From Microbotryum silenes-acaulis (Eukaryota; Basidiomycota; Microbotryomycetes; Microbotryales; Microbotryaceae), in contig QPFY01000003.1 of assembly GCA_003665825.1 (NCBI GenBank), positions 682,001 through 746,000 of the forward strand: DNA of 64,000 nucleotides, written 5' to 3'. Positions 1 to 64,000 of this stretch are shown one piece after another. The notes under the pieces are model-generated. The model was not told where the DNA came from. It was given only the letters and a program-made list of their open reading frames with translations, and did not search any database. A program made the translations under genes and the position numbers. How positions within the stretch are numbered: the stretch's first letter is position 1; each line of letters opens with the position of its first letter.

Positions 1-173
1 GCCGGAAGCTTAAGCTTGTAATGCAACCGGGTTCCCCGAGCTAGCGAGAGCGCGCGCTGGGCAAACCGCCGTTGGTGCTCCTGGCTCCCCCCACCGTCCA
101 GAAGTGCTCAGCCGACGAAGCCGACGATTGAGCGGACCGACTCGAGCTGGTGTGCGATTTTGACGGGCCCAGG

Positions 174-2419
174 ATGATGGCCGAAGAAGGCGACACGCCG
201 AAACCTTTCGAGCATGCTGAGCAGGACGATGCTTCGTGGTTTGGGAACGAGGACGACTCGCTGGCGATGGACGGTGCGACGCCCGACGCCGACGTCGAGG
301 AGCAGCATCACCAACCCCAGCCGCTCCACCATCACGGCCCAGAGACAGAGACAGAACACGACCAGCACGGGCCAGAACATGGACAAGAGCACGCGCGGGA
401 CGACACGGCTACCATCATCAATGGACATGACCACCAAGAGGCGCCGACAGAAGAGGAAGCACACTACCCTGAAGAACACGAGCACGAACACGGCGAGGCC
501 GGCCCAATTCTAGACGGGACGGACCGCGTCGCCGAGCTTGAGTGGGAGCTGCAGCGCACACGCGAGGACAAACAGGCCTTCGAGGACAAGTACAATGGTC
601 TGCTTAGCAAGTTGACCACGATGAGGAACACGCTCGGCGACAAGCTCAAGCAGGATGCGGTCAGTCACATTCGCTTTCAACGTGTTCGTCGTCCGTCACG
701 AGCGGGGGGCAAACGATTGCGAGTGGGGGGAACCTCGAGGCGGCTTCAGTCATGGCGAGGAAGCTCACCCCAGAGATAGAACTAACGAACACTCTTCTCT
801 TCAATAGGATGAATTGGACCGACGAGAACAAGAGATCAACGAGCTCCGGTTACACATCGACGACCTCGCCTCGACGATCGACACCCTCAAGGCAGAGCTA
901 ATACAGGCTCACGAAGATTCGGAGCGACTGCATACCGAGCTCGAGAGCCTACGTGCCAGAGCCTTTGATTCTCAAAAAGGTTTGTCAGACGAGGCTGCCG
1001 AACGCGAGATGGCCCTGCGGGACGCACAGGAGGAGGCGGAGCGGATTCGGATTGATCGCGACGAGTGGGAGGGCGAGGCTATGAGGGAACGCGTCAAGAG
1101 GGAGGAGTTGTCGACACGGTTAGGTCAACTTGAAATGGAACTCGGCCAATGCAAGGCCGACCGCGATGCGTTCAGGGAAGAGAGGGATCGGGAAGCCGAG
1201 AGCGCGTCGAATCTGCAAACCGTCTTGGAGGAGTTCCAAGCAGGTAAGCTCAAGTGCGGAGGGCACAGAGTCCAGTGTCAATGAAGATACTGATCAAGCT
1301 TACTATACTCGTAGCCAAAGAGAAGGAACTTCGGTCGACAACAGGGGACCTGCAAGCACAACTCGACCGTGCTCACGATTCGATCGCGATATGGAAGCAG
1401 AGGGCCATAGCCGCCGAGGTGAGTAGCCACGGCGAGTATGCCGCCCGACTTGACATTGATCTCATAATTGCGGCATGGTCCAGGCAAACCTCGCGTCCGC
1501 GCAAAACGATTCGGAGAAGGTCATTACGCTCAGCAAGGAGCTGAAGGAGAAGACACTGCTGACGGGCAAGCTGCGGCATGAAGGTGAGTCGTGTTCTCAA
1601 CCCCAGGGAATGGCACTGCGAGACGGAATGACTGATAGGAAACGAGATGATGCACCAGCTGTAATCCTGAATGAGCATCTTACGGAGGCTCTGCGGCGGC
1701 TTAAGAAAGACTCGTCCGAGAACTCTGTCGACAGGTGAGAAGCTCTAGCCGGTGACTAGTTTTGAATTGTCGGCATGTGCTGACCCTTATTAACATGATA
1801 CCTCTCCAGACGACTCGTCTCGAACGTGCTTATCAGTTTCCTCAACACTCCCCGGGGCGACACGAAACGCTTCGAAATGCTACAGCTCTTATCCTCGATC
1901 TTGTCATGGTCGGACGACCAGCGCGAACAAGTCGGACTGCAACGCTCGGTCGCGGCCGGCTCCTCGGGGCGAACAGGGAGAGGACACGCTCGGTCATCAG
2001 GAGCAGGTACAGGGAAAGGTAAAGCCGCTGCGACGACGCAGGAGGAGGAAGATGGCCTTGGCGAGAACGAGAGCTTCTCGAACCTCTTTATCGAGTTTCT
2101 CCTCAAGGAAGCGAATCAAGCCGCTCCTTCCACCTCGACGACCTTACCGAAGAAGAACGTGGACGGCATGTCTTCCCCACCAGGGATGACGTCCCCCATC
2201 TCACCAGGATCACCGGGGATGTCACCGCCTTTATTAGGGCCAGGTCAATCGAGGATCCTGCCGGAACTGGGCAGTCCGCCACCGCCGAGTCGCAGACCTA
2301 GCTTTACATCATTCTTTGGTCGAGGATCGAGGGATCGAGATCCGTCACCTTCTCAAGCCAACGGTACAGCAAGTGCTCCATCGCTGGCCAGGAATTCGAC
2401 TGATGTTATTCCAGAGTGA
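174..2419 (+). CDS. RUD3: Golgin Rud3-like, GRAB-domain Golgi matrix protein
   Basis: Predicted Golgi tether: a long coiled coil followed by an Arf-binding GRAB domain, 603 residues. Exons: 174-659, 808-1243, 1315-1418, 1484-1583, 1659-1734, 1810-2419, all with GT-AG introns. The N-terminal ~120 residues are rich in His, Glu and Asp. Residues ~125-375 are heptad-like coiled coil with many Glu, Arg and Leu. The segment spanning exons 5-6 (NEHLTEALRRL, then RRLVSNVLISFLNTPRGD and KRFEMLQLLSSILSWSDD) is the GRAB signature shared by Rud3 and GMAP-210, and SNLFIEFLLKEA follows as in other fungal Rud3 proteins. The tail is Ser/Pro-rich. I chose the ATG at 174; the same frame opens at a GTG at 150. 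The 3' end converges on NMD3. The family call rests on recognised motifs. Confidence 0.85.
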
Positions 2420-2647
2420 TGGACTGCTCTGGTTGAACCGGCCGCTTGGATGACTGGGCCGTTGTTGCCTCGTTCCTTTCCCGACACTGTATACGTATAG
2501 CATCGACATCAAGCCCTCTTTCTTGCATTTGTACTTCCTTTCTCCCGGTGCTATGAACATATTCGGATTTGAAACGAAGACAAGATCTTAATGAAGATTT
2601 ACATAGCAATGACAGCGGTGAGATTGCACAAGCTGGAAAGGGCACTA

Positions 2648-4615
2648 CTACTCAGATTCCATACCAGCATCGTCCTCTTCGTCCGGCTCAATGTTGAGGC
2701 CTTCCATATCATCCAATAAGTCATCGACGTTGATCTCGGGGAAGTCGTCTTCGGCGTCCTCGACATCCGACTCTTCAATCATCTCGTTCTCCTGCTGTTG
2801 CACGGCCTTGGGGTCTTTGAACAAGCGCAAGGTCTGACGCATCTCCTCGTCCTCTTCGATGTCGCGCAAGAACCTCTCGTAGTCGGCCTCGGCCTTGGCA
2901 TGTTCGGCCGCACCGGCGCCACGACTCTTCTTGCCTTCGGATTTCTCGCGACCCAACCCGATCGTGTCGGCGCCTTCGAGCGAAGCACCACCGACCTCCT
3001 TGACCATCGACTTGAGCTTCCACCCACGCGCCTTGGACTTCTTTCTTCGGTTCGGGTACGTCTTCCTCACCAAGATGACTTCGGGAGCCCTCGACTGGTC
3101 CATCATTTCCCATGCGTCGTTGTTGAAGTTGGACGATCCGAGCATGTATCCGAGCACGGTATCTCCCGGTTTGAGAACGGCACCGAGGTGGGTTCGGGTA
3201 TGGAAGATGACGTCGCTGTTCATGGATCCGCCGACGGGGGAGACTTGGGCATCTGCGAGGAGGAAACGACCGCCTTTGGCCGTCTTGGGTGGGTGCGACG
3301 TCGGCTCAATGTCGAGTACGATGAACTCGGTCGCCTGAGTGATATCGGCCAGGGGATTGAATGGCGCTCGCCAGTAGACCGAACTGGATATATCGCCGAG
3401 GGTCAAGGTCAAAGGGTCGATGAGGTAGATCTGATTCCCAACTCGGTGGCAAACGACGAGTTGCGAGATGTTGGACATGGCCAAGGCGACTTTGCGAGGC
3501 AGGCACACAACGTCATCCTTGCAGATGGGAATAATCTCGACCGAGTAGGTCAATTTCGAGTTGGTGGTCGAATTCTGAATGTCTTGCGAGATGAGCTGTT
3601 CCGAGGTCTTGGCTCTGAGGAGAGGCGGTTCTGAGGGGTCATCAAAAGCGTGGCCCACACGAATATGATTGCGGGGCATAACTTACCGGACAGGAGCAAT
3701 GGCACCGAGGAAGTCGACCATCTTCAAAGCGTGTTGCTTGGTCGAGTAGAAAAAGTTGAGCCCATCCTTGACCTCTTGGACCGAGATGGTGTCCTTGTCG
3801 GCGTTGTGCTTGAGGATGAGCTGTTCGAGGTACAAAAAGGTTCGCTTGTGGTCGACCTTTTGTCGGACCTGGACCAAGGCACGCCAGGTGTTTTTGGCGG
3901 CCAGTCGGGTGCATTCGGGGCACTGGGCACCTTGTACGACGTACTCGACCTCGAAGATTTGTTGCAGGATCGTCGAGGTGAAGACCTGGGGTGAGATCGC
4001 CATGAGGTCAGCGGGGGATTCATACGGTGAGCTGAAAGCTGGAATGTTGGCATACCTCTTTTTGGATGGTCAACTTGACCCTCAATCGCCTCGAATGGGG
4101 TTCGGTCCAGATGAAGCCGGCGTCTATGAGGCGCACTTTACTGAGCCCCTTGAGCTTACGCAGGCAGATGGCGAGCAACTCCCTCGATTCGAGCTGGCAG
4201 ATGGTCCACGTCGTCGGTGGGGACAGGTACCGGTCGCATCCTTTGCAAAAATTGATGCTCGTCTGTTTCGGAATGCCTTCGGTGATGTCGACGCTATTGG
4301 GAAAATCGCGGATGCAAGATCAGCACTCGGGACTCGGAACGAATCTTCGGCGAGACCAAAGGCTCGAAGAGAGTAACGCACGCATTCCTCAAGCAGTTGA
4401 CGCAGAGATTGGCATTATTTGGCTCGATTGGTGTACCGCAGTCTGTTTGACGTATCATGTTTGGAAAGTCATATTGGTTAGCTCAGCTCAGCTGAGTTCG
4501 GCTGTGTGACGCTAGAGGTCGAGAAGAATCTAGAGAAGTACGTACCAGCACAGAGCACGTAAGCGGTCTGTTGTGCGGGTGCCACATAGGCTACTCCTGC
4601 TGCGTTGGTGCTCAT
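2648..4615 (-). CDS. NMD3: 60S ribosomal export adaptor Nmd3
   Basis: Nmd3 binds nascent 60S subunits and links them to Crm1 for nuclear export. Exons on the minus strand: 4615-4546, 4442-4382, 4293-4056, 3985-3687, 3614-2648; 544 residues, close to the usual ~520. The N-terminus has the zinc-binding CxxC pairs typical of the family (Cys22/25 and Cys37/40, then FCKGCDRYL). The middle reads DAGFIWTEPHSRRLRVKLTI and VVQGAQCPEC, and the C-terminal half has the TYSVEIIPICKDDVVCLP and GYMLGSSN blocks. The last ~60 residues are strongly acidic, as expected of the tail carrying the export signal. An ATG at 4003 lies inside the third intron and is not the start. A 492-bp gap separates it from the divergent gene at 5108. 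Confidence 0.93.
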
Positions 4616-5107
4616 GATACGAGATGCAAGTGCGGATGTAGGAGCTGCAAGTCGTCGAGGATCGGCTGACGAAGCGACGGAGATGGACAGCGAGTACGTT
4701 CACGAGCAGCTTTCTATTCGGTAAACCCTGATGATATCGGACGCGTATCCTAGCCGAGCGCGTTGAAGTTCTTAACTGTTGGCCGTGTGTGTACGTGCGT
4801 GTGTTTCAGGCAACGAGGGGAGGAGGAGGAGAAGTGAAGCAATCGGCGTGACTCGCCAAGTGAGCCCGCCCGACAGCTTCGCAGCGCAACGCGAGTCAGC
4901 GCCTGTCAGCGCCTGTCAGCGCCTTCGCACGCCAGCCGCGCATTTGTAATCGCCAATTGAGTCGTTTGTGTCGGTTCACAGCCAGCCTTACCTCTTTGCG
5001 CGCATACACTCAGCCTCCCCAGACCACGCATCTCTGGGCCCCTCAGCTCGTTGCTTCTCTGGGTTCGCCGTCTCGTACAAGCTCCGGCTCGAAAAAGCCC
5101 CAATGCC
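4616..5107. promoter_or_regulatory. Divergent intergenic region, NMD3 / Rmp1-like gene
   Basis: 492 bp between two start codons pointing away from each other, so it should contain both promoters. Both neighbours act in ribosome/rRNA maturation. It has a short TG-rich stretch near 4785-4806 and a tandem CGCCTGTCAG-type repeat at about 4899-4922. I see no open frame worth calling. Confidence 0.4.
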
Positions 5108-6464
5108 ATGATCAAGCGGCATCTACCTACTACTGTGCCGATTCAGGACTCGACCGCCTCGGTCTCCGTCAGCGCCGCCTCCCTGCCAGGCTTGGTCTCG
5201 TCGCTGAGGCCACTCAAACGATCGCTGCCGCAGCTGCAACAGGAGGCAGCACTGCTCCGTCGCTTCTGCTACAAGAACAAGAACCAGCACAAGGCCAACG
5301 CGTGGTGGAAGAGGATCATACATGTTGATCGTGTCATTGGCCGGCTCACGGATGAGCTGAAAAGCTTGCTCGTCGCTTTGGGCCTCGAGTCAGTGACGCC
5401 CACCAGTACCTTGGGATACACGTGTGGATAGAGCTCATATGTCTGCTTTTGACCTGTGAACAGTGCCGAGACGGACCAGAATGCGACTCTGGAACCCTCG
5501 TCGCTGCTTGTCCTTTTCTCGCGATTGCCTCGAGCTTCTCTGGTCGTCACCAAGGTACGTTGAGGGTGCCTCTGCTGACCTTTGAACGATTTTGGCTGAC
5601 CCTCAACATGACTTGTATCCATTTGATAGACCATCGAAGTCCTCTTCTCTTCCTCCGAGTATGTATCGAGCTGGGCAGGGTCCGAGAATTTGGCCCACTG
5701 AGCGCACTTCTTCTTCACGCAGAACGGTCTCTCAACTCGTCCATTCCCGCGCCTTTCTCCCCTTCTCCTTGGTTCTGACCTCCCTCCATGCGCGTTTGTA
5801 CGCCATCACCTTGGCCCTTCAACAAGATCTCGCTCACGCAGCGCGCATCGTCGCCAAGTTGATTCGCTCTGTCGAGTCGAGTGAGGTGAGTTCGAGAGGC
5901 GGATCGAGTACCAAATGCTTTGTGCGTATAGACTAAAAGTCGTCGCCTGTTCTTTTTCAGGATCTTGTTGAACAAGCTCGACGACATTACCGAGGCTTTC
6001 AGCCCGAGCTACGCGAGTTCGCACCCAATCTGGATTTGACCGACCTGGACTTGGCATCTTTAACGACCTCGAGATTGCACAGTGAACAAGTCTCGACAGA
6101 CCTCACGCCAATCGTAATCTCGGATAATGGACCGGAAGGTGGAGTCGGAGATGATGTGGGCACCGTCATAAGTAGGGAGGAGTTGATGCGTCTGGCTCGA
6201 GGGAAGATTGCCACTGTCGAGATGGTTGACGATTCGAACAAGGAGACTATTAGGGGGGCACCGGTTCCTGAGGAAGAGACCCCAGCACCGGAGCAAGAAG
6301 ACGTGGCAACGGTATCCTTGCCTCCGCCCATCGACGAAGTCTCGAAGAAGAAACGACGTCGAGATCTCGCTACCGAAAACCTTTCCAAGCCGAAAAAAGT
6401 GAAGAAGAAGAAGAGCAAGAAGGATCGGGACGATCAAGATGAGATCGATGACATCTTCGGGTAG
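5108..6464 (+). CDS. Rmp1/Nepro-like nucleolar protein (RNase MRP subunit family)
   Basis: Likely a nucleolar protein of the Rmp1/NEPRO family, which in yeast is a subunit of RNase MRP acting in rRNA processing. Exons: 5108-5421, 5464-5554, 5630-5658, 5723-5885, 5961-6464; 366 residues. The motif RFCYKNKNQHKANAWWKRI resembles the conserved N-terminal core of that family. The middle (PSSLLVLFSRLPRASLVV, TVSQLVHSRAFLPFSLVL) is helical and hydrophobic. The C-terminus is a Lys-rich nucleolar-type tail ending DEIDDIFG. The first intron, 42 nt with a GTGTGG donor, is the least certain junction; the others have good consensus. The start ATG at 5108 is in frame; an out-of-frame ATG lies at 5103. Family assignment is from motif memory. 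Confidence 0.7.
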
Positions 6465-7427
6465 GGTGTTCCGTTGCATGCATTTTGGAGCGCATTGTTG
6501 TAACATAACTTGGGTCTCCACGAATGAGTGCTTCGTTTGTATTCTGTCTTGGGATGGTGCGGCGATTTACTCGGACGGTCACGAAGATGGTGAAACATTT
6601 TGGCCCGACGGAGGGAAGGACCTTATGGTATACCTGAATTAAACACGTATGGGACGCTTTCTTCTTATGTCGTTCTCGCATCATGCTGGGCACGGCCTCT
6701 GTATTGGGTATTGCGATAAACAGTGAATAGAGAGGAGGGGGAGGCTGGGGAGGCTGTGCTATCTTGTGAAGGTGAACCGCTTCCGGAGCGCACGGATCGC
6801 TTGCCAGGTGTTGGATTTGGGGGAACGGAGCTGGGTTTGCCAGGGGTTGACCACCGTTATTTTCTTTCCTCATCGCTTGGCCTTGTGCGGGAAGATACTA
6901 TGCAATTGACAATGCTTGGCAGGCAAGATTACTACCACTTGCCGCACCGGTTGAATTATAAGGACGTTCGCAGTAAGTCAGAGCTAGTCGACTTGCTTTC
7001 GCGACCCGCTTCTTTGGACTGACAGATGGCTGCAATCTATTTCAAGGTACAAGACGACGGAAACGAGAGCGTACGAGGTAGAAGAATTCTAGTGCGGATG
7101 CAATGTCAAGACGCAGGATTTACCCACTCCACTCTCAGTGATCGAACGAGATCGTCCACCCCGGCGCCCACGATTTTTCAAAATAATGATCATACATCAC
7201 ATCGACATCATCGGAACTCGAAGAAAACAAAAACGAACAGAATTAGACAAGAAGTAGAATGAGAATGTGTGATCGGACATGGGGAACAAATCAACGGAAT
7301 TCGGATTCAGCAGAAGGGGATGGGGGTAAACGAGCGTGGAGCGATCGATACCTCAGGTAAAGAGACCCAGAGAGGTGGGAGGTAGGTATAGTCGCCAGAG
7401 ACGAGGGATATGGTATAGGGTCTGAAA
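6465..7427. other. Intergenic region between convergent genes
   Basis: 963 bp between the 3' ends of the Rmp1-like gene and MSS4. Short frames on both strands show no recognisable protein. It should contain both 3' UTRs and terminators. I see no repeat or RNA gene. Confidence 0.4.
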
Positions 7428-10400
7428 CTACTCTGTCTTTGGCTTTGTAGCGGCTGTAGGTGGCGGCGGTGGATCGTGCTCGTACATCTTCGGTCGCTTC
7501 GAGGTATCATTGCCCCGAATAAGGGAGTAGATGAACGCCATGAAACGATCGCCGTACTCTTCCGGAGGCACGGCCGAAATCATGTGCTGGTGTGGGTAGA
7601 GTAGCTTAAATCAGCAGGAGACCAACGGAGCATAGTGGATCCGAAGCGCGTACCCCATTGTGCTTGAACGACTTCCAGTAATGCTCGACCTTCTTGACGA
7701 ACGTGTAAGGGGTGAGAATGTCGATGATACCCTGTATAAGCAAAGTCGCGATCAGCTTTCGTCGATCTGTGTGATGACACGGCGCATACCAACTCACAAG
7801 GTAGTATATGACGCCGAGGTCCTCGTTGCAATCACCTGTGGCGCGAATCCCGCCTTCGTCCTGGTAGAACAAGAACATGCGCCGCTCCGACGTGTCCTGA
7901 TCGGGAAGCTTGTTCGTCTCCGACAGCGCTTTAGGATCGGATTGCTGTACGGCTTTGCGAACGGCCGCGGCATCAAAGTCGCGCTTCGCATCGGTTAGCT
8001 TGCGCCGCGGGGTCTTGAAGGTGTCGGGCTGGCAACGCGGAGCAGTTCACAGGCATTGCGTGAGCACTCGCACAGAATGAGCGACCACAAAAGACGCAAC
8101 TAACCTGGAAGACGGTAAGCATGTTGTCCCTGAGATTGTCCTGATTCCCCCGTCGAACGTTGTGAATGCCCGTCAACAGCGAGTAATCCATGATGCGCAG
8201 CTTCTGCATCAACTCCGTGTCCCTTCTCAGCTGCTCCTCGAACAGAGCCTTTTTCTCCGGCCCGAGATCCAACTGCCTTCCCCTCTCGATCCAGTTCAGG
8301 TCCTTCAAGATGGCATGCGAGTTTTCCTGCACCTTCTCGTCCGGCGTCTTCCTCCCAATCGCCGAGCCTTTGAGGTCGTACGTCTCGTGAATGTCGCGAT
8401 GAGGAGGGAAAAGGTTGTTCATGATAACGAAATGGATCTTTCTCCCGCGGGGGAGCTTGACGCGATGCAGGCCGTAGAACCGAGAGAGCAAGGTATGCGG
8501 GTTCTCCTTGATATACTCGTGGTATTGCTTGAGGATCGATCGTAGAAATTTGTGCTCGGCGTGGCGGATCGTCTTGATGATGAACCGATAGTCGCGGGAA
8601 AAGTAGAAGAAGGAACCCGACTTGCCCGGTGAGCCCAGTTCGGAGAGGATGTACTTGGCCGTCAGGGATACGAGGTAATCCGAAGGGTCGAGATAAAAGT
8701 ATTCGCGCAGTTCTCGGAACACCCATGGTGCGTAGTCCTTGAACTTGAAGTCGTACTTGACCGAAGGGGTCAACTCGTTCCCAACGCTGTGCGCGGCACA
8801 TGACACGAAACGTCAGTGGACAAGCTCACCATTCTTCCTCATTGCCTAGTACTCACATATCAAATGAGAACTTGTGGCGTGCCGTATAGTCGGCATCGGT
8901 AAGCGGACGTTTCAGTTTTGCTTGACACCTCGAGACCTGGGTTGGGAAAGCGCAAGCCATTAGCAAGAGGCTCGCTCCCCACTCGGTCCATTTCTACGCG
9001 GTCACTCACTCCGATTCGAATTCCCGTCAACATGTTGTACATCAGGACATAGTTGGCATGGTCCTGCCCGATCAGATTCCCCACGAGCACACCTGTCCCC
9101 GGGCCGTCCCCGCTGCCCAAGCGCGTACTTCTCCGCTTGATCATCGGAGCCCCCGGTCTCCCCGACCTATCCTCGTTGCTCGATGCGCCATAGTTGTCCC
9201 CGCCCGTTTCTTTCTCCGCCCGTTTCTCTTGTCGCTTCTTTCGGATCACTTCGGCCTGGGCCGCGATCGACGACTCGACCTCGTCGTAAGGTGCCGCGGT
9301 CGACTCTGGCGAGGTGACCATTGGTACTTGGAGCGGCGGAAGAAGGCTTGTGATCGCCGTGGGAGGTGATACGTACCCCGGACGAGTCGTTTCTGCTGAC
9401 GAGTGACTGCGTCGGTTTCGGCTCGAGGATGAAACGGACGAGGGATCGCCCGAGAACGCGGAGGTGACGGTCGTGAGTGGGATGTCGCCTGGTAGGAGAG
9501 GGCGAGTGAGAGAATCGATTGGGACCAGTCGCTGTGCGGGAGAGCCATGACCATTCATTGACGGATCAGAGGTGGAGGCACCGTTGGCCACGGTCGGTAC
9601 GGGTGGAATGCGGGAATTGGTGACGAGGTAACCCGGCGCATTGAGGACGGGGATTGCGGAGCGAGGAGAGGACGTCACTCGGGATATCGGGGAAAGTATC
9701 GGGGCGCCTTGGAGAGCTGAGGCGCCGGAAGGACCGGCGATGGCGTTGCTCGGTGTCCCGTTCAGCCCAGATTGAGTCGAGGTCGAAGCGATCATCGATA
9801 CTGGCAATTCCGATCGCGTCGGCGTATCGCTCTCGGGAAGGACCATCGAAACGGGTTCGTTCGTGAACTCGTTCGGACTAATAATCACCGGTCGCTCGCG
9901 CGAATCGAAATGTAACGGCTGGGGGCGCGGTGACCGGCTGAGCTGGCTCGAGATGCTGGGGTCGTCGCAGTGGTGGTGGTCGGCTTGATGGTACGAGCTC
10001 GAGTCGCCGCTGTGCATGCGCTCCCTCATACCGATCTTCCAGTCCGAGGCCTTCATCTTCCACGCTTCTCGCTTTGACGAATGCACGTCGTACTCTCGGA
10101 GATGGCCTACGTTATTCTCGTCCGGCGCGGGATCGTCGTCGCCCTCGCCGTGCATCACGAAGCGCTCTGAATGACCCGAGTGTTGCGACGATCCACTCAT
10201 GGCCCGTTCCCGCTCTTTCTCGCGTTGGCTGAGCTTGTAGACGTGGCTCTTGCCGTTCGTGAAGGATGCGCCGGCCGACGAGGACGAGGTCGAGAGCGCA
10301 CTGGTCGTTCGTGCGATGGCGCCCTTGCCGTACTCGGACGAGGTAGGAGCGCCATTGAGGTGGACCATGGCCGCGGCACTGTCCTTGCCCGAATTCTGGT

Positions 10401-10860
10401 TGCTATCGTTGTTAGTATTGTGGTTGTTCTTGTGGAGTCGAGGTATCGAAGGAGCGGACCAGGTACTCGGATGCAGCAGAGAAGGCGTGGGATGGCCCGA
10501 GACGACGGAGCGATCGTCAATGACGTGCACCGACTCGAGACTGCCGGCCTGTACGCGTTGCGAGATGGCGAACAGAGGGTTGACCTGGGCTTCCTCGTCG
10601 TCGGTCTCGTCGTCGTTGTCGTTCCGCTTATTGCTGTTGCTATTACTGCTGTTGCCGACGTTTGAAGGACCCAGTTCAATGCCGTGCGAGGCCGAGCCCG
10701 TGCGAGTCTGCCGAGCCAAAGAGGAGGCGTCCAGTGGTGCTGCGACTGCGAGCGACGGCGGCGATTCGAACGGCGGCGCTGGGTGGACACGGTGCTGCAC
10801 GTCCAAGTTCAGCGACGAAGAACGAGGAAGCTCGGACACATGGTCCTGCTGAACCAGCAT
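7428..10860 (-). CDS. MSS4: Phosphatidylinositol-4-phosphate 5-kinase (Mss4 type)
   Basis: Makes PI(4,5)P2 from PI4P at the plasma membrane and so controls actin and endocytosis. Exons: 10860-9010, 8936-8857, 8786-8105, 8028-7798, 7731-7654, 7586-7428; 1026 residues. The first ~590 residues are low-complexity (Ser, Pro, Asn, His) with no clear fold. The kinase core starts at [17 protein letters not shown]. It continues through [18 protein letters not shown], the substrate-loop region [46 protein letters not shown] and [20 protein letters not shown], all diagnostic of type I PIP kinases. The end, [16 protein letters not shown], is also conserved. I took the ATG at 10860; the frame extends upstream only to a GTG. 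It diverges from the PCMT gene. Confidence 0.95.
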
Positions 10861-11936
10861 ACAATCCAACGACCCTCTCCTGGCGAGACGATCACCCACA
10901 GTCTCGAGACAAGAATCTGTGAAGAGTCGTGTAGGGGTCGGTGGGGAGCCTACACCTGGCGCGGGGTTGTCAAACAGAAGCCGAGAAGGGCAGCGGCTGC
11001 TGGGCTCTGCTGCGCAGGCTCGGCTGGGACTTTGGCGAGCTTTGGCAAGACTGTCATTGAGCGCGTGAGCACCAGCCGCCGCCGCCCGCCGCGCCGCTAA
11101 TGCGCATTAGGCTAATGCCCGCATCGCCGAGACAAGCCGTCGGCGAGTTGACGGACGCTCCACTGACGACGCTGGCAGCTTCAACTGCTGCCTTCACATG
11201 TCATCTCTTGGCTCGTGTCTTGCACTCATCGCCCCACTAGCTCCTTGATTCTGATCAGGACGGACCGAAAGGCTTAATCCCTGGACCACCCGACAAAGTC
11301 AGTAGTAAGTACGACTATTGCAACTTCAGTCATTTGACCAGTGACCACTGACCAGCGAATGACAAGCCGCCCGGGCACAGATCGCCGTCCCTCCGTGCTC
11401 TGAGCGCTCTGAGCTTTGAGGACCACGGCTCTTATGCCGTCTGGGCGCGCGCTGCGCGCGCGCCTTACGCTCGGTAGTTTCTATGTCTGCCTGAGGTGCA
11501 CTCGGCCCAGCTTCTCGTTGCTCTTTTGCTTCCTGATCCCAACCTGCCACGGGGCACGGCACCACACACCTCAACTCTACGCACCGTGGCCCGCCTGTGC
11601 CCAGCTCGTCTCGATAGCGTATCTATCTCGCTCCCACCACAGGCAGTGCCCCTCGCCGGACAGTGTCACTTCCCCACCCGCCGGCGCACCGACTCGATCG
11701 CCGTAGCCACACGCCCCGTCCCACCCCCACACGCCCGCCCACACCAGCCCTCACCGGCCTCACCGGTCACCGGTCACCAGCCTCGACGTCCTCGCACCGG
11801 CACAGAGTGGACCGCATCGAAGGAAGGCTCTTCTTCCGCGCGCATTGATCGCTATTCCACTTTTGCCTCGCCCTTCAAAACCACGCCCATCCCCTCTGCA
11901 ACGAATTCGTACCGTCCCCACCAGGAGCGGCTCGGC
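10861..11936. promoter_or_regulatory. Divergent intergenic region, MSS4 / PCMT
   Basis: 1,076 bp between divergent starts. Contains GC-rich stretches, including an alternating GC tract around 11440-11462, and a C-rich tract at about 11715-11775 just upstream of the PCMT gene. No convincing coding frame, so I treat it as promoters and 5' UTRs. Confidence 0.35.
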
Positions 11937-13073
11937 ATGGCATGGCGCTGTAGTGCAAAATCCAACTCGGGTCTGGTCGATAACCTCCTGTGTAAGCGTC
12001 GTGCCGTTCGCGCATTCCCAGCGCTGAGCTGTCGGCGGGTCAACACCCCGTTGCCAACGCTGCTCGACTCGCAACCAGACAATTCTTTGCATTCGGTTCT
12101 CTCTCTTTGCGCGTTCGAACTGACCACGCCACTGGAGTGGCTTCGTTCTGATCATCAGCCTCAGGTTTGATCAGCAGCTCCAGAGTGTATCAGGCCTTCC
12201 TCGAGACCGACCGTGGGCATTTCACTCCGGCACAGCCCTACATGGACTCGCCTCAGGTGATCGGATACGGTCAGTCTACCGACACTTTTGAGCCCTTGTC
12301 CTTCTCTCTGGACCGCTGCGCGGTCTCGACTCTTGTTCATCAGAGGTCAGGCTGCCGCGGCTAGGCTGACCTTAGCATCCCCGTGGAACGCAGGCGCCAC
12401 CATTTCTGCACCTCATATGCACGCTCACGCCGTCGAGAACCTGGAGGGGTTGCTCCAACCAGGGGCTAGCGTGCTCGATGTCGGTTCGTCAGCCCTTCAC
12501 TTCCGTCTCGGAGTGTTTGTGGGCTACGTGCTCATCTTACGGCCTTTTGACTCTTTTCCATAGGATGTGGATCGGGCTACCTCATCGCAATCTTCCACGC
12601 GCTGGTCGGACCTTCGGGCCTCGTCGTCGGCATCGACCACATCCCTCAACTCACCTCGCTCGCGCGCACAAATCTCGTGAAAGCCCCCAGCACGTCGTCT
12701 GCGCTTACGGCGGGCTCGATCAAGCTCGTCCCCGCCGATGGTCGCCGTGGTGCGCCTTCCGAGGTATTTCCCTCCGAAGGGTTCGATTGTATCCACGTTG
12801 GAGCGGCGTCTCCTGTGTGGCCGACGGAGTTGGTCAAACAACTCAAGAGCCCGGGGAGGATGTTTGTTCCCGTTGGCGAAAACGAGCAGGAGGTCTTTCA
12901 GATCGACAAGGGTCGCAATGGCGAAGTCTCGAGCCAGAAGCTGTTCGGTGTGAGATACGTCCCGTGAGTCAGACCCGCCAGAATCCTCGCCGAGTAGAGC
13001 AGAAAGAGATCTGACCCGCATCCTCCCTTTGATGCGCAGCTTGACCGATCGAGACAAGCAATGGAGACCGTAA
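11937..13073 (+). CDS. PCM1: Protein-L-isoaspartate O-methyltransferase
   Basis: Repairs age-damaged proteins by methylating L-isoaspartyl residues with S-adenosylmethionine. Exons: 11937-11991, 12165-12269, 12394-12483, 12564-12963, 13040-13073; 227 residues, the usual size. It begins [17 protein letters not shown], as PCMTs do, followed by [14 protein letters not shown], the substrate motif [16 protein letters not shown], the SAM-binding motif VLDVGCGSGYL, GIDHIP and [11 protein letters not shown]. The C-terminus TDRDKQWRP also matches family members. The second exon joins through a split Cys codon. The start ATG at 11937 is in frame with the conserved N-terminus; another ATG five bases later is not. 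The symbol is generic and inferred. Confidence 0.93.
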
Positions 13074-13352
13074 TGCGCAGAAAGGTTTCTTCGCCCGCCC
13101 CCGTCGTTCGTTTGCCCCTCGTCTTTTTCTTCCGACTAGCATCTGCCTCTCATCTTTCCCGTGTCGTTTGTACTCGATGCGCTTGTAATAGCATGCAACC
13201 CTGTTGGTTGCTCGTCTCACCCATTCGAACCAGAAAGGATCGGGCGTCATTCAGACAAGCATGCAATTGACAGGACATCTTCGACTCTGGTGCTACGGAT
13301 ACGGTACAACAAAGCGCAGCAAATGGAAACGTAATGCACTTTCGACCTTGAA

Positions 13353-15367
13353 TTACCTCAGATACCTCTTCTCGCTTCTCCCTTTGATCGCTTCGGCCCT
13401 ACTCTCCTCCGCTTCTTCCTCCTCGACCTGCGCCGGTGTGGGCGGTAACCTTAACACCTCCCCTTCACCCAACGACAAGGCCAGATCCTCGGACTCGAAA
13501 AAGGGCTGTTCAAACTCGAACTCGTCGCCGTTGGCCCGCTGCGCCTCGCCGGTCTCGGCTGCCTCGAGCGCCTGGTGCAGTGCTTCGGCTTCGCGGGGCG
13601 CGCGCACTTTGCCCGTAAGGATGTCGCGTGGGGTGATGCCGGGCCAGAAGTACGCGTTCTCATTCTCCTCGTTGCGCGTGACGTAGATTTGCGCGACCGC
13701 CTCGACACCAGCATACATTCCTCGACTCCGGACTGCGGGTAGAATGGGGAGGAAGAGACATAGGGGTGTGGCGTGAGCAAACTCGAGCAATGTACGACGC
13801 TAGCTCGGTCGGATCAGGTCCGTTCCACGCACGGTAGCTTAGTATTGGCACTCGACTTTTCCCCGTTTCGGCGACCGCGCCAGCGCCATAGGGGCCAGCG
13901 GCGACACCGAGCTCAGCGCCGAGGGTAACAGTATCTGGCGAAGTGGCAAGGGACCGATCAGCATTCTGAAGAGTACGCGTGTGAAGCATGCTCTTCGTGA
14001 ACCTACGACCCATGAACGCGTCCAGCACTTCCGCAGTTCGAAGAACTGCTCGTACAGGCAGGCAAGCGCAGGATGTTCGGTCAGCGTGAGATACGTCGCT
14101 ATCGCCTCCTCCCTGGTGTCTGGTGACTGACTCAAGACAGCATCATATATGTCTACACCCAACATCAGCCCGAAACTGAGATTATTGGGGCTCATCGAGC
14201 TCGGGGCGGACCAACTTCCGTCCTCGAGGCGGGCAATCACCATTCCGGCCCCACCGGCGCCTCCCAGAGGAGCGATGCCGGAACGCATGCTGGTAAAGAT
14301 GGCAACCCCTTTGGCCTCCCGAATGACCTTGGCCGGGATTTTCCTGGGTTTGGAGAAACCTAAGTTAGAGTCAGTCTTGCCCACGCACCGACCGCACGGA
14401 GGGCAAGCGTAGGGCCCGGGGCCGCGAACGAACCTAATGACTTTCTTCTGCACCTTGCGAGGCGCTCCGGAAGCGGTTTTCGATTCCACGTCTACGGCAC
14501 CTTCGATCCCGTCGACGGTAAAGGACTGCAAAATCCTCGTCACTTTTTCCAACTCGGCCGTAAAGTCCCCCGTTACCGGATAGAACCGTTCCGAACCGGT
14601 CTGTGGAAGTGTCGATACCGATCGGGGCAGAGGGGTGGCGGGGGGGGGGGGGTCAGTTTTGGCCCGAACGCGCACGTGATCTCGAGCTTCCCGCGGCCGT
14701 TTCGCTCCGTGGTGATTGATGTGAACTCGAGTGCGCCACGAGCCGGACCGCAAGCGGCGTGTTTCTGACCTCTCAAAGCGACGCACGCCAGTGCTCCCTA
14801 CCCTTTCCACAAGCCTGTTGCCACCAACACCCGCAGAGCCGAGTCTCCGCTCCGGCATACGGATCAAGACAGCGTGCATCTGCTAAGCCGAACCTTCGCA
14901 ACTGCCGAAACTCTCTGCCTCGCGCGATCCGCCCGCGGCGCCCACGGCAGGAGGCATGTTCCTCGAAGAACAGCTCGATTCTGTAGCAGCGTGAAGTACC
15001 AAAAACTCACCGCCTCGGCCCAACCGTTCATCTTAACGCCGAGCCAATCTGACCAGGCGATGCCCTTTTCTAAGGCCACCGTCCCCTTCTGCTTGCCGTG
15101 GCGCGAGAACCAGCCCGACAAGCCTTCTTTCGTCGGCGGCATCGCATCGCTATATGGGGTGTAGGCCTTGGGCGGGTCGCGTACGAGGCGTTTGGGTGGT
15201 GGTGGGATCGGATCAAGGTGCAGGTTGGGGCTCGTCGGGTTCGAGTGGGAATTGGGATTCGGGCTCGAGCTTGGACTAGAGCTTGAGCAGGGAGGAGTGG
15301 GCACCAATCGGACCGCAGGCCGAGTCGCGACGCCGCCGTTCGCTTCACCACGACTGTCCATCGTCAT
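13353..15367 (-). CDS. SYLF-domain (Ysc84/SH3YL1-like) lipid-binding protein
   Basis: Member of the SYLF family, which binds phosphoinositides and, in yeast Ysc84, actin at endocytic sites. Exons: 15367-15011, 14600-14434, 14343-14132, 14045-14010, 13934-13833, 13732-13353; 417 residues. The domain runs from ERFYPVTGDF through KVIREAKGVAIFTSMRSG, GGAGGAGMVIARLEDGSWSAPS, LSFGLMLGVDIYDAV, TLGAELGVAAGPYGAG and RSRGMYAGVEAVAQIYV. The N-terminal ~65 residues are Ser/Pro/Asn-rich and there is no SH3 domain. Intron 1 is 410 nt, long for this window, and includes a run of about 13 C on the coding strand near 14640-14652. The fourth intron (13935-14009, donor GTCGTA) is exactly 75 nt and has no stop, so it could be retained. 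The tail is Glu-rich. Confidence 0.88.
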
Positions 15368-16151
15368 GTTGACTCGTTCGAATGGACTGTGGAGAGCGCG
15401 ATCTCGTTGTATTGAATCTGTCGTGAGCTTAAGACTGTGTCGGCGAGCTTGCAGGCGGCTGATGCGGGCGAATAAAGTTTAGGTCAAGTGTGGGCAGAAG
15501 CAGAGGTGGAGCTGCGCAGCACATCCGGGCCCGACACCGCTTCTCGCAGCCGCGACCTGCCGCGACGTGAAGCTCCGATAACAATGCCCGAACCGATGAC
15601 ATAATCTGACGCCAAGCGAGCGTCGGGCCAAGGGAGTCGGATCAGAGTCATCGTGGACGTGTATGACTTGCGCGATATTTGTCAAGACTAGTAAGTGCGT
15701 CACTCACTGTTTCAGTCGATCTGAGCTCACACATTTCCTTTGTTTGCAGCACCCAATTTGTGTTCAACATCGTCAGAAACCTACGGTCCGGCTAGTTGTA
15801 AGGCATTGGCCTGCGCGCCTCGGCGTGACACCGTTCCCGGTCGAGGGCGAGGCGCGCGGACGTGTAAACCATGCCTTGAAACGGCGGCGTCGACGTGCAT
15901 ATTTCATTGTCCATTCGTGATTGAAAGAAGGCCCCCATTAAAACCCAGTACAGCAAAAACCAAGAGAGAAAAAAAAGCCCAGCTATGACGGTAATTATGC
16001 ATATATACGAGTGGCCCAGTTCAAATCGGCTCGGTCGCGAGGGCCAAAAAAAAAGTGTCTGTAGGGGTCGTCCATCATGCCTAATGCTTCGTAGACATGA
16101 AAACGCCGAAGAGGCGATATGATATATAGTAGAAGAGGTATGTGTCCTCTC
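15368..16151. other. Intergenic region
   Basis: 784 bp between the start of the SYLF gene and the end of the DUF7729-like gene, both on the minus strand. It should hold one promoter and one 3' UTR. A-rich runs occur near 15968-15976 and 16046-16054. No gene seen. Confidence 0.35.
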
Positions 16152-18081
16152 CTAACGTAGAACGGGGTACAAAGAAGTCATCAAGACCACGAACAGCAAT
16201 AACGGCGACACCGATGCGGATGCCGACGACACATGTGGCGCAGCGGCGGATGTCGAAGCGACGGCGATCAGAGGCGCAAAGTTGGGACCACAAGCTAGTT
16301 CTGTTTGTGTACGGGCCCCACCATAGGTCTGACTGATCACGTAGGTCGAGTTGCGGGCATATTGGCTGATAGTGGCGGAAGCGGCAGCGGCGGACACAGA
16401 GGCAAGGCATCGGTTCGAGCTCATCAGCCTGCCGAACGAAGCGGCTTTCGGAACCCTTCACTTCTGACTCACGCATAGATATTCATAAGGCCCTGGGTAC
16501 AGGAGCCGCATTCGGGCACCGTTCCCGAGGGGAGGAAGGTCCCCTCGGGGAGATAATAATAGTACTGCGCCGAGGGGTCGGTGGCGACGTTGGCCTCGGC
16601 GAAGCAGTATTGCGCTGTGACGTTGTTGCGTTGGCAGCCGGCTTGGTACATCATCGCATAATTTTGGAATCCTTCGAGTGCTTCGAGGACGAGCGGGTTG
16701 CGCCGCGACAGGTCGTTGCCGCAGTTTCTGGCTTTGGCGAGCTGGCCAGCCAGTTGATTCATGAGCGTCGTGCAAGTGGCGACAGGAGCCGCACATGCCG
16801 CATCGAGTACAGTCGGCAGAAGTGCGAACGGTGACCGTGCGGCCATGAAGAACCCATTGGATGTGCTCATCAGAAGCGAGAAGGGGGTGCATGCGATACT
16901 GAGACATCCGGTAGGGCCAGATCCGACGCCGGAGACACGATCGAATCAGCGCCAGAACACCGAGTTGGGCCGCGCGGAAAAACATCGAGTGTACTCACAA
17001 AGCGGGGTTGGCGAGAAAGGTGCGAAAAAAAGAAGGGCATGCTGTGGAGGTAAAGTTGGTGCCGAGGGTGGCACTAAGGAAAATTTCAAGGTTTGCAAAG
17101 CCCCTCGTCAGTTCTGGAGCCGCAGTCTTCCGTGTTGGGAGAGATCGAGGTGGTGTGGTCTGTTCTACGGCACCACATAAGGCTACGCAGTGAAACTCAC
17201 TCGAAAGCTTGTGGGAGCGTGTAATTGCTGGGAACACTAGTCGAGGTTGATACCGCAGCGAATGTCGTCGACGACGGGGTCGAGGTCGAGGTCGACGCCG
17301 ACGCCGCGGACGTCGTCGCTAATAAGGCCGTACTGGAGGCGGAGGGGTTGTTCGTAGTCTACACACCCAGACAGCGCAAAAAAATCCACAACAGTTGGTC
17401 AGACCTCCAAGGTGTCGTCTACACATTCGTTCGTTCAATGAGACCTACGACCGCTGGTGCCGCTGTGGGCGTGCTCTTCGACGACTTGACTGCTCTCGGG
17501 ACGAGCACTTGCGCAGGAGCCAGGGCGCCGTCGCTCGAGCGCGTGACACAGGAGGAGGCAGCCGATATTGGTTTGTAGAGGTGGCGCAAGTCGACTATCG
17601 ACTTGGCAGGTGCGAAGATAGCTAGCTTGTTGGGTACGGGGGGGTATTGCTCCGACGCTGATGTTCCGGGCGGCGACAGTCCCTTCGGCCGGTCGACCCC
17701 TATCGGCCGATGGGGCAGAGCGAACCCTTCGGCATCGGGGTCAGGCTTTCTCACGATCAACGCTCTGGGGCTAATCCCACTTGCATGGGCCAAGCCTCTC
17801 ACGGGTAGAACGGCGGCAGACACGACCACGAGCGAGGTCGAGAAGGAGAGGGCCACCAAAGTGACGAGGCAACGGCGGCACCTGCTGCTCGGACCGCGCG
17901 GGGCGGGGCGTGCTTGCGGCTCGGTCCCCGAAATTGACACTGCAGTCGAGGGCGGCACGGAGGCGCCATCACGGCGCCGTTGGCGACGAGTAGCTTGACG
18001 GTCCATGGTGGCAGGCTGAGCCGTCGGCAGATCGGGGTCGACGCGTGGCCGAGATGGTCCAGCTATAGCGTTCACGACCAT
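16152..18081 (-). CDS. DUF7729-type putative cell-surface protein
   Basis: Fungal protein of a family I recall as DUF7729; function unknown. Exons: 18081-17449, 17358-17201, 17073-16999, 16898-16473, 16365-16152; 501 residues. A hydrophobic segment at about residues 70-93 (LVTLVALSFSTSLVVVSAAVL) could be a signal anchor. A Ser/Thr-rich spacer follows. The conserved domain reads ATLGTNFTSTACPSFF, SLLMSTSNGFFMAARS, VLDAACAAPVATCTTLMN, YYYYLPEGTFLPSGTVPECG and LACGPNFAPL, with regularly spaced Cys. The C-terminus is hydrophobic (SPLLLFVVLMTSLYPVL), which suggests GPI attachment. The start is uncertain: the frame opens upstream of 18081 with only a GTG, and an upstream non-coding exon is possible. 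The last intron could instead use an acceptor at 16429. Confidence 0.75.
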
Positions 18082-21000
18082 TCTCGTGATGTCTTGTCTC
18101 GTGGTCGTGAGCCTGGCAGTGAGCCGGGATCGTCGCCTTGCGGGGGCTCCAACTTGCTCCCTTTCCACGTTTCAAGCCGCTTCGACTAGTCGTCGATCCG
18201 AAGCTCCACCGAGTGGGCTCGGCCGGGCGGGTTCCAAGGCTGGCTGGGCGCCGGCGTTCTGTGTAGTCCGGCCCCAACTTCGGCGTTCGCCGTCGACTGT
18301 CGTTCGACCGACGACTGGACTTGCCCCTGTCGTAGGACGGATGATGTCTGGAAGCGTTGTGGCCAATGCTGTGGGTAGCTGTGGTCGAAGAGTAGACACG
18401 CAGAGACCAGTTGCGTATAAGGAGGTAAGGTAGGCAGGTGGGGGACCGACTTTAGATCGCGTGCAGGCCGCGAAGGTTCTGGTCGCACGCCTCGAGACGA
18501 TGGTCCCGGGGGTCCATCGCTACCAATCGATCAAGGCACCACTCAGCATCGAACTTCGCGAGACCTCGCTGCTGACCGGAGTCGAGGCTTTTGGACTCAG
18601 ATCCTGCAATAGGCTCGTCGGCCTCCTTACTCCACCTACCTACTACTACCTCCCTCGTTGTATCCACTCGCCGGGGTAAGCTGTGCTACACAGGTGTAGG
18701 CACCCACTGGGCGACCGGGTTTCTCCTCGGTTCTCGTGCATCTCATGTGTGATCAGTTTCAAGTGCCTTCAAATGACAAGCGTTTGGTTGCCCATGTCAG
18801 AGAGTATATTACTGTTTCATCCCACTTGGATTCCCGAATATGATTAGTTACTAGGTGTTGCTATTGGTCGCCTCGCGCGCCTTGAGCCTGCCTCGCGCGC
18901 GCTTCCGTAGCCCTTCTCTCCTTTCTCCAACTATCTTTACTATCATCTTCGGCTTTCATACTTACGTATCTCGTGCCTGGGCTTCAGGGTTCTAAAAGCT
19001 CAGCTCTGTTGAGGGCGCCCGCCTGGGTCTCAGCTAGATCGCTTATTCCCGTGCGTGGCCTCTGCACACCAGAAGTGTCTCATCCGACGCCTCTCAATAT
19101 TCCTCCAAACTTTCAACCGGTTCCGCGGGGGCTTCAGCAAACGATGGAACCGGCGAAGCGAAGGAGCGGTTACTCAAACAGCCGGCATCGACACTTACCC
19201 TCTCGATCTTGCAAAGTCCGACCAATTTCTATCCACGAAGTTTTTTTGCTCGAGCCGATCGATCAATAGGCGGCCGGCCGGGGCACAATCATAAAAGCGA
19301 CAGACTGGCGCAGTTCTTGTGAGCAGCTGAGGCGCCTGGATGGTGAGGAGATGGAAAAAAGGATCGCCCGTGGATCTTTTTCCAGGTTGAGCGATTGTTG
19401 GTGCCCTCATTCGCCCCATGCCATGCTCGATGAAGGCGAACTACCCAGCTCCGTCGTGTGTCTGACAATACACGCGGCGCCGAACTCCGATCCCAGCAAC
19501 GCGCATGAAAATTGGGTTCGCGTCGGCACCAGAGAGATTATTGGTAGCAGTTCTCGCTTGAAGGCTTCGCACCCCAGAATTCTGCATGGGCCGACCGGGG
19601 ATGTGGATCGCAGTGCCCGGAGGTATCAAGCCCCTATCAGATAGCCGACTGCCCCTCGCTCGCTGCCACTCGGACGGGCCGAGACTATCCCACACAAGTA
19701 CTGGTCGAAACTGTGTGCCGAAAGCTGACGAGAGGGAGGGCAATTATCTCTTCTCCCGATGATTCTACATCATGTCCAAAGCTGACATGTCACGAGCCCC
19801 TGGCACGACCGCTTGCGGCGCCCGGACAAAGGCCACGAAGTCTAATGGCTAACATGCGTGTGGGTGCATGAGCCTGCATCATGCTGCCTGGTCGAGCACT
19901 TGCATTGTAGTGGCAGAGCAAGGTCCTGTAAACCCACCACAGCATGTGCAGGAGCCTTAATCCACGGCGCTAGTAAAATTCTCACCCCCGCAATCCTGCA
20001 AGTACCTTCGCGATAGACCCGACTCGAGGCGAAACTGGATTCCTTCGACCGCTTCCACTCTCTCGGGCAGAGTATGTGCGGCACGAAAGAGCGAGCTACT
20101 ATTGCAGATAGTTGGAAAAACGATATGTCGAATTAACTCCCTCTCAAACCTCCATGCAATTCTTCTTGGTTGGGTGTTGGCTGGAGGCGGGGTGGCAACC
20201 TCAGAGTGAACACTGGGGTTCTCGGGTTGGTGTTTCGTGCGACACAGATTTGCAGAGGTGTTGATTCGAAGGAGTATGAAGTATTTTTAGTAAGGGCGGA
20301 CGGACGTGACGTCTGGCCGAGTGTCCAGAAGCAACTGTAATGTCAGCTGCTGTCGAGTGTGCCTGCCCACTGCCCACCCCACCTTGGCGTCGGCGACACC
20401 GTCAGCTGCCTGCGCCCGGCAGTGCCTCGATGTGCAAGGATACCAATTTAACGGCTACATCATTGTATCGTACCGGAGGAGGCATTGCGGGTTTAAGATG
20501 TTTTTTTTTCTTTTTTTTTCTTCCTTATTTCTGGATCTAAGTCCGACCGCGCCGGCCCCCATTGGCTCCTCGCCGAAAGGGAGAGAGGTCTTTCTTCGTT
20601 CGGGCTTCGCGCCGATGAGTCACTCGGAGGGACGGATGCGGGATGTCGAGAGGCGTGGTTGAGGAACTCGACGAACATCCACTTGCACCCACCGAATCGA
20701 TGCGAAATGTGACGAAGTCTCCCCACAGCTTGTGCGGACATCTCACGGCAGAATTCAAGTTGAGCTGAGTCGCCGAACAGCAGTTATCCGAGGTCATGTG
20801 CGCCCGTCACGAGCTTGCGAGCCTAGTTCACACCCTAGTAACACCAGCTGTCCTGGGCACGGAGAAGAACAACTTAACCGACAGTCAAATAAATCACAGG
20901 TTGCTTGCAGTGATGTCTGCCGTGCCCTGGTTCTCGGGAGGCTTTATATGACATCCGTCTCCCATCTGTGATGGGAGTGGGTCCACCAAACTCTGCGATA

Positions 21001-21715
21001 ATCTCGATGCATCAAACTCCTCAGACCGTTGCGTCAGGGTTCCAAACGAGCGATGATGATGAGTAAGTACACGTCCTACCCACCCCACTGTACTCTGATC
21101 CACCCGGTGTGACGCATTACGTCATCGCATCCGCATTCACGCGGCATCGGTAGCTGACTCGGACCTTGCGTGCGACGTTGGCGTCTCGACCTTCCTCCCC
21201 CTCACATCCCCTCAAGCGGCGGACTGTGATATGTCACTCAGCTCACCAGGCCGGCGACGTTTTCAATCCATCTTACCTCAAAAAAAAATCCTGCAACCAT
21301 CGATGCGAGTGTGACCTTCCACTTCGTGGGTGTTCTAGCTGGCCCAGCGTGCGCCAAGTTGGCAATCGGGAAGCGTTCCAGCGCTGACCATAAAGTGCCT
21401 TGCCCGCCAGAAACCCGACCGATCTCGTCAAGGGGGACCCATTTGCAACATGGATGGGATCGTATGGGAAGACGGGAGGGAGTGGCGGGGACACTATGTC
21501 CCATGGAGGAGAAGCGGTCCCCTTTGCTTTGATTTCGGCGAGGGCAAGTTTGCGGGCCAAATGCAATGCGATGCGATTGCAGATGAAGAGATATGCAGTA
21601 CTAATGAAGGATGAAGGATGACTCCCGAGGCGATACAAATACAGACCGTGGGGCTTGGGTCGAATCACAACCATCCGCGGGTCAGAGCAGGCGAATGAAA
21701 AATGCGTACGACTCT
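18082..21715. other. Gene-poor 3.6 kb interval
   Basis: No frame here gives a recognisable or domain-like protein on either strand. Codon use in the short frames is unstructured. It contains a T-rich run with C interruptions at 20498-20522 and a repeated CTCGCGCGC motif near 18882-18904. It must include the promoter of the DUF7729-like gene and the 3' UTR of the HECT-like gene. I saw no tRNA or LTR in it. Confidence 0.35.
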
Positions 21716-24700
21716 CTACAGGCGCTCGAGAAAGCCAACCTCGAGTTGACCCCAGTGGCGCTTGTCGGAAGGGTAGATGGACGAACTAGCGCGCAACAAG
21801 TCGGTCAGTCGAGTGATGACAGATGAGGGGTACTGTGTTCGTTCGCAGGTCGACATTGGCGATGCAATAAATTCTTGACTGCGTGCGATGCAGACAGTGG
21901 AGGGGGGGAAGTGTCGAGCGACGCAGGTCAGTAGGTTCAAACAATGAGGCTAGATCACGCCAGGTCTCCTTCCAAGCGTACCATTTTTCGTCCGTTTCGT
22001 TTTCCACGACAATGTAGAATATCTTGACGGCATTCATCGAGCGTCGTGTGGCCGGCTCGGTGCCAGAGACGGCCCCGCTTGGCTGGCGGAAGCTGTCTTC
22101 CAGCACTTCGACCGCAGGTGTTGTCATGACCGAAAAGGACAACCTGACCGAAGGATTGAAGAGCCAGAGCTGGACAAGGGAAACACATCCGGAGACAAAA
22201 TTGAACTATAGTACGGGTATAGCCAGCGCGAGCAAAGGGAACGACTGGACTCACCAATAGTCGGGCCTTATCGTGCTCACGATCCTCGACGATGAGTCGA
22301 TGGCAAGCGTGCGCCTGCGCCAATTCGAGCAGCTCGGCGGTGATTTGGCTCGCCAGACTGTAACGACGCGCGTCCTTAAGTGGCGAGCCGGGAATCCTGA
22401 GTGAGAGCGGGTACGTAGCGAATTTGAGTAAGCGGAAACATTTTGTCGAGGTGTCCGAAGCTTGCGCGGGCGAGACTTCGAAGCCTATCATGGACGAACA
22501 CGAGTCGCACTGCGCAGGATACAGCGGGTCGCCGTTCTCCGTCCGTTCGAGCTGGGAATATAGGCAGGGAGACAACGGGCTGGGCGTCAGCTCGAATCGT
22601 TCGGGGCGGGACCGAGTGATGGGCTAGGGCTCGGCAAATGTGACCTCAAGTGTAGCCTTCCGTGCAGAGAGCTGAGGCAGGCAGGGTTGTTCAGAGGTCG
22701 CTTGTAACAGTCGATTTGGGACAGAGTGTATCAGTCCGCCCTCCCTAGAGATAATCAGCCCGGGACATCAACGCTCGCCACCTTCCGCAGTTCCCCCCAA
22801 GAAGGGCCCCAGCAGACAGGAATGCGAAAAGCGTCATCAAAGGGCAAAGGAGGTGGACTTTCTTTTACGTCCGATGTGAATGGAAAGAGAGGAAGGCGAG
22901 GAAACGATAAAGGGCATATGGCGAGCCAGAGTGTACGCCCGTCAATGTGATAAAGCCGGACTCACCTCGTCAGCAAATGGCATCCGGTGCCAATTTTTCG
23001 CGAGCGCTCGGTCGAACAAGAGATAGCTCGACCCGACCAACCCTTCGCCTGCACGGGGTTGGATACCTTTGCCCTTGGCGATCAGATCGTCCGAGAGGGT
23101 CTGGTCTTGGTGGCACATCCAAGCGTCGAGCAACTCGGCCCAGTGCTCGCTCGGCAGCGCATTGTACTTCGTGATGGCCGAGGCGTCGACGACTTCCGAG
23201 TGGCACGTCGAGCACGCGAAGGAGCGGGGAAGCGATTCGCGCAGCTCGGCCGTCGACAGCGGCGTATGGATCTCGAGGTCGGGTCGGGACCGAGTCGGCT
23301 CAAACGCCACAAGCTTGACTTCAAAGTAAGAACCACGAGGCGTGACGGGCGCGACTTGGGTCGCAACGCGCGAGGGCAGTACGATCCGGGATGGCTCTCC
23401 ACCGATCGTCGGCCCGACGAGGATGCTTTCGCCCTCCACGGACTTGACCTCCCATTCCTGCCGCGCCGAGCCAGGCGAGCGGGGCCAGAACGACACGACG
23501 AGCGACCCCAGGTTGCGGGCTTCCTCGACAAGATAGTCGATGACCGGAGGGGCAGGGGCGTCAAAGGGGCCTACGGGGCGCCTCAGTGCGTTCCCCAGGC
23601 CCAGCACGCCCAGCCCTGTCGACTCGACGGACGCTCGCCTCGACATGGGCGACGACGGCGTCGCCTCCGAGGGAGAGTTTATCCGAGAATCGTGGGACGG
23701 CCGTCGGGATGCCGAAGGGGAGCCAGGGCGCTTGAACATGCCCAAGCGCAGAGTCGAGAACCGCTTTTTCAGCGAACCTCCGTCGACGGGGAGCGAGCCG
23801 TCAAGTGAATAGTCGGCCGGGGAGAGACTGCCGGTAGGCGGAGGACCGGGGAAAATCTCGACCGGATAGTGCGACGGGAGTACCGCATCCTGCGACGCAA
23901 GTCGACCTTTACCAGTGTGCTGGAGGATGAACTCCCTTCGTGCAGCCTCGTTCAGATCCGACGGAACAAAGGGCGAAGAAGGTTTGACGACTTCTCGCTG
24001 CTCGCCACCGTTGACGTCGACCCGTTGGTCGGTTAGCGTGCGGGAGGCCGCCCTGTTGATTTGGTCGATGAGCTTATCGAGCATCACTTCTTGTATCCTC
24101 TGGTTCCGTGCGGCCTTTTCGCCGGGATCCTCGTCCGCCGAGGGGACGGACACGGCGCGCTGGTCGTCCAGACGGCCTTTGGACAAACGCTCGATCGCGT
24201 TGCCCAGTTTGGCGAGCTGCCGCTCCCGGAGGCCTCGCCTGTCAGGCTCGACGCGTTGATTGGCGAGTTGCGGCGAGACGGCGTAGAGGCGCTCGATGGC
24301 GTGCGAGACCGAATCGAGGTCGCGTTGCCTTTTTTCGTTGCTGCGGTGCGAAGCTTGATGCGTCAGCGGCGCGGCTTCGCATTCGTTGTGGCGCTCGACC
24401 TTGCAGTCGACGACGTGATCAGCAAAGTAGGACGGTGGCAACTGGGGATGCTCGAGCTCTACGAGACTCGGGTCGTGCGAGTACGAAGGGAGATCGCCGG
24501 TGACGCCCGCGACCGAGAGGGCAAACATGGTCGAGGACCGTAGTGACGCATAAGCGTTTATGTGCGCAAATTGGCCCTCCCGGGCGCACGAGATGAAACT
24601 TTGATCCTCTGCAAATATTGCGTCGGCTTCGGCCCTTTCCCGACACAATGCTCGCACCCGCTCGGATAGATCGTCGATGCGACCCCACAGCAGGTCCCGC

Positions 24701-25916
24701 TCGGCTCGCTCAACCTCCCTTGCCGCTCCAAAGACCGACGAAAGTGCGTGTGCAGCATCGTGCAACGAACCCTCGTTCTTGCTCTGCTGCAACGCCTTGG
24801 CCTCGCGTTCAAGTCGCTGGTACACGTTCGCCGAGTAGACGCTCGAGGCCGACAGCTCTGCTCCCCGGTCCGTCGTCAACGACACCGATGCGGAAGCTGG
24901 CCCAGGCGCGGGCTGGGTAGGTAGGGGTACTGGGGCAACGAAGGTGTGGCCAACGTGAACGAGTCGTTCGATGCTGACAATCAAGGCGCCCAGGTTGTGA
25001 GCGAGTTGGGCATCGGTCGGTGGAAGCGCTGGCGCGAGCCGATCGATCCGGGCCTGTAACTCAGTAGCCAGGGCGAGACGGTTCACGGGCGTTGACGTGA
25101 TTTCGATCTCGGGAAGACAAGAGCCCGTCGAGGACAGGACATGACTCTGACCGTCGACGTTGGCATCCTCCCGAGAACGAACGATCGCCTGGGCCCTCAG
25201 GCCGTTGATGAGGTGGGCGAGCAGCTCGTCTTCGGCCTGAGCGGCCGGGGCTGTGAGGGCTTGAGGGGGGGAAAGTCCCGAACCCGGTCCGGTCGCGTCT
25301 TGCGCTAACAAGATGAAAGCATCGGTAGGCGCGTTTGCTCTTGACGTAGATGCGATGGGGATCGAGTCCATCAGCTGCGTCGCTTGTGATGTTGTTAGCT
25401 CGTCAGAGCGAGGACGGAGAAGCGGTTGGAGCAAGCCCTGCAGTGCCGACAGGAACGCGAGCTTGGCGGCGCCGAGTTGACCAAAAGACTCCTGCAGGAA
25501 GGATCGAGTTTATATGCGTGTATGAGTGTGAGGGCATTTGCTGCGCGAGAGCCGCTACAATTACTCACCTCTGACACCGCGGTAGGCGTTCCCAGCAACG
25601 GTGCGCCACGGCCGATCGCCTTCGGCGGCAGTGGGGGTGGTAAAGCTGAGCTGGTTATGGCAGTCGCCGTCCGAGCACCAGAAAAAAGTCGTTCCTGCCC
25701 TAATTCGATAAGATCAAGCTCGTCATGGCCGTGCATGGACAGAAGTGACCGGTCGGCGCTCGATGCGGTGGGGAAACGTAGCGCGCCTTCGCGGTCCAGG
25801 TCGGCCGCGATCGGCGCTCGTGGTACAGCGAACGGGTCGAACGAAGCTTGGAGCTGACTGGTGGAGTGGCTGCCATCGTTTGTCACCGAAGACCGCGGCC
25901 TCTCGAGCGTGGCCAT
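21716..25916 (-). CDS. HECT-like E3 ubiquitin ligase (UBE3D/Ipa1 type) with long N-terminal extension
   Basis: The C-terminal third matches the HECT-like E2-binding E3 family (human UBE3D, yeast Ipa1). Exons: 25916-25569, 25491-22966, 22551-22255, 22169-21982, 21878-21716; 1173 residues. Diagnostic parts are FACSTCHSEVVD, YNALPSEHWAELLDAWMCHQD, GLVGSSYLLFDRALAKNWH, the second Cys pair in YPAQCDSCSSMIG, LLLWLFNPSVRLS and the terminal HWGQLEVGFLERL. Typical family members are about 400 residues. Here roughly 750 residues precede the domain, with Ala/Arg/Glu-rich helical and probably coiled-coil stretches and a Ser/Pro/Arg linker. The third intron is 414 nt. Another in-frame ATG exists at 26060. 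I cannot tell from sequence alone whether the extension is one natural gene or a mis-joined neighbour, but exon 2 is a single open frame across the boundary. Confidence 0.8.
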
Positions 25917-26274
25917 GCCTGGTGGGGAGCTGCCGTGACGGTAGACCGTCGCAAGGAAGGCTTTCTCAGAGAACAAAGGGTGCGCTCCGAGGCGAAGGAC
26001 GGCGGTGGGGGCTTGGCTGCCACCCCGGACCGCCCAAGACCACCTCGCAGACGGCGACATGTCACGTGCGCCATCCGGGCCATGGATTCGGCCTTCGATG
26101 CCAACCGCCAACCTGCCAATGGCCGGTCGATTCTGCACGGGGCAATTTCAGGCAGTATACTCGCCTGCCTGCAAAATTGATAATCAGTGAAGTCGATAAT
26201 CCCTAGTCGATAATCCCTGAAGCTCTCTAGCTGAAGGTTTGTTCAACGAAAATTAGAGGCCGACCAGGAGCAAG
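25917..26274. other. Short interval upstream of the HECT-like gene, up to the copia LTR
   Basis: 358 bp. The frame of exon 1 of the HECT-like gene stays open into it, so part may be coding if the ATG at 26060 is used. Imperfect repeats of TGATAATCCCTGA type lie at about 26179-26222. The left LTR begins immediately after. Confidence 0.3.
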
Positions 26275-26487
26275 TTGGTGTGTTGGGAATGAGGGTTAGG
26301 AATGGCGCGTTCATTGGTAATCTGTTTAGAAGCGCTCGTCTGTTTAGTGAAGCCTGGCGATGCGCACCAACCGTTGTCTTCTCTCCACGGTTGGATTACA
26401 CGCTCGTCAGGTACGCATGTTTAGCTTCACAGCCACTTTCGTTGCAATTAACTGACGGTTGGATTACACGCTCGTCAGTCTGTTATT
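26275..26487 (+). repeat. Left LTR of copia copy 1
   Basis: Matches 31082-31294 base for base except position 26482. The homology extends two bases further upstream on both sides. A conventional TG start would be 26281; I include TTGGTG because the right copy is preceded by a purine-rich tract ending just before it. Contains an internal direct duplication of about 23 bp (ACGGTTGGATTACACGCTCG...) at about 26390 and 26456. Confidence 0.85.
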
Positions 26488-26497
26488 TGGTAGCGTC
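26488..26497 (+). other. Primer binding site, tRNA-iMet type
   Basis: TGGTAGCGTC directly follows the left LTR. It matches 9 of 10 bases of the Ty1 primer binding site, which pairs with the 3' end of initiator tRNA-Met. Confidence 0.6.
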
Positions 26498-26552
26498 TGT
26501 ATTGCCGCAAGGCACAGATCCGCACGCAGAAAAGACGCAGCGCATATCCAAG

Positions 26553-29500
26553 ATGGCTACGACCACGGTGGATTCCGGGTCCGCCACTCATCGCGGCCTT
26601 ATGGGCGACCTGTATGGCAATGTCGACGCCACAAATTGGGGAACGGCCAAGGATCGACTCCAACGGGTGTTGGAGGGCGATGGCCGGTTCAAGCATGTCA
26701 CGACCGAACTCAGCGTTGGCCCCGAGCCCGAACAGTCCGAGTTCACCCGTACGCTGGGTGGCTCCACAGTGGCCGACGTAGCCACGTTCCGTACACAACA
26801 TCGGAACTACCGGCATGACGTCGACGACCTCAATCAAGCCTTGGCGCAGGCCCGCAACATCTTGTTCGTATGCCTGGGGGAGGCCACGTTCGCGCGCATC
26901 GCAGACAAGCCAACGCACGAGCTGTGGGCGGCCCTCGATGAGGATCTCGGCGCCGCATCCCACGACTTCGCGCGGTCGGAGAAACTCGATGCTCTTTTCC
27001 AATACCAAGCCTACGTCGATGGAGACCCTCTCGACCCTTGGTTGTCGCGCTTCAACCGGCTGTTCGTCGATCTCAACGCCGCGCATGTTTCCCGCGACAA
27101 GGCCTACCAGCGCGCCAAGATCGACGGGGTCAAGTACACGCAAGCTGAGTTTGACAAGTGGGTTCCGCCGCCTGCGTTGTCGGAAGGCATCCGCATGGAC
27201 CTCTTGAAGGCGAGGATGCCACGGCCTATTGTCACGGTTATCGACGCCCTCGGCCCTATCCCGTCGCTCAGTGATGTGGAGGGCGCGATTCGTCGCGCGG
27301 CGATGTCTCGCTCTTCCGGCACCGACGTCGCCGAAGCCCTCGCGGCGAAGACTCAGGGTCGTCGCAGGCGCCCCGCTCGTTCGTCAGGCAAACCGAAGTC
27401 CAGTTTTCTCTCGGCTTCGAAGGTACCGGGTCTCGTGGACAAGTGGCCGCACGGGGTTGCGCAGAACGGTCGCCTGAGGCTGGGCCCGTCGCAGTGTCGG
27501 AAATGCTACGAGCAGGGTCATCTTGGCGACGAATGTACCGTCCCCTCGACCGAACTGTGCCGTCGTCGGGTTGCCGTCTTAGCCAAGCACAACATCTCCA
27601 TCGGCGCGGCCGACGCGATGGCGCTCGTGGCTGAGTACGGTCCCGACCCATCGGTTGACGACGACTCTTACGAGAACTATTTTGCCGAGGTCGCCCTTGA
27701 CACCGAAGTCTCTGCGCTGTACTTGCACGACGGTCCCCGCTACCTCCTCGACTCGGGGGCGACGCGCCACATGACCACTCGTCGGGATCTCTTGGTCGAC
27801 TTCCAGCCTTTCACGACGGAGCGGGTGCGCGTAGTCGGCGCATTCAAGTCCAGCGCCATGGCTGTCGGCAAGGGCACCCTTCGCTTTGACGCCAATGGCG
27901 CGCCTCTCGAGCTCCGCGACGTCCTTCTCGTCCCGGGTCTGTCCGCCGAGCTCGTCTCTCTTGCCAGTCTCATGAAGGATGGGTACCAGCTGTCTGGGAT
28001 TTGCGACGCCGCGGGCGCACACTCTGGTCTCACCGTCTCGGGTCCGGCTTCGAGTCTCACCTTTGCTCTCGATCGCAACCACTACGTTCTCCAGGCGAGT
28101 CCGGCCTCACCTCCTCTGGCGGATCACCACGCGCTGACAGCCACCTCCTTGCCTACAGATGTAGTGCTTTGGCATCAGCGTTTGGGTCATCTGTCCTGGG
28201 GTCGTTTGGTAGAACTTGCTAAGTCGGGCGACATTTCCCTCGACATCTCTGCTGTAACCCGGGATCAACTTCGTCTCCTCGATCAGTGCGATGCCTGCTG
28301 CTCCGGCAAGGCCGTGTCTGCCCCCAGTCGTGAGGCTGCCCACCACCCCGCCGACGCACCTTTCGCTCGGGTCTTCGCCGACGTGTGGGGGCCTTCCCCT
28401 GTCCCTGCTCTCTCCGGCGTCCGATATCTGTGCGGTGTCACGGATGAATACTCGCGTTTCCGCTGGGCTCGCGGCATTCGGCTCAAGAGCGAGGCTTCGT
28501 CCGTACTCAAGGGCTTCGTTGCGATGTCGAAAATCCAGTATGCTGGCCCGGGAGTGGCGACCTTGCGCACGGATAGGGGGGGTGAGTTCGTCAACAACGA
28601 CCTCCGGGATTGGCTTGCTGAGCGGGGCATTTTTCACGAGCTATCCACGGCATACGAGCACGGTCAGATGGGCATACAGGAACGGAGTTGGCGTACGATT
28701 TTCAACTCTGTTCGGGCGTGGCTTCATCGTTCAGGACTGCCGTCATCGCTGTGGGAAGAGGCTGCGCAGGCGGCCATCTACGTTATCAACCTCCTCCCGT
28801 CGTCGCCTCTGCAGCAGCGCACCCCTGATGCCGTTCTTCACGCCGCTGCGAGTCCCGTTACGTCCACCCGTCGTCCCCGCATCGATCGTGTCAAAACCTG
28901 GGGCTGCGCCGCCCAGGTACCGTTCGCTCCCGAGCAACGTTCCAACAAGTTGGCTCCGCGTTCGCGCCTGTGCTACTTTGTCGGGTACTCTTTGCGCTCT
29001 AAGGCCTGGCGCTTCTACGACCCGGTTGGCAACAAGGTCTTCGAGTCGTCTCAGGCCAAGTTCTTCGAAGATCGCTTCTTCCCCGCCGCGGCAAACCCTG
29101 TACCTACTGTTGTTGCGCCCGCCGTTCTGTCCTATCCGTCCGTCCCGCGCAGAGTTCCTCCGCCCGACCTTCCCCCTGACGACGACGATACTGTCAATCC
29201 TGCGGGCGTCGCACCCGCCGTCGCGGCCGCTCCCGCTGTTGCCCCCGTCGTTGCTGTCCCGCCCGCGGCTGGTCCGGTCGACGTTGTGGCCCCACCTGTC
29301 CCGCCCTCCCTCGTGTTCTCCAATCCGGGTCCGGCGAACGCCCCTCCTGTAGGTGATCGTTCCACTCGTGCTCGTCGCCCCCCTGACTACCTGGGTTTCG
29401 CCCGCGCGGCTCACGACTTGGAGTTCGCCGCGCACGCCTCCGTCTCGATCAAGGACTTTGACGAGGACGATCCCGACGTCCAGCTGTACTCGTACGAGGA

Positions 29501-29585
29501 AGCGACTGCCTTTCTTGCCAAAGTCGACAAGGACGACGCCCCTTCCGTTCGCGCGGCACTCGCTGGTCCGTTCCGCGACTACTAG
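26553..29585 (+). CDS. Copia copy 1 Gag-protease-integrase
   Basis: 1010 codons from the first ATG after the LTR to an in-frame TAG. Order: Gag (~residues 1-270); zinc knuckle CRKCYEQGHLGDEC (CX2CX4HX4C); aspartic protease YLLDSGATRHMTT; integrase zinc-binding region LWHQRLGHLSWG with CDACCSGKA; integrase core with Asp in VFADVWGP, Asp in LRTDRGGEF and Glu in IQERSWRT; then a Pro/Ala/Val-rich linker. All catalytic residues I can check are present. The TAG falls where copia proteins have a conserved Trp just before the RT domain, so the downstream half is not reached without readthrough or repair. Confidence 0.9.
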   Translation: MATTTVDSGSATHRGLMGDLYGNVDATNWGTAKDRLQRVLEGDGRFKHVTTELSVGPEPEQSEFTRTLGGSTVADVATFRTQHRNYRHDVDDLNQALAQARNILFVCLGEATFARIADKPTHELWAALDEDLGAASHDFARSEKLDALFQYQAYVDGDPLDPWLSRFNRLFVDLNAAHVSRDKAYQRAKIDGVKYTQAEFDKWVPPPALSEGIRMDLLKARMPRPIVTVIDALGPIPSLSDVEGAIRRAAMSRSSGTDVAEALAAKTQGRRRRPARSSGKPKSSFLSASKVPGLVDKWPHGVAQNGRLRLGPSQCRKCYEQGHLGDECTVPSTELCRRRVAVLAKHNISIGAADAMALVAEYGPDPSVDDDSYENYFAEVALDTEVSALYLHDGPRYLLDSGATRHMTTRRDLLVDFQPFTTERVRVVGAFKSSAMAVGKGTLRFDANGAPLELRDVLLVPGLSAELVSLASLMKDGYQLSGICDAAGAHSGLTVSGPASSLTFALDRNHYVLQASPASPPLADHHALTATSLPTDVVLWHQRLGHLSWGRLVELAKSGDISLDISAVTRDQLRLLDQCDACCSGKAVSAPSREAAHHPADAPFARVFADVWGPSPVPALSGVRYLCGVTDEYSRFRWARGIRLKSEASSVLKGFVAMSKIQYAGPGVATLRTDRGGEFVNNDLRDWLAERGIFHELSTAYEHGQMGIQERSWRTIFNSVRAWLHRSGLPSSLWEEAAQAAIYVINLLPSSPLQQRTPDAVLHAAASPVTSTRRPRIDRVKTWGCAAQVPFAPEQRSNKLAPRSRLCYFVGYSLRSKAWRFYDPVGNKVFESSQAKFFEDRFFPAAANPVPTVVAPAVLSYPSVPRRVPPPDLPPDDDDTVNPAGVAPAVAAAPAVAPVVAVPPAAGPVDVVAPPVPPSLVFSNPGPANAPPVGDRSTRARRPPDYLGFARAAHDLEFAAHASVSIKDFDEDDPDVQLYSYEEATAFLAKVDKDDAPSVRAALAGPFRDY

Positions 29586-31294
<1,709 letters not shown>

Positions 31295-32381
31295 GACGGC
31301 AGAAGGATACTCGGAAGGCGAGGGCTGAAACTGTGGCAAGGCTTTTCGAAGGTGAGCCGGTGGCTTACCAAAGATGATCACGGTCCGTTCACAGAGTCAA
31401 GGAGTCATCTGTTCATTCTGTCATTTGATATGTGTCTGTGCCTGTGGTATCTGCGCGGATGCGCGTGCGTTTAGTCATTAGTCACTTTGGTATTGGAGTT
31501 TGATCTGTTTAAGTTAGGGAGCGCGCGGGGCTTTCTTCCCACGCGGCTGTTTACTCTTGGTAGCTTTCTCATCAATCGCTCTACATTGTGGTCCTGACTT
31601 CTCGGCGTCGTGCACCCTCACCTATCGGAAGGCTTTACTTCCGCGCTCGCATCTTTTCTGCGACACATTCGCCGTGCCGCCTGGTAAACTGTGATGAGGA
31701 CGCCTGATCGGTGGCAACTGTCAGAACCCAATCACATCTGATTGCCTCCTAAACATCTTCCTTCTCATACCATCTGCCTTTTAGCCTATCTGTCTTAGTT
31801 TGCCTGATCCCACGCCTGGTTGAGCCTCGATAGATCGGATGGAGCCGCGCGCCTCACTGGCGCTCGTCTCTCTTCCTGCTCCATCCATCTATTGTCCTCA
31901 ATCTTGCGATCGTACTCAACCCCTTGAGTCGGGATCCAGACCTCCGGACCGAAGAGGGTACCGTGAAGTCTCGAGTGGGGAGTTAGGATTTCCAAGCGAC
32001 CCCCTCTCACCCAGACTATGACAAGGCCGCAATAGGTGTTTGTATTGAGCTTGTCTCGGCCTAGTAGGAGAAAAAGCGTATGAACGTTTGAAGACACGTC
32101 CGCTCACGTTAATTTGCTTCTGCAACGGGCACGGACGCAAGGCGAATGGCATCGACAGACAAAAGAAAAAGAATGCTTGTTTTTCATTTGACATTTTCAG
32201 CGAAAGATAGACCCAGCTTTTCAGCGAAAGATAGACCAGCTACAAATGGAAGATCACCAGGGTTAAACGAGCGCTCGCCAAAGAGATAGAAGCCCAGACC
32301 CAAACCTATGATGAGACATCCCGGGATAGACCCAATTACTTAAGAAGAGAGAAACGCATGATACGACTCGAGGTTCAATTT
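31295..32381. other. Intergenic region with a dispersed repeat
   Basis: About 1.1 kb between copia copy 1 and the end of the ALDH gene. No gene found. It includes one copy of the dispersed repeat described at 31795-31945 and a short tandem duplication TTTTCAGCGAAAGATAGAC at about 32197-32235. Confidence 0.4.
31795..31945 (+). repeat. Dispersed repeat, copy A
   Basis: About 150 bp that aligns, in opposite orientation, with 42965-43125. Shared blocks include GGCGCTCGTCTCTCTTCC-like sequence and TTGAGTCGGGATCCAG. The copies are diverged (many mismatches). Could be part of an old LTR or other element. Confidence 0.6.
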
Positions 32382-34723
32382 TTACATGGGGGAGGGTTGC
32401 GTAAGATTGATGTGCACGGCCTTGACGGCGGTGTAGTTGGCCAAGGCGTACTCGCCGAGCTCGCGACCGATACCAGACTGCTTGAAGCCACCGAAAGGAA
32501 CGGACGAATGCAACTGGTTGTAGCAGTTGACCCAGACCGTACCGGCCTTGACGGCGTTGGCGGTCTTGATCGCTCGCGAGATGTCGCGCGAGAAAACGGC
32601 GGCGGCGAGGCCGTACATGGTGTCGTTGGCCTGGGCGATGACATCAGCCTCGTCCTTGAACTTGGCGACGACGACGACGGGGCCGAAGATCTCCTCCTTG
32701 ACGATCTTCATGTCGGGCTTGACGTCCGTGAAGATGGTCGGTTGGATGAAGTAACCCTCGGTGCCATGTCGCTCACCACCAATGTGGACCGTGGCACCCT
32801 CGTCCTTCCCGGACTGTATGTGAGCCTGGATTCGGTCGTACTGAAGCTGCGAGGTCTGCGGGCCTTGGAACGTGTCGGCGGCGAAGGGGGAGCCGACCTT
32901 GATCGTCTTGACCTTGGCCGTGAGCGCCTCGAGGAACTTGTCGTAGATGCCCTCCTGGACAAAGATACGCGAACCGGCGCAGCATGCTTGGCCGTGGTTG
33001 AAGAAGAGACCGAAAGTCGACCACGAGACAGCTTGGTCGAAATCGGCGTCGTCGAAGATGATGTTGGGCGACTTGCCACCGAGTTCGAGGGTGACAGCCT
33101 TCAAGTTGGAAGTAGCAGCGGCCTTCATGATGGTTCGGCCAACCAAGGTCGATCCGGTGAAAGCGACCTTCTCGATGGCCATGTGCGAGGAGATGGCGGC
33201 GCCGGCGATGGCACCGTAACCGGTCACAATGTTGACGACTCCGGGGGGGAAGATCTTGGCGATCAAAGTCGAGACATAGAAGGCGGAGAGAGGGGTCGTC
33301 TCGGCGACCTTGATAACAATGGTGTTACCGGTGGCGAGAGCAGGACCGAGCTTCCATGCAAACATGAGGATAGGGAAGTTCCAGGGGATGATCTGGCCGA
33401 CGACACCGAGGGGCTCGTGGCGGGTGTAGGCCATCTTGGAATCCATGACCTCGATGACCTTTCCGTGGTTCTTGTCAGCCCATCCACCGTAGTACCTGGA
33501 TTGGGAAAGGATCGGGCACGTTTGTTAGTGACCGCGGTCGACAAGAGACGAGTAGGGGCACGGAAGGAGATCGCCAAGCAAAGCTCACCTCAAGCATGCG
33601 GCAGCCTCGGACACATCGAAGTGGCGGGCGTAGACGTAGGCCTTGCCGTTGTCTACATAAGGGTAAGCCGGGATGCTAAATGATCAGTTCACTGGAGGAG
33701 CTACCTAGTGTTGGACAAGTCATGTGCGTGACATGCCAGCGCGCGCTCGCGTCGCAGGGCCGTGAAGCGGAGATGAAAGCCTTGGAATCGGAAATCGGAA
33801 GTTGCGCGAGACCCGGGAAGGCTTACCGAGAGATTCGATGGAAGCGATCGTGTCGGCGTGTTCCTCGATGGCCTCGGCCAAAGCGATGAGCATTCTATTC
33901 AGTCGAACCAATGCCTTCGTCAGTAGATGATCGGACAAGGGTAAAACTGTTGTGCAAAAGTCGACTCGGACTCACTTTCCTCGCTCGTGGCCGGGGGTCT
34001 TCTCACCCCAGACGGTGTCGAAGGCCTTTTGCGCAGCCTCGACGGCGATGTCGATATCACTAAGAAGAAAATTTGAAAAGACAAGAATTAGAGTCAAATT
34101 CTATATCTATGGGCGCAAACCAAAAGCATCGCGAAATGAAGGGAACCACAGAACCGAGCGCCTGCAACCCGGTTAAAGAAGAGTCGAGCATGGCCCGGGC
34201 GCGGCGCTAGCCCAAGGAAAGAGGACAGCGGCACTTACGCGGCAGTGGCCTCGGCAACGACCCCGACCTTCTTGTCGGTGGTAGGGTTGATGACATCGAT
34301 GGTTCGGCCCTCGACACCGGGGACATGCTCTGTTAATTAGAGTGGGAGCCGCAGACGTGGATGGGTGAAGTTGGTGTGGGCGTGGGCGAGGTGGGGCGGG
34401 CAGCGGGCGCAGCCGGCATGGAAAAAAGGTGGGGCGCAACACAGGGCAGTGGGGGAAATCGTCAGCCACCGCACTGGGCTAGTCACTGTGCAATGTGGTG
34501 GGGAGCAGGTACGTACTGTTGTTGATGAAGAGACCGGTCGAGAAGGAGACCTTGGGGACTGTGGTGTGAAGTAGGACGAGCAGCACGGAGGGAGGGGGTC
34601 AGCCAGACTGATCGGGAACACGTTGCGCGGCAACAGCGACGACGACGACGATGACCGGGATGGAAGTCAAAACTGACTGTGGTGGCCTTCAGGGAAAACC
34701 AAATCAACGGAGGGGGCAGACAT
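32382..34723 (-). CDS. Aldehyde dehydrogenase (NAD(P)+)
   Basis: Oxidises aldehydes to carboxylic acids; ALDH1/2-like class. Exons: 34723-34678, 34558-34517, 34329-34239, 34059-33976, 33894-33827, 33652-33589, 33495-32382; 502 residues, the usual length. The N-terminus MSAPSVDLVFPEGHH lacks an obvious mitochondrial presequence, so it may be cytosolic. Conserved parts: PWNFPILMFAWKLGPALATG, cofactor-binding VAFTGSTLVG, catalytic Glu in ELGGKSP (about residue 269), catalytic Cys in NHGQACCAGSR (about residue 303; the preceding Cys of the usual triplet is Ala) and EEIFGPV. The C-terminus is GELGEYALANYTAVKAVHINL. Seven exons, with small 5' exons and phases that all close. Confidence 0.95.
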
Positions 34724-35767
34724 GATGATGTAAGTGAGGTGTATGTGTGTTTGGCTAAGATTAATAAGGGGGGAGTGAAAGGTCTGAACAGGATGCGGGG
34801 GAGAGAGGGGAAGAGGAAGAGGAAGAGAGAAGCGGGGTATAACGTCGATTGTCCTGCTGCGCCAGTCACCAAAAAAGTGGCGCCCGGAACGACCGACCGA
34901 CTTGAATGGTCCTCGAGCGCCGTCACCGACAAGCGCTCGTCTTTGCGGTGACCGTCCCCGCAATCTCGACTCGGAGTGTGTGGTGTGGTGGTGGACCTTT
35001 TCGAATTCGCGCTAAAAAGAAGTCCAACTTGTGGGCCTGGAAACGGCCCTGACCGAACCCAAAAAACGTTGAGCCCCACCAAGCTCCAATTTTCCTGACT
35101 AATGGTCACGACCCCGCTCAGGCCTCCACTTGTGCACCCGGAAATCGGTCCCGTGATCACCGACGGGGCGACTACCCGGCGAGTTTCGGAAATGTGTCAC
35201 TGAGCCTGTCTCACTGCCATGAACAGAGCAAGGGCAATAGGAGGTACAGTACCATCTGCATTACAAAAACCGCTTCCGTGTGCATTGTTGTCTGCTGTCA
35301 AGCACTGTCTACCAGCAGTCGCGTGCCGACGATGAAATCGCGGGAGCCGTCGGAAGCCAGTTGTCGTTGCCGAGGCTTCTGGAAAGCGGAGAAAGGCCCC
35401 GGTCGATCGCTGGAGTTTCCCATCTCCGAGGAAAGCGCTTCCTACATGACTTACGGTCCAGAGGCTATTCGAGTGGGCTCCACATCTGCCAAATGCCCTC
35501 ATGGAAGTCGTTTCCAGCGACGAAACGACTCGCTGTCAGACACGCGCTGTAAAGCGACGTATGGCCTCTCTGCGGCGAACGGGAGCGCCACTTGTCGATG
35601 TGGGGGCGCTTCCGTTCGCCGCAGAGAGGCCATACGTCGCTTTACAGCGCGTAAGTCGAAGTCGTTTCGCAGAGCTCTGATCTCTCGCCGGCTTTACCAG
35701 ATAAATAGAACCCCTGATCGTACTACAACAAGTGCCTACACATCGGTTCAATTTCTCTTCCAGCCGC
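34724..35767. other. Intergenic region with a foldback element
   Basis: About 1.04 kb between the ALDH start and the HscB stop. It holds the ALDH promoter and the hairpin at 35542-35652. Frames that cross it look non-coding. Confidence 0.4.
35542..35652. repeat. Foldback hairpin, ~48-nt arms
   Basis: Left arm starts ACGCGCTGTAAAGCGACGTA at 35542 and the right arm ends with its reverse complement at 35652. The arms are about 48 nt with one mismatch and a loop of about 15 nt. Weaker inverted similarity (CGAAACGACT) extends outwards on both sides. It looks like a miniature foldback or MITE-type element just downstream of the HscB stop. Confidence 0.8.
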
Positions 35768-36816
35768 TCACTGATGCTGAATCTCGATCGGCTTCCCCGG
35801 CGCCCACTCTCGACAGACATTCTCGACGTTCTCGAGGTACTTGAGCTTGATGATGGCGTCCTTGGCCAGCCCTAAATCAGGATTTTGCGCATCCTCGAAC
35901 GCTTGAGAGAGCCTTTGGAACGTTTCGTCCATTTGATCTAGTTCGGCGGCAAGCGTATGGGTTGGGAGTCGTGAGCAATCTTGATCGTCTGGCGTAAAGG
36001 GTCGCAGTCTGCCTGCGAATGAACCTACTTTGGTTGTCTGACCGGATCTGTGCGACCTCCTCTTCGGTCTGAGCATCCTCCAAGGCCTCCCTTGTCTCCA
36101 TGATGTCCATCAGCAACTCGGGGTCCGTCACGGCCTCTGCTTCGCCGATCTCGACTTGTGAAAGTTCAAGCTGCGACAGCAGTAGACAATGAGGAGCCGT
36201 AAGCACTGCTATCGTACCGATCCGAAAGATAATTCCTACTTGCCAAGTATTCTCCCCTCCTTCTTTTATCAACCAAGGTTTTGTACTCGTCGTTGACCCT
36301 CCCACTCCAGACTTTGGCCCACGTTTCCTTGTCCCCCTGACCGGCAAAGAGATCGGGATGAACCTTTTGCTGATACGTCAAAAAAGTGCGCTTGAGTTGA
36401 GCAAGATCGATCTCATACTTGGGCTCAAGGTTGAAGAGTTGGAAAGAGGTCGTGTCGGAGGGTGGAGGAGGGACGATGGAGGAACAGGAGGGGCAGATGG
36501 GGACGATGGAAGCGGGGAGAGCGCTTTGGCATGACGGACAAAGTCTTGATGACGCGGGGACGTTTTGAGTCGATGTAGATGCTGTCGATTGGAAGCGAGT
36601 GTTGGCCGAGATTGGCTGAGCACAATGCCGTCGAGTGCGATGTGTTCCGGCGCTAGACGACGACGCCGATGCCGCTGTGGCCGACGGTGACGAAATGCTT
36701 GCGAAGCCACGATGAACCTTCGTGAATGCGATGCGGAGCGGAGCTTGGCAGGGTGTGGCCGCACGCACCAGTGCCCTCGAAATGATCCTAGTCGCTGTTG
36801 AAGCTACGGACGGCAT
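35768..36816 (-). CDS. JAC1: Mitochondrial Fe-S co-chaperone HscB/Jac1
   Basis: J-protein that delivers the Isu scaffold to mitochondrial Hsp70 for Fe-S cluster transfer. Exons: 36816-36244, 36170-36029, 35937-35768; 294 residues. The N-terminus is basic and Ser/Thr/Ala-rich, as a mitochondrial presequence is. Cys pairs CPSC at residues 93-96 and 108-111 form the zinc finger of the eukaryotic HscB type. The J domain has LKRTFLTYQQKVHPDLF with the HPD triad at about 153-155. The C-terminal HscB domain reads VTDPELLMDIMETREALEDAQ. The first intron (36171-36243) seems to use a GC donor (GCAAGT) with an ordinary AG acceptor; it is the only join that preserves the conserved GEYL-LELSQVEIG transition. 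Confidence 0.9.
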
Positions 36817-36992
36817 GGCTGAGATGTGGTGAGTTAAGGTGAGTGCCGGGCAGAGGTGAGAAAGCAAGCGCTCGCCGTGTTAGGCCGTGCTCTGCCGCAG
36901 AGCGCCGATGGTCGTCGGCCGAGATCGGCGAGAGCGCTCTCGTTCATCTCCCACCTCTTGCCACTTCGCCCTACAAGAGTTCATACGCTACG
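36817..36992. promoter_or_regulatory. Bidirectional promoter, HscB / SDHAF2
   Basis: 176 bp between two divergent start codons. Both products act in mitochondrial Fe-S or complex II assembly, so shared control is plausible. It includes the duplicated GCTCTGCCGCAGAGCG-like palindrome near 36889-36904. Confidence 0.5.
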
Positions 36993-37688
36993 ATGAATTC
37001 AGCCATGCTCCAAACAACACGATCCCTGCGATCGGCCCTTCTCGCCCGCCCGATCCTTGCCCATCGCCTTCTGACGACCTCCTCAATCCGTGCTTCCTCC
37101 TCCTCCTCCTCCTCCTCGACCGACTCGGACCTGACCCACCCCGCTCTCCTCAAAGACCCCCCAGCGGAGAACCCCTCAACCGCAACTGATCCATGGACCC
37201 TCCAACCTCCCCCCCTCCCTCCATCCCCTATGCCCGAAATGACCATGTCCCAACTTATGTCGAACCCTCACCCGGAAGGAAGGGACGAGGAACCCGTCGA
37301 GGTTTTGCGCAAACGCTTGGTCTACGAATCGAGGAAGCGGGGGATCCTCGAGATGGATTTGATATTGTCGACGTTCGCGAAAAAGTGGTTGGCCGAGTTG
37401 AGTGAGAGGGAGCTGAGGGAATACGATCGAGTGAGTGATACTGCTTTTCTCTTCTTCCTTGTGGTCCGTCGGTAAGTGTGACGATGTGCTGACGACTTTT
37501 TCGGCTATGTCCGTCCCCTCATGCAGTTTTTGACCCTCCCGGATTGGTCCCTCTACTATTACGTGACGGGGAAAGCACCCGCACCTCAACCTTGGAAGGG
37601 CAGCTGGGTCCTACAGGCCTTGTTGGATCACGCCGAGAACCGAGGGAGGTCGATTCGAAGGATGCCCGATTTGGACACCAAGGCATAA
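36993..37688 (+). CDS. SDH5: Succinate dehydrogenase assembly factor 2 (SDHAF2/Sdh5)
   Basis: Mitochondrial matrix protein needed for covalent FAD attachment to SDHA. Exons: 36993-37430 and 37527-37688; 199 residues. The presequence is Arg/Ser-rich (TTRSLRSALLARPILAHRLL). The conserved core reads RKRLVYESRKRGILEMDLILSTFA, LSERELREYDRFLTLPDWSLYYYVTGK and a terminal part, all typical of the family. The run of eight Ser around residues 36-43 is encoded by TCC repeats. Confidence 0.93.
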
Positions 37689-38272
37689 AGGGGGCACGAA
37701 ATGGCAAGGTGTAGTCGCATGGTTGAGGAGCGGGAAGAACATCGAGAATACTGACTATAGATGATGTAACATGAATCGGAGTAGTCGCTGTATCTCTTGA
37801 AGAATCGAAACAGGGCAACTTTTCGTTCGAGTGGGGCTGTCAATACCCGGAAGCGTCGTGTGCTCAGAGCAAAGCACACAATGCGTCGGATGCAAATCAC
37901 GAGAGTCAGGTATCAGGTAGAGTAATCCACATGTCTCAGCGAGCACCCTGTGAAAGACTGTGCAAGCCAGATCTTTTGCCCATGCGCAACACGGGCTTCC
38001 TATGCCACGAACCCAAGGTGGCCTTCCGTGGTGAAGATATCAGAGCAATCCAACGGCAGTCATGGGCGTGTGCCAAAAGCGTAGTTTTTCACAACGTTTG
38101 TGCCCAAGTACGTCCATAGCGAACCGGTCCTCACTCTCAGACTTGTTCTTCTTTTTCGAATTGAGATCACATTTCAAAACCCTTCTTCCGGAGCTTTCAA
38201 AAACGTTTCCCCCAAAACACCTGCGAAACGACTTTTCCTTGATCAAAAGACTGGCTGCGAAAAAGAAGACGT
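37689..38272. other. Intergenic region between convergent genes
   Basis: 584 bp between the SDHAF2 and Rpl28 stop codons. No gene or repeat seen. It should hold both 3' UTRs. Confidence 0.35.
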
Positions 38273-39375
38273 TTATGCGACGATCGAGACGACACCACCG
38301 GCCTCGACGATCTTTTGTTCGGCACGACGGGAGACGTATCGGGCCTTGAGGATGATGGGGAAGGCGGGCAATCGACCCTTGGCCAGGACCTTGCCGTAGC
38401 CCTGAAAGGAGAGGATTTAAAACAAGTCAGCCCTAGGAGGTCCCTTTCAAAGACAAGCTTGAGTTCGTTCGATGGTAGACCCACGGCAGCGAGAGTATCA
38501 ACAACGGGGACGACGGCGGAATCGGCGGAAAGACCCTTTCGTTGGGCTTCAGGGATAAGGGACTGTGCGACGATAAGTTCCAGGTAGATGTTAGCATTCG
38601 GCTCGTTGCTCGTGCCCGTAATGACGTCGTTAAAGCACGTCATGCTTCCATCCATCGTGTCGATATCCTCTACCTCGCCGCTGCGTGTCTTCCTTGCCCA
38701 CGTGATGCCTGTCCGGTGTCCCATCGTTCCCCGTCTGCCATGCCTCGGACCTCAAGGTTCCAAGTACGATGTGGTCGACTTGTGATGGCCATGGCCTCCA
38801 AAGCGAGCCGATCGAAGAAAGAGAGAGGGTATACTCACAGCGAGCTTGTCGCAGTTGACGACAGGGCGCCAGAGGGCGGCCTTGTTCTTGTGGAAATGCC
38901 TCATACCAACTTTACCGAAGTATCCGTAATGGTACTGTTCACCATTGAGAATTAACATCAGTACCCCGTTTGCATCAAGCTAGGACTCTTCCTCCCGTGA
39001 GACTCGTCCCCGTCCTGCCCGGCTTTGCTGGTCGTTGTAGCGCAGGCCTACCGCCAACGCGAGATATCGGTAGGCCGCAATTTGCATTCGTCGCAGCGCC
39101 GAGGGACGGGGCCGAGGGACGGGGCCGTCTCGTGGGGTATGCTGCTCACCTTATCGAAGTTGGTTCGGTGATGATGTTGTCCACCGGCCTGTAAGAAGAA
39201 GAGTGGAACGAGGGATGAGTACTCTGTAGCTCTGTAGCCGATCACCGGGGGCCAGAGCGATGTGAAGACGTACCAAACCACGTCCACCCGGATGCTTGCG
39301 GTGCTTGCCGACACGACCGTGACCGGCCGAGACGTGACCCCTGTGCTTGCGTGTCTTGCTGAATCGGGTAGGCAT
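38273..39375 (-). CDS. RPL28: 60S ribosomal protein L28 (uL15; mammalian L27a)
   Basis: Component of the large ribosomal subunit. Exons: 39375-39274, 39188-39150, 38934-38839, 38562-38485, 38401-38273; 147 residues, the usual length. It begins [20 protein letters not shown] and continues [49 protein letters not shown] and the terminal [10 protein letters not shown]. Four introns in a 444-nt coding sequence is dense. The fourth intron has a GTGGGT donor. Confidence 0.97.
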
Positions 39376-40582
39376 CTAGAAAGGATAAAGAATGATGTGG
39401 AAATGAGCACGACTGGGGTATGTGCGGGTGTAGGATGAGATGATGAGTCGTGGTCGGGGGCCGTCGCTCGTCTCTGCGTAGGGCTTGCCTGCCGCGCTCA
39501 GAATGGCGCGGGCGGCGGCGGGGTGGGCCAGGCTCGAAAAAATCAAAGACGCCCGCGCTGGTCGCTGGCGCTGTGCGGGCTGGGCTGGCTGGGCTGAACT
39601 GAGCCTGCCGGCACGACGTCGCACGAGCTTGCCTCGACGGTCAACGCACAGCCTACTGTAGAGCGTAGGACGCTGGTGGCGGGGTCGATGTGGGACGAGA
39701 CGATGTGGTCGGAGTTGCAGGTGCACGTCGTTGGTAGTAGGTAGGTGGTGTGACTTACAGTGTTGGCGACCTGAGTGACGGGAACCAGAAGCTGAGAAGC
39801 GAGCTGGGCTGGCGCCTCGTAGTGTGCCCGTCCGACGCGGCCTCGATCTGCCTCGATTCTTGGGCGCGCGAAAGTCGTCCGCCGGCGTGCTGGGTGCAAT
39901 TGGGCATTAGTTTGGCCGACTCACCCGCCGCATTCCGATTAGAAAACGGTGAACAACACGGCGCTTGCCATGCGTGTCCTCCCAGTTGGCACCCGGCTCT
40001 TTCTCTCGCATCCGCTTTGCTCTACCAGGCTTGCGTGTCACCCATCCCTCCTTCCTTCCATCCTTGCCTCGCTCCGCCGCCCAAACATTTCACCCGACAT
40101 CCTCGATCTTGATTGATCGACGGTATAGCTCTCCTCCTGTGGCGAGTTTGCAGGCGCAGAAACGACCCCCGCGTAGCAGGAAAAGTCCCCCCTCTTGACG
40201 TCGTGGTGAGTGATGCTTCCCCCTCTGCGCTCTGCGACAACGACGACGTCGATGCCTCAGGGCCCGCGGGTACACTCTCACATGGGAAAGGGGACAAGAT
40301 GAAGAAACAAATGTAACTCAATCTGTCAATCCAAGTATTTGCGCCGGCACTACAAAGGACTTCGATCCCAGTCGGAGCGTTGCCGCAAACACATTGCTCT
40401 TTCTGATCCCCTTTACGACCTTCTTCAAGACCCTGCTGAAGCCTCATCGCTGTCGTCGTTGTCGTCGTCGTCGTCGTCTTTGTTGTTACTCGAAACCCGG
40501 CGGCGCGTTCATCGTGGACCCGGTCCAGAGCTGACAAGATTCGTCTCCTACCGCAATCAGGGTTGCTCAGCCGTAATCCAGG
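39376..40582. promoter_or_regulatory. Divergent intergenic region, RPL28 / RPB11
   Basis: 1.2 kb between divergent starts. Includes a GTCGTCGTTGTCGTCGTCGTCGTCG-type trinucleotide tract at about 40450-40480. Nothing clearly coding. A 5' UTR intron of RPL28 is possible but I cannot place it. Confidence 0.35.
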
Positions 40583-41140
40583 ATGAACGCTCCTTCACGA
40601 TACGATCAATTTGTCTTGGCCGATGGCGAGCCGAGGTGAGTTGATGGCGGTGTTATCATGCAATGCGTTCGCCGCACTGACGAGAACGTCCACTTGATAC
40701 AGGCTCGTCGTCGATGAAGACACCAAGATTCCCAACGCGGCGACGGTGACCATCAACAAGCAGGACCACACCTTGGCCAACATGCTCCGAGCGTCAGTCC
40801 AATGTATTCAAGCCTACACCCCCTCTTAAATGATTCTGACTCTGCTTCCTCTCTGATCCCCCACAGACAACTGTTGTCGTTTTCCTACGTGACCTTTGCT
40901 GGCTACCGAGTGCCGCACCCGCTCGAACCCAAGGTCGTGCTCAAAATCCAAACCGACGGGTCGGCCTCGCCGCTCGAAGCGATCGGGGACGCCGTGCAAG
41001 CCATCATCGTCATCCTCGCCAAGATGAAGGAGCAGTTTGGTCAAGAGCTGATCAAGGCGCGCGCGTTGGGCACGAATGACGAGGGGGACTTCTATGGCGG
41101 TGGGATGGAAGGTGTCGAGGCCCAGGCTGGGTTCCTCTGA
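40583..41140 (+). CDS. RPB11: RNA polymerase II subunit Rpb11
   Basis: Small core subunit that dimerises with Rpb3. Exons: 40583-40635, 40703-40792, 40867-41140; 138 residues. [39 protein letters not shown] and FAGYRVPHPLEPKVVLKIQTDG are the conserved alpha-like dimerisation motif. The acidic/Gly tail is not conserved. Introns are 67 and 74 nt. Confidence 0.95.
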
Positions 41141-41365
41141 GGAGTCGATCTTTAAATCATTTCTGTTTTCGTCATGTTGTCAAAGTTTTTTTTGAGGATC
41201 GATCGATTTGTTGTAACTAAAGATGAAGCCATGTTGTACGCCCGGTGTTTTTCGCACTCGCGCTCGATCATTCGATGCCTCTCTGCTCCGCTGCTCGTCA
41301 TCGATCGCACGTTTCGTTTGCCTTCAGCCCACACACTTGATCGCTTCGTCTGCAGCAGCAGCACC

Positions 41366-42465
41366 ATGCTCCGCCGCGCTGCCCGAGCCCTGCGATTAGG
41401 GAAGGAACGCTACTTGAGAGGCCACGACCTAGAAGGTTCGCTATGTCACCATGCACGACAATCTTCCGCCCCCCGATTGAGCTGACATTGAACCTGACCT
41501 TTCGCAACGACCGATGTGGGGTGCTGTCCCGCCGTCATCGCTTCTTCCATCCGGTCGTACATTCCTCCGTCATCGCTGCAATGTCAACGAATAGGAAACA
41601 GCTTTTATGAACGACCAGGGGAAGATCCAAGTCAGTCTTTGAGTACTCGTCGATCATCCCGTCTCGCTCTCGTGGCTGATCCAGAACATGCCTTTTCCCC
41701 TCACCTTTCCCCTCTTGCCTCAGAGGACTGGCGACAAACGAAACGCACGATCGAATACGTCATCGCACGACCTTTGGGCGATTACCAATTCAATTCCATA
41801 CCCGGTAAGGATCGTGTCTAGCTCCCCGGGCATCGGAATCCCTTCCGAGATCTCCACCTCTGATCTGAAATGACGAACTGAACTTTGGAACCCCGATCTC
41901 CCCAGCTCAATGGAACGGCTGGCTTCGCAAAACGCGCAAGGAACCACCTACGATAGAGGAACTACAGAAAGATTACCAAAGGATGCAAAAGTTGCAGACC
42001 AACGTCGAGAGGTTGAGGCACGAGTACGAGATGGAGAAGTTTAGATTGGCCGAAGGGAATAGGCAGGATTTGAGGATTGGGAATGAAGGGATCAAGAAGG
42101 GGGTGGAGGAGAGTGTGCATCAGAGACGAGAGGGAACGGAAGAAAGTGTTGCTGCTGGTCGAGGAGAGGAGGAGAAGGTGGTGGATCCCGCTGATTCGCA
42201 GAGAGGGGATGGGGAGGTCGAGGTTGGCGATCGGATATTGGCTGAGAAGAGTCGGAAGGCAGCCGAAACGGAAAGAGAGATGGCCCAGAAGAGGAGGGAG
42301 GAGTTTGGTCAGTCATGCTGGTTTCCCTGTGGTAGACTAGAGGAGACGCTTAAACCATTTCATCTCTCCTCTACAGCCAAACAAGTCGCCTCGAAGCCGA
42401 GGGGGAATCCGAGCGACTCGTTCCAGCCTGATGCCTGGGCACCGACGGCGGCCAAGCGGAGGTAG
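41366..42465 (+). CDS. NDUFAF2-like complex I assembly factor
   Basis: Mitochondrial complex I assembly factor of the NDUFA12/NDUFAF2 (mimitin) family. Exons: 41366-41435, 41595-41630, 41724-41804, 41906-42307, 42377-42465; 225 residues. Family parts: GNSFYERPG, KRTIEYV, the short Pro-Tyr-like turn before PAQWNGWLRKTRKEPPTIEELQ and a charged helical tail. The tail from residue ~110 is rich in Glu, Arg and Gly and ends SDSFQPDAWAP, as in other fungal members. It lies 226 bp downstream of RPB11 in the same direction. NDUFAF2 is favoured over NDUFA12 because of the long C-terminal tail. Confidence 0.8.
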
Positions 42466-43331
42466 TAGCGCACGTCTTGACATGCAACATGACACGCTCC
42501 TCGACAGGTTCTTTGTTTGAAGTCGCGAGGCAAGGTTGCAGGGCTTCTGCGGGGCTTATTGGAGTATCTACGCCGTCCCACGCACGATCGATGCGCAACC
42601 ATTCGCGACTGCTCTCTAACAATGTTAGGACTCAGAAGAATAGGAGCTGGAGGCCTAATTGCACACTAAATTAACCAAGATCTACACTACAGATCTAAAC
42701 GGGGATCGTCACGCGCCACCTTCCCTCCTTCAGGCGTAGTGCGAAGAGTCATGTCTCCAAGTCAAGGTGAAAGGTTCGGTGCGAGAACAGTTGTCCGCGA
42801 TGCCGCTCGCAGTTGCGGTGCATCGGGAGAGGAATGTTGCTCGGAGAGTCCTTGGTTGCCCGCTCATGAGGAGTGTCGGATATTGTTGTGTTAGAAGACG
42901 AGCCCCTGGTCATCTTGACTCATGATGACGGGTTGACGAAAGCCGAAGACGAGTCCAGACTGTTAGAAGGCTGGATCCCGACTCAAGCAGTTGAGTACGA
43001 GCGCAAGATAGAGGATGGAAGATAGATGGAGAAGGAAGAGAGACGAGCGCCCGCAGGGCGCGCGACTTCAACCGAATCCGACGTGTCAACCGGAACTCAA
43101 TCAGGCGCTGGGATCTGGCAGGCACAGAACGACGAATTGAGGAGAGATGAAGCTAGCTAGTACGAATGAAGTAGGGGCATGGAAGTGAATAGTATTAAGA
43201 GATAATAAGGTATGATTGGATTCTTGACACAGACTAGTATCTGCGCCGTCGCTGCGGAGCGAAGTGACGCTTTGCATGTGGCCATGTCGGTTTCGATGTT
43301 GACGGTTGAAAAAGAAGGTGCATCGAGCAAT
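42466..43331. other. Intergenic region with a dispersed repeat
   Basis: 866 bp between convergent genes. Contains dispersed repeat copy B (42965-43125). No gene seen. Confidence 0.35.
42965..43125 (-). repeat. Dispersed repeat, copy B
   Basis: Reverse-complement relative of 31795-31945. The best block is about 95 bp around 42971-43070, with weaker matching to about 43125. Confidence 0.6.
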
Positions 43332-43756
43332 CTATGGCTTGCTTTGGAAGTGAAGAGCCTGTGGATAGACAAAGGTAGCCGAGAATGAGTATCAAGTCTC
43401 GAGTATCCCCGTCCCAAACCGATGCGTGGTGACTCACCTTGACCTGAGGAGGACCGGCGACGCCGCGAAGGTGGTTAAGCTGTTCTAGACCAGACATGTG
43501 TGCTGTGGCCGGGTCCTCAAGGAAAGTCTCTTTGAGAGCCTTAAGGACACGTCGCATCATCGAGGCGGATTTGGGTGCCTGATCGACGGAGAAGGCGAAG
43601 CGCGATGGGTCAGTTGCCAAAGCCCCTCTTTTCGACTCGACGAAACGCAAGACTGACCTTGGTATTTGTGGTCGAAGAAGAGGACTTCATCAAATAGTTC
43701 TTGGACATGGTTGACGAGAGCGTCTCGTAAGAGGAGTTGTTGCTGGTAGAGAACAT
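43332..43756 (-). CDS. Small protein of unknown function
   Basis: Proposed three-exon gene: 43756-43658, 43578-43438, 43358-43332; 88 residues. The N-terminal third is Ser/Thr/Asn-rich. The middle (SASMMRRVLKALKETFLEDP) is a likely amphipathic helix. The end is PPQVKALHFQSKP. I do not recognise the family. Evidence for coding is the good splice sites (GTCAGT/CAG, GTGAGT/CAG), phase-0 joins throughout and a natural stop. A longer frame from an ATG at 43922 is open in a different phase but runs into a stop after splicing. No signal peptide or membrane segment. Confidence 0.45.
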
Positions 43757-44654
43757 CTTGGAGTGGTGTTGATCGTACGTGAGGGTGGAAGTCGAAGATT
43801 GAAGAATGATTTTTGAAGAAGGCTCTTTCTGCAGAGTGATGGAGAGAAGAGAAAGAGAAGGAACAGTGCGACTTGTTCAAGTCATATGATTCGGAAGAGA
43901 TCAAGATCGTCGAAAAGGTCATTCTACCGGATTATACACGACTCATCACTCTCGGAGCCAGAGCCCTGGTCGATCGCGCATCGGGTCGAGTCACGCCTCT
44001 CGGAGAGCCCACATCCCGAGTCAGGCCGGCGCGTATCGTCGGGCAATGACTCGATGCGCGAGCTCCGACGGCCGGGCCGGTTCCGGAACCTGCTTCGATT
44101 GCGGTACCTATACCTCAGCAATCGGTCAGATGACTCAAGATGCAGGAAGAGCATCGTCACACGATTATTCAAAGATTACATTTTCATAATTACAAAGATC
44201 TCACCGCTAAGATGATACCGGTTCACAGAAGCTGCAAGGCTGAGTTGAGGTCGGACCGCCGCGGAACAGGATGAAAGTCAGAGCTTGAATCTGAAAAGGG
44301 GGCGACAGAACCTTGACGTTGGGGCTATGTTGGATAGTAGTCAACAACGATGCCTGTACCAGATAGATACACACTTGGCTGTTCACTCCATAGCCTTTCT
44401 GCCTTCGGCCCTTCGTTTGCCGTGCGCGCTCCGGACAGCCTCGGGCTCGAGCGATCGCAGGCAATCTTCCACTTCACGTCGGTAGGAGCGAGCAGCTCAC
44501 GTTGGCGATGGCAAAGGGAAGGAAATCAAGTGTTGGTAATGTATAACATAAGACGAAGAAAGGCGAAGATTCACTGCCAGTCACAGAACGTATGAACAGG
44601 GGGGCAAGGGGCGCACTTCTCTGCACTTCTCAAGCGGAGCGAGCTCATTCCCGT
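43757..44654. other. Intergenic region
   Basis: 898 bp between the small unknown gene and the H2B stop. It holds the small gene's promoter and the H2B 3' region. No convincing coding frame. Confidence 0.35.
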
Positions 44655-45261
44655 CTACTTGGATCCCGACGAGAATTTTGTGACGGCCTGGAGTATTTGA
44701 ATGGAGATGGATGTCAGTGGGCGTGGTCGCACGTGAGAGAATCCAGTCACATTACGAAAGGTCTGACCTTTGTGCCTTCCGAGATGGCGTGCTTGGACAG
44801 CTCTCCGGGGAGGATCAATCGGACCGAGGTCTGGATCTCGCGCGACGAGATGGTCACCTTGCGGTTGTAGGTCGCGAGCTTGGACGCTTCGATGGTGATG
44901 CGCTCAAAGATGTCGTTGACGAACGAATTGAGGATCAGCATCGCCTTGTTCGAGATACCGGTGTCGGGGTGGACTTGCTTCAACACCTTGCTGTGGACGG
45001 GCCAAGGCAGGCGCGAGATCGAGATCGAGTTCAGGGGTCAGCGACTGAGCCTCGAGCTCGGATGAGCCAATCTCAAAGTACGCACTAGATGTACGACGAG
45101 TAGGTCTCCTTTCGGACCTTGCGCTTCTTCTTCTTGTCACCATCGGCAGCGGGGGCCTTCTTCACAGCCTTCTTGGCGGGCGCCTTGCCAGCGGGCGCCT
45201 TGGATGCGGGGGCCTTGCCGGCGGTCGAGGCAGGTTTCTTCTCAGCAGCTTTGGGGGCCAT
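44655..45261 (-). CDS. HTB1: Histone H2B
   Basis: Core nucleosome histone. Exons: 45261-45086, 44990-44768, 44687-44655; 143 residues. The N-terminal tail is Lys/Ala/Pro-rich ([13 protein letters not shown]), followed by the histone fold [31 protein letters not shown] and [21 protein letters not shown]. The last exon [10 protein letters not shown] carries the conserved Lys that is ubiquitinated in yeast and human H2B. Paired divergently with H2A. Confidence 0.97.
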
Positions 45262-45737
45262 TGTTGATGATGGATTTGGGTGGGTGAGGTAAGTGTTGAG
45301 TAGTGGAGTGGGTGAGGGGAAGGAGAGAGCGCAAAATGCTCTTGGGGTTCTTGTCTTCGAAGCGCGCGTGGAAACGATGTGTTTCGTCAAACAAGCTGAC
45401 ACGCTGGCAGCCTGGCATGCCCCAGCTCTGGGCCCTCGGTGATGATCGATGATGCATGATGGGCGTGGACCTAGGTCGAGTCAGCTTGGGCGCTCGTGGC
45501 GCCGCCGCCCGGCCCGACTTGTGCGCGCGTAGCCCTCCCTAGCTGGAGTCGACGGCTCACGCAGCTGCCACGCTGGCGACTACTTGGATCGCTCACTCGA
45601 CCTCACTCGACGCGCGACAATCGCCTCGACTTGCCTTCGTGCCTCGACGGTTTCGCTTTCCTTCCTTCAACCCACTCAACCCAACTGTTCACCACCTAAC
45701 TCCCCAATCTCAATCCCAAACCCCTCAAACCTCAACC
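45262..45737. promoter_or_regulatory. H2B/H2A bidirectional promoter with a 39-nt repeated element
   Basis: 476 bp between the divergent histone starts. Positions 45451-45489 (starting GATGCATGATGGGCGTGGAC) are repeated exactly at 56217-56255, 10.8 kb away. C/T-rich stretches precede both starts. Confidence 0.55.
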
Positions 45738-46293
45738 ATGTCTTCAGGCGGCAAATCAGGTATGTCGGGTTCAGTTAACCCTACCCAACAGCAAGAATCC
45801 CTTTTGGCTGACACAACCCGGCACCTCGTATGATTACAGGTGGGAAGGCCAAGGCCGGAGCCGACTCCAAGACTCAGTCGCGATCGTCCAAGGCCGGTCT
45901 TCAATTCCCCGTCGGTCGTATCCATCGATTGTTGCGACGAGGCAACTACGCCCAACGTGTCGGTGCCGGTGCGCCAGTCTACCTCGCCGCCGTGCTCGAG
46001 TACCTGGCCGCCGAGATCCTCGAATTGGCCGGCAACGCCGCTCGTGACAACAAGAAGTCGCGTATCATCCCGCGTCACTTGCAACTCGCCATCCGTAACG
46101 ACGAGGAGCTGAATCGTCTGCTCGGCGCCGTCGTCATCTCGCAAGGTGGTGTCCTCCCCAACATCCACTCCGAGCTCTTGCCGACGTGAGTCTTTCCACC
46201 TGATTTTCTGATCCTTCGATCGAGGCTGACATACTTCTCAAACGTCCCCTTGTCAGTAAATCCGCCAAGGCAAAGGCCAGCCAAGAGTTGTAA
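45738..46293 (+). CDS. HTA1: Histone H2A
   Basis: Core nucleosome histone. Exons: 45738-45759, 45840-46185, 46257-46293; 134 residues. Contains [20 protein letters not shown], the acidic-patch region [20 protein letters not shown] and [18 protein letters not shown]. It ends SQEL, the DNA-damage phosphorylation motif (SQ[E/D]-hydrophobic) found in fungal H2A and in H2A.X. Confidence 0.97.
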
Positions 46294-46601
46294 ATGAGCG
46301 AAGGGTCTGTTGAGCGCGGAGAGATGTCGTTTCGATTTTCTGAAGTTGTAGCTGTCTTATTACGCTATGTTGCCAAAGCACCTTTGATTGCGGGCTTTAT
46401 CGCGCGAGATCGCGCGATCCGTTGCGGACCAAACATGGAGCACGTGACTTGCTCCACCTCCGCTGAGATAGCGACGTCAGAATACATGAGTCAAAAGACA
46501 GATCTGAGCTTCAGCTTGCGCGCGTCGAAACGCGGCTCTCTTCCTCTTACTTATCATCCCGCACATCAATCGATTGATTGATCCTCAATTATCTGCAGAC
46601 A
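46294..46601. other. Short intergenic region
   Basis: 308 bp between the H2A stop and the RidA-family start. It has GCGCGAGATCGCGCGATC, a nearly palindromic stretch, at about 46402-46419. Confidence 0.3.
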
Positions 46602-46994
46602 ATGACAGGAACTCAGAGGCATCAGACGAACAATCCTTACGAGGCGCAATTCGGCTATTCTCGCGCGGTTCGCCGGGGCCAATTCATCTCCGTATCTGGG
46701 ACCACCTCGCTTTCGCCTACGACAGGCGAAATCCTGCATCCTGGCGAGGCTTACGAGCAAGCGCTGGTCATCTTTGCCGAAATCATCAAGGCCGTCGGAG
46801 CACTGGGAGGATCACAAGACGATATCGTACGGGTCAGGATGTTTGTGACGCACGACGAAGACACGACAGGGGTCGCTCGCGCCTTGAAGGAGACTCTCGG
46901 TCGCGTCGCGCCGGCCGCGACCATGATTGTCGGAGCGCGATTCGTGGACGCGAAGATGCTGGTAGAGATTGAGGGCGATGCTGTGGTAGTATGA
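46602..46994 (+). CDS. RidA/YjgF-family protein
   Basis: Likely Rid-family deaminase that clears reactive enamine/imine intermediates, or a related subfamily. Single exon, 130 residues. Recognisable parts are FGYSRAVRRGQFISVSGTTS, EQALVIFAEIIKAVGALGG, DIVRVRMFV with the Arg that contacts substrate carboxylate in RidA, and MLVEIEGDAVV. The lack of introns differs from most neighbours and could hint at a transferred gene, although a 130-residue gene without introns is weak evidence. The ATG at 46602 is the first in frame. Confidence 0.85.
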   Translation: MTGTQRHQTNNPYEAQFGYSRAVRRGQFISVSGTTSLSPTTGEILHPGEAYEQALVIFAEIIKAVGALGGSQDDIVRVRMFVTHDEDTTGVARALKETLGRVAPAATMIVGARFVDAKMLVEIEGDAVVV

Positions 46995-47017
46995 CAGCGT
47001 TATGGAACAAAGAGCCG

Positions 47018-47554
47018 TTACGGAACAACCCTTGTGGTGGCCAATCGCCTCTCACGCAATCGTCTCCTGGCTTGCCACCACTTTTTCCCTGTGGACCCCT
47101 CGCCCGCTTCATCCGCTTCGCCCGCGATCTCGGTGTCTGTCAGAACTTCATCCTCGGCAACATCCGGATCTCCTGCACCAACTTCCTCGCTCTTCTCCGC
47201 GTCGATCTCATCCCCCTCGATGTACTGCTCCCACATCTCGTCACGTTTCACACGCCTCGATGGTTCGCTGGAAGTGAACGGCGAAGGCGACACGTTTTTC
47301 CGGTCCAGATGATGTTTGCCTTGATGCGACGCCTTCTCATGAGGGCGAGAGAATTGTAACCATCTGGGTGGTTCTTGTCGAAAGACGAGACCGGAAGAGA
47401 TTTGCTCCGAAGCCAGCGGTGCGGCACTGGTTGTCGGCAGGTGTGCTAGGGTGCAGAGGGCGAAGACCAGAGCGAGCAACAACCTCGTGGACGCGTAGGC
47501 CCCTGCGCGCCGTTGGGCACGACTCTCGACTTGCATTCGCGCTTGTAAGGTCAT
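47018..47554 (-). CDS. Putative secreted protein, unknown function
   Basis: 178-residue single-exon frame, convergent with the RidA gene (23 bp between the stops). Residues ~23-47 (STRLLLALVFALCTLAHLP, then TTSAAPLA) form a signal-peptide-like hydrophobic core with a plausible Ala-x-Ala cut site, after a basic N-terminus. The mature part has dibasic sites (RR, KR before DEMWEQYIEG), a long acidic stretch and a basic end (WWQARRRLRERRL). The KR site could be cut by a Kex2-type protease. No family recognised. It could also be a chance frame. Confidence 0.4.
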   Translation of the reverse strand: MTLQARMQVESRAQRRAGAYASTRLLLALVFALCTLAHLPTTSAAPLASEQISSGLVFRQEPPRWLQFSRPHEKASHQGKHHLDRKNVSPSPFTSSEPSRRVKRDEMWEQYIEGDEIDAEKSEEVGAGDPDVAEDEVLTDTEIAGEADEAGEGSTGKKWWQARRRLRERRLATTRVVP

Positions 47555-48528
47555 GGTAGCCAGAGAACTCTGAGTGTGACACAACAAGTATTATGCTAGC
47601 GTCAGAATTACGAAAACTCTTATAGCTACCCACGAGCTGAACTGCCCAGCCCTCTACGGCCGTGAAGACCTACAAGCTTTGTGACGGGTAGTTCCGAGCG
47701 GACAATCTTGGCAGCGGCTGCTCTGAGGCCTGAGCTCCTGAGGGACGAGTTGAGCTGCAATATTGATGGAGTATGTGCGACGGAACGTTGAGGAGGGGGT
47801 ATACGGTTGATGAGCCTGAGTCTTAGGGTCGGATGGATGTGAAGGAAGAAAAGGGAGGGATTGATTATCGAATACAAGGACTGGCGATGAGTCGAGGCGT
47901 TTGCAACTTTGCACCGCCTGGAACGCGACCAGTGATCGGCAGTGCTACCGGTGATCCTTCTTTGGCACACGCGCGCGCCCGTGGAGTCGTGGACCCAAAT
48001 TTGGTACCACCGCGACTTTCAAGTGTGCCGGTGGGCATTGGGAATGATTGTCATCGACACATCGAAGGTACCTACCAGTGCCGCACTAAAACTTCATTCT
48101 GCCGTTGGGCTCTAGTGACTGCCGGCTCGCGGTGGCTTAGTGTCCTACGCGTTGCCTAAATAACGGTCCGTGCCGACGGGCGGCCTCATTTCCGACACTT
48201 CCGATGCGGTGCCCGCCGCCATAAGCCCCTATGCATCGACCTCGCTGAAGCAGGCACGATTATGTTGCCTTTCTTTTGCCCGATCAAACCTAGGTACCGC
48301 CAGCTTCGCTTAATGGGAAAACAGGTCATCTCTGCCGACGAGGTCAGAGTATCTACGCGATCATTGGTGCCGAGCGACGAGCCCTATGCAACGAATCGGA
48401 CCCCTCTCCCGAGTCTGGTAGACCAGACGCTGACCCGGGCTGGGCCAGCAAATTTGTATGGTCCGTGCGAGATTCAGAATTAGGGATGCGTACAACAGTC
48501 CACAGTATAAATAAGCCTAGTCCAGTCA
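47555..48528. other. Intergenic region
   Basis: 974 bp between the secreted-protein start and the last NAT exon. No gene or repeat recognised. Confidence 0.35.
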
Positions 48529-49483
48529 CTAGTTCCCAGCGTACGCCTCAGGGAACTGCAGAAGAGGGAGAAGACACCGAAGCCGGCGCGGAAGTCAGGA
48601 AGCCAATGTCAGCACAAAGAGCTATGCTGAACGACAGAAACAGCAGGTGCGGTTTCTCACCTTGAATCCAAAATCGTCGCGCAAAATTTGCCTGATGGGC
48701 CCCACTCTCATATCGATCCAGCGTCCATCCGGGTCGCTTTCGTTCTTCGGCGTCGTGTGGAGCCTCGCGCACCTTGAGCCCTCGTACTCCATCCCTTCCC
48801 TGAAATAGAGCGTGGTCCTTCTCCCCGTCTCTTGATGCAGCTTAGTACAAACGAAAAAGTTGACGAATGTTGCACCCGCGTGATTCGAACTGTAATAGTT
48901 GAGCACTTCCAAGTCCGCGGACCCCACGGTCGCCAGCGCGAACGAGTATGTCGGGGTCCAATACTCCTTGGTCGAGGCTGTCGCATCGACTTTGTTCCAG
49001 GCAGTCCACCGCGATGACAAATCGGGTGTGAGATGTTGAAACGCTTCTGCGCCGGGAAGATAAGGTGTTTCCACCAGCTTGAAGGTGCCATTGGCGGTCG
49101 GGCTTTGAACGGTGGCCCCATCGTGGAAAGGAATTCTGGCCAGTGGAGACGGTGCACAGCCCGGATCAGCGTCAAGCCCAAATCGAGAGTGAGCAAAATT
49201 GAGACATGACGCACGGAACAAGAGACTGGGAATTACCAAATCCAACGTCGCAAAAATATCGTTCGCCCCCGCTCGCGTCCCAGTCGATGACGCAGCACTC
49301 GTGAGCAGTCGGTTTGAAACGGAGACCGACGACCTCGGGATCTTGACCAACTTGATAGTTGACGCGAGCGGCGACCTCGCTGACGCGGAAATCAAAATAT
49401 CGCAGCAGGGAAGCAAACAAGCTGTTGAGGAAGAAACAAAATCCGCCGCGGTCACGAAGCCGGATCAACCGCTCGAAGGCGGC
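48529..49483 (-). CDS. NAT: Arylamine N-acetyltransferase, exons 3-5 (C-terminal part)
   Basis: Exons: 49483-49215, 49135-48661, 48555-48529. NATs transfer acetyl from acetyl-CoA to arylamines through a Cys-His-Asp triad. All three residues lie here: Cys in DRGGFCFFLN, His in TAHECCVIDW and Asp in FCDVGFGN. Downstream, TPTYSFALATVGSADLEVLNYYSSNH matches the family's third domain, and the last exon encodes FPEAYAGN. On its own this part lacks the N-terminal ~108 residues. Exon 3 starts after a CAG acceptor at 49484-49486, immediately next to copia gag sequence. The missing part lies at 60637-61126 on the same strand, phase 0 on both sides; joined, the coding length is 1,098 nt (365 residues). 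Confidence 0.85.
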
Positions 49484-50304
49484 CTGTCCAAGAGGCGCAG
49501 TTTCGCCGCCGCCGCCCAGCCGAATTGTGTTTCAATAACTCTAACCCCCGAGCTCGGTAGGCGGCAGCCCAGGCGGTGTCAGGACACTCCTTTAGCCAGT
49601 GCATCTTGCGACAAGACGGGTTCGGGCACGGCTTGGAACAGGGTCGGGGCTGGGGGGCGGCGACGGCGGCAGCTGGAGCATCGACAGGACGGGCTTTGAC
49701 GTCGCGGTAGAGGCGTGCGAAGATCTCGGTGGCGGAGGGCGTCTTGGTGGAATCACCCTGGGCGGCGACAAAGGTGGTGAGCCAGGCGTCGAAGGACGAA
49801 GGAAGGCGAGCGAGCAAGTGCGATGCAAGGAGAGCGCTCACGCTGTGAGTCTTCCAGCAGCCGGGTGTCGTTCTCGAAACTGTCGCGAAATTGGAGGTCG
49901 GGGGTGACGGGCACAGGATCGGAGCTGAAGAGCCGTTGAATGACTGGGAGAAGGTCGACGGCGGAGACGGTGCCGTAGCGCTCGTGAAGCGCCAGCCAGA
50001 TCTTGGGTGCAGCAAGCGGTTCGTCGAGGTAGGGTGACAGGCCTGGGAGGACAGCTTGCGAATCGACGGATGCGCAAAGCGAGGAGCAGGCGTAGTGGTC
50101 CCACAGAGGGACGTACGAGGCAGGCCAAGACTCGAGGGGTACGCCTGTCTTGAGATAACGGACGACGCCGGATGGTAGGCGTGATCGGATCGCAAGGACC
50201 CAGTCTTGGTAGCCGGACGAGTTGCGAAGCAGCTCGGTCGTTGCAAAGGCCGCGGTGTGGGTGGGCGGGCGCAAGGGCGGCACATCGGGCAGAGCGGGCG
50301 TGGA

Positions 50305-50336
50305 AGGACCCGGGAAAGCTCAGCCCAATGTGCGTC
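50305..50336 (+). repeat. Left terminal inverted repeat of the TIR transposon
   Basis: 32 bp, exact reverse complement of 52020-52051. Preceded by the target duplication GGCGTGGA. Confidence 0.9.
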
Positions 50337-50807
50337 CCCGAAAATGTACAAATCGGACCCTCCGAACCCCAAACTGCGACTCAAAAGTGGTACAAATCGG
50401 AAAAATTGGCACTCCAGATCTTGGAGGTACGTCCTGGATGTGGTACAAATCGATGTACCTCGACCTCGCACCTCCCTGGTCAGTGGTCGTCCCCTGCTCG
50501 GCCATCGGCCGAGCACGTATCAGCGGCGGCGGTCTGGGATCAGTAGGCGCGCGCCGCGGGCCAACTGGCGGTCCAGTAGTTTGAATGAGTTTCTGAACAA
50601 AATTGGACGCGCGAGCCGATTGTAATAATGCAAAAAAATGCGCTTCACGCTCAGAGCTCACAGACGCTCACCAAATCAAGGGCGCTGGAAGTGAAACAAA
50701 TGCCAATAGACGCCCCTGACAGCCTCTGACCACCCTCACCTTGTGCCACGTCGTGACGTCGCGAGCATCCTACCCTGCGTGCCCTTGCTGAGGGCTAAGA
50801 GGACAGC

Positions 50808-51831
50808 ATGTCATCTACAGCAGCCCCTCCAGATGCACGAATTCAACTGCTCTTAGACGACGTGCTCGAGATTCCAGATGAGCAATTCGCCGCTATGTCT
50901 CCTGTTGCCGAGCTCACTGTCGGCGAGCTTCTCGCGTTCGAATTTACCCGGCCTGACCTGACCGCAACGCTCGCCGTATCCGAGTTCGAGCCAACATTCC
51001 ATCGGCATCAGATTCGCCCCAATAGCACCACCCGCGCCTTATTCAACAAGACTCACAATCTTCGAGAATTGTACGCCACCGGCTATCAATCCATCGAGGT
51101 TCGATCCCCTTGCATGTCGATAGTAAAACACTTGCCAATCGGTTCCGAAGCATTCTGGCAACATCTGGACTCTGTCGAGCAGCTGAAGTCAACCATCTCG
51201 GATAACGTTGATTGGCTGAGCAATGTTGAGGTCAATGACAAACGCGACGCCGCGTACATCAAGCTGGCAAGCGCCTTGCTTGTTGCATTTCGAACCCCTT
51301 CACTGCAATTGAGAAAAGTTGCTCATCACGTCGGCATTTGTATGCACCACAGTGCGCTATATTTACACAAAGCCGTCACCAGCAATGCCTCACTGCAGTG
51401 TTGAGAGCACCGAATCCCTCGGACTCGTCTCCAACATCGTGATTCAGGAGCTCTTTCCTACGCAAGCCAGTTCCGGAGTCTGCACCAATCGCAGCAGCCG
51501 CGCCCAAGCTCGAATCTTCTTCTTGAATGGTCACCGGGTCGTCAGCTGCCTTGACACCTACAACTCGAGCATGCAGACTGTTGAGCCCCCAGCTGGTTTT
51601 GGCTTCGACGGCCACACTCGGCGAGTCCTAGACCCACAGGCGCAAGCGCGATATTACCAGCTGCAAAGCTTCAAAGGGGTCCTTGCAGCGTCGTTGGCCC
51701 CGATTCGGAAGGGACTTGCACATGCTGGCGAGGAGAGGGGTATTAATGCAAACGGAGGGAGCGGAGCCGATAAGCGTTCGGGACCTTCGCTGGGTCCAAG
51801 CGGCCGGCTGTCAAAGCGGACGCGACGTTAG
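50808..51831 (+). CDS. Transposon-borne protein of unknown function
   Basis: Only gene inside the TIR element. Proposed exons 50808-51339 and 51383-51831 (44-nt intron, donor GTATGC, acceptor CAG); 326 residues. Without splicing, the first frame stops at 51404. The N-terminal half is mixed alpha/beta in appearance with acidic patches (IQLLLDDVLEIPDEQFAAM, TVGELLAFEF). The second half has a Cys/Ser-rich stretch, then HRVVSCLDTYNSS and GFGFDGHTRRVLDPQAQARYYQLQ, and ends in a basic Gly/Ser/Arg tail (GRLSKRTRR) that could be a nuclear or nucleic-acid-binding tail. I recognise no family: no RNase H-like transposase, zinc finger or helicase motif. It could be cargo, an accessory protein or an unrecognised transposase fragment. 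Confidence 0.6.
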
Positions 51832-52019
51832 TACCGGGTCGCGTCGTCGGAGCGATTTTTCGTATTTCTGGCTGTTGGAGAGCGATTTTTGGGCAATTTC
51901 AAGACATTGAATTTTTGGTTTTCGGAACTCTTCCAATGTACGACCGAAAATACGTACAAATCAACCCCTCAGACACCTCATCCCGATGTACAAATCGGCC
52001 AAAAATCGCCGTTTTTCGA

Positions 52020-52051
52020 GACGCACATTGGGCTGAGCTTTCCCGGGTCCT
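52020..52051 (-). repeat. Right terminal inverted repeat of the TIR transposon
   Basis: 32 bp, exact reverse complement of 50305-50336. Followed by the second GGCGTGGA. Confidence 0.9.
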
Positions 52052-52169
52052 GGCGTGGACTCGCGAAGCTTGGCTTCGAATGCAGAGGCGCCGGCGCCGG
52101 ACATGTTGCGAAGGGCGAAAAAGAAGAGCGAAGGGCGGGCACGTATGTGGCCGCGCTGGTGGCTCGGTT

Positions 52170-55100
52170 GGGCTTATAACCTGCTGTCCGTCTTCCAATT
52201 GGACCAACTCGGTTACCGCGTCTCCTTCGAATCTCGTCGTGCCTGCATCACTCAGCCCTCTGGCACCGTCGTCGCTACCGCTCAAGCCATCGGGAACAAC
52301 CTCTATGCCTTGGCGCTTGGATCTACACCCTGTACGCCAAAAGCCCTCCTTGCCACCCCTGCCAAAGTGCCCTTGCTGACTCTGCACCGTCGTCTTGCGC
52401 ACTTGCCCGTTACGCAAATCAAGAACATCGTGCAGAGAGGCTTGGTTACTGGGGTGGATTGGGTGTATTCGGATCAGGAGCTCCGGGATTTTTACTGCAA
52501 TGCTTGTCTCGCTTCAAAAGCGCATGCCCTCCCCTTTGCCCGATCCAAGCCCATCGCCGCTGGCCGCCTGGATCTCATCCATGTCGATGTAGCGCAAATG
52601 CCTCGCCCTACCTTTGGTGGACATCGATACATGCTGGTCATCATTGACGATTTCTCCCGCAAGCACTGGTGTATCCTCCTTGCGCTCAAAAGTGATGTCT
52701 TCCCTCGCCTCCGCGACTGGATCCTTGAAGTCGAGAACACCACCGGCGACAAGGTGAAGACCATCCGCTCTGACAATGGCGGCGAGTTCACCCTGCGCAA
52801 CTTCGTCGACTTCTGCTCAGGCAAAGGCATTCGCCGGGAACTCACAATCCCCTACACACCCCAACAAAATGGGCGTGTCAAGCGCAGCAATCGCACCATC
52901 AAGGAGGGTATCCTTGCTCTACTCTACTCTTCTGGCGCTGATTCACGCCTCTGGGGCGAGGCTGCTATGTACTTCGTGCACTGCAAAAACCTGATGCCTC
53001 ACGCGGGTATTGGTGGTGAGATTCCCGACACTTGTTGGCATGGCTTTGCACCGGACATCTCCACCCTTCGCGCCTTTGGCTGCCGCGCGTGGCATCACCT
53101 CCCCTCGGCGAAGCGCACCGACCTCGATCCTAAGGCCGTGCCCCTCCTATTCGTCGGCTTCGACCAAAATGCCAAGGCTTTCCGCCTCTTTGAGCCGTCC
53201 ACGCGCAGGATACACCTCAGCCGCAATGTCGTCTTTCGTGAATCCGAGTTTCCTGCACTCCAGTCTGTCACCGACGTTCGCGCTGGCCCCGTTCCACTCC
53301 CCATCGTCATTGGTGCCCACCCTGACCAGGTAGACCCCCTTGAGCCTTTGCTCGTTGCTTCCCCTCGCTCTCTCGCGCCCCGCGCTGAGCCACCCTTACC
53401 GGTGCCGGTAGCCCCTGACCAGGGCCCGCACCGCCCCTCCCCTGCCCGTGACGTCCCTGACCAGGACTTACTTGCACCCCCTGCCTCTGACCAAGGCTCC
53501 CCTGCTAGTGAGCTCCCTGACCCGGACTCACCCGCATCCAGCGCCTCTGACCAAGGCAGCTCCGACTCGGCCATCTCCACGCCTTGTCCTTCCCCGCGCC
53601 CCGTGGCTTCCCGTATGTTGCCCGTACCACCTTCACCTGCTCGGTCCGACTCTCCGGATCCGCTCGACCTCTTGCCACGCCCCCGCGATGTTGCTTCGCT
53701 GTGCCGGGCGCAGGAGTTTCCCGACGACGTGGATGATGCACTTCACTCGCCCTCTGCCGTGGCCTACCTTGCCTCTGGCACCGCCGCTCTACTCGAGACC
53801 TCGCCCGCCGACCCTACGGAACTGATCGCCCCCGCTCGCGACCCACCTCACTGGCGCGCGGCCATGGCCACTCCTCAAGCGGATGAATGGCGTCTTGCGG
53901 CCCGAGACGAGTTTAACTCGCTCTTGCGCGATTTTTCGGCGTTCACACCGATTGACGAGTCCCTCGTTCCAGCTGACTCCAAGGTCCTGGGCTCGCGCTT
54001 TGTCTCCGTACCAAACGTGACCAGCATGGCCAAGTCAAGTCCTACAAGGGCCGTCTCGTTGCCCGTGGTGACTCCCAGCGCTCTGGCATTGACTTCGACG
54101 AGACCTTTGCACCTGTGGCAAAATTCACCTCCATCCGTGCACTATTGGCTCTTGCTGCTGCTCATGGGTACCACATCCACCAGGCTGACATCGACAAAGC
54201 CTATCTCCATGGTAAACTCGACACACCCCTGTACATTCGTGTGCCCGACGGCATCTACATGCCAGGCAAGGTCCTTCAACTGCACCGGTCCCTCTACGGC
54301 TTACGCCAGGCCGGTCGCATCTGGAATGATGAGATCGACTCTGCATTGTCTGCACTTGGCTATGTTGCCACCGAATCCGACCACTGCGTTTACGTCAGGA
54401 CCACGGGGGATGTGCGCCACTACATTGCGCTCTATGTCGACGACTTGCTCATGATCAGCCCTTCTCTCCCAGAGATTGAGCGCACTCTTCAGGGTCTTGA
54501 GCAGCGCTTATCACGAAGGACAAAGATAGGAGAGGTGAGCCGGACGCAGGGGCTCGAGACGAGGACAAGGGCGAGTGACGAGTTGAGAGATGTTCTAGGG
54601 ACTTCTCACAAAAGGCGAGGACGAGGGACGAGTGCAAGGATGTGACCTTTGACGAGATTCGAGTTGCAGAAAGGAAGGAGAGAAGTAAGCTACGGAGATG
54701 GGGAACTAGACCAGAGGAGTCGGGGACGAGGTGGCGAGCTTGAGGAGGCGAGGCACGAGGATCACGTAATAGTGTTGAGGCTGAGGATCACGTAATAGAG
54801 CTTGGTTGAGGATCACGTAAGAGTCGGGGGCGAGAGGGTTGTGAGTGTGTAGCCGGAGGAGAAGAGAGCAGTGCAGGTGCCGAAGCGGGGAGAGGAGGTC
54901 CGAGGCGCGGGAAGGCCGAAGTCACGCGGATGATGCGGGTGCTGAGAGGCCGAACTCGGAGTGGCGAACTTCCATTCGTGACAGCGCTATGGTGTCAAAC
55001 AGCTTGGTGAGGCGGAATATGTCCTTGGCATCCAGATCCGGCGTTCTCCAGACGGCTCCATCTCCCTGAGCCAGGAGCAATACCTCAAGGATGTCCTTGC

Positions 55101-55866
55101 CCGCTTTGGGATGTCCGACGCCCATCCCGTCGCCACGCCCGTGCAGTCCGATCTCCGCCTTGAAGTCGAGCTGCAGCCCACCCCATTCCCGAATCGCACT
55201 CGGTACCTGCAGGCCATTGGCTCCCTTATGTACGCATCCACTGGTACTCGGCCCGACCTGGCTTACACTGTTGGTTACTTGGCTCGCTTCTCTCACTCGC
55301 CTTCCGCTGCTGCTTGGGGAGCTGTCAAGCACGCCTTCCGTTACCTCGCTGGCACTCTTTCTCACGGCTTACGCTATGCTCGTGGGGATCCGGCCCCGCT
55401 CTTGGGCTACTCCGATTGCAACTGGGGTGCATGCGTCCTTTCTTCCAAGTCGACTATGGGTTACACCTTCGTCTACGCAGGTGCTGCCGTCTCGTGGTCT
55501 TCCCGCCTTCAGTCGCGCGTTGCGGATTCCACTTGTGACGCCGAGTACCTCGCACTGTCGCACGCTGGGAAGGAAGCGATCTTCCTGCGTCAGCTCTTTG
55601 GTGAGCTTGGCCTTCCGTCTTCAAAGCCTGTTCTCATCTACAGCGACAATCAAGGCGCCAATGCCCTCACCAAGAACCCAGTTTTCCATGCTCGGACTCG
55701 GCACATCCGCCTCCGCGAACACTTCGTCCGGGATATGGTGTCCCTGGGCGATATCGTCGTCCAATACATCAACACTGGCGAGATGACAGCGGATATCTTC
55801 ACCAAAGCTTTGTCTCGTGACCTCTTTGCTTGGCACCGCGGTCGACTTGGTGTCGGCGCTCCCTGA
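52170..55866 (+). pseudogene. Copia copy 2 pol (integrase, RT, RNase H), degenerate
   Basis: Starts abruptly in the end of the protease region (YNLLSVFQLDQLGYRVSF), so gag and the protease active site are absent from this strand. Integrase: LHRRLAHLPVTQIKN, Asp in LIHVDVAQ and Asp in IRSDNGGEFT. At the third catalytic position NGRVKRSNRT has Lys where Glu is expected. A one-base frameshift near 54000-54010 precedes the RT. The RT has [26 protein letters not shown] and the active site ALYVDDLLM, and is then cut by an insertion at 54508-54982. RNase H follows (YSDCNWGA, DSTCDAEYLALSHA, DNQGANALTKNPVFHARTRH) and ends with TGA at 55864-55866. Not functional as it stands. Confidence 0.85.
54508..54982. 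mobile_element. 0.47-kb insertion in copia copy 2 RT
   Basis: About 475 bp of purine-rich DNA that interrupts the RT between GLEQR and YGVKQLGEAEYVLG. It is flanked by the direct repeat CAGCGCT (54502-54508 and 54982-54988), so 5-7 bp may be a target duplication. The ends are imperfect inverted repeats (TCACGAAGGA near 54511; the reverse complement of the right end reads TCACGAATGGA). Contains three copies of GAGGATCACGTAA at about 54757-54822. No coding capacity seen. MITE-like or another small non-autonomous element. Confidence 0.75.
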
Positions 55867-55884
55867 TACTCGAAGTAGGGGGGG

Positions 55885-56182
55885 TGTGAGATTGGAAATC
55901 TCCTCCATGTCCTTCTAGTATCTTGTACCCATCTTAATCCTCTCCTCTCTTCGTTTTGATCATTTTTGGCCTACTCTTCACCACCTTAGCTCTCCCACTC
56001 TGGGCCTGGTCCCTGCACCTGGGGCCAGGTCCGTGCGCCTGACTCTGGCTGGGCTGACTTGGGCCCAGCCAACTGGCTCCACTCTGGTTTCTCTCCTGCT
56101 CAAGCAACTTCTTGGTCTGGTCTCCCTTGGTCCTTCGATCAGAGACTTACCACCGCTTGAGCAGTTGTGCGTGACATCTTCA
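55885..56182 (+). repeat. Copia copy 2 3' LTR (provisional borders)
   Basis: Begins TGTGAGATTGGAAATCTCC right after a polypurine tract (AAGTAGGGGGGG), 18 bp past the pol stop. The first CA that would give a TG...CA repeat is at 56181-56182. No second copy is in the window, so the right border is a guess. Confidence 0.5.
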
Positions 56183-56216
56183 TAGGTTATGAGCCCAACG
56201 AGCTTTGATGATTGAG

Positions 56217-56255
56217 GATGCATGATGGGCGTGGACCTAGGTCGAGTCAGCTTGG
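56217..56255 (+). repeat. Second copy of the histone-promoter 39-nt element
   Basis: Identical over 39 nt to 45451-45489 and similar for about 15 nt further upstream. It lies just after the copia copy 2 LTR. The rest of 56256-56662 shows no gene. Confidence 0.75.
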
Positions 56256-56662
56256 CAGCGCGTCCCAGCGGTCTGCGCAACGTTTCGCAGCACGGGACCC
56301 GCGCGTTCGGCACCCACCGCGTTCGGCATCCATCCCTCGCGAGCTTTGGGTCCAACTGCGACGGCTTTGCGTGGATCTCGACTCGGTCGACGCAGAGGTC
56401 TCGGCTCGACTTGTCATATTATCCTTGTCCGTTCACTTGCCTCGGGTGCATCCGCCGAGACGACGGCAGCCTTCGCAGGTCTACCAGCACCCAACACGCC
56501 GCGGTATGGATCCCTTCATCCTGCCCGCGTACTGCTTGGCTCATGATCGAATTGGAGCGTGTCTGCACAAATGCATGTACGAAAAGCTAATCTGATATGC
56601 AAAAGAGAACACTGACGAATGCCATAACCTGACTGCACCTATCCTCGTAGCCACCGACCCGA

Positions 56663-58426
56663 TCAATCGTCCATGTTGACGTCCCCTCGTGGCGCATCCG
56701 TGGCTGCCGGCCTCCCAACATCGTTCCTCAAGGCACGGTCGAGTTGCGTGGTCACGGTGCGGTATCGATAGATTGATCCACCGGGGCAAGCCCTTCGAGC
56801 CGTCTCCTCGGACGAGTCGACTGCGACTTTTGGTGCCGTTCGGGCGACCCGAGGCGCTGACTCGGGCGTCGCGTTTTGCTTGGCCTTGTTCGAAGTCGAC
56901 ACGACGGGTTCTCGACGAAGCGGATCCTCGGGTCCCTCCAACATGAGCGGTGAGTATGCAACTTCTCCCTTGACGGCGCATGACGGGGCGGACATCGTTC
57001 GAGCGGGTTTCTTGCTCTCCCGTGCAAAGTTGTGCTCGCACCGTGTCGCGACCTTGGTGTCGAACTTGGCTTTGGTGTCGCTGATGCTGTGGTGACCTCC
57101 ATGCTTGGGATTGGCGTTGCGAGGGAAGCCGGAGGGCAGCAGGGGAGATACACGTTCGATCTTGGCAACTTTGTCAAAGAGCTTCTCCTTGCTGAATCGG
57201 ACGTTGCTGCCGCCAGCTGCGGTGATCGCGCGACGGGCGGCGTCGGCGCTGAGGTTGGCGGTGGGGTCGTCGACGAGTTCGTTCTTGTCGAACAATGCAT
57301 CGGATGCGACCAAGTACAATTGTCGAACGGCCCGGATATGGTCGCAGAGTTCACGAATGTCGTCGGTGGAGAGAGCCGGGGCGTTGATTGGCGGCCCACG
57401 GGCAAGTCGTCGGTGAGCATGGTCGTAATCGCGGAGAAAGGTGTTCAGTTGAAACAGAGGGTTATCGATCGGCACCTTGATTGGTGCCTTGAACCCCCAC
57501 CCCTTGACCCCTCCAAAGTAGTCGTTGCCGAAAAGGAACGAGAGAACGAAGCGGCCGTCAGAGTCGAGCACTTTCGAGTCGGCGTCGAGAGCGGCGAGGT
57601 CAAGAATATCGACAGACTCGAATCGTCTGCTGTTTGCTCGCTTGCGAGGGAGGATCCGATACTTCGCAACCGATGCTGATATGAGCATGGCATAATCGCT
57701 GTCGCCGCTCACGAGGGCGGTACGTTCCGAGACGAGCTCGACACCGCCGATCGAGCCAAACTTGGTCGCGGCCGCGATGATCGGGTCCGTCTCGTGGGCG
57801 GCAAGGACGAACGATACATCGCCTTTCGAAGCGATCTTGCCCAGCTCGACCTTCCGACCTTGTCCTTTAAAGTCCTCTTCCCATGGTTGGGCTGTTGGGA
57901 AGGCCTTGTTGAACGCGTCTTCCGAGATCACGGGGATGGGCGAAGCGGAGAGGACGGACGTCGTTCTCTTCTTGAGACGGCCCTCCACCGTGGCCCTTTT
58001 CAACTCGAGTCGGAAACGGGGATGATCAAAGAAGACAATGAACTTGGTGAATCGCGAGTCTCGAGATGTCCAATCATGGATCAGGGACTGGATCTTGCGG
58101 AGGAACTCGCGTGCTTGGCCGTGCGGGTTGGGGTGGGACGAGGGCGAGGGCCACAGGTAGGTAAAGACCATTGCCGCATCGAAAATGAACACTGCAGATT
58201 AAACGGGGACAGTCAAGGTCATTACCATGTTGTCTAACCTAGTACTTGCAATGGAAGGCTCGGATGTGATGTGATGGGTCAAGGTTGCGAGAGAGAGCTC
58301 ACCATTGACGTCGTGCTCGACGAGCGAACGTATCGCCTGCCCGACCGTCCTGCAGGACCCCACCTTGCTTGCTGGCACTTTGGCCACGCTCGCATCGATG
58401 TACTGCGGGACGTACGTAACCCCCAT
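56663..58426 (-). CDS. XPG/FEN1-like PIN-domain nuclease family protein
   Basis: Exons 58426-58303 and 58191-56663; 550 residues. It resembles the XPG-type PIN fold: VFIFDAAMVFTYLW in place of the usual IDA-type first strand, FIVFFDHPRFRLELKRATVEGRLKKR (the 'VFDG...K...R..R' region), then ETDPIIAAATKFGSIGGVELVSERTALVSGDSDYAML. The last carries the acidic residues Glu175, Asp177, Asp205 and Asp207 of the XPG-I motif. LSFLFGNDYFGGVKGWG matches the following helix-hairpin region. Acidic positions needed for metal binding seem to be kept, but the N-terminus (MGVTYVPQYID) is divergent. The C-terminal ~150 residues are low-complexity. It lies inside the interval that divides NAT, on the same strand. 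Substrate unknown. Confidence 0.7.
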
Positions 58427-58566
58427 GATGATTGGCTGGAAGGTCGGCAGGATAGTGTGGAGGACAGTTAGGAGATCTCCGAGTGAAGCCGGGGCTGGCG
58501 GCGATCGAGTCGACCTAGCTCCGAGTCGGACTTCGCAGGGGACCGAGCTCAAAGCGAGTCGCCCCA

Positions 58567-58752
58567 GCTCGGTCGGACAAGGCTGCTGGAGCAACAACCG
58601 CTGTACCGATCGCGGTGATCTCAACGCTGGGGTGACCCTTAAGTTTCAATCTATCTGCTAAAGTTTGTCCGAGCTCGATCGACAAAGTATTCGGTGTGTT
58701 CCGAGAAGTGGATCGTTGAGGTCGATGTGGGGTAATCGTGCCCCTGTCCGCC
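58567..58752 (+). repeat. Diverged direct repeat, copy 1
   Basis: About 185 bp that align with 59062-59243 at roughly 80% by eye. Shared blocks include ACAACCGCTGT, GATCGACAA and GTATTCGGT. Lies directly upstream of the PIN nuclease start, so it may include its promoter. Confidence 0.65.
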
Positions 58753-59061
58753 GATTTAGCTTCAGCTCGGCCGCGCTGTAAGGTATGCGCCTCTGATGTG
58801 CATAAAATACAATCTGTCGTTCTTGACCGCTAGGCTAAAAGCAAGTCGTAACTAGCACTCGACAGTTCTAGCTACTCAGAGGCTACTTATGGGGCTGTTC
58901 CTGTAAGGCATCCCCTTACAAAATGCTTCCGATCTGCTTAGAAGATCGGAATATTTCAGAATGTACCGTAAAATAGCCTGTACCCCATATTCATCATTCT
59001 GCTCTCAATCTTGGTCTGGTCAAGGCGGCGGCCATCGAGGTCGAATCGGGGTCGTCCCAAC

Positions 59062-59243
59062 TCGGACCAAGCTGCTGGAGCGACAACCGCTGTATCGATC
59101 GCGGCGATTTCAACTCTGGGGTGATCCCTGGAGCTCAACCTACTTGCTGAGACTTGACCGAGCTTGATCGACAAGGTATTCGGTCTTTCCGAGGGGTGGA
59201 TCGTGGGCCTCGATGTGGGATGCACGGTCCCCTGTCCGTTCAG
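59062..59243 (+). repeat. Diverged direct repeat, copy 2
   Basis: Partner of 58567-58752, about 495 bp downstream, same orientation. Confidence 0.65.
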
Positions 59244-59738
59244 ATCTTCGGCGTTCTCGGCCGCGCTCGGCCGCGCGCTCGGCATTCGGCGCTCGGCACT
59301 TGGCACAGGTGGAGAAGATCGGAAGCGAGGTGGCGTCATCGATATGACTCATGGCTCAAACTTAAGCGAGCTCGGAGGCGCGCGCTTGTCCCCGGCCCCA
59401 GCCCTCAAAAGTCAGCGATGACCTCGCCCACCTCTCTCTCGCTCCTTCCGTTCTCTTCATCGGCACTGGCTCTGCAACGTCGGCCTAACAAACGTGGCGA
59501 GCTGTGCCTCATTCGGGTCCGGCACACCTCGACCAGCGTGGAGGTTTAACCACACCGTATCCCACCCGATCCGTGAGTACTTCCCTTATCACCACTTCAC
59601 CCCTTGCTTGCTCGATCGTTGTCGTTCGGGTGGGACGGCCGTGACTTTCGGACTCGTGCTGACTCGCACCACCCCTCATGATCATCCTCACCTTCCACAG
59701 CCCCATGAAGGGCTTTCATCTTCGTTCCTGAGGACATC

Positions 59739-60437
59739 ATGTTCGACCACGCACTTTCGACCTACTGCTCCGTGACGGTGAGTCGGCTTGTCGTGCGACG
59801 TTGCTGCGTAGGGTCGCACGCTCGGGAGGCGGTCGCACAAGAGGAGGTCAACTTGACCTGGCGGCGCTCACCTTGCGACGTGGGCAATCCTGATGAACTG
59901 ACACTACCATATGTTTGCTCATCTGCACTAGATTAATTTCGCCCTTCCTCCAAGCATGGACCTGTTCCGAGCTGGTGAGGAGGCTTGTTCGAAACGCAAT
60001 CCGACTGTTGAACGGGGACCTGGACGTGTTGGGGGAAGGTGGGGTGCTCGACCTTGATTCAGCCTTCCGAGCGCGCGGCGACTGACCCGTTTGCCACTCT
60101 CGGACTTGTGCTACAGACATGGGAGAGGGAGTGATGGGTTGTGGGGCGTCTGTTGTGGATGTCAGGATTGGAGGGGGTTCATTGCCGGTGAAGCTCACGA
60201 GATGTCGAAGTATGGTGAGTCAGCTTGTGCGACGTTCACCTCTCGCTCGTCGGTCGGTCGCACAGGGGGGTTCACTCCCTCGGCCTCGGACTCGGACTCG
60301 ACCAGGCTCGCTCCATCATCATGCATCACCATGATTCATCGTGCTGACTCTTTGCATTACTCTGTTGTTTTTCATCAGGTCATCTCTCGACCTTCTTTGA
60401 ATACTGGGTGGATCGTGCTGGGAATCTTTTACAGTGA
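59739..60437 (+). other. Unresolved spliced-gene-like region
   Basis: Several good donor and acceptor sites occur on the plus strand: donors GTGAGT at 59776, 60215 and 60435, acceptors at 59931, 60116 and 60378. Exon-like pieces read sensibly, such as 60117-60214 (GLWGVCCGCQDWRGFIAGEA) joined to 60379-60437 (GHLSTFFEYWVDRAGNLLQ, then stop). I could not build one consistent reading frame back to an ATG, and a different frame through the same two exons is also open. Possible small gene on the opposite strand to NAT; possibly a relic. Confidence 0.25.
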
Positions 60438-60636
60438 GTACTCTGACTCCTTGAGCTCGATGATCGCTCAAAGGTCTCTGTGAGGCTCGGCCGGGCGCTG
60501 ACCAGGCATCCCATCCCCCGGCTCACGCGTCTGGGACATTTGTGGTTTTTGTTTTGTTTTGTTTTGTCCAGACCTGGCGGAAGCAATAGGTGCGCGTTTC
60601 TTTTTGTCCACAGTTCTTTTTTATCGTAGACAGTAC

Positions 60637-61126
60637 CGGTGGGCCCCCGAGCAGCCTTCCGTACGGGTTTGTAAGTTTACCCCCCAGCCGAATTTCAGCA
60701 TCGTCGTCTGTCCAATCTTTGACGTGCACAACAGTCGATTCGAACGGTATACTAGGGTTCAAAGGGTACACACCACGTCAAACCCTGATCTATATAAGCA
60801 GCACCACCATCAAGGGTCTGGCAGGGTGCCGACCGCGAAGTCTGGCACAACTCGTGGAGAGCTTGCTCGAGCGTGGCGAGGCGATAGAGCTGGTCACAAC
60901 GGGACCCGACTAACGAGTATAAATGGGCCGCTTGTAGCTCGCTCAAGAGCTCGTAGGACGGCTTGCGATCGAGATAGTGATCTGGGTCGAGCCCGATCCG
61001 TTCCAGATACTTGGCGACGTCGTCGCGTCCGAACCGACCTGTCTGGAACTCCGATGCATACGTGGTAGTTTCATGGGCCGTCGTAGAATTTACACGGGTG
61101 CCATTTTGAGAGGCTTTGCCGGCCAT
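60637..61126 (-). CDS. NAT: Arylamine N-acetyltransferase, exons 1-2 (N-terminal part)
   Basis: Exons 61126-60915 and 60751-60637. The first ends with VAKYLERIGLDPDHYLDRKPSYELLSELQAAHLYS and the second begins IPFESTVVHV, the NAT pattern 'YL.RI...L..L..aHl..iPFE'. Exon 2 ends GRLLGGPP followed by a GTACTG donor in phase 0. No further NAT exon lies directly downstream; the expected continuation (AAFERLIRLRDRGGFC) is at 49483, 11.15 kb away on the same strand and in phase 0. This fragment lacks all three catalytic residues. Either the gene uses an unusually large intron or it has been broken. Confidence 0.8.
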
Positions 61127-61370
61127 TGCGATGAAGTTCCCGAGCAGATCGAGTCGGGATGCGGGGAAACGGGGGGCCCACCTTTCGCCATTCCGTCGGA
61201 GTGGTGGTCAAAGTGCTCCTCACGTGACCAGACTGGATCATTTCCGGCGCGGTGCACTTCACCTTCACTACTGTCTTGGTTAACCGAAGTCTGGTCGACA
61301 ACCATGACCAGTCATCAAGATTAATAGCTGGACTTCTGACTTGCAAATTTTCGAATCGAATCATCTACAA

Positions 61371-63449
61371 CTAGGCTCTGTACCTCCTCGCAAACTCGAT
61401 CAGCGTTCGAGTGATCTTTCCACTCATACCGGCTCGCTCGTAGCCTCCATCACCCTTGGCGAGGTCCATGGTACCGGCAATATCAATGTGGGCCCACTTG
61501 GTCAAGCTTCCCGGCTCGCCGCGACCTCCATTGGCTCCACCCTCGGCACCTTCCTCCGCGTCCGAACCGTCAACGATGAGCCCGTCGACGAAGCGCTTGA
61601 GGAAGATGGCCGCCGTCGCCGATCCAGCAAGTCGGCCACCGGTGTTGTTGAGGTCCATGTTGGTCGTGTTGATCTGCGCGAGGTAGCCTTCGTCCAAGGG
61701 CATCCTCCACACGCGATCCTTCTCGGATGCGGCCGCGACGTCGAGCTGCGAGTAGAGCGAGTCCGAGTTGGAGAAGACGCCACTGAATTGGTTGCCAAGA
61801 GCGATCATCATTGCGCCCGTCAGAGTAGCGACATCAATGACAACGCTCGGCTTGAAAGTCGAAGAGGCGTAGTAGAGCGCATCCGCGAGGATCAAACGTC
61901 CCTCGGCATCAGTGTTTTCGATAGCGAGCGTGACGCCGTTGCTGGCAGTAATGCAGTCTCCGGGCTTGGTTGCCTTTCCACTGAAGAAATCGGGTGCATC
62001 GTTCACCGGGGATTGTCATTCACGTGCACAAGAGTTAGCTCATCATTCAAGGCGAGAGCGATTCTCCCCGAATCGACGCTACCCACCTCGGCATGTTCTC
62101 GGTCAACGGGCAGCAAAGTACGGCGTTGATCGGTAGTTCAAGCTTGGCAATGGCCCACATAGTCGCTGTCGTCGTTGCAGCTCCACCCATGTCGGCGCGC
62201 ATGTCGGACATGGACGCGGCGGGCTTGATCGAGATTCCTCCCGTGTCGAACGTGACACCCTTACCGATGAGCGCAATCGGCTTCTCGTCGGCCTTGCCAC
62301 CCTTGTAGTGGATCTCGAGGAAACGGAGCGGCTCATCGCTACCGCGCGAAACCGAGATGAAAGAGCCCATCTTCTTTTCCTCGGCCCAGGCCAGGTCATG
62401 GACCTGGACCTCGACGTTCTTGAGACCCTCGAACTTCTCCTCGGCCATCTCGCAGAAGCGTGTGGGCGTGCAGATGTTGGCCGGCAACTCCTTGAGGTAA
62501 CGGGCCCAGTTTTGGGCTTCTCCATAGATCTTTCAGAGTTGATCGTGACACGAATCAGTTCCAGAACGAGTCAGTCCCCCACCCTCGCTCGGACATACCT
62601 TTCCAGTCTCCCACGTCAGGGGCTTGCCATATTTGTCACTCTCGGTTTCGAGCTGAGACTCTGTCGCACTTCCAAGAAGATCGATCAGGATGGGTTCGAG
62701 TTGCTTCTTGGCCGCAGTGGTCGTCTTGAGGTTGAAGGCAAAGCTGGCGAGCGTGGCTCCGACAGCGGCCGAGTGGGGCGAGTGGAGAGGATCGATAGCG
62801 ATTTGCTTGCCGTTGATGGCCTTGACCGCGTTGACGGCAACACCAGCCTGTGGAGAAGTTTGACAGTGAGTGAGAGTGAAAGCTATTGGCACCAAGTCAT
62901 TATCGCTACTCGGACCTCCTCTCCTCTCCTATTCTCTCAGTCAGAAGGTGGAACTTTGGTTGCTAGGCAAGCGCTGCCGACGAGCTGGTCGCCATGCTGA
63001 CCGCCATGCTCTTTACTTCGGGTCGAGAACACTCACGTTCCTACGAGAAAGTTCCTTGAGTGCGTTCTCCTCGGTTACGCCACCCTTATTGTCCTGGGTC
63101 TTGCCCGTCGAGATGGCGATCACGGTCTTGTCCCCACCGACACCGAAGAAGGTCCTCTGTCGTATTGCCACGGACCGAGGTTAGCATTTGGAGCCACCGT
63201 GTCCCTCTGAGTGGGTCCCTTTGTGACCATCACACTTACAGCTTCGCCGGCCTTGTCCTTGGTGCCGCTGAGCTGCCACAACTTGGCGAGAGCGTCCTTG
63301 TCGACAGCTTGCGCAGCCGCAGAAGAGACGGGCTGACCACCCGAAACCCCAATGTAGACGGCTGAAGATGACATGTTGCGCGAGTAGCGAGCTGGGGTGT
63401 CACGAAGAGTTTGGATCAACGATGTGCGTGTGAGGGGCTTGAAGAGCAT
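61371..63449 (-). CDS. Leucyl aminopeptidase (M17 family)
   Basis: Metallopeptidase removing N-terminal residues, with two metal ions. Exons: 63449-63240, 63156-63037, 62847-62599, 62529-62087, 61980-61371; 543 residues. Catalytic core: IGKGVTFDTGGISIKPAASM with the metal-binding Lys and Asp, MRADMGGAATT, the family signature NTDAEGRLILADAL, and VVIDVATLTGAM. The end reads WAHIDIAGTM and SGKITRTLIEFARRY. The N-terminus from 63449 (MLFKPLTRTSLIQTLRDTPARYSRN) is basic and hydroxylated, as in a mitochondrial presequence. Internal starting at MSSSAVYIG (63374) would give a cytosolic form. An earlier in-frame ATG at 63500 falls at the edge of a palindrome. Confidence 0.92.
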
Positions 63450-63497
63450 TCGGGGACCCGAACAAGATGGGCGGGTAGGAAAAAGGGGACCAGACCA

Positions 63498-63672
63498 CAT
63501 CAGCAAAATGGGCACTCGGCGCGCACCGCTTAAAGGCGCTTAAGCCCCACTTAAGGACGCTTAAGGACGCTTAAGGACGCTTAAGGACGTCTTGTTCTTA
63601 TCTCCTTAAGCGTCCTTAAGCGGGGCTTAAGCGCCTTTAAGCGGTGCGCGCCGAGTGCCCATTTTGCTGATG
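63498..63672. repeat. Large palindrome (foldback) upstream of the aminopeptidase gene
   Basis: 175 bp whose two arms (from CATCAGCAAAATGGGCACTC at 63498, and its reverse complement ending at 63672) pair over about 70 bp with few mismatches. The left arm runs into four tandem CTTAAGGACG units, then a short loop. Candidate foldback element or strong transcriptional hairpin in the 5' region of the aminopeptidase gene. Confidence 0.85.
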
Positions 63673-64000
63673 CACTTCATTCGACCACGCGGGTAGACGC
63701 GGGTCCAGCTCGGGCACCACATGGTCTTGCCCCGTCTTGTCAGCCGGGTTACCTCAGCGGCGACCAGCAGCGCACCGGTCCGACCGCAAATGCACAGGCC
63801 CTTTGAGTAGTAGCCTGGTCAGACCACGAGCAGACCAAGTCAAGGCTTGATCCGGTAGGTAGTTATTCAACTTTCGATTACAACACATGCGATATCAACA
63901 GCAACATCTTTCGACCCGTGCACAACATAACTGAACGGATCACTAGTAATGAGTCTCGTGAGGAGGAGGATCGATGACCATCGCTCGTGTAGTAGGCCGA
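63673..64000. other. End of window
   Basis: 328 bp with no recognised gene or repeat. Confidence 0.3.

What the first reader, a model, noticed from the sequence alone, without database searches (positions are those of the whole stretch)
50297..52059. Undescribed TIR transposon carrying one unknown gene, inserted in copia gag
The 32-bp terminal repeats are perfect, the 8-bp flanking duplication GGCGTGGA is exact, and joining the flanks restores the gag reading frame. Together these pin both borders to the base. GTACAAATC recurs five times near the ends. The only gene (326 residues in my two-exon model) has no transposase motif I know. A small TIR element with a dedicated, intact-looking gene of unknown function could be a new family or a cargo-bearing non-autonomous hAT/KDZ-like element.
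Basis: partly seen in the sequence, partly recalled or inferred. Interest (0 to 1): 0.88.

Follow-up and report, generated by a model that had tools for sequence, protein, structure and literature searches.

The report
Deletion derivative of a fungal transposon
The element is real and has moved, but its mystery gene is only the first and last pieces of a much larger transposase gene whose middle has been lost; the larger relative is a fungal transposon whose enzyme core matched none of the catalogued families it was compared with.

Summary
A 1747-bp element (50305-52051) has perfect 32-bp inverted ends and an exact 8-bp duplication (GGCGTGGA), and sits in a copia gag start that rejoins in frame. 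The genome (a Microbotryum, judged from its closest proteins) has at least seven near-full-length copies, shorter deletion forms and 242-bp MITEs. Eleven of the 12 fetched copies with both ends have exact, different 8-bp duplications.

The "dedicated unknown gene" is not one. A broken larger relative in the same genome places the join at 51268/51269. Left of it is the first exon of a large transposase gene; right of it the sequence begins 11 nt inside that gene's last intron and runs through its last exon. In M. silenes-dioicae a 1183-aa protein starts with the window's exon 1, and a protein two gene numbers on ends with its last exon. Related 6.6-kb elements show the deleted middle: an Ulp1-type protease and a transposase-like core. 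Copies of the fused ORF show no clear selective constraint.

So this is an internal-deletion derivative (Ds/KP type), presumably moved in trans. The parent's core matched no Pfam family, including the KDZ, hAT and P models tried. Its superfamily is unresolved; P-like is my leaning.

The parts
50297..50304 (.). left target-site duplication GGCGTGGA
   Evidence: exact match with 52052-52059
50305..50336 (+). left terminal inverted repeat, 32 bp perfect (arm of 40 nt, 93%)
   Evidence: both ends found in 12 of 28 fetched own-genome loci
50346..50354 (+). subterminal repeat GTACAAATC (1)
50390..50398 (+). subterminal repeat GTACAAATC (2)
50443..50451 (+). subterminal repeat GTACAAATC (3)
50808..51268 (+). 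remnant of exon 1 of the parent transposase gene (residues 1 to about 154)
   Evidence: DNA 91% between 50847-51268 and C13:266720-267149; protein 85% to the start of P0015, 1183 aa; 30% to the start of the type-B gene, E 5e-16
51268..51269 (.). internal-deletion junction; same junction in 8 distinct own-genome copies
   Evidence: base-level alignment to the two halves of the larger relative; junction count, L022 repeating L008
51269..51352 (+). remnant (84 nt) of the parent gene's last intron, missing its first 11 nt with the 5' splice donor; acceptor CACAG kept; read through by ORF 1
   Evidence: parental donor at C13:273448, match from C13:273437, acceptor ending C13:273354
51340..51382 (+).
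51353..51831 (+). last exon of the parent transposase gene
   Evidence: about 95% protein identity to the end of P0007; DNA 92% between 51269-52051 and C13:273437-272657; 36% to the end of P0013, E 1e-12; a 33-residue match to type B, E 3e-07
51954..51962 (+). subterminal repeat GTACAAATC (4)
51988..51996 (+). subterminal repeat GTACAAATC (5)
52020..52051 (-). right terminal inverted repeat, 32 bp perfect
52052..52059 (.). right target-site duplication GGCGTGGA
49753..50296 (-). host copia gag, downstream part (frame resumes across the insertion to a start codon at 52104-52102)
   Evidence: joined-flank translation; ORF listing

Best explanation
The element is a non-autonomous, internally deleted copy of a cut-and-paste DNA transposon. 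The parent carries one large, multi-exon gene (N-terminal region, Ulp1-type cysteine protease, zinc-finger-like segment by eye, transposase-like core, C-terminal tail). A single founding deletion joined exon 1 to a point 11 nt inside the last intron. It kept the inverted ends and the subterminal repeats that a transposase would bind, but removed the protease and the catalytic core. The shortened element then multiplied in trans using transposase made elsewhere, each insertion duplicating 8 bp. The ORF it carries is a leftover, not cargo. Shown: ends, duplications, copies, junction, identity of both ORF halves with a larger gene, loss of the middle. Inferred: mobilisation in trans, the subterminal repeats as binding sites, catalysis by the core, and that any product (198 aa if unspliced) is at most an incidental KP-like inhibitor.
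For: Copies and distinct 8-bp duplications. Exon 1 = start of P0015; last exon = end of P0007, whose gene number in M. silenes-dioicae is two after P0015's on a contig of the same length. P0010 overlaps the start of P0007 and holds the core; P0013 holds part of the core and a last-exon homologue in one protein. Own-genome DNA of a broken larger relative aligns on both sides of the junction, and the junction is shared by 8 copies. Two related 6.6-kb elements with the same type of ends, one with an exact 8-bp duplication, encode homologues of both ORF halves around an Ulp1 domain (E 5.2e-06) and a core; a stretch with three introns removed is open for 1050 aa. Pooled pN/pS 0.88 over 21 pairs of 7 copies, and codon positions vary alike: 38/311, 36/309, 32/310.
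Against: No intact parent with exactly these ends was recovered as DNA: the own-genome one is in two inverted halves without a detected catalytic core, and the one in M. silenes-dioicae is seen only as proteins. Both 6.6-kb relatives examined carry disabling changes. No transposition or expression data. Two of 7 copies still have the whole two-exon ORF open and a third is open as far as it goes, and the same junction-derived peptide is in M. saponariae proteins, so the ORF has persisted. The selection test has little power on copies that radiate from few ancestors.
Confidence: 0.94

Rival explanations
1. The derivative's protein is retained as a trans-acting repressor of the parent transposase, like the KP or 66-kDa products of Drosophila P elements; the intron-derived tail replaces the catalytic region.
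For: The derivative keeps the N-terminal 154 residues, which could hold binding or multimerisation functions; ORF 1 reads through the intron remnant to a 198-aa product, and a 198-aa protein of this form is annotated in M. saponariae (P0006). The junction peptide occurs in five M. saponariae proteins. Small P-element derivatives often encode repressors (PMC7776569, passages).
Against: pN/pS 0.88 and flat codon-position variation among 7 copies; only 2 of 7 have the whole two-exon ORF open and a third is open but truncated. No significant domain match in either half.
Confidence: 0.12
2. A dedicated single-gene element whose 326-aa product is itself a new kind of transposase or cargo.
For: A two-exon 326-aa model is open in the window; no significant Pfam match.
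Against: Both halves are the ends of a larger gene, and the sequence between them is parental intron.
Confidence: 0.02
3. The element belongs to, and is moved by, the KDZ or hAT transposons that abound in the genome.
For: 8-bp duplications fit; 71 KDZ-profile and 37 hAT-profile matches in the genome; KDZ elements lie beside ends of these families in L045-L047.
Against: The 3 loci with the parental-type core are in neither list. The KDZ elements examined have different ends. No matching ends within the held flanks of 8 KDZ-match and 8 hAT-match loci (flanks of about 1.5 kb, so incomplete). L045-L047 were chosen for proximity.
Confidence: 0.03

Closest known systems
Internally deleted P elements (KP type) of Drosophila and P-like elements of zebrafish (PMC7776569, passages)
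   Same: 31-bp inverted ends in Drosophila, 8-bp duplications, subterminal repeats, internally deleted forms, repressor product from a retained intron
   Different: No match to the P-type profiles PF21787 or PF21789 at the core loci; no THAP match; the parent carries an Ulp1 protease; fungal
P-superfamily transposons of rust fungi (P-1_PSt, P-1_MLP, P-2_MLP, non-autonomous P-N1_MLP and P-N2_MLP; PMC3164196, passages)
   Same: Same subphylum (Pucciniomycotina, recalled), 8-bp duplications, autonomous and non-autonomous forms
Kyakuja-Dileera-Zisupton (KDZ) transposons
   Same: 8-bp duplications for Zisupton (PMC12730594, passages); KDZ-profile matches in this genome
   Different: KDZ profile lists no match at the core loci; different ends
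Ulp1-carrying Mutator-like and Ginger elements (association recalled; papers seen only as search listings)
   Same: A transposon carrying an Ulp1-type protease
   Different: No MULE or integrase-type domain matched in the 13 relatives scanned

Membership tests
Internal-deletion (non-autonomous) derivative of a TIR transposon | Keeps both terminal repeats and flanking duplication | tested here: met
Internal-deletion (non-autonomous) derivative of a TIR transposon | Both arms collinear with a larger element encoding a transposase; middle missing | tested here: met
   the larger DNA copy in this genome is itself broken
Internal-deletion (non-autonomous) derivative of a TIR transposon | Moved in trans by the parent's transposase | not testable with these tools
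   needs an excision assay
P superfamily | 8-bp target duplication and about 30-bp inverted ends | tested here: met
   11 of 12 copies exact 8 bp; 32-bp perfect ends
P superfamily | TNP-like RNase H core | tested here: inconclusive
   PF21787 and PF21789 gave no match at the three core loci with E up to 10. By-eye motif order (LHVDD, SADGA, RD-x-KH-x-x-K, EHFFG-x-x-R) is a recalled resemblance. Structure models too poor (mean pLDDT 38.3 and 42.7)
P superfamily | N-terminal THAP domain | tested here: not met
   no THAP match in the window ORFs, L048 pieces or database relatives scanned
hAT | hAT C-terminal dimerisation domain | tested here: not met
   PF05699: 37 matches, none at the 3 core loci
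KDZ | KDZ transposase domain | tested here: not met
   PF18758: 71 matches, none at the 3 core loci
Mutator-like (MULE) | MULE transposase domain | tested here: not met
   no such match among the 13 members of A2 scanned against Pfam

The most novel reading that the evidence does not exclude
The parent is a previously unrecognised lineage or superfamily of cut-and-paste transposons, found so far only in Microbotryum: 8-bp duplications, AGGACCC ends, one gene fusing an Ulp1-type SUMO protease to a transposase core that no profile tried recognises, with several diverged lineages and separately arisen internal-deletion swarms.
Probability: 0.3. Interest if true: 0.62.

Novelty: new variant of a known kind. 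Interest (0 to 1): 0.42.

Why it matters
It turns an apparent orphan gene into a solved case: public Microbotryum annotation lists such deletion remnants as genes (P0001-P0006), although the ORF is exon, intron and exon debris. It also exposes a transposon family that couples an Ulp1-type protease to an unclassified transposase core, which makes the question of what a SUMO protease does for a transposon approachable. The same deletion in M. saponariae, and perhaps in M. silenes-dioicae (P0003 shows only a few junction residues), would help to date the derivative.

Tried and rejected
KDZ as partner: three KDZ-containing neighbours of matching ends were fetched (L045-L047), but their elements have a different inverted end (126-nt inverted match) and are nested neighbours. 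hAT as partner: no matching ends in the held flanks of the 8 hAT loci L037-L044. Structural classification of the core: two AlphaFold2 jobs gave mean pLDDT 38.3 and 42.7. A Foldseek run on the first gave nothing with E <= 0.001, best 0.047, and I give it no weight. PDB profile searches: for the whole alignment the credible hits were Ulp1-type proteases (best E 2.2e-05); the other hits had E of 0.29 or more, apart from one further Ulp1 entry at 1.8. For the core the best was 0.08, a VirB9 protein, which I take as chance. P-type Pfam profiles over the genome missed the core loci. An early reading that this genome has no type-A parent was dropped when the C13 halves were found. The similarity of exon 1 to P0015 up to residue 161 includes a chance tail: residues after about 154 are intron-derived. 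A third type-B core (C11:69982-70989, one stop) was not fetched. Rows dropped: L022 repeats L008's locus; L012 was left out of the selection test because of its large deletion, and codons with gaps or stops were skipped there. An earlier count said that all seven long copies have exact 8-bp duplications; that is wrong for L006.

Papers: PMC12730594, PMC10502011, PMC4469406, PMC7776569, PMC3164196 and PMC12210899 were seen as passages only; all others as search listings. In the passages read, TIR elements of Microbotryum are treated as one class. I found no description of this family in the listings of searches. Repbase could not be searched.

Full report
Setting. All 21 database relatives found in three protein searches are labelled Microbotryum: M. 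saponariae, M. silenes-dioicae and M. lychnidis-dioicae (the last search scored only the 7991 candidates sharing most words). I therefore take the host to be an anther-smut fungus of that genus; the species is not established.

The observation. The element runs from 50305 to 52051 (1747 bp), with 32 perfect bases at each end (40-nt arms, 93%) and an 8-bp duplication outside. Joining the flanks restores the start of a minus-strand copia gag. Five GTACAAATC motifs lie near the ends and nowhere else in the window.

Other copies. A genome search gave 104 matches, a lower bound. Of 28 fetched loci (two pairs overlapping), 12 carry both ends: seven of 1696-1775 bp including the window's own, three internally shorter ones (1558, 1111, 773 bp) and two MITEs of 242 bp. 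Eleven of the 12 have exact 8-bp duplications, all different; the twelfth (L006) has 7 bp offset by one. The seven long copies are 94.5-97.7% identical to one another, so none is very recent.

What the gene is. A protein search with the 326-aa model found seven proteins. One of them, P0007 (544 aa, BQ5605_C002g01666), carries the window's last exon preceded by other sequence. A tblastn of the genome with the same model also hit, weakly, two 6.6-kb elements with similar ends, C4:490008-496615 and C5:700255-706847. These (L048, L049) are 97.5% identical, begin with AGGACCCCCGAAAGCCCAGC, and L049 has an exact 8-bp duplication (ACACAGTC; L048 matches at 6 of 8). I call them type B and the window's family type A. 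Type B encodes a homologue of the window's first exon at one end (30% over 124 residues, E 5e-16) and of its last exon at the other (48% over only 33 residues, E 3e-07). Between them lie an Ulp1-type peptidase (PF02902, E 5.2e-06) and a long core with no Pfam match. Four consecutive exon pieces of L049 splice into a 1050-aa open frame without any change. Each of the two copies also carries disabling changes, so neither is shown intact.

The type-A parent. A profile search found P0015 (1183 aa, BQ5605_C002g01664), which starts with the window's exon 1 (85% over 163 aa; the last few residues are chance) and continues into a weak Ulp1 match (E 0.037, below the curated cut-off) and the core. P0007 is two gene numbers on, on a contig of the same length. 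P0010 from M. lychnidis-dioicae overlaps the start of P0007 and holds the core. In a further lineage P0013 has part of the core and a last-exon homologue in one protein (36% over 121 residues, E 1e-12). Thus one type-A gene appears to span from the window's exon 1 to its last exon.

The junction. In the window's own genome C13:266720-269045 (+) holds the N-terminal half of a type-A parent, and C13:273777-272657 (-) its C-terminal end with the terminal repeat. The window matches the first up to 51268 and the second from 51269 on. The parent's last intron runs from a GTGAGT donor at C13:273448 to the acceptor ending at 273354, and the window's match begins at 273437, 11 nt in. The peptide GYVRYIYTK of P0007 spans this splice. 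The window therefore has exon 1, 84 nt of the last intron without its donor, the acceptor (CACAG, ending at 51352) and the last exon. ORF 1 reads through the intron remnant to a stop at 51402-51404. The same junction is in 8 distinct own-genome copies. Its peptide is visible in five M. saponariae proteins, P0001, P0002, P0004 (slightly altered), P0005 and P0006. One founding deletion was therefore followed by spread, probably before these lineages parted, if the window's species is not M. saponariae itself.

Selection. Under the 326-aa model, 2 of 7 copies are intact and a third is open as far as it goes, lacking its last 26 nt; the other four have internal stops, and two of those lack the ATG. 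Over all 21 pairs pooled pN/pS is 0.88, and codon positions 1, 2 and 3 vary at 38/311, 36/309 and 32/310 sites, against 57/430 and 23/174 in the non-coding flanks. This is what drift after insertion gives. Individual pairs range widely, from 0.43 to 4.14. Power is limited because copies radiate from few ancestors, and the same holds for the two type-B copies (ratio 0.67).

Mechanism. A transposase made by a parent element would bind the subterminal repeats (GTACAAATC in type A; in type B GAGGCGCAT, of whose 5 and 6 occurrences in L048 and L049 four each lie near the ends), cut at the AGGACCC ends and reinsert with an 8-bp stagger. Ends, repeats and duplications are shown; binding, cutting and trans-action are inferred. 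A type-B derivative, L050, kept both ends plus one internal piece with other breakpoints, so such deletions seem to have arisen more than once; L050 has no matching duplication, so later rearrangement is possible. Whether type-B transposase can move type-A elements is open. The outer 20 bases agree at 17 positions but the subterminal repeats differ, and this genome showed no type-A catalytic core.

Which superfamily. The KDZ, hAT and P profiles tried against the genome list no match at the three core loci, and no Pfam transposase model matched the 13 relatives scanned. By eye, the order LHVDD - SADGA - RD-x-KH-x-x-K - EHFFG-x-x-R recalls P-type transposases, which are recorded in rust fungi with 8-bp duplications (PMC3164196, passages). 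This is a recalled resemblance, not a test; the first of these motifs is altered in P0015. Structure prediction failed to help.

Verdict. As a derivative it is an ordinary kind of thing; the parent family, with its Ulp1 protease and unclassified core, is the more interesting part.

Noticed in passing
L048:109-6716 and L049:156-6748 (C4:490008-496615, C5:700255-706847): 6.6-kb type-B relatives: one multi-exon gene with Ulp1-type protease and unclassified transposase core; 130 type-B-like ends in the genome at up to 1 mismatch, control 0.
   Followed up: partly
L045-L047 (C6:159500-164500, C5:116300-123500, C9:1161000-1166500): KDZ transposons about 92-95% alike with their own inverted end (126-nt inverted match, GACATAAAAAGTACGCC...) lying inside or beside ends of the AGGACCC families; whether they prefer such sites is untested, since the loci were picked for proximity.
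   Followed up: partly
L026:2443-2684 and L027:2341-2582: 242-bp MITEs with type-A ends and 8-bp duplications.
   Followed up: no
L050:21-1494 (C13:113450-114923): Type-B deletion derivative whose left end reads type A in its outer 20 bases and type B inside, suggesting end exchange between families; no matching duplication.
   Followed up: no
window 49452-50296 (-) and 52055-54454 (+): A copia gag on the minus strand lies head to head with a copia integrase fragment on the plus strand (PF00665, E 7.7e-12), so two copia remnants seem to meet near the insertion.
   Followed up: no
window 48622-49455 (-): ORF with a weak arylamine N-acetyltransferase match (PF00797, E 4.6e-05, just over the cut-off) directly beside the gag remnant.
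   Followed up: no
window 56663-58192 (-): 509-aa ORF with no Pfam match at E up to 0.1; by eye it recalls a PIN/FEN-type nuclease (recalled, untested).
   Followed up: no
P0001-P0007, P0017 (database proteins): Annotated Microbotryum genes that look like transposon fragments or fusions with neighbouring elements; P0017 appears to join the core to a copia polyprotein (by eye).
   Followed up: partly
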